Below are positions 1-13,445 of a stretch of DNA of 13,445 bases, in pieces. Both the position numbers and the translations under genes were made by a program. The notes below the pieces were generated by a model that saw nothing but the letters and a program-made list of their open reading frames with translations, was not told where the DNA came from and searched no databases. Origin of the DNA: Parcubacteria group bacterium RIFCSPHIGHO2_01_FULL_47_10b (GTDB lineage Bacteria; Patescibacteriota; Minisyncoccia; 2-01-FULL-47-10). Numbering within the stretch: position 1 is the stretch's first letter; every line of letters starts with the position of its first letter. Location: contig MHXC01000061.1 of assembly GCA_001824325.1 (NCBI GenBank), positions 1-13,445 of the forward strand, read 5' to 3'.

Positions 1-1
1 A

Positions 2-457
2 AAAAAGATAGCCACAGCACTTTTGTTTTCGATTCTCGGTATTGTGTTTATACTACTGTCATCTCACTGGATCGTGGAGGTCACTATTGGATTACTGGAT
101 AAAACACACATAAATAAGCTTGTAATCGGGGCTTTAGTATTTGCGATCGGAACAAATTTACCTGAAATAACCATTGCAATTACTTCGTGGCGGAAGCGTG
201 CGTCGGGTCTTTCTCTTAGCCACTTGATAAGCTCGGCATTTACGAATGTGTTGGTGCTGGGCGTTCTGACAATTATGCGGCCGATTACGTTCACTGTTGG
301 TCCGGCATTTTGGACGATTGCGGTTTTTTTGGCTGCAATCTTGTTCCTATTTGTGTTGTTTTATGCAAGCGGCAAAAAAATGGATCGGCGCGAGGGTTTG
401 ATTCTTGTTGTAATCTATGTCGCATTTCTTATAGTAAATATGTGGCTGCTTGATTAA
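2..457 (+). CDS. Sodium/calcium exchanger (CaCA) family protein, C-terminal part, cut by the window edge
   Basis: The frame is open from base 2, so this is the 3' part of a longer gene; the TTG at 23 is probably not the real start. It encodes a hydrophobic protein with about four membrane segments. A stretch reading GTNLPEI (bases about 158-178), followed by a short basic loop and SHLISSAFTNVLVLG, resembles the second alpha-repeat of CaCA exchangers (typically GTSLPE...GN.IGSN.FN). That repeat binds the transported cation in the membrane. The canonical GN..GSN part is altered here (SHLISSAF), so ion specificity cannot be read from the sequence. CaCA proteins exchange Ca2+ or another cation for Na+ or H+ across the cytoplasmic membrane. 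The family call is fairly safe; substrate and direction are not. Confidence 0.7.
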   Translation, partial: KKIATALLFSILGIVFILLSSHWIVEVTIGLLDKTHINKLVIGALVFAIGTNLPEITIAITSWRKRASGLSLSHLISSAFTNVLVLGVLTIMRPITFTVGPAFWTIAVFLAAILFLFVLFYASGKKMDRREGLILVVIYVAFLIVNMWLLD

Positions 458-481
458 AGAATAATTATGGAGCAATAAAGT

Positions 482-1033
482 ATGTTCACCATTCGTTTCA
501 AAACTACACTCTTCAAAATCGACTTATGGACCGTTCTAATGCTGCCCAAGAGCGCAAGCGCGAAGCTTCCTTCACGAGGCATGACAATGGTTGAGGGAAC
601 TATCAATGGTTTCCGTTTTCAAGCCGCGCTCGAACCGGACGGTAAGGGAAGCCACTGGTTTCGGGTCGACAAAGCCATGCGCGAAGCTGCTGATGCAGGC
701 GCGGGCGACACGGTAGTACTGGCAATTCAGCCGACTCGAGTATGGCCGGAACCCGCGGTACCAGCGGATTTTAAGCATGCTCTTGCGGTGGTCCCACAGG
801 CACACTCGATATGGATTGACATCACGCCAATGGCCCGCTGGGACTGGATCCGTTGGATACGCTCGACAAAGCGACCGGAAACGCGTATGCGACGGATTGA
901 GGTAGCATGTTCGAAGCTCAAGGCCGGCAATCGAAGACCGTGTTGTTTTAACCGCAATGTATGTACAGTGCCCTGTGTGTGTAATAAAGGGGTGCTCTTT
1001 GAGCATTATAATGACAGCCTATCTGGCTCGTAG
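482..1033 (+). CDS. DUF1905/YdeI-like protein, probably horizontally acquired
   Basis: A 183-residue protein. Residues about 3-100 match the DUF1905 beta-barrel domain, with the hallmark LPKSASAKLPSRGM, then MVEGTING and ALEPDGKGSHWF. The second half, with an ITPMARWDWIRWIRSTK segment and a Cys-rich RRPCCFNRN stretch, matches the C-terminal helical region (OmdA/YdeI-like) found in many proteobacterial and soil-bacterial homologues. The biochemical role of the family is not settled. The ATG at 482 fits the domain start and has a GGAG at 469-472, unusual among the genes here. The middle of the gene is visibly richer in G and C than its neighbours, with different codon choice, suggesting recent transfer. 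The last 20 or so residues look less family-like and may be a drifted or frameshifted tail. Confidence 0.7.
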   Translation: MFTIRFKTTLFKIDLWTVLMLPKSASAKLPSRGMTMVEGTINGFRFQAALEPDGKGSHWFRVDKAMREAADAGAGDTVVLAIQPTRVWPEPAVPADFKHALAVVPQAHSIWIDITPMARWDWIRWIRSTKRPETRMRRIEVACSKLKAGNRRPCCFNRNVCTVPCVCNKGVLFEHYNDSLSGS

Positions 1034-1079
1034 CACACGCACATAGACGAATGGTGTCCCCTATGCTAATCTGAATTAT

Positions 1080-1274
1080 ATGTTAGTCACCAAATGCGAC
1101 ATTTGCAAAAAAGAAATCAAAGACAGAGAAACAGAGATCAAAGCCGGAAGAGGCATGTTTGCAAATAACTCTTTTTGCTCGAGGTGTGGAAAGCCGATCT
1201 CGGATTTCCTGAAATCGCATGGTCTGGGCGTAGATGCTGTAACGCGGGCGCGAAAAAAATTAAAACACAAATGA
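1080..1274 (+). CDS. Small zinc-ribbon protein
   Basis: A 64-residue protein with two CxxC knuckles, C6-x2-C9 (CDIC) and C33-x2-C36 (CSRC), separated by a charged stretch. This is the layout of a single zinc-ribbon binding one Zn2+. The C-terminal third is basic (RARKKLKHK), compatible with nucleic acid binding, but nothing shows a partner. The ATG at 1080 leaves only four residues before the first knuckle. I see no ribosome binding site upstream. It stands alone, 46 bases after the DUF1905 gene and before a gene-poor stretch. Function unknown; the zinc-ribbon description comes from the cysteine pattern only. Confidence 0.6.
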   Translation: MLVTKCDICKKEIKDRETEIKAGRGMFANNSFCSRCGKPISDFLKSHGLGVDAVTRARKKLKHK

Positions 1275-1429
1275 CCGTCCTGCAAAAGAGGCCCTCGTCC
1301 CTATCGTTGCTGTTTTGCATCGTTTAGCACTAGAGACAAACATCTCTAAAGTGCGATATTTGTAACTACATATGCGATACAAAAATTTCTCGCGAGCAGT
1401 AGGTTTTATAAACAACAACAGGGTACGGC
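1275..1429 (+). repeat. Gene-poor stretch with two inverted repeats
   Basis: No plausible gene. TGCAAAA (1281-1287) and TTTTGCA (1313-1319) form a perfect 7-bp inverted repeat with a 25-base spacer. Just after it, GCACTAGAGA (1327-1336) and TCTCTAAAGTGC (1343-1354) form a hairpin with a 6-base loop and a two-base bulge. No T-run follows the hairpin, so it is not a canonical terminator. TTTGTA and TACAAA flanking about 1360-1385 form another weak inverted repeat. These may be decayed regulatory or mobile-element ends, or chance in AT-rich DNA. Confidence 0.35.
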
Positions 1430-1534
1430 ATGTATGAGCGGTCTTTACCGCGTGCTATCATGCACAACTTTGCCGATAGAGGCCACTTCAATCAGGAGAC
1501 ATTCCCCGAACTAATACAACTTATTAAGACATAA
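1430..1534 (+). pseudogene. C-terminal remnant of an RBBP9/YdeN-type serine hydrolase
   Basis: The 34-codon frame from ATG 1430 to TAA 1532-1534 ends in a segment that closely resembles the C-terminus of RBBP9/YdeN alpha/beta hydrolases. MHNFADRGHFNQ followed by ETFPELIQLIK matches the family pattern LHxFxDxGHFxxxEFxELI. The His in GHF would be the catalytic-triad histidine. An in-frame stop at 1409-1411 and the absence of any upstream nucleophile (GxSxG) or Asp region show that the rest of the gene is gone. I infer a deletion scar left by loss of a roughly 180-residue hydrolase gene. The similarity was judged by eye from memory; it could also be a short orphan ORF. Confidence 0.5.
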
Positions 1535-1587
1535 CTCACTATGAGCCCATTTCGTGAACAAGAATCTAAGTTCCCATTTAACAGAAT

Positions 1588-1612
1588 AAGCCCTAATGTT
1601 AGAGCTTTTTTA
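1588..1612 (+). terminator. Probable intrinsic terminator
   Basis: AAGCCCTA and TAGAGCTT pair with one C/A mismatch around an ATGT loop, and six Ts follow (1606-1611). It lies between the hydrolase remnant and the ArsR promoter, so it would insulate the downstream operon from upstream transcription. Confidence 0.5.
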
Positions 1613-1641
1613 TTATCGTGATCTAATGGCTGGTAAATTAG

Positions 1642-1650
1642 TGTGGATAA
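1642..1650 (-). promoter_or_regulatory. Perfect DnaA-box 9-mer
   Basis: TGTGGATAA is the exact complement of the DnaA-box consensus TTATCCACA. It sits just upstream of the ArsR promoter -35. I saw no cluster of such boxes, so it may be chance or a single regulatory site and is not evidence for an origin. Confidence 0.25.
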
Positions 1651-1684
1651 CTGTCCTTGACAGATTTTTTTAGTATAATATGAT
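1651..1684 (+). promoter_or_regulatory. Sigma70-type promoter with candidate operator for the ArsR-headed operon
   Basis: TTGACA (1657-1662), a 16-base spacer and TATGAT (1679-1684) form a near-consensus sigma70 promoter; TATAAT at 1674-1679 is an alternative -10 but only 11 bases away. A perfect inverted repeat, CTGTC (1651-1655), CTT, GACAG (1659-1663), overlaps the -35 and is a candidate site for the ArsR regulator. Transcription should start near 1691, after the ATG at 1680. Confidence 0.6.
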
Positions 1685-1718
1685 GAAGCAGTTGCACAAT
1701 TACTTAATTCTAAATAGT

Positions 1719-2054
1719 ATGTTAACAGACCAAGAAATTAAAACGATACAATCGAAATTAAATAAACCAATAGGCAACACGCCCCTGATGTTACAGGCAC
1801 TTGGCGACGCAGGGCGGTTCAATATTTTTCGAGTGCTTATGGATCATCACGATATATGTGTGACTGATGTAGCACATATTTTCGGCATCACAGTTTCAGC
1901 GGCGTCGCAGCAATTACGTGTACTTGAGCGTCTGGGCTTAGTCATAAAAATTCGAATGGGCCAAATGGTTTGTTATGAAATCAATCGTGCCCATCCAACG
2001 GTTAAGCACATGTGTTTATTCATTAAAAAGGTCGATAAACAAAATACTAATTAA
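1719..2054 (+). CDS. ArsR/SmtB-family transcriptional regulator
   Basis: A winged-helix regulator of 111 residues from ATG 1719. The frame can be extended to ATG 1680, but that codon lies inside the -10 of the promoter, so 1719 is the better start. The helix-turn-helix spans about residues 46-72: DICVTDVA corresponds to the ELCVxDLA helix of the family, and TVSAASQQLRVLERLGLV is the recognition helix. The beta-wing follows (IKIRMGQMVCYEI). ArsR proteins repress their own promoter and release DNA on binding a metal or on thiol oxidation. Only one Cys is in the alpha-3 position (C47), so the classic CxC arsenite site is absent. C85 and C99 in the wing and last helix are further candidates. It heads the long operon, and the inducer is likely a metal or redox signal (inference). 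Confidence 0.85.
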   Translation: MLTDQEIKTIQSKLNKPIGNTPLMLQALGDAGRFNIFRVLMDHHDICVTDVAHIFGITVSAASQQLRVLERLGLVIKIRMGQMVCYEINRAHPTVKHMCLFIKKVDKQNTN

Positions 2055-2070
2055 TGATAACAAAAAAACT

Positions 2071-2307
2071 ATGACCAAAGTAACCATATACACTACTCCA
2101 AGCTGCGTTTATTGCAAAATGTCTAAGGCATTTTTTAAGGAACATAACATAAAGTACGAGGAAAAAGATGTTTCGCTAAGCGATCAGTCGAGACAAGAAA
2201 TGCTCGACAAGTCGGGACAAATGGGTGTGCCGGTAATTGCTATTGACGGCACTATCGTCGTTGGTTTCGACAAAGCGCGATTATCAGAGTTACTTCATAT
2301 TAATTAA
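2071..2307 (+). CDS. Glutaredoxin-like (YruB/NrdH-type) thiol oxidoreductase
   Basis: A 78-residue single-domain protein from ATG 2071; the upstream in-frame extension overlaps arsR and is not conserved-looking. TTPSCVYCK carries the active-site pair C12-x2-C15, GVPVIAI supplies the cis-proline that shapes the glutaredoxin active site, and the C-terminal VGFDKARLSELL is typical of the YruB-like glutaredoxin subfamily. It would exchange dithiols in the cytoplasm, reducing disulfides on partners and being re-reduced by a thioredoxin reductase-like enzyme; a TrxB-like gene is 4.5 kb downstream in the same run. It lies 16 bases after arsR. Whether it serves ribonucleotide reductase, peroxide defence or CcdA cannot be told. 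Confidence 0.9.
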   Translation: MTKVTIYTTPSCVYCKMSKAFFKEHNIKYEEKDVSLSDQSRQEMLDKSGQMGVPVIAIDGTIVVGFDKARLSELLHIN

Positions 2308-2322
2308 AAAAAGTCAGCACAT

Positions 2323-2907
2323 ATGAACAACAAAGTGCTAGTTATCGGAGGAGTTATCGTACTTGGTGTGGGCTTTTTAATTGTCGGGGCTCTGTATAAT
2401 GACAAAACGCAAACTATACCTCGGTCCTCGCAAGCACCTACATTGACACCAACAGCACAAATAAGCGCATCTGTGTCTGAGACTGCTATGCCCACAGAAA
2501 AAAACCCGAACCTCGCGCCGGACTTTACGCTCCAGCGACTGAGCGGAGGCACAATAACACTCGCAGAATTTAGGGGCGTAAAACCAGTCGTACTTGACTT
2601 TTGGGCATCATGGTGTCCCAACTGTCAGCGTGATATGCCAAAACTCAATGGAATGTATGAAAAATATAAGGATGATATTGAAGTCATCGGCATAAATTTG
2701 CAGGAACGCGAATCAACGGTCAAACAATTTGTCTTATCAAAGGGTATTTCGTTTTCAATTGCACTTGATCCGCTTCGGTTGGCGTCGAACGCGTTTGGCG
2801 TTCAATATACGAATACACACCTGTTGATTGATAAGAACGGCGCAATCGTAAAAGTGATTCCTGGCGATATTCGAGAGAATGATATTATATCACTGATCAA
2901 ACAATAA
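2323..2907 (+). CDS. Membrane-anchored TlpA-like thioredoxin (paralogue 1)
   Basis: 194 residues. Residues about 4-25 form one hydrophobic segment without a lipobox Cys, so it is a signal-anchor. A Thr/Ser/Pro-rich linker (about 26-60) follows, then a TlpA/ResA thioredoxin domain starting at APDFTLQRLSGG. The active site is WCPNC with C98 and C101; the cis-Pro loop expected near NTHLLIDKNG has a Thr in place of the usual Pro, which is odd. TlpA proteins reduce extracytoplasmic disulfides or deliver electrons to partners, and are reduced by CcdA-type membrane proteins; ccdA is at the end of this gene run. The ATG at 2323 is 15 bases after the glutaredoxin, and the DUF3179 gene starts one base after the stop, suggesting co-expression. 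Confidence 0.88.
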   Translation: MNNKVLVIGGVIVLGVGFLIVGALYNDKTQTIPRSSQAPTLTPTAQISASVSETAMPTEKNPNLAPDFTLQRLSGGTITLAEFRGVKPVVLDFWASWCPNCQRDMPKLNGMYEKYKDDIEVIGINLQERESTVKQFVLSKGISFSIALDPLRLASNAFGVQYTNTHLLIDKNGAIVKVIPGDIRENDIISLIKQ

Positions 2908-2908
2908 T

Positions 2909-3964
2909 ATGCGTTCCCCAAAGGTAATTATTGCATTCAGTGGAGTAGTGGTCATTATTATTGTAGCTTTTGTTGTATTCGGACTCACAACACCGGCAGA
3001 TCTGCCGGATGCGTCGAATAATCCGTTGAGTGTCTCCGAGTCTGCATCTGAGGCCGAAAACACAAAGCAAATTGAGACGCGGCAAGTTGAGAGAGAAATT
3101 ATGAGCACAAATAGCGTAAAACACAGCGTTCCGTTTGAAGAAATAATTGGAGGCGGGCCGCCACAAGATGGCATCCCGTCTATTGATAGCCCTCATTTCG
3201 TATCTACCAGCGAAGCGAGTGAGTATCTGGTAGCGAGCGATCCCGGTATTGCGCTTGCAATCGGAGACACTGATCGATTCTATCCGTTCCAAATACTGGT
3301 ATGGCATGAAATAGTCAACGATACTATCAAGGGGAAGCGGGTGTTGGTGAGTTACTGTCCGCTTTGTTTATCCGGTATTGTCTTTGATCCCCTAGTCAAT
3401 GGCGAACGAGTCGAGTTTGGAACCTCGGGCAAGCTATGGAATTCAAATTTAGTGATGTATGACCGCAAAACAAACTCGCTCTGGTCGCAAATTCTGGGGG
3501 AGTCAATTGTTGGCGACATGACTGGCACAAAACTCGATATACTACCATCAGACCAGATTCGCTTCGGAGAATGGAAGGAGCTTCATACTGACGGCGAGGT
3601 ACTCTCACGCGATACAGGAGCGGATCGATTCTATGGGCAGGACCCGTATGGTGATTACTATACATCCCCGGGCACTATATTTCCCGTAGGAGAGGGCGAT
3701 GCACGTCTCGGCGAAAAAGAATATATTTTAGGAATTGTGATAGACGGTAAGGCAAAAGCTTATTGGCCGCAGGCAATTAAGAGCGTTGGAACGATAGAGG
3801 ATTTTTTCGCCGGTAAAATCATTGTTGCACGATACGAAGCGAACATTGACGCGGTGCGCCTGTTTGAAAAAAAGGCGGACGGATCGCTACAGCGCATCAA
3901 TCCCTTCGGGGCATTCTGGTTTTCGTGGGTTGCGGCACACCCAGATAGTGAATTATTTAATTAA
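2909..3964 (+). CDS. Anchored DUF3179-domain protein
   Basis: 351 residues. Residues about 5-26 are a strongly hydrophobic anchor, followed by a polar linker to about residue 60. From there to the end it matches DUF3179: a W-H-E-I-V-N segment, then VSYCPLCLSGIVFD, FGTSGKLWNSNLVMYDRK and SLWSQILGESIVG. The CPLC motif puts C150 and C153 in a CxxC arrangement conserved in the family. No enzyme activity is established for DUF3179. The CxxC and tight coupling to tlpA (one-base gap) make a secreted redox or metal-binding partner of TlpA the obvious hypothesis. The protein would face outside the membrane. Family call is strong; function is inference. Confidence 0.88.
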   Translation: MRSPKVIIAFSGVVVIIIVAFVVFGLTTPADLPDASNNPLSVSESASEAENTKQIETRQVEREIMSTNSVKHSVPFEEIIGGGPPQDGIPSIDSPHFVSTSEASEYLVASDPGIALAIGDTDRFYPFQILVWHEIVNDTIKGKRVLVSYCPLCLSGIVFDPLVNGERVEFGTSGKLWNSNLVMYDRKTNSLWSQILGESIVGDMTGTKLDILPSDQIRFGEWKELHTDGEVLSRDTGADRFYGQDPYGDYYTSPGTIFPVGEGDARLGEKEYILGIVIDGKAKAYWPQAIKSVGTIEDFFAGKIIVARYEANIDAVRLFEKKADGSLQRINPFGAFWFSWVAAHPDSELFN

Positions 3965-3980
3965 TTGTAAATTCACCTAT

Positions 3981-4451
3981 ATGTCTATCGTTAAAATCGA
4001 AGGAAATCATGTAAGAGCAGGCGTTGTAGCAGGTATTCTCGCCGGCGTTGTGTTTGGCGCCATGATGGGGATGGCAGGGATGCTCCCTATGGTAGCGGCA
4101 TTGCTTGGCGGCAGTTCCGCCCTATTTGGCTTTGTGCTCCACCTGTTGTTTAGTGCGATCATCGGAGTGGTCTTTGCTATTGTCCTTGGCCATTCGGCGC
4201 AGGATAAAACCCAAAGTATACTGCTCGGCGTCATATATGGTTTTGTGTGGTGGATTCTCGGGCCGCTTCTTATCATGCCGGTATGGCTCGGAATGGGGGT
4301 GCAATTATCTATTAATGGTATGCAGGGAGCGTTGCCAAGCTTGTGGGGGCATTTGGTGTATGGCTTTATTCTTGGGCTTATCTATCCAATTATTGCCGTT
4401 AAAAAAAGTCTGGGTGGCGAATACCGCGATGGCGTAACAAGTAATACGTGA
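3981..4451 (+). CDS. Gly-rich four-TM membrane protein, function unknown
   Basis: 156 residues from ATG 3981; a longer reading upstream overlaps the DUF3179 gene in another frame and is unlikely. About four membrane segments can be seen, near residues 12-32, 45-68, 76-98 and 120-138. Small residues dominate (GILAGVVFGAMMGMAGM), with a His at the edge of the second segment and a WGH before the fourth. The Gly/Ala/Met-rich helices recall YagU/DUF1440-like or DUF6789-like membrane proteins, but I cannot assign it. It sits 16 bases after DUF3179 and 12 bases before the Mqo-like gene, so it is probably part of the same transcript. A role as membrane partner of the redox proteins is only guilt by association. 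Confidence 0.7.
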   Translation: MSIVKIEGNHVRAGVVAGILAGVVFGAMMGMAGMLPMVAALLGGSSALFGFVLHLLFSAIIGVVFAIVLGHSAQDKTQSILLGVIYGFVWWILGPLLIMPVWLGMGVQLSINGMQGALPSLWGHLVYGFILGLIYPIIAVKKSLGGEYRDGVTSNT

Positions 4452-4463
4452 TACACCCGTAGA

Positions 4464-5831
4464 ATGTCAAAAAATACTGACTACGATGTGCTTATTATTG
4501 GCGGCGGAGTAACGGGTACGGCGCTCCTCTATGCTTTATCGAATTACACGAATGTCCAGAGGATGGGGATTATCGAGAAATATGATGAGTTTGGTGAAGT
4601 AAGCACCCATTATAATAACAACAGCCAGACCCTGCATTTCGGTGATATCGAGACGAATTACACGCTTGAAAAAGCGACGCGGGTGAAGGAAGCGGCTGAT
4701 ATGCTTACCATATACCTCCATAGATACGCCAAAAATGCGTTCGTTAAAGGCGGAAAAATGGTGATTGCCGTTGGGAATACTGAAATACAAGAACTGGAGA
4801 AGCGATATAGTGAATTCAAGGAGCTCTTTCCAAAATTGAAAAAACTTGACCGTGATGAGTTAGAAAAAATAGAACCAAAATTGATCGAAAAAAGAAGCAA
4901 GACTGAAAAATTATTGGCGTTATATACTGACGACGGTTACGCGGTCAATTATAAAAAGTTAGCGCAGTCGTATGTAAAAGAGTCGCTTCGCTCCAGTGAG
5001 GCACGAGTGATAGAAAAAAGGGGGAGAACTATTGATACGCTAATGAATACTACGGTTCAGCGAATTGAAAAAGCGGAGGGCGGTTTTCAAGTAGTAACCA
5101 CTCGGGGGACGCTGCGTGCACGTGCCGTTGCGGTAACTGCCGGTCCCTATAGCTTGGTATTTGCGAAGCAACTGGGCTATGGCAAGGAAATGGGCTTATT
5201 ACCGGTAGCTGGCAGTTTCTACTGCGGCAATAACTTGCTTCGCGGCAAGGTATACACGATGCAGGTCAAAAAGTTACCCTTCGCCGCCATTCACGGCGAC
5301 CCCGATGTCAATGATGGGAGTGAAACCCGCTTCGGTCCAACTGCAAAAGTATTGCCAATGCTTGAGCGCTACGACTATAAAAGTGTTCGTCACTTTTTTA
5401 AGGTTTCGGTGTGGACTATCCGGGGTGTGATAAGCTTGTTTCGGATTATCGCCGATTGGACTATTTTTACCTACATTGTGCATAACTTTCTATTTGACAT
5501 ACCAATCGTCGGGAAATGGTTGTTTTTACAAAAAGCGCGAAAAATCGTTCCTTCGTTGAAATATATGCAACTGCGTTACGGAAAGCATATCGGGGGTATA
5601 AGGCCGCAAGTGGTAAACACAAAAACCATGAAGATGGAAATGGGCGAGGCGGAAATAGTTGGAGATAAAATATTGTTCAATATCACGCCGTCCCCCGGTG
5701 CCTCGGTGTCTCTAAAAAATGCCGAGCAGGATGCCTTAAAAATAATACAGTTTTTGAAACCGCATTTCCAATTCGATAAAAAACGTTGGTGTCGAGATTT
5801 CGAGTCAACAATGGTATCATGTAGTGAATAG
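4464..5831 (+). CDS. mqo: Malate:quinone oxidoreductase-like FAD flavoprotein
   Basis: 455 residues, close to the length of the shorter Mqo proteins. The N-terminus has a dinucleotide-binding fold for FAD (DVLIIGGGVTGTALLYALS, residues about 9-27). The segment NNSQTLHFGDIETNYTLEKA (about 52-71) is characteristic of Mqo. The C-terminal region has GGIRPQVVN and FNITPSPGASVSLKNAE, again Mqo-like. Mqo is a peripheral membrane enzyme that oxidises L-malate to oxaloacetate and reduces quinone. Related 2-hydroxyacid dehydrogenases share the fold, so the substrate could be another hydroxyacid. Presence beside DoxX suggests a quinone-linked membrane step, which would be notable in a lineage usually lacking respiration. 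Gene symbol reflects sequence family, not proven activity. Confidence 0.8.
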   Translation: MSKNTDYDVLIIGGGVTGTALLYALSNYTNVQRMGIIEKYDEFGEVSTHYNNNSQTLHFGDIETNYTLEKATRVKEAADMLTIYLHRYAKNAFVKGGKMVIAVGNTEIQELEKRYSEFKELFPKLKKLDRDELEKIEPKLIEKRSKTEKLLALYTDDGYAVNYKKLAQSYVKESLRSSEARVIEKRGRTIDTLMNTTVQRIEKAEGGFQVVTTRGTLRARAVAVTAGPYSLVFAKQLGYGKEMGLLPVAGSFYCGNNLLRGKVYTMQVKKLPFAAIHGDPDVNDGSETRFGPTAKVLPMLERYDYKSVRHFFKVSVWTIRGVISLFRIIADWTIFTYIVHNFLFDIPIVGKWLFLQKARKIVPSLKYMQLRYGKHIGGIRPQVVNTKTMKMEMGEAEIVGDKILFNITPSPGASVSLKNAEQDALKIIQFLKPHFQFDKKRWCRDFESTMVSCSE

Positions 5832-5852
5832 TTAATTTCTAAAACAACACAT

Positions 5853-6236
5853 GTGGTCGAACAACTTACGCAGTATAGTGATATCGGACTTTTGTTAGTG
5901 CGAATTGGGCTGGCAGTTATTTTTATCTATCACGCCATACCAAAGGTGAAAAATTCGAAAGGCATGGCACAAATGGTCGGAATGCCTGTGGGCATGGTTC
6001 TTATGCTTGGCATGCTCGAGTTACTCGCATCCCTCGGCCTGATCGTTGGTTTGTATGTTCAACTTTCGGCTCTTATTCTTGCGGTTATCATGCTAGGAGC
6101 AATTGGTATGAAAATGATGAAGTGGCACGTCCCCTTCGCGGCAGTGGATAAAACCGGTTGGGAGTTTGACTTCATTCTGTTTGCTTCCAGTATCGCTCTT
6201 ATATTAGCAGGCGGCGGTTCAATTGGAATTCAATAA
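5853..6236 (+). CDS. DoxX-family membrane protein
   Basis: 127 residues with four predicted membrane segments. The N-terminal LLLVRIGLAVIFIYHAIPKV is the DoxX signature (Arg in the first helix, then a His-containing turn). The later LGMLELLASLGLIVGL and WEFDFILFASSIALIL segments also fit. The start is GTG at 5853; the ATG at 5851 is out of frame and meets a stop quickly. DoxX/DoxD relatives act with quinone-linked sulfur oxidation in archaea, and in mycobacteria DoxX associates with superoxide dismutase and a sulfurtransferase in thiol-stress defence. Here it follows the Mqo-like gene by 21 bases, which supports a joint membrane redox role (inference). Confidence 0.85.
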   Translation: MVEQLTQYSDIGLLLVRIGLAVIFIYHAIPKVKNSKGMAQMVGMPVGMVLMLGMLELLASLGLIVGLYVQLSALILAVIMLGAIGMKMMKWHVPFAAVDKTGWEFDFILFASSIALILAGGGSIGIQ

Positions 6237-6250
6237 CGGTATAAAAACTT

Positions 6251-6574
6251 ATGACAATCACCATACTCCATAATGCAATCTGTAATATCTGGGAGACAAC
6301 GAAAGAGATTATAGAAACCATTTTAAAAGAAAACGGTCTTACCACGACGATCGAGGAAATTGTAATCACAAACGATAGTGAAGCAAAGGAGTACCATTTT
6401 TCAGGATCTCCCCAAATACTTATCGATGGCATAGATATTGATCCCATGGCGTCTAAAATTACGAACTATCACGAGTCAGGCTGCAGACTGTATATGTGGA
6501 AAGGTGTGTTGCACGAAGGACCATCGAAAGAAATGCTGGTAGAAGCAATTAAAAAAGAAAAAAGAAATCTCTAA
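6251..6574 (+). CDS. Thioredoxin-fold protein with a single active-site Cys
   Basis: 107 residues with the order of a thioredoxin fold: a strand (TITILHN), a turn with C11 where CxxC would be (CNIW, so the second Cys is missing), a long helix, a strand, then FSGSPQILIDG with a probable cis-Pro at 54. C78 lies in SGCRLYMW, near the C-terminus. Similar small proteins are often labelled 'alkylmercury lyase-like' or DF-family thioredoxin-like in annotations, but the organomercurial lyase active site is not evident and I do not claim that activity. C11 and C78 could form a disulfide or bind a metal. Its stop TAA shares one base with the next ATG (TAATG), so the two are probably translationally coupled. 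Confidence 0.6.
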   Translation: MTITILHNAICNIWETTKEIIETILKENGLTTTIEEIVITNDSEAKEYHFSGSPQILIDGIDIDPMASKITNYHESGCRLYMWKGVLHEGPSKEMLVEAIKKEKRNL

Positions 6575-6786
6575 TGCACGATAATTACGAAAATATCAAT
6601 GAAGAAGGAGTATATAAAGTAGGAAGCGTGGTGCCGGAAGACGGCGTATATGCTTGTGTTCCCTGTGGAAATAAGAAATTTTTGAAGGCCGGCTCTCGGT
6701 TCAAAAGTTGTCTTGCGTGTTTTGGTAAGGAGAGGAGACTGTTCAGGAAAGGCATGGAACTTTGGGAAAAAATTGCGGATAAGTAG
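6574..6786 (+). CDS. Small zinc-ribbon protein coupled to the thioredoxin-fold gene
   Basis: 70 residues. GVYACVPCGNKKFLKAGSRF and SCLAC give two CxxC knuckles (C28/C31 and C46/C49), matching a one-zinc ribbon with the turn 'KAGxRFxxC' common in short bacterial zinc-ribbon proteins. The C-terminus is basic and helical. It begins at ATG 6574, overlapping the preceding stop by one base. Such ribbons may act as metal chaperones or as small adaptors; nothing here decides. The pairing with a single-Cys thioredoxin-like protein suggests a joint thiol or metal job, which is inference. Confidence 0.65.
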   Translation: MHDNYENINEEGVYKVGSVVPEDGVYACVPCGNKKFLKAGSRFKSCLACFGKERRLFRKGMELWEKIADK

Positions 6787-6817
6787 GATAATAAGTAATT
6801 ATTAGTTTGCTGCGCCT

Positions 6818-7771
6818 ATGAATTATGATGTTGTTATAATTGGTTCTGGAGCGGCAGGGTTGGGAGCTGCCATATATGCGAGTAGGTATCGCATGAAGGT
6901 TCTTGTAATTGGCAAGGATTTTGGCGGTGAAACGGCAAAAGCCGGGAGCATCGAGAATTATCCTGGTTTTGACCTTATAGATGGCTTTGATTTGATGCTT
7001 GCAATGAAAAAACAAGCGGATAATTTGCAAGTTGAAACACTGGACGCCGAAGTGATGGCCATTGCGCGTCAGGAACATTGTTTTGCGGTGACCGCTGGCA
7101 ACGCTACTTACCAAACGCATGAAATTATTTTTGCAATAGGTGCCGAGCGACGTCGCCTCGGGCTTCCGAATGAAAGGGAGCTTACGGGCAAAGGTGTGCA
7201 TTACTGCGTTACTTGCGATGGGCCGGTCTATAACGGTAAAATAATCGCTATGGTCGGCGGTGGTGATGCTTCGGTTAAGGGCGTTATACAAGCGTCGGAA
7301 TATGCCAAAAAGGTATTCTTAATTGTTCGGGGTAAAAAGGTCTCTGCAGAACCTATCAATATAGAACGATTGGAAAAACTCGGTAATAAAGTTGAAGTGT
7401 TACTCGAGACTGAAGTCAAGGAATTACTCGGTGCGAATAAACTGGAAAGGGTAAAATTTTCAAGGCCATTCAACAACTCCGATGAACTGATAATCGACGG
7501 CTTATTCGTTGAGATAGGAGCAGTGCCGAATGTTCAACTTGCACAATCACTCGGCGTAGAGCTCGATGATCGTGGCTATATCAAAGTAGACAATATGATG
7601 AAAACCAACATTGATGGCGTCTTTGCAGCGGGTGATATTGTGAATCATTTCGGTTCGTTTAAGCAAGGCATTACCGCCGCCGCGATGGGAGCGGTGGCCG
7701 CTACCTCGGCATATGACGATCATAAAATACACGGAGAATTATGCCAGTATCATGCGCTGCCATCCCCGTAA
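6818..7771 (+). CDS. trxB: Thioredoxin reductase-like flavoprotein
   Basis: 317 residues, the usual length of low-molecular-weight thioredoxin reductases. The FAD-binding motif is at the N-terminus (VVIIGSGAAGLGAAIYASR), the redox-active CVTCDG has C130 and C133, and the C-terminal FAD-binding segment reads GVFAAGDIVNHFGSFKQGITAAAMGA. The second nucleotide-binding site has GGGDASVK, but where NADPH-dependent enzymes carry HRRxxxR this protein has VRGKKVS, lacking the second and last arginines. The electron donor may therefore be NADH, or another carrier, as for archaeal and ferredoxin- or flavin-linked relatives. It would reduce a thioredoxin or glutaredoxin in the cytoplasm. It lies in the operon 31 bases after the zinc ribbon. 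Confidence 0.88.
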   Translation: MNYDVVIIGSGAAGLGAAIYASRYRMKVLVIGKDFGGETAKAGSIENYPGFDLIDGFDLMLAMKKQADNLQVETLDAEVMAIARQEHCFAVTAGNATYQTHEIIFAIGAERRRLGLPNERELTGKGVHYCVTCDGPVYNGKIIAMVGGGDASVKGVIQASEYAKKVFLIVRGKKVSAEPINIERLEKLGNKVEVLLETEVKELLGANKLERVKFSRPFNNSDELIIDGLFVEIGAVPNVQLAQSLGVELDDRGYIKVDNMMKTNIDGVFAAGDIVNHFGSFKQGITAAAMGAVAATSAYDDHKIHGELCQYHALPSP

Positions 7772-7839
7772 TAAATGGGTGATGGCCCCGGTCGGGTGCA
7801 TGTAATTGTAATCAATAAATCATTTAAGTTTCAGAACGT

Positions 7840-8208
7840 ATGAAAAATATGAAATCAATGATGGTGCCTATGCTAATCCTCATGATTCTTGTGGTCGCTT
7901 CTTTGGTGTTCGTATCGCAAGGAATTAGTATGCACCAGCAAGTGTCGGTCGAGGAAACAAAGTTCCACGCACTTCAACAGGATTACTTTATTATGAGTAA
8001 AGTGGAGCGTGAAGCAGCAGTAACCGGATCGCAGCTGAATCAAAAACTGGTTCAAATCCAGAATTATCCTTCTGAACTTTTGCGCCTGAAACTCGTCGGA
8101 GTTGGAAAAATTTTGACGGGCATTTTTGTTTCACTCTTGACCATCGTCTTCCTTCTCTTTATGATGCCAATTCGTTTGGCGAAATTGATGAAGGAGAATA
8201 AGTCGTAA
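7840..8208 (+). CDS. Two-TM membrane protein, function unknown
   Basis: 122 residues. The N-terminus is Met-rich and hydrophobic (about 7-28), the second membrane segment is about 88-112, and the C-terminus is basic (KLMKENKS). Between them lies a polar, helix-prone region of about 55 residues with heptad-like spacing of hydrophobic residues, probably outside the membrane. There is no Cys, so it is not itself a thiol redox protein. I recognise no family. It starts 68 bases after trxB, the largest gap inside the gene run; a short GC-rich palindrome CCCG-GT-CGGG is in that gap but no T-run follows. It could be an assembly partner for its membrane neighbours. Confidence 0.65.
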   Translation: MKNMKSMMVPMLILMILVVASLVFVSQGISMHQQVSVEETKFHALQQDYFIMSKVEREAAVTGSQLNQKLVQIQNYPSELLRLKLVGVGKILTGIFVSLLTIVFLLFMMPIRLAKLMKENKS

Positions 8209-8244
8209 AGGTCGACATTGATAGTCATTAATAAATCAATAAAG

Positions 8245-8256
8245 TTAATCAATTAA
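8245..8256. promoter_or_regulatory. AT-rich palindrome upstream of the Cys-rich miniprotein
   Basis: TTAAT-CA-ATTAA is a 12-base inverted repeat located 10 bases before the miniprotein ATG, within a very AT-rich 58-base gap. It could be an operator, but AT-rich palindromes are common by chance. Confidence 0.2.
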
Positions 8257-8266
8257 ACTCAAATTT

Positions 8267-8443
8267 ATGAACGAATCGGAAAAAAAGTGTACGACATGTG
8301 GCGGTCAAGTTTTGGGATATAAGTGCGACATGTGCGGCACTGAAGCGGAACAGCACGATGAGAACCACGCATGTGGTGGTAATCATTGTGTAGCCAAGTG
8401 CCACGGCTGCAAGCAAGCGGAAACTAAGTGCAGCTGCGCCTAA
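8267..8443 (+). CDS. Cys/His-rich metallothionein-like miniprotein
   Basis: A 58-residue ORF from ATG 8267 to TAA 8441-8443. It has ten cysteines (C8, C11, C20, C23, C36, C41, C45, C48, C55, C57) and four histidines (30, 34, 40, 46). The first four Cys form two CxxC knuckles (CTTC, CDMC) that look like a zinc ribbon. Then come HACGGNHC, CHGC and a terminal CSC, a density and mix typical of metallothioneins or Cu/Zn chaperones. It probably binds soft metals such as Cu(I) or Zn(II) in the cytoplasm; there is no signal peptide. It lies between membrane and TlpA genes of the operon and 4.7 kb before csoR-copA. Coding is supported by the clean frame, the regular Cys spacing and the fit between neighbours; identity with a named family is not established. 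Confidence 0.75.
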   Translation: MNESEKKCTTCGGQVLGYKCDMCGTEAEQHDENHACGGNHCVAKCHGCKQAETKCSCA

Positions 8444-8481
8444 GGTAAGTGAGGACACAAAAAAGGCTTTCGCAAATCATT

Positions 8482-9021
8482 ATGAAAAAAGTTTACCTTT
8501 TTGGCATTCTTATAACGGTTTTCGTCCTTGGCTGGTTTTTGATTTCTAAAACCAGTCAAGGACCCACTGAAAACTCGAATGCGCTCTCTGAGCGGGAAGT
8601 TCAGTTAGAAAAGGCGCCGACTTTTAGCTTACACGATTACAGCGGAGGGATTGTCAGCCTTGCGGACTTTGCCGGTAAGCCGCTCCTGATAAATTCATGG
8701 GCGGCATGGTGTCCGTTCTGTCGCAAAGAATTGGTGGATTTCGCGATCGCCCAAAAAGAGTTCGGAGATCAGATAGTTATTATTGCCATTGATCGTGCCG
8801 AGTCGTTACAGGTTGCCAAGGGCTATACTGATCAACAGGGAACCACCAATGATCTGTTATTTCTATTAGATCCGAAAGACTCGTTTTACCGGTCAATCAG
8901 TGGTTTCTCGATGCCGGAGACAATCTTTGTTAATGAAAATGGCTTGATAGTCGAGCACAAACGAGGACCCATGGACATAAACGAGATTCGCGAAAAAATA
9001 GAAAAACTCTTAGCATTATGA
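8482..9021 (+). CDS. Membrane-anchored TlpA-like thioredoxin (paralogue 2)
   Basis: 179 residues from ATG 8482. A GTG at 8449 would add 11 residues before the hydrophobic anchor and is less likely. Residues about 4-23 are the anchor (no lipobox), then a short linker leads to the TlpA/AhpC-TSA-like domain at APTFSLHDYSGG. The active site is WCPFC, C77 and C80. The cis-Pro is present in SMPETIFV, unlike paralogue 1. The protein would sit outside the membrane as a disulfide reductase or oxidant partner, powered by CcdA. It follows the Cys-rich miniprotein by 38 bases. The different CxxC dipeptide (PF versus PN) suggests a different redox potential or partner from paralogue 1. Confidence 0.88.
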   Translation: MKKVYLFGILITVFVLGWFLISKTSQGPTENSNALSEREVQLEKAPTFSLHDYSGGIVSLADFAGKPLLINSWAAWCPFCRKELVDFAIAQKEFGDQIVIIAIDRAESLQVAKGYTDQQGTTNDLLFLLDPKDSFYRSISGFSMPETIFVNENGLIVEHKRGPMDINEIREKIEKLLAL

Positions 9022-9048
9022 GACATCACTATCCTGATCAAGGATAAC

Positions 9049-9252
9049 ATGGAAACACTCGCTCTCACCTTTGATATTATCGGAAAAGTCATAATCGCAT
9101 ATACGGCACTTGCGGTACATCACCGTGTCTGGAAAGAACACAAAATAGACAAAATGGTTTTCCGTATAATGAGGCGGGAACGAGTGATCGGCATTTTGGG
9201 AATGGTTCTAATGGTATCCGCATATTTGTTACATATTTATGCAAAGTCATAA
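9049..9252 (+). CDS. Small two-TM membrane protein
   Basis: 67 residues with two hydrophobic segments (about 5-24 and 46-64) separated by a short basic loop with HHRVWKEHK and MRRERV. An AAGGAT sequence precedes the ATG at 9049, a possible weak ribosome binding site. The last 14 bases overlap the start of the Zwf-Gnd gene, so the two are likely translationally coupled. No Cys is present. I recognise no family. The overlap and operon position are the main support that it is a real gene. Confidence 0.6.
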   Translation: METLALTFDIIGKVIIAYTALAVHHRVWKEHKIDKMVFRIMRRERVIGILGMVLMVSAYLLHIYAKS

Positions 9253-11629
9253 CAACAAACAACTAAAGAATACTATTCCAACGATCCTCGTGATTTTGGG
9301 TGCCACAGGAGACTTGGCGGGAAAAAAGATTTTTCCGTCGCTTTGGCATCTTTTTCAGCACGGCCGTTTGCCGGGACGTTTTATGGTCATTGGTTTTTCA
9401 AGAAGCAATCTTTCTAGCGACGATTTCAAAAAACTGGTGCGTAACTCTATAGAGAAATGCGTTGGTAAAAAAATAGAAGAGAATGCTTTTTCGGGCTTTT
9501 TTAGGCATTTTTCATACCAATCAGGGACATTCGAAGATAAAGAATCTTTTTTGACGCTCGCCGGGCAAATTTCTAAGATCGAATCAACTTGGGGAGTATG
9601 TGCGAACAAACTTTTTTATCATGCCGCGCCTCCCGAGACCTATAAAACGATTTTCAAGAATCTTGCTTCGGCTAAATTAAATCTTCCCTGCGGCGGGGAT
9701 CTTGGCTGGACCCGCATGCTTATTGAAAAGCCGTTTGGAAGAGACTTAAAAAGCGCGCGAGAACTCCAGGATCTTCTCACCGCGTACTTCAAGGAAGAGC
9801 AGATCTACCGTATTGACCACTATCTTTTTAAGGAAATTGTGCAGGGGATAGAGAATTTTAGATTCTCAAATAATCTTTTTGAACATAACTGGGATAATAC
9901 CATGGTAGAACGCATCGACATCCGCCTCCATGAGACCATAGGCGTAGAAGATCGCGGAAATTTTTACGATACCATTGGCGCGTTGCGCGATGTGGGACAA
10001 AACCATCTCTTGACCATACTCGCTGCGCTGACTATGGAATATCCGCAAGATGGGGAGGTAGACTCTGTTCGCCAGAACCGGGCAGCAATTTTAGAAACCC
10101 TTGTGCCGTGGACAAGCCAGACAATACAAAAAAATACCTATCGGGCTCGATATGGCGGATATAAAAATATCAAAGGGGTAGATCCTGATTCCCAAACAGA
10201 GACGTTTTTCGCGCTGAAAACCGAACTTCTCCATCCGCGATGGAGGGGAGTGCCAATATTGATGGAGGCGGGGAAAAGAATGAATGAGGCATATAAAGAA
10301 ATAACGTTGACTCTAAAACATCCCAGGGTTTGTCATTTATGCGACATTGGATCGCACGGGATGAATAAAATAGTCTTCCGCCTTGAGCCGAATGATGAAA
10401 TCATTATCCACTTTTGGACAAAAAAGCCGGGCTTCGAACACGCCATGGAAGAAAGGGTGTTTTCTTTTTATCTATATGAGAAGGAAACAAAAGCGCAATA
10501 TGTGGAGGAATATGCCAAAATCCTTGACGCCGCGACCAAGGGCAAACAAGCGCGCTTTGTATCATCCCAAGAAGTGGAGGCACTATGGAAGTTTACTGAT
10601 CCGATTGTCGCTGGTTGGAGACGGAACCTCGTGCCATTGGTTGAATATGATCCCGGTGTCACTCCGCGCCCATCTCTTACACAAGAGGTGTCCGATACTA
10701 AAGACAAAAGAATAGCTGCTCCCGTCAGAGAAATTGGCGTTGTCGGTTTAGGTAAAATGGGGGGCAGTTTGGCGAGGCGTTTATCGGTAAATGGGTGGCG
10801 CGTTGTTGGATTCAATAGAACGCCGAGCGCCACAAAAAAACTTGAAAAAGAGGGTATCGTCGGCACGTATTCATTGAAAGAATTTGCGAAAAACCTTTCC
10901 GCTCCGCGTACCGTATGGCTGATGATTCCCGCGGGGAAGCCCGTGGACGAAGTGCTATTTGGTAGAGACGGCCTCGCACAACTACTCGAGAACGGCGACA
11001 CCATAATTGATGGTGGAAACTCTTTCTATAAGGATTCTATGAGTCGTGCACAAAAATTGAGCGCAAAGAGAATTCATTTTCTCGACGTTGGTGTTTCTGG
11101 GGGGCCGACCTCCATCCATCTTGGGAAATTTGCCATAATGGCGGGCGGTGAGAAAAATATATACGAGAAAAGCAAACCGATTTTTGTTGCCATGTCCGAT
11201 ACAACTTCCGGATATATGGGAGCATCGGGTGCCGGACATTTCGCAAAAATGGTTCATAACGGCATTGAGTACGGCATGATGCAAGCGCTCGCGGAGGGTT
11301 TTACCATACTCAAAAAAGCACCCTTTCAATTCAAATTAAAAGATGTCGCCAATGTGTATAACCAAAACAGCATCATTACGTCGCGGCTTACAGGTTGGCT
11401 GGAGGAAGGATTCAAAGAGTATGGAGAAAACTTGACAAAAGCATCTGGATCAGTGGCTCATACCGGGGAGGGGAAATGGACGGTCAAGGTCGCTAAAGAG
11501 CTTGGCGTGCCTGCTCCGATCATCAAGAAGTCGTATCTATTTCGGGTCAGTTCACAAAAAAATCCATCGTTTATCGGGAAAATTCTTTCCACCCTTCGCG
11601 CCGTCTTTGGGGGTCATCGTATAAGTTAA
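9239..11629 (+). CDS. zwf-gnd: Fused glucose-6-phosphate dehydrogenase / 6-phosphogluconate dehydrogenase
   Basis: A single uninterrupted 796-residue frame. Residues about 14-475 are G6PDH: NADP-binding GATGDLAGKK, IEKPFGRDL, the substrate motif RIDHYLFKE (R191-E199; the usual Gly before Lys is Phe) and catalytic-type His256 in QNH. After a linker (about 476-497), residues 498-790 are a short GndA-type decarboxylating 6PGDH: GVVGLGKMGG, MIPAG, DGGNSFYKDS, DVGVSGG, GHFAKMVHNGIEYGMMQA (K670, N674) and TGEGKWTV, ending FGGHR. G6PDH oxidises glucose-6-phosphate to the lactone with NADP+ reduction; 6PGDH converts 6-phosphogluconate to ribulose-5-phosphate and CO2, giving a second reduced cofactor. 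The lactonase step lies between and is not in this protein or window; the lactone also hydrolyses spontaneously. It likely feeds NADPH to the thiol system. Confidence 0.93.
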   Translation: MQSHNNKQLKNTIPTILVILGATGDLAGKKIFPSLWHLFQHGRLPGRFMVIGFSRSNLSSDDFKKLVRNSIEKCVGKKIEENAFSGFFRHFSYQSGTFEDKESFLTLAGQISKIESTWGVCANKLFYHAAPPETYKTIFKNLASAKLNLPCGGDLGWTRMLIEKPFGRDLKSARELQDLLTAYFKEEQIYRIDHYLFKEIVQGIENFRFSNNLFEHNWDNTMVERIDIRLHETIGVEDRGNFYDTIGALRDVGQNHLLTILAALTMEYPQDGEVDSVRQNRAAILETLVPWTSQTIQKNTYRARYGGYKNIKGVDPDSQTETFFALKTELLHPRWRGVPILMEAGKRMNEAYKEITLTLKHPRVCHLCDIGSHGMNKIVFRLEPNDEIIIHFWTKKPGFEHAMEERVFSFYLYEKETKAQYVEEYAKILDAATKGKQARFVSSQEVEALWKFTDPIVAGWRRNLVPLVEYDPGVTPRPSLTQEVSDTKDKRIAAPVREIGVVGLGKMGGSLARRLSVNGWRVVGFNRTPSATKKLEKEGIVGTYSLKEFAKNLSAPRTVWLMIPAGKPVDEVLFGRDGLAQLLENGDTIIDGGNSFYKDSMSRAQKLSAKRIHFLDVGVSGGPTSIHLGKFAIMAGGEKNIYEKSKPIFVAMSDTTSGYMGASGAGHFAKMVHNGIEYGMMQALAEGFTILKKAPFQFKLKDVANVYNQNSIITSRLTGWLEEGFKEYGENLTKASGSVAHTGEGKWTVKVAKELGVPAPIIKKSYLFRVSSQKNPSFIGKILSTLRAVFGGHRIS

Positions 11630-11652
11630 TACATAAATTTATTGATTAAAAT

Positions 11653-12099
11653 ATGATCGACCACGCTCAAATTAAAAAATTAGAATACAACTACATTACC
11701 GATGGCATTTATATAGGTACTAATCAGTGTTGTCAAACGCATTTTGATGAAAAGTTAACAAAGGAAGGAATCACTGCGGATATTTCCCTGGAAGAAGATC
11801 GGATTGACGCGCCGTTCGGTGTTGAGTTCTATGTTTGGATTCCGGTAAAAAATCACGTATCACCCACACCAGATCAACTTGAGTTCGGTGTATCGGTGCT
11901 GGAGAAGCTGGTCTCGTTGGGGCGGAAAATTTATGTACATTGTAAAAATGGACATGGCCGAGCCCCCACCCTGGTTGCAGCCTATCTTGTAAAAAATGGC
12001 AAAACCCCACAAGAAGCCGAGGAATATATTAGGCAAAGGCGTCCGACAATTCATCTTGAGAACGTTCAACGCCAAGCATTAATAAATTTTAACCGCTAA
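11653..12099 (+). CDS. Dual-specificity phosphatase-like protein
   Basis: 148 residues matching a compact DSP/PTP domain. The P-loop is VHCKNGHGRAP with the nucleophile C97 and Arg103 (C-x5-R). Upstream, IPVKNHVSPTPDQL occupies the general-acid loop; many relatives have Asp where this protein has Asn67, so turnover may be reduced or the acid may come from elsewhere. The start region TDGIYIGTN is typical of DSP-like folds. Substrates may be phosphoproteins, phosphoinositides, RNA or small phosphates; none can be assigned. It follows the Zwf-Gnd gene by 23 bases and precedes ccdA by 8, so it is in the operon although its link with redox chemistry is unclear. The thiolate Cys is a plausible target of oxidation. 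Confidence 0.82.
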   Translation: MIDHAQIKKLEYNYITDGIYIGTNQCCQTHFDEKLTKEGITADISLEEDRIDAPFGVEFYVWIPVKNHVSPTPDQLEFGVSVLEKLVSLGRKIYVHCKNGHGRAPTLVAAYLVKNGKTPQEAEEYIRQRRPTIHLENVQRQALINFNR

Positions 12100-12107
12100 A
12101 CATACCT

Positions 12108-12863
12108 ATGGATTTATCGCTTATCATACCCGCATTTATCGCCGGTATTCTGACCTTTCTCGCTCCGTGCACACTTCCTTTGGTGCCGGGCTACTTGGGG
12201 TTTATCAGCGGCGTGTCCACGAATGATCTGCAAAATCAAACCAACTCAAAAATCGTGCGTAGGAAGATTTTTCTCAATGGCGTACTGTATGTGATTGGGT
12301 TTAGTTTGGTTTTTATCATTCTAGGCAGCTTATTTGGTCTTGGCGGATCCGCGCTAATTAAATACCGACTCTGGCTTTCCCGCATAGGGGGCATCTTTGT
12401 GATATTTTTTGGGCTGTTTATGATCGGTATCTTGAAGCTTCCGTTTATGAACGTTGAGAAGCATGTAGGACGGATAAAGGCCCTCAAACCAGGTAATCCT
12501 GTTAGCTCGCTTATTTTTGGGGCTACGTTCGCCTTTGGATGGACGCCGTGCGTTGGGCCTATTCTTGGCTCCATATTGACACTAGCTGCTTCGTCAGCCA
12601 CGGTTGGTCAGGGAGCATTGCTACTTTCAGTTTTCTCGTTAGGTCTTGCAGTGCCGTTTTTACTCATCGCCGCGACCATCGGTTCTGCGTCGAAATACCT
12701 CCCAAAATTGACAAAACATCTCAATACGATATCGATCATTGGTGGCGTGTTCCTTGTTTTCCTTGGTATCTTACTGCTTACCAATAAACTTGGTATTTGG
12801 ATTTCGTATTTTTATCAAATTTTTGGCTTTATTAACTACGAAAGTCTTTTGGACTATTTGTAG
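12108..12863 (+). CDS. ccdA: CcdA/DsbD-type thiol electron transporter
   Basis: 251 residues with six membrane segments, the size of CcdA. The two redox cysteines are in the family signatures LAPCTLPLVPGY (C21, first helix) and GWTPCVGPILG (C148, fourth helix); both prolines adjoining each Cys are kept. CcdA takes electrons from cytoplasmic thioredoxin and passes them across the membrane to extracytoplasmic thioredoxin-like proteins. Two such proteins (TlpA-1 and TlpA-2) are encoded upstream in the same run, making a complete reducing relay with the TrxB-like enzyme and glutaredoxin. It begins 8 bases after the phosphatase. It is the last gene before the csoR promoter region, and I see no clear terminator after it. 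Confidence 0.92.
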   Translation: MDLSLIIPAFIAGILTFLAPCTLPLVPGYLGFISGVSTNDLQNQTNSKIVRRKIFLNGVLYVIGFSLVFIILGSLFGLGGSALIKYRLWLSRIGGIFVIFFGLFMIGILKLPFMNVEKHVGRIKALKPGNPVSSLIFGATFAFGWTPCVGPILGSILTLAASSATVGQGALLLSVFSLGLAVPFLLIAATIGSASKYLPKLTKHLNTISIIGGVFLVFLGILLLTNKLGIWISYFYQIFGFINYESLLDYL

Positions 12864-12867
12864 TCGC

Positions 12868-12895
12868 TTGCGTCCAGCACTTTTTGAGGTATACT
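12868..12895 (+). promoter_or_regulatory. Possible upstream promoter for csoR
   Basis: TTGCGT (12868-12873), a 16-base spacer and TATACT (12890-12895) copy the layout of the better promoter 70 bases downstream, including GGTATACT. No CCCC/GGGG operator is present in its spacer, so it would be copper-independent if real. Evidence is only consensus match. Confidence 0.3.
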
Positions 12896-12937
12896 ATGTT
12901 ACGGTTGGGATCACACCAGTTGTTCTTCCAGTCTTCC

Positions 12938-12965
12938 TTGACACATACCCCCCTCGGGGTATACT
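12938..12965 (+). promoter_or_regulatory. csoR-copA promoter with embedded CsoR operator
   Basis: TTGACA (12938-12943), a 16-base spacer and TATACT (12960-12965) form a strong sigma70 promoter. Within the spacer and running into the -10, ATACCCC (12945-12951), CCTC, GGGGTAT (12956-12962) is the G/C-tract inverted repeat typical of CsoR operators. CsoR bound here would block RNA polymerase; Cu(I) binding would release it. Transcription should begin at about 12972, immediately before the csoR ATG at 12973, giving a leaderless or nearly leaderless mRNA. Confidence 0.85.
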
Positions 12966-12972
12966 TTTACAT

Positions 12973-13254
12973 ATGACCCACACTAAAGACACAAAATCAA
13001 ATAAACACCGCTTCATCCGACGCCTCAAAATTATCGAGGGTCAGGTTCGTGGTCTACAAGAGATGTTGAACAACAACGCCTACTGCATTGACGTAATTAC
13101 ACAGACGTCAGCAGTGAAACAGGCGCTGTCCAACGTGGAGGATTTATTAATGGAAAATCATCTCGGGACGTGCATTGTGCACCAGATTCAGGAAGGACAG
13201 ACGAAAAAGGCGACAAAAGAAATTTTAAAAGTGTATCAACTGAAGCGAAAATAA
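12973..13254 (+). CDS. csoR: Copper-sensing repressor CsoR
   Basis: 93 residues from ATG 12973. A longer frame to 12739 overlaps ccdA and is not real, because the promoter ends just before 12973. It is an all-helical CsoR/RcnR-family protein: RRLKIIEGQVRGLQEML is the hallmark first helix. The Cu(I) ligands are C38, H63 and C67, with spacing C-x24-H-x3-C identical to the CsoR triad of Mycobacterium tuberculosis, which favours copper over nickel, formaldehyde or sulfide sensors of the same family. It binds the operator in its own promoter in the apo form and releases DNA with Cu(I). copA follows after 38 bases, so both are copper-induced together. Confidence 0.93.
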   Translation: MTHTKDTKSNKHRFIRRLKIIEGQVRGLQEMLNNNAYCIDVITQTSAVKQALSNVEDLLMENHLGTCIVHQIQEGQTKKATKEILKVYQLKRK

Positions 13255-13292
13255 TCCGCAAGCTATCTTTTGGTAATATTTGACTGATTTTA

Positions 13293-13445
13293 ATGGCACT
13301 ACAAAAATCACAATACGCAATCCAAGGCATGCACTGTGCGTCGTGTGCGCGAGTGATTGAAAAAACGCTTCAGAAAGTGGCGGGCGTGCAATCTATCGCA
13401 GTTAATTACGGCACTGAAACCGCATCGCTAACGTTCGATGACACA
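13293..13445 (+). CDS. copA: Copper-transporting P-type ATPase, N-terminal part, cut by the window edge
   Basis: The first 51 codons of a gene running off the right end. They encode a heavy-metal-associated (HMA) domain with GMHCASCA; C15 and C18 would bind Cu(I), followed by the expected helix (RVIEKTLQKVAGV) and strand (IAVNYGTETASLTF). With csoR directly upstream and no promoter of its own in the 38-base gap, a CopA-type Cu(I) exporter is the best reading. A free-standing CopZ chaperone is also possible from this fragment, since that protein is about 70 residues; the window ends before this can be decided. Expected to be repressed by CsoR. Confidence 0.82.
   Translation, partial: MALQKSQYAIQGMHCASCARVIEKTLQKVAGVQSIAVNYGTETASLTFDDT

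Follow-up and report, generated by a model that had tools for sequence, protein, structure and literature searches.

Seventeen consecutive genes, from arsR to ccdA, lie on the plus strand of the window, that is, the whole stretch of 13,445 nucleotides that was analysed. The question is whether they form one system, and what such a system would do. The sequence-only reading had taken them for one regulated unit that supplies electrons to extracytoplasmic thiols under metal or oxidant stress. This was partly confirmed: core synteny, redox cysteines and gene fusions support a single system, but the full set of 17 genes and the proposed operator do not. As judged from sequence comparison, the 17 genes are a conserved core plus cargo, rather than one conserved unit. 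We consider, with a probability of about 0.6, that the run represents an enlarged version of a mobile operon, found in Patescibacteria, for the reduction of extracytoplasmic thiols, in which a stress-induced relay would end at the DUF3179 protein.

The gene coordinates (Table 1) agree with the claimed run and its spacing: no gap exceeds 68 bp, the widest being that from trxB to mem11. The "several overlaps" exist but number just two (-1 and -14 bp). The run stops, as had been stated, before the csoR promoter: a promoter-like TTGACA-N16-TATACT is located at 12938-12965, with the repeat ATACCCC-CCTC-GGGGTAT at 12945-12962, which we take to be operator-like from the form of CsoR operators. The assignments of ArsR, glutaredoxin, two TlpA-like proteins, a TrxB-like protein, CcdA, DoxX and a Zwf-Gnd fusion were upheld by Pfam or NCBIfam. 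Three genes were absent from the earlier list: those of the DUF3179 protein, which is central here, the DF-family protein and the dual-specificity phosphatase.

Table 1. Features of the window; scores are given against family cut-offs
Feature	Position	Strand	Evidence or remark
CTGTC-CTT-GACAG repeat (CTGTC-N3-GACAG)	1651..1663	.	exact match; not conserved
Promoter-like TTGACA-N16-TATGAT	1657..1684	+	11/12 consensus positions matched
Operator-like 26-bp element, between -10 and arsR start	1686..1711	-	conserved upstream of arsR
arsR	1719..2054	+	start corrected from 1680; NF033788 61.3 vs 55
Glutaredoxin, YruB type, CVYC	2071..2307	+	TIGR02196 90.7 vs 88.55
TlpA-like thioredoxin 1, CPNC	2323..2907	+	Redoxin or AhpC-TSA domain with CxxC
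DUF3179 protein, CPLC at residues 150-153	2909..3964	+	clear PF11376 member, 282.5 bits vs 27
mem5, membrane protein; cargo (putative)	3981..4451	+	DUF1440-like below cut-off (Pfam scan)
MqoL, DAO-family flavoprotein; cargo (putative)	4464..5831	+	PF06039 69 vs 27
DoxX-family membrane protein	5853..6236	+	PF07681 46.7 vs 23.6
DF-family (DUF2703) protein	6251..6574	+	NF049942 89.5 vs 70
ZnR9, zinc-ribbon-like	6574..6786	+	under Pfam cut-off
TrxB-like flavoprotein, CVTC, C-terminal Cys309	6818..7771	+	TIGR01292 294.8 vs 343.45
mem11, probably membrane protein	7840..8208	+	no family over cut-off; relatives in L074, L089
CysR12, Cys-rich, 58 aa	8267..8443	+	about 75% identity to L069, L076; 71% to L098
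TlpA-like thioredoxin 2, CPFC; core	8482..9021	+	Redoxin or AhpC-TSA domain with CxxC
mem14, small, probably membrane	9049..9252	+	no family over cut-off; relatives in L053, L078, L094
Zwf-Gnd fusion	9239..11629	+	TIGR00871 441.5 vs 400.6; TIGR00872 322.2 vs 297.2
Dual-specificity phosphatase	11653..12099	+	PF00782 56 vs 33.5; Cys97 kept 8/8
CcdA (DsbD_TM), redox Cys21 and Cys148; core	12108..12863	+	PF02683 68.7 vs 27.1

Strand and spacing alone prove little, because the genes of this genome commonly lie in long same-strand runs. In 20 sampled stretches with mechanically called ORFs, such runs reach 24 genes, and the longest whose gaps never exceed 70 bp contains 11. The promoter before arsR had been called strong: the near-complete match is present, but sigma-70-like matches over the whole window are at chance level (26 observed against 25.4 expected). 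The 17 genes might thus be viewed as accessory genes without mutual relation that share a strand by chance, given the long directons of this genome, and several members are indeed not kept beside the core. The evidence that the run goes beyond chance comes from synteny.

DUF3179 was found in 25 of 383 genomes in a class search and in 22 of 379 in a phylum search, the window's own genome being included in both, and the neighbourhoods of 46 DUF3179 loci from other Patescibacteria were read. The 29 most similar loci are those with a DUF3179 identity, taken from tblastn stretches, of at least 47%, a split that was set after seeing the data. Among them TlpA is present in 26, CcdA in 25, ArsR in 23 and glutaredoxin in 20, and all four in 17; the corresponding numbers are 33, 30, 26 and 22 in all 46 loci, and 7, 5, 3 and 2 in the 17 more divergent ones. 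The order is also kept: in the 29 loci all 23 ArsR genes lie upstream, and all 23 CcdA genes within 5 kb lie downstream. In 34 control loci, within 8 kb of the anchor and on its strand, ArsR and TlpA were absent, CcdA occurred once and glutaredoxin three times. Half of these (17) are centred on MqoL and half on Zwf; the latter come from 19 Zwf loci, mostly the best-scoring, in 69 matching genomes, minus two that hold DUF3179. In one control (L052), Zwf-Gnd, the phosphatase and CcdA lie at the end of a contig, and this locus is perhaps a truncated island. The core therefore consists of ArsR, glutaredoxin, DUF3179, a TlpA-like thioredoxin and CcdA.

The core cysteines are nearly invariant: Cys12 and Cys15 of glutaredoxin are kept in 20/20 and 19/20 sequences, and those of DUF3179, CcdA and ArsR in 27/27, 25/25 and 23/23. 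The TlpA cysteines are kept in 26/26 for each of the two queries, values that are not independent because both queries can match one gene. The chance reading is very improbable in view of this co-occurrence and order in many families, near zero in the controls, of the gene fusions described below, and of a relative (G027) in which ten window genes are repeated in the same order across about 9 kb. It is refuted for the core; for MqoL, ZnR9 and mem11 it may still hold.

The remaining genes behave differently. Within 8 kb in the 29 similar loci, several of which are truncated by contig ends (e.g. L090, L091, L095, L103) and in which same-strand runs were delimited from mechanical ORF calls, MqoL occurs in none, mem5 and the DF protein in one each, Zwf-Gnd in three, TrxB in six, DoxX in seven and the phosphatase in eight. 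Synteny from arsR to ccdA is thus kept in relatives for the core, but conservation of the whole 17-gene set is ruled out. We infer that the core is accompanied by variable cargo, namely MqoL, DoxX, the DF protein, the phosphatase and the small membrane proteins. The description "unusually complete for a reduced genome" was misleading, since this core recurs as a module among Patescibacteria.

Horizontal movement of the island is probable, because its genes are far closer to those of two other families than other genes are. The median identity of the island genes is 72% with G027 and 65.5% with G375, against 46.6% for 47 and 35.1% for 23 other gene pairs, respectively. These values are from 20 stretches of the window's genome (G000), 18 of G027 and 20 of G375; the island medians include only genes that were found, and a 16-residue match of mem11 in G375 was left out. 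The contig is not foreign by composition: its GC content is 0.441 against a mean of 0.464, and its tetranucleotide correlation 0.906 against a mean of 0.873, in 20 sampled stretches. Mis-binning is rejected on the same values.

The constant partner of the proposed relay is DUF3179. Its CPLC motif is present in 98 of 98 sequences, although some divergent proteins lack the first cysteine or both (L113, L117). Fusions of TlpA with DUF3179 are seen in L107 and L108, and of CcdA with DUF3179 in L109 and L111; for homologues of one divergent DUF3179, PF02683 is also carried by 58 among the 120 matches listed of 6916. An AF2 model from a deeper alignment (pLDDT 89.4), which replaced an earlier poor one (pLDDT 66.2), has an N-terminal helix at residues 4-25, and the protein is modelled as a possibly Rieske-like barrel bearing the CPLC pair. 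Rieske clusters are held by the ligands C-x-H ... C-x-x-H. This motif was found in 0 of 98 DUF3179 sequences, which rejects a Rieske iron-sulfur protein. One sequence search of the PDB gave no relative at E up to 1, a second gave just two chance-level rows (E of 0.21 and 0.55), and Foldseek searches with the two models yielded nothing at an E of 0.001 or below. Selenocysteine forms (UxxC/T) appear in the accessible portions of two published tables, and the accessible parts of the open-licence literature naming the family give it no function. In three plasmid records out of 27 that matched, from Thiothrix, Deinococcus and Halorussus, DUF3179 has no ArsR-CcdA setting. On the Thiothrix plasmid, a thioredoxin-domain protein and a GDCCVxC (seleno)protein adjoin DUF3179 on the opposite strand. 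It is tempting to propose, though at less than even odds, that DUF3179 is the first member of a new class of extracytoplasmic thiol oxidoreductases, built as a Rieske-like barrel devoid of Fe-S ligands, with a CPLC pair (a selenocysteine pair in other taxa), powered directly by and often fused to CcdA, and spread among Patescibacteria by a mobile ArsR-controlled operon as their common answer to oxidants or thiol-binding metals.

In the proposed relay, reduced nicotinamide would pass electrons to the TrxB-like flavoprotein, then to glutaredoxin and to CcdA, which would carry them across the membrane to TlpA and finally to the CPLC pair of DUF3179. DUF3179 might either repair oxidised thiols of exported proteins or itself reduce an oxidant. 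The nicotinamide could be reduced by Zwf-Gnd in the window, or by a set from trehalase-like protein to Gnd in a relative. In that relative (G356), Zwf, Gnd, a ROK kinase, a trehalase-like GH15 protein, a TrxB-like protein and a 6-phosphogluconolactonase-like protein, the last over the Pfam but under the NCBIfam cut-off, lie on the same strand. The Gnd half of the window's fusion is of the short 6-phosphogluconate dehydrogenase type (NF007161, 332 against 271), which may use NAD or NADP. For the TrxB-like protein TIGR01292 is the best family; NADPH use is doubtful, because its score is below the cut-off and it is devoid of HRRxxxR, the NADPH motif. The step from Zwf to TrxB is therefore tentative, and TrxB and Zwf are seen in so few of the similar loci that the relay has no constant cytoplasmic end. 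Farther along the path, the two TlpA-like proteins fall below the NCBIfam cut-offs for ResA (107.3 and 59.7 against 170) and TlpA (54.5 and 55.5 against 230).

ArsR would keep the operon repressed until its Cys47/Cys85 pair (residues 60 and 98 if counted from 1680) is modified by oxidants, reactive sulfur or thiol-binding metals. Members of the ArsR family that sense persulfide or H2O2 (SqrR, BigR, RexT) are marked by specific cysteine pairs, of which that of RexT is absent here. The start of arsR is most likely 1719, because the closest relatives begin at "MLT"; a start at 1680 would fall within the proposed -10 element. The inverted repeat noted at the -35 region exists as an exact repeat but is not conserved: CTGTC-N3-GACAG was found upstream of 1 of 27 arsR genes, namely the window's own, and is rejected as the operator. 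A better candidate is the 26-bp element before the arsR start, which shares 23 of 26 bases with that upstream of L075 arsR and 22 of 26 with that of L069; no shuffle scored as high (0/500). The consensus of the operator is drawn from the arsR upstream regions themselves, and 15 of the 27 agree with it at fewer than 13 of 16 positions. Of the 27 island arsR genes, 14 are preceded by TTGACA, against a shuffle mean of 1.0.

The metal site in the α3 helix of CadC is Cys-x-Cys (CVC). The island ArsR has CVT: the first cysteine is kept, the second is absent, and an invariant wing cysteine takes its place. This counts against "metal" as the named stress, and bears on a different reading, namely that the operon detoxifies thiol-binding metals (mercury, cadmium, arsenic), with ArsR sensing the metal, the relay regenerating thiols, and DF, MerC-like, MerA and Cys-rich proteins handling the metal. 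Such a role is suggested by a relative (G115) in which MerA (488.5 against 454.45) shares one same-strand run with MerC-like and DF proteins; that is, however, the one locus where MerA was observed, outside any systematic count, and none of the 17 genes encodes it, the TrxB-like protein scoring 66.2 against the same cut-off. A cluster including MerC-like proteins occurs in four loci, but both of the members scanned (two of four) are under the Pfam cut-off. The window itself offers the DF protein, a CcdA with a weak match to the arsenical permease ArsG (58 against 200), and csoR with its operator-like repeat downstream of the run; yet csoR has its own promoter-like site, and no known metal exporter is over cut-off among the 17 genes, where several membrane proteins are without a family. 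Metal detoxification as the main role is therefore considered unlikely.

A quinone-linked relay is rated as less likely still. Here MqoL or NDH-2, together with DoxX, would exchange electrons with membrane quinones, and the thiol arm would balance DsbA-like disulfide formation. The "Mqo" assignment passes Pfam but fails every NCBIfam malate:quinone cut-off (TIGR01320 / PRK05257, 48.4 against 549.95; best subfamily, 77.5 against 499); the score for L-2-hydroxyglutarate oxidase is 92.9 against 299. The slot of MqoL in the window, between mem5 and DoxX, is occupied in G027 by an NDH-2-like protein; a protein between arsR and DUF3179 in L102 is NDH-2-like by eye, and an 11-locus cluster includes a DsbA-like Thioredoxin_4 protein (one member scanned). 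The recurrence of DoxX is also in keeping with a quinone link. Against this, no haem-copper oxidase (PF00115, the sole oxidase searched) was found in this 92.8%-complete genome. MqoL occurs in 18 of 383 genomes of the class sample, the own genome included; at the other 17 loci no ArsR, glutaredoxin, TlpA or CcdA lies on its strand within 8 kb, and the MqoL-DoxX pair is kept in one of these genomes. MqoL is thus rejected as the anchor of the island. In G060 it lies about 14 kb, and mem5 about 9 kb, from DUF3179 on the same strand, a placement in favour of the quinone reading.

The proposed thiol-reducing relay with DUF3179 at its end may be compared with known systems. MerA of CPR bacteria has already been published (PMC8261052): one island relative likewise holds MerA over the cut-off, whereas the window is devoid of it, and the accessible part of that paper describes no DUF3179, CcdA or TlpA core. 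In the RexT-TrxA2 pair of Nostoc, an ArsR-SmtB repressor with an α3 cysteine controls a thiol-redox gene (PMC8960804, as far as its accessible text goes). RexT uses the vicinal Cys40/Cys41 (PMC8960804, same portion), a pair absent from the island ArsR, which has α3 Cys47 and wing Cys85. No paper combining Patescibacteria, thioredoxin and CcdA was found in the open-licence literature. Compared with DUF3179 (PF11376) at large, that of Patescibacteria stands out by its link to CcdA and TlpA; core synteny and fusions give this widespread family its first testable role, and the CcdA-DUF3179 fusion lends itself to biochemical study as a compact system. Patescibacterial genomes are very small, and many members of the group probably rely on host cells, so that the genes they keep and exchange are informative: a conserved, apparently exchanged operon exporting reducing power points to a common cell-surface stress. 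The Scs / DsbD systems answer stress by reducing extracytoplasmic thiols through a DsbD-like membrane protein; the island differs from them in gene content (DUF3179, glutaredoxin, ArsR). Its two-Cys membrane CcdA beside TlpA-like thioredoxins resembles the CcdA pathway with ResA/TlpA/CcmG (DsbD superfamily). The known role of CcdA-ResA is cytochrome c maturation, whereas the constant partner here is DUF3179, accompanied by ArsR and glutaredoxin and often fused to CcdA.

The island, a run of 17 + strand genes from arsR to ccdA, is characterized by an operon core, nearly invariant cysteines, fusions of core proteins in other genomes, an operator-like element and an unusual similarity between families. 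The core consists of ArsR, glutaredoxin (Grx), DUF3179, TlpA and CcdA. The run of 17 genes is real; no gap in it exceeds 68 bp and two gene pairs overlap. Pfam and NCBIfam served to assign the families. DUF3179, which is central to the island, was missing from the gene list of the sequence-only reading. The "Mqo" of that list is a DAO-family flavoprotein (MqoL), which passed the broader Pfam Mqo model but fell under every NCBIfam malate:quinone cut-off. The near relatives of DUF3179 that bear names are from Parcubacteria and other Patescibacteria. The window sits on contig C61; the genome measures 1.01 Mb and is 92.8% complete. Beyond the island, csoR precedes the start of what looks, by eye, like a copper ATPase gene; these two genes are an operon separate from the island.

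Coordinates of features in the window and in other loci
Feature	Position	Remark
Overlapping ORFs	482-1033	both strands; upstream of island
arsR	1719-2054	first island gene; start probable
Operator-like element	1686-1711	- strand
TrxB C-terminal tail	7742-7768	
Zwf-Gnd	9239-11629	
DSP (dual-specificity phosphatase)	11653-12099	catalytic Cys intact
ccdA	12108-12863	last island gene
csoR with promoter-like site	12938-12965 and 12973-13254	own site, internal palindrome
16S rRNA gene, own genome	G000:C65:6184-9555	split by large insertions: ~0.9 kb within model positions 9-546, ~0.9 kb past position 750
NDH-2-like protein	L069:10157-11407	takes the mem5-DoxX slot, held by MqoL in the window
MqoL and DoxX, adjoining	L028:8806-11087 (G062)	island absent; upstream, a small exported-looking protein, DM13-domain-like by eye
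Broken DUF3179 gene	L088:9407-10224 (G159)	stop codons; other core genes present
MerA	L080:12801-14653 (G115; with the MerC-like protein)	

Class-level searches of 383 genomes, own included, matched MqoL in 18, Zwf-Gnd in 69, the membrane protein mem5 in 3 and DUF3179 in 25; a phylum-level search with DUF3179 matched 22 of 379, own included. The window proteins were compared with each of the 46 DUF3179 neighbourhoods outside the own genome (from 45 genomes, two in G356), counting genes on the same strand within 8 kb, as a close set of 29 loci (identity of at least 47%) and a divergent set of 17. TlpA was found in 26 close loci, CcdA in 25, ArsR in 23 and Grx in 20, with all four in 17; the divergent loci gave 7, 5, 3 and 2, respectively. 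ArsR is 5' of DUF3179 in 23/23 and CcdA 3' in 23/23 (within 5 kb). In 34 control neighbourhoods lacking DUF3179 (17 MqoL-centred, 17 Zwf-centred), ArsR and TlpA were each found in none, Grx in three and CcdA in one. The last is a Zwf-Gnd/DSP/CcdA run ending at a contig edge (L052), which may be a cut island.

The synteny expected from arsR to ccdA holds for the core and fails for the 17 genes as a whole: DSP recurs in 8 of the 29 close loci, DoxX in 7, TrxB in 6, Zwf-Gnd in 3, mem5 and the DUF2703 protein DF in one each, and MqoL in none. In G027, from another family, the window's order is kept for ArsR, Grx, DUF3179, mem5, DoxX, TrxB, the Cys-rich CysR12, the second TlpA-like protein, DSP and CcdA. 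In G060, the strand of DUF3179 also carries mem5 about 9 kb and MqoL about 14 kb further on, so these two are possibly cargo loosely linked to the island.

Cysteines were counted in the 29 close loci wherever the residue was covered. Grx keeps Cys12 in 20/20 and Cys15 in 19/20, TlpA its pair in 26/26, DUF3179 Cys150 and Cys153 in 27/27, and CcdA Cys21 and Cys148 in 25/25. The CPLC motif is present in all 98 aligned DUF3179 proteins; beyond this set, L113 and L117 lack the first or both cysteines. Two published tables enter DUF3179 as a selenoprotein with UxxC/T forms, which fits a redox pair. According to Pfam, TlpA-DUF3179 is a single protein in G469 and G681, which belong to one family, and CcdA-DUF3179 in two others (G586, G704). 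The CcdA domain PF02683 also occurs in 58 of 120 listed homologues of one divergent Patescibacterial DUF3179, including, among the matches listed, Gottesmanbacteria, Levybacteria, Roizmanbacteria and Daviesbacteria. Such fusions are a stronger tie between DUF3179 and its partners CcdA and TlpA than gene neighbourhood is.

The start of arsR is probably at 1719, because its closest relatives start with MLT; a start at 1680 would overlap the proposed -10. CTGTC-N3-GACAG, the proposed operator, was found upstream of only 1 of 27 arsR genes (window included); TTGACA was found upstream of 14 (1.0 in shuffles). Instead, the palindrome TTAAGYANTTGCTTAA precedes the ATG in many relatives: over 16 positions, 9/27 match at 14 or more and 12/27 at 13 or more, 15/27 falling below 13, with the consensus drawn from the same 27 regions. 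The window element matches those of L075 and L069 at 23 and 22 of 26 bases, a level reached by 0 of 500 shuffles.

The best solved relatives of ArsR are CadC (single sequence) and Lmo1102 (profile). Unlike CadC, ArsR lacks the second cysteine of CVC and has a conserved wing cysteine instead. Cys60 and Cys98 (numbering from 1680; Cys47 and Cys85 from 1719) are kept in 23/23 close loci, and in 26/27 and 27/27 of all arsR genes. In RexT, an α3 cysteine is described as contacting the wing (PMC8960804). By this likeness, Cys47 and Cys85 might form a disulfide or metal bridge.

Genes of the island that also occur in G027 are 72% identical at the median, whereas 47 reciprocal best pairs elsewhere give 46.6% (p 1e-5); with G375 the corresponding values are 65.5% and 35.1% (23 pairs, p 6e-5). 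Sampling was incomplete, and each island value comes from the best stretch of a gene that was found, but the gap is large. The composition of the window fits its own genome, so any transfer into the lineage either happened some time ago or had similar genomes as its source.

We suppose that thiol modification would release ArsR, that reduced nicotinamide would feed TrxB and Grx and then CcdA, and that TlpA and DUF3179 would act outside. Metal handling is the main rival and is present in some island versions: the same-strand island run of G115 includes a MerC-like membrane protein and a MerA that exceeds its curated cut-off. Zwf-Gnd, the putative electron supply of the thiol relay, is one 796-aa protein. 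This fusion is not unique: an uninterrupted frame matching across both domains to the end was seen in 12 or more others of the 383 genomes; in some genomes Zwf and Gnd are separate adjacent genes. In G356, the genes after the core, on its strand, encode a Glu/Leu-type dehydrogenase, Zwf, Gnd, a 6-phosphogluconolactonase-like protein (above the Pfam, below the NCBIfam cut-off), a ROK kinase, a trehalase-like GH15 and TrxB. From this gene set, the relay may draw its electrons from sugar oxidation. A point against such a supply is that the island TrxB lacks the NADPH motif HRRxxxR. Its tail cysteine is kept in the 4/4 island copies aligning there. Elsewhere the own genome encodes another TrxB, with 33% identity, and another DsbD_TM protein; no COX1 match was found in it at 92.8% completeness.

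A freshwater CPR study reports glutaredoxins, peroxiredoxins and catalases in almost all of its MAGs, so that defence against oxidants is by itself no novelty in these bacteria. The literature searched yielded no DUF3179-centred, ArsR-controlled, exchanged form with CcdA-DUF3179 fusions. Relays of CcdA and TlpA are themselves already known.
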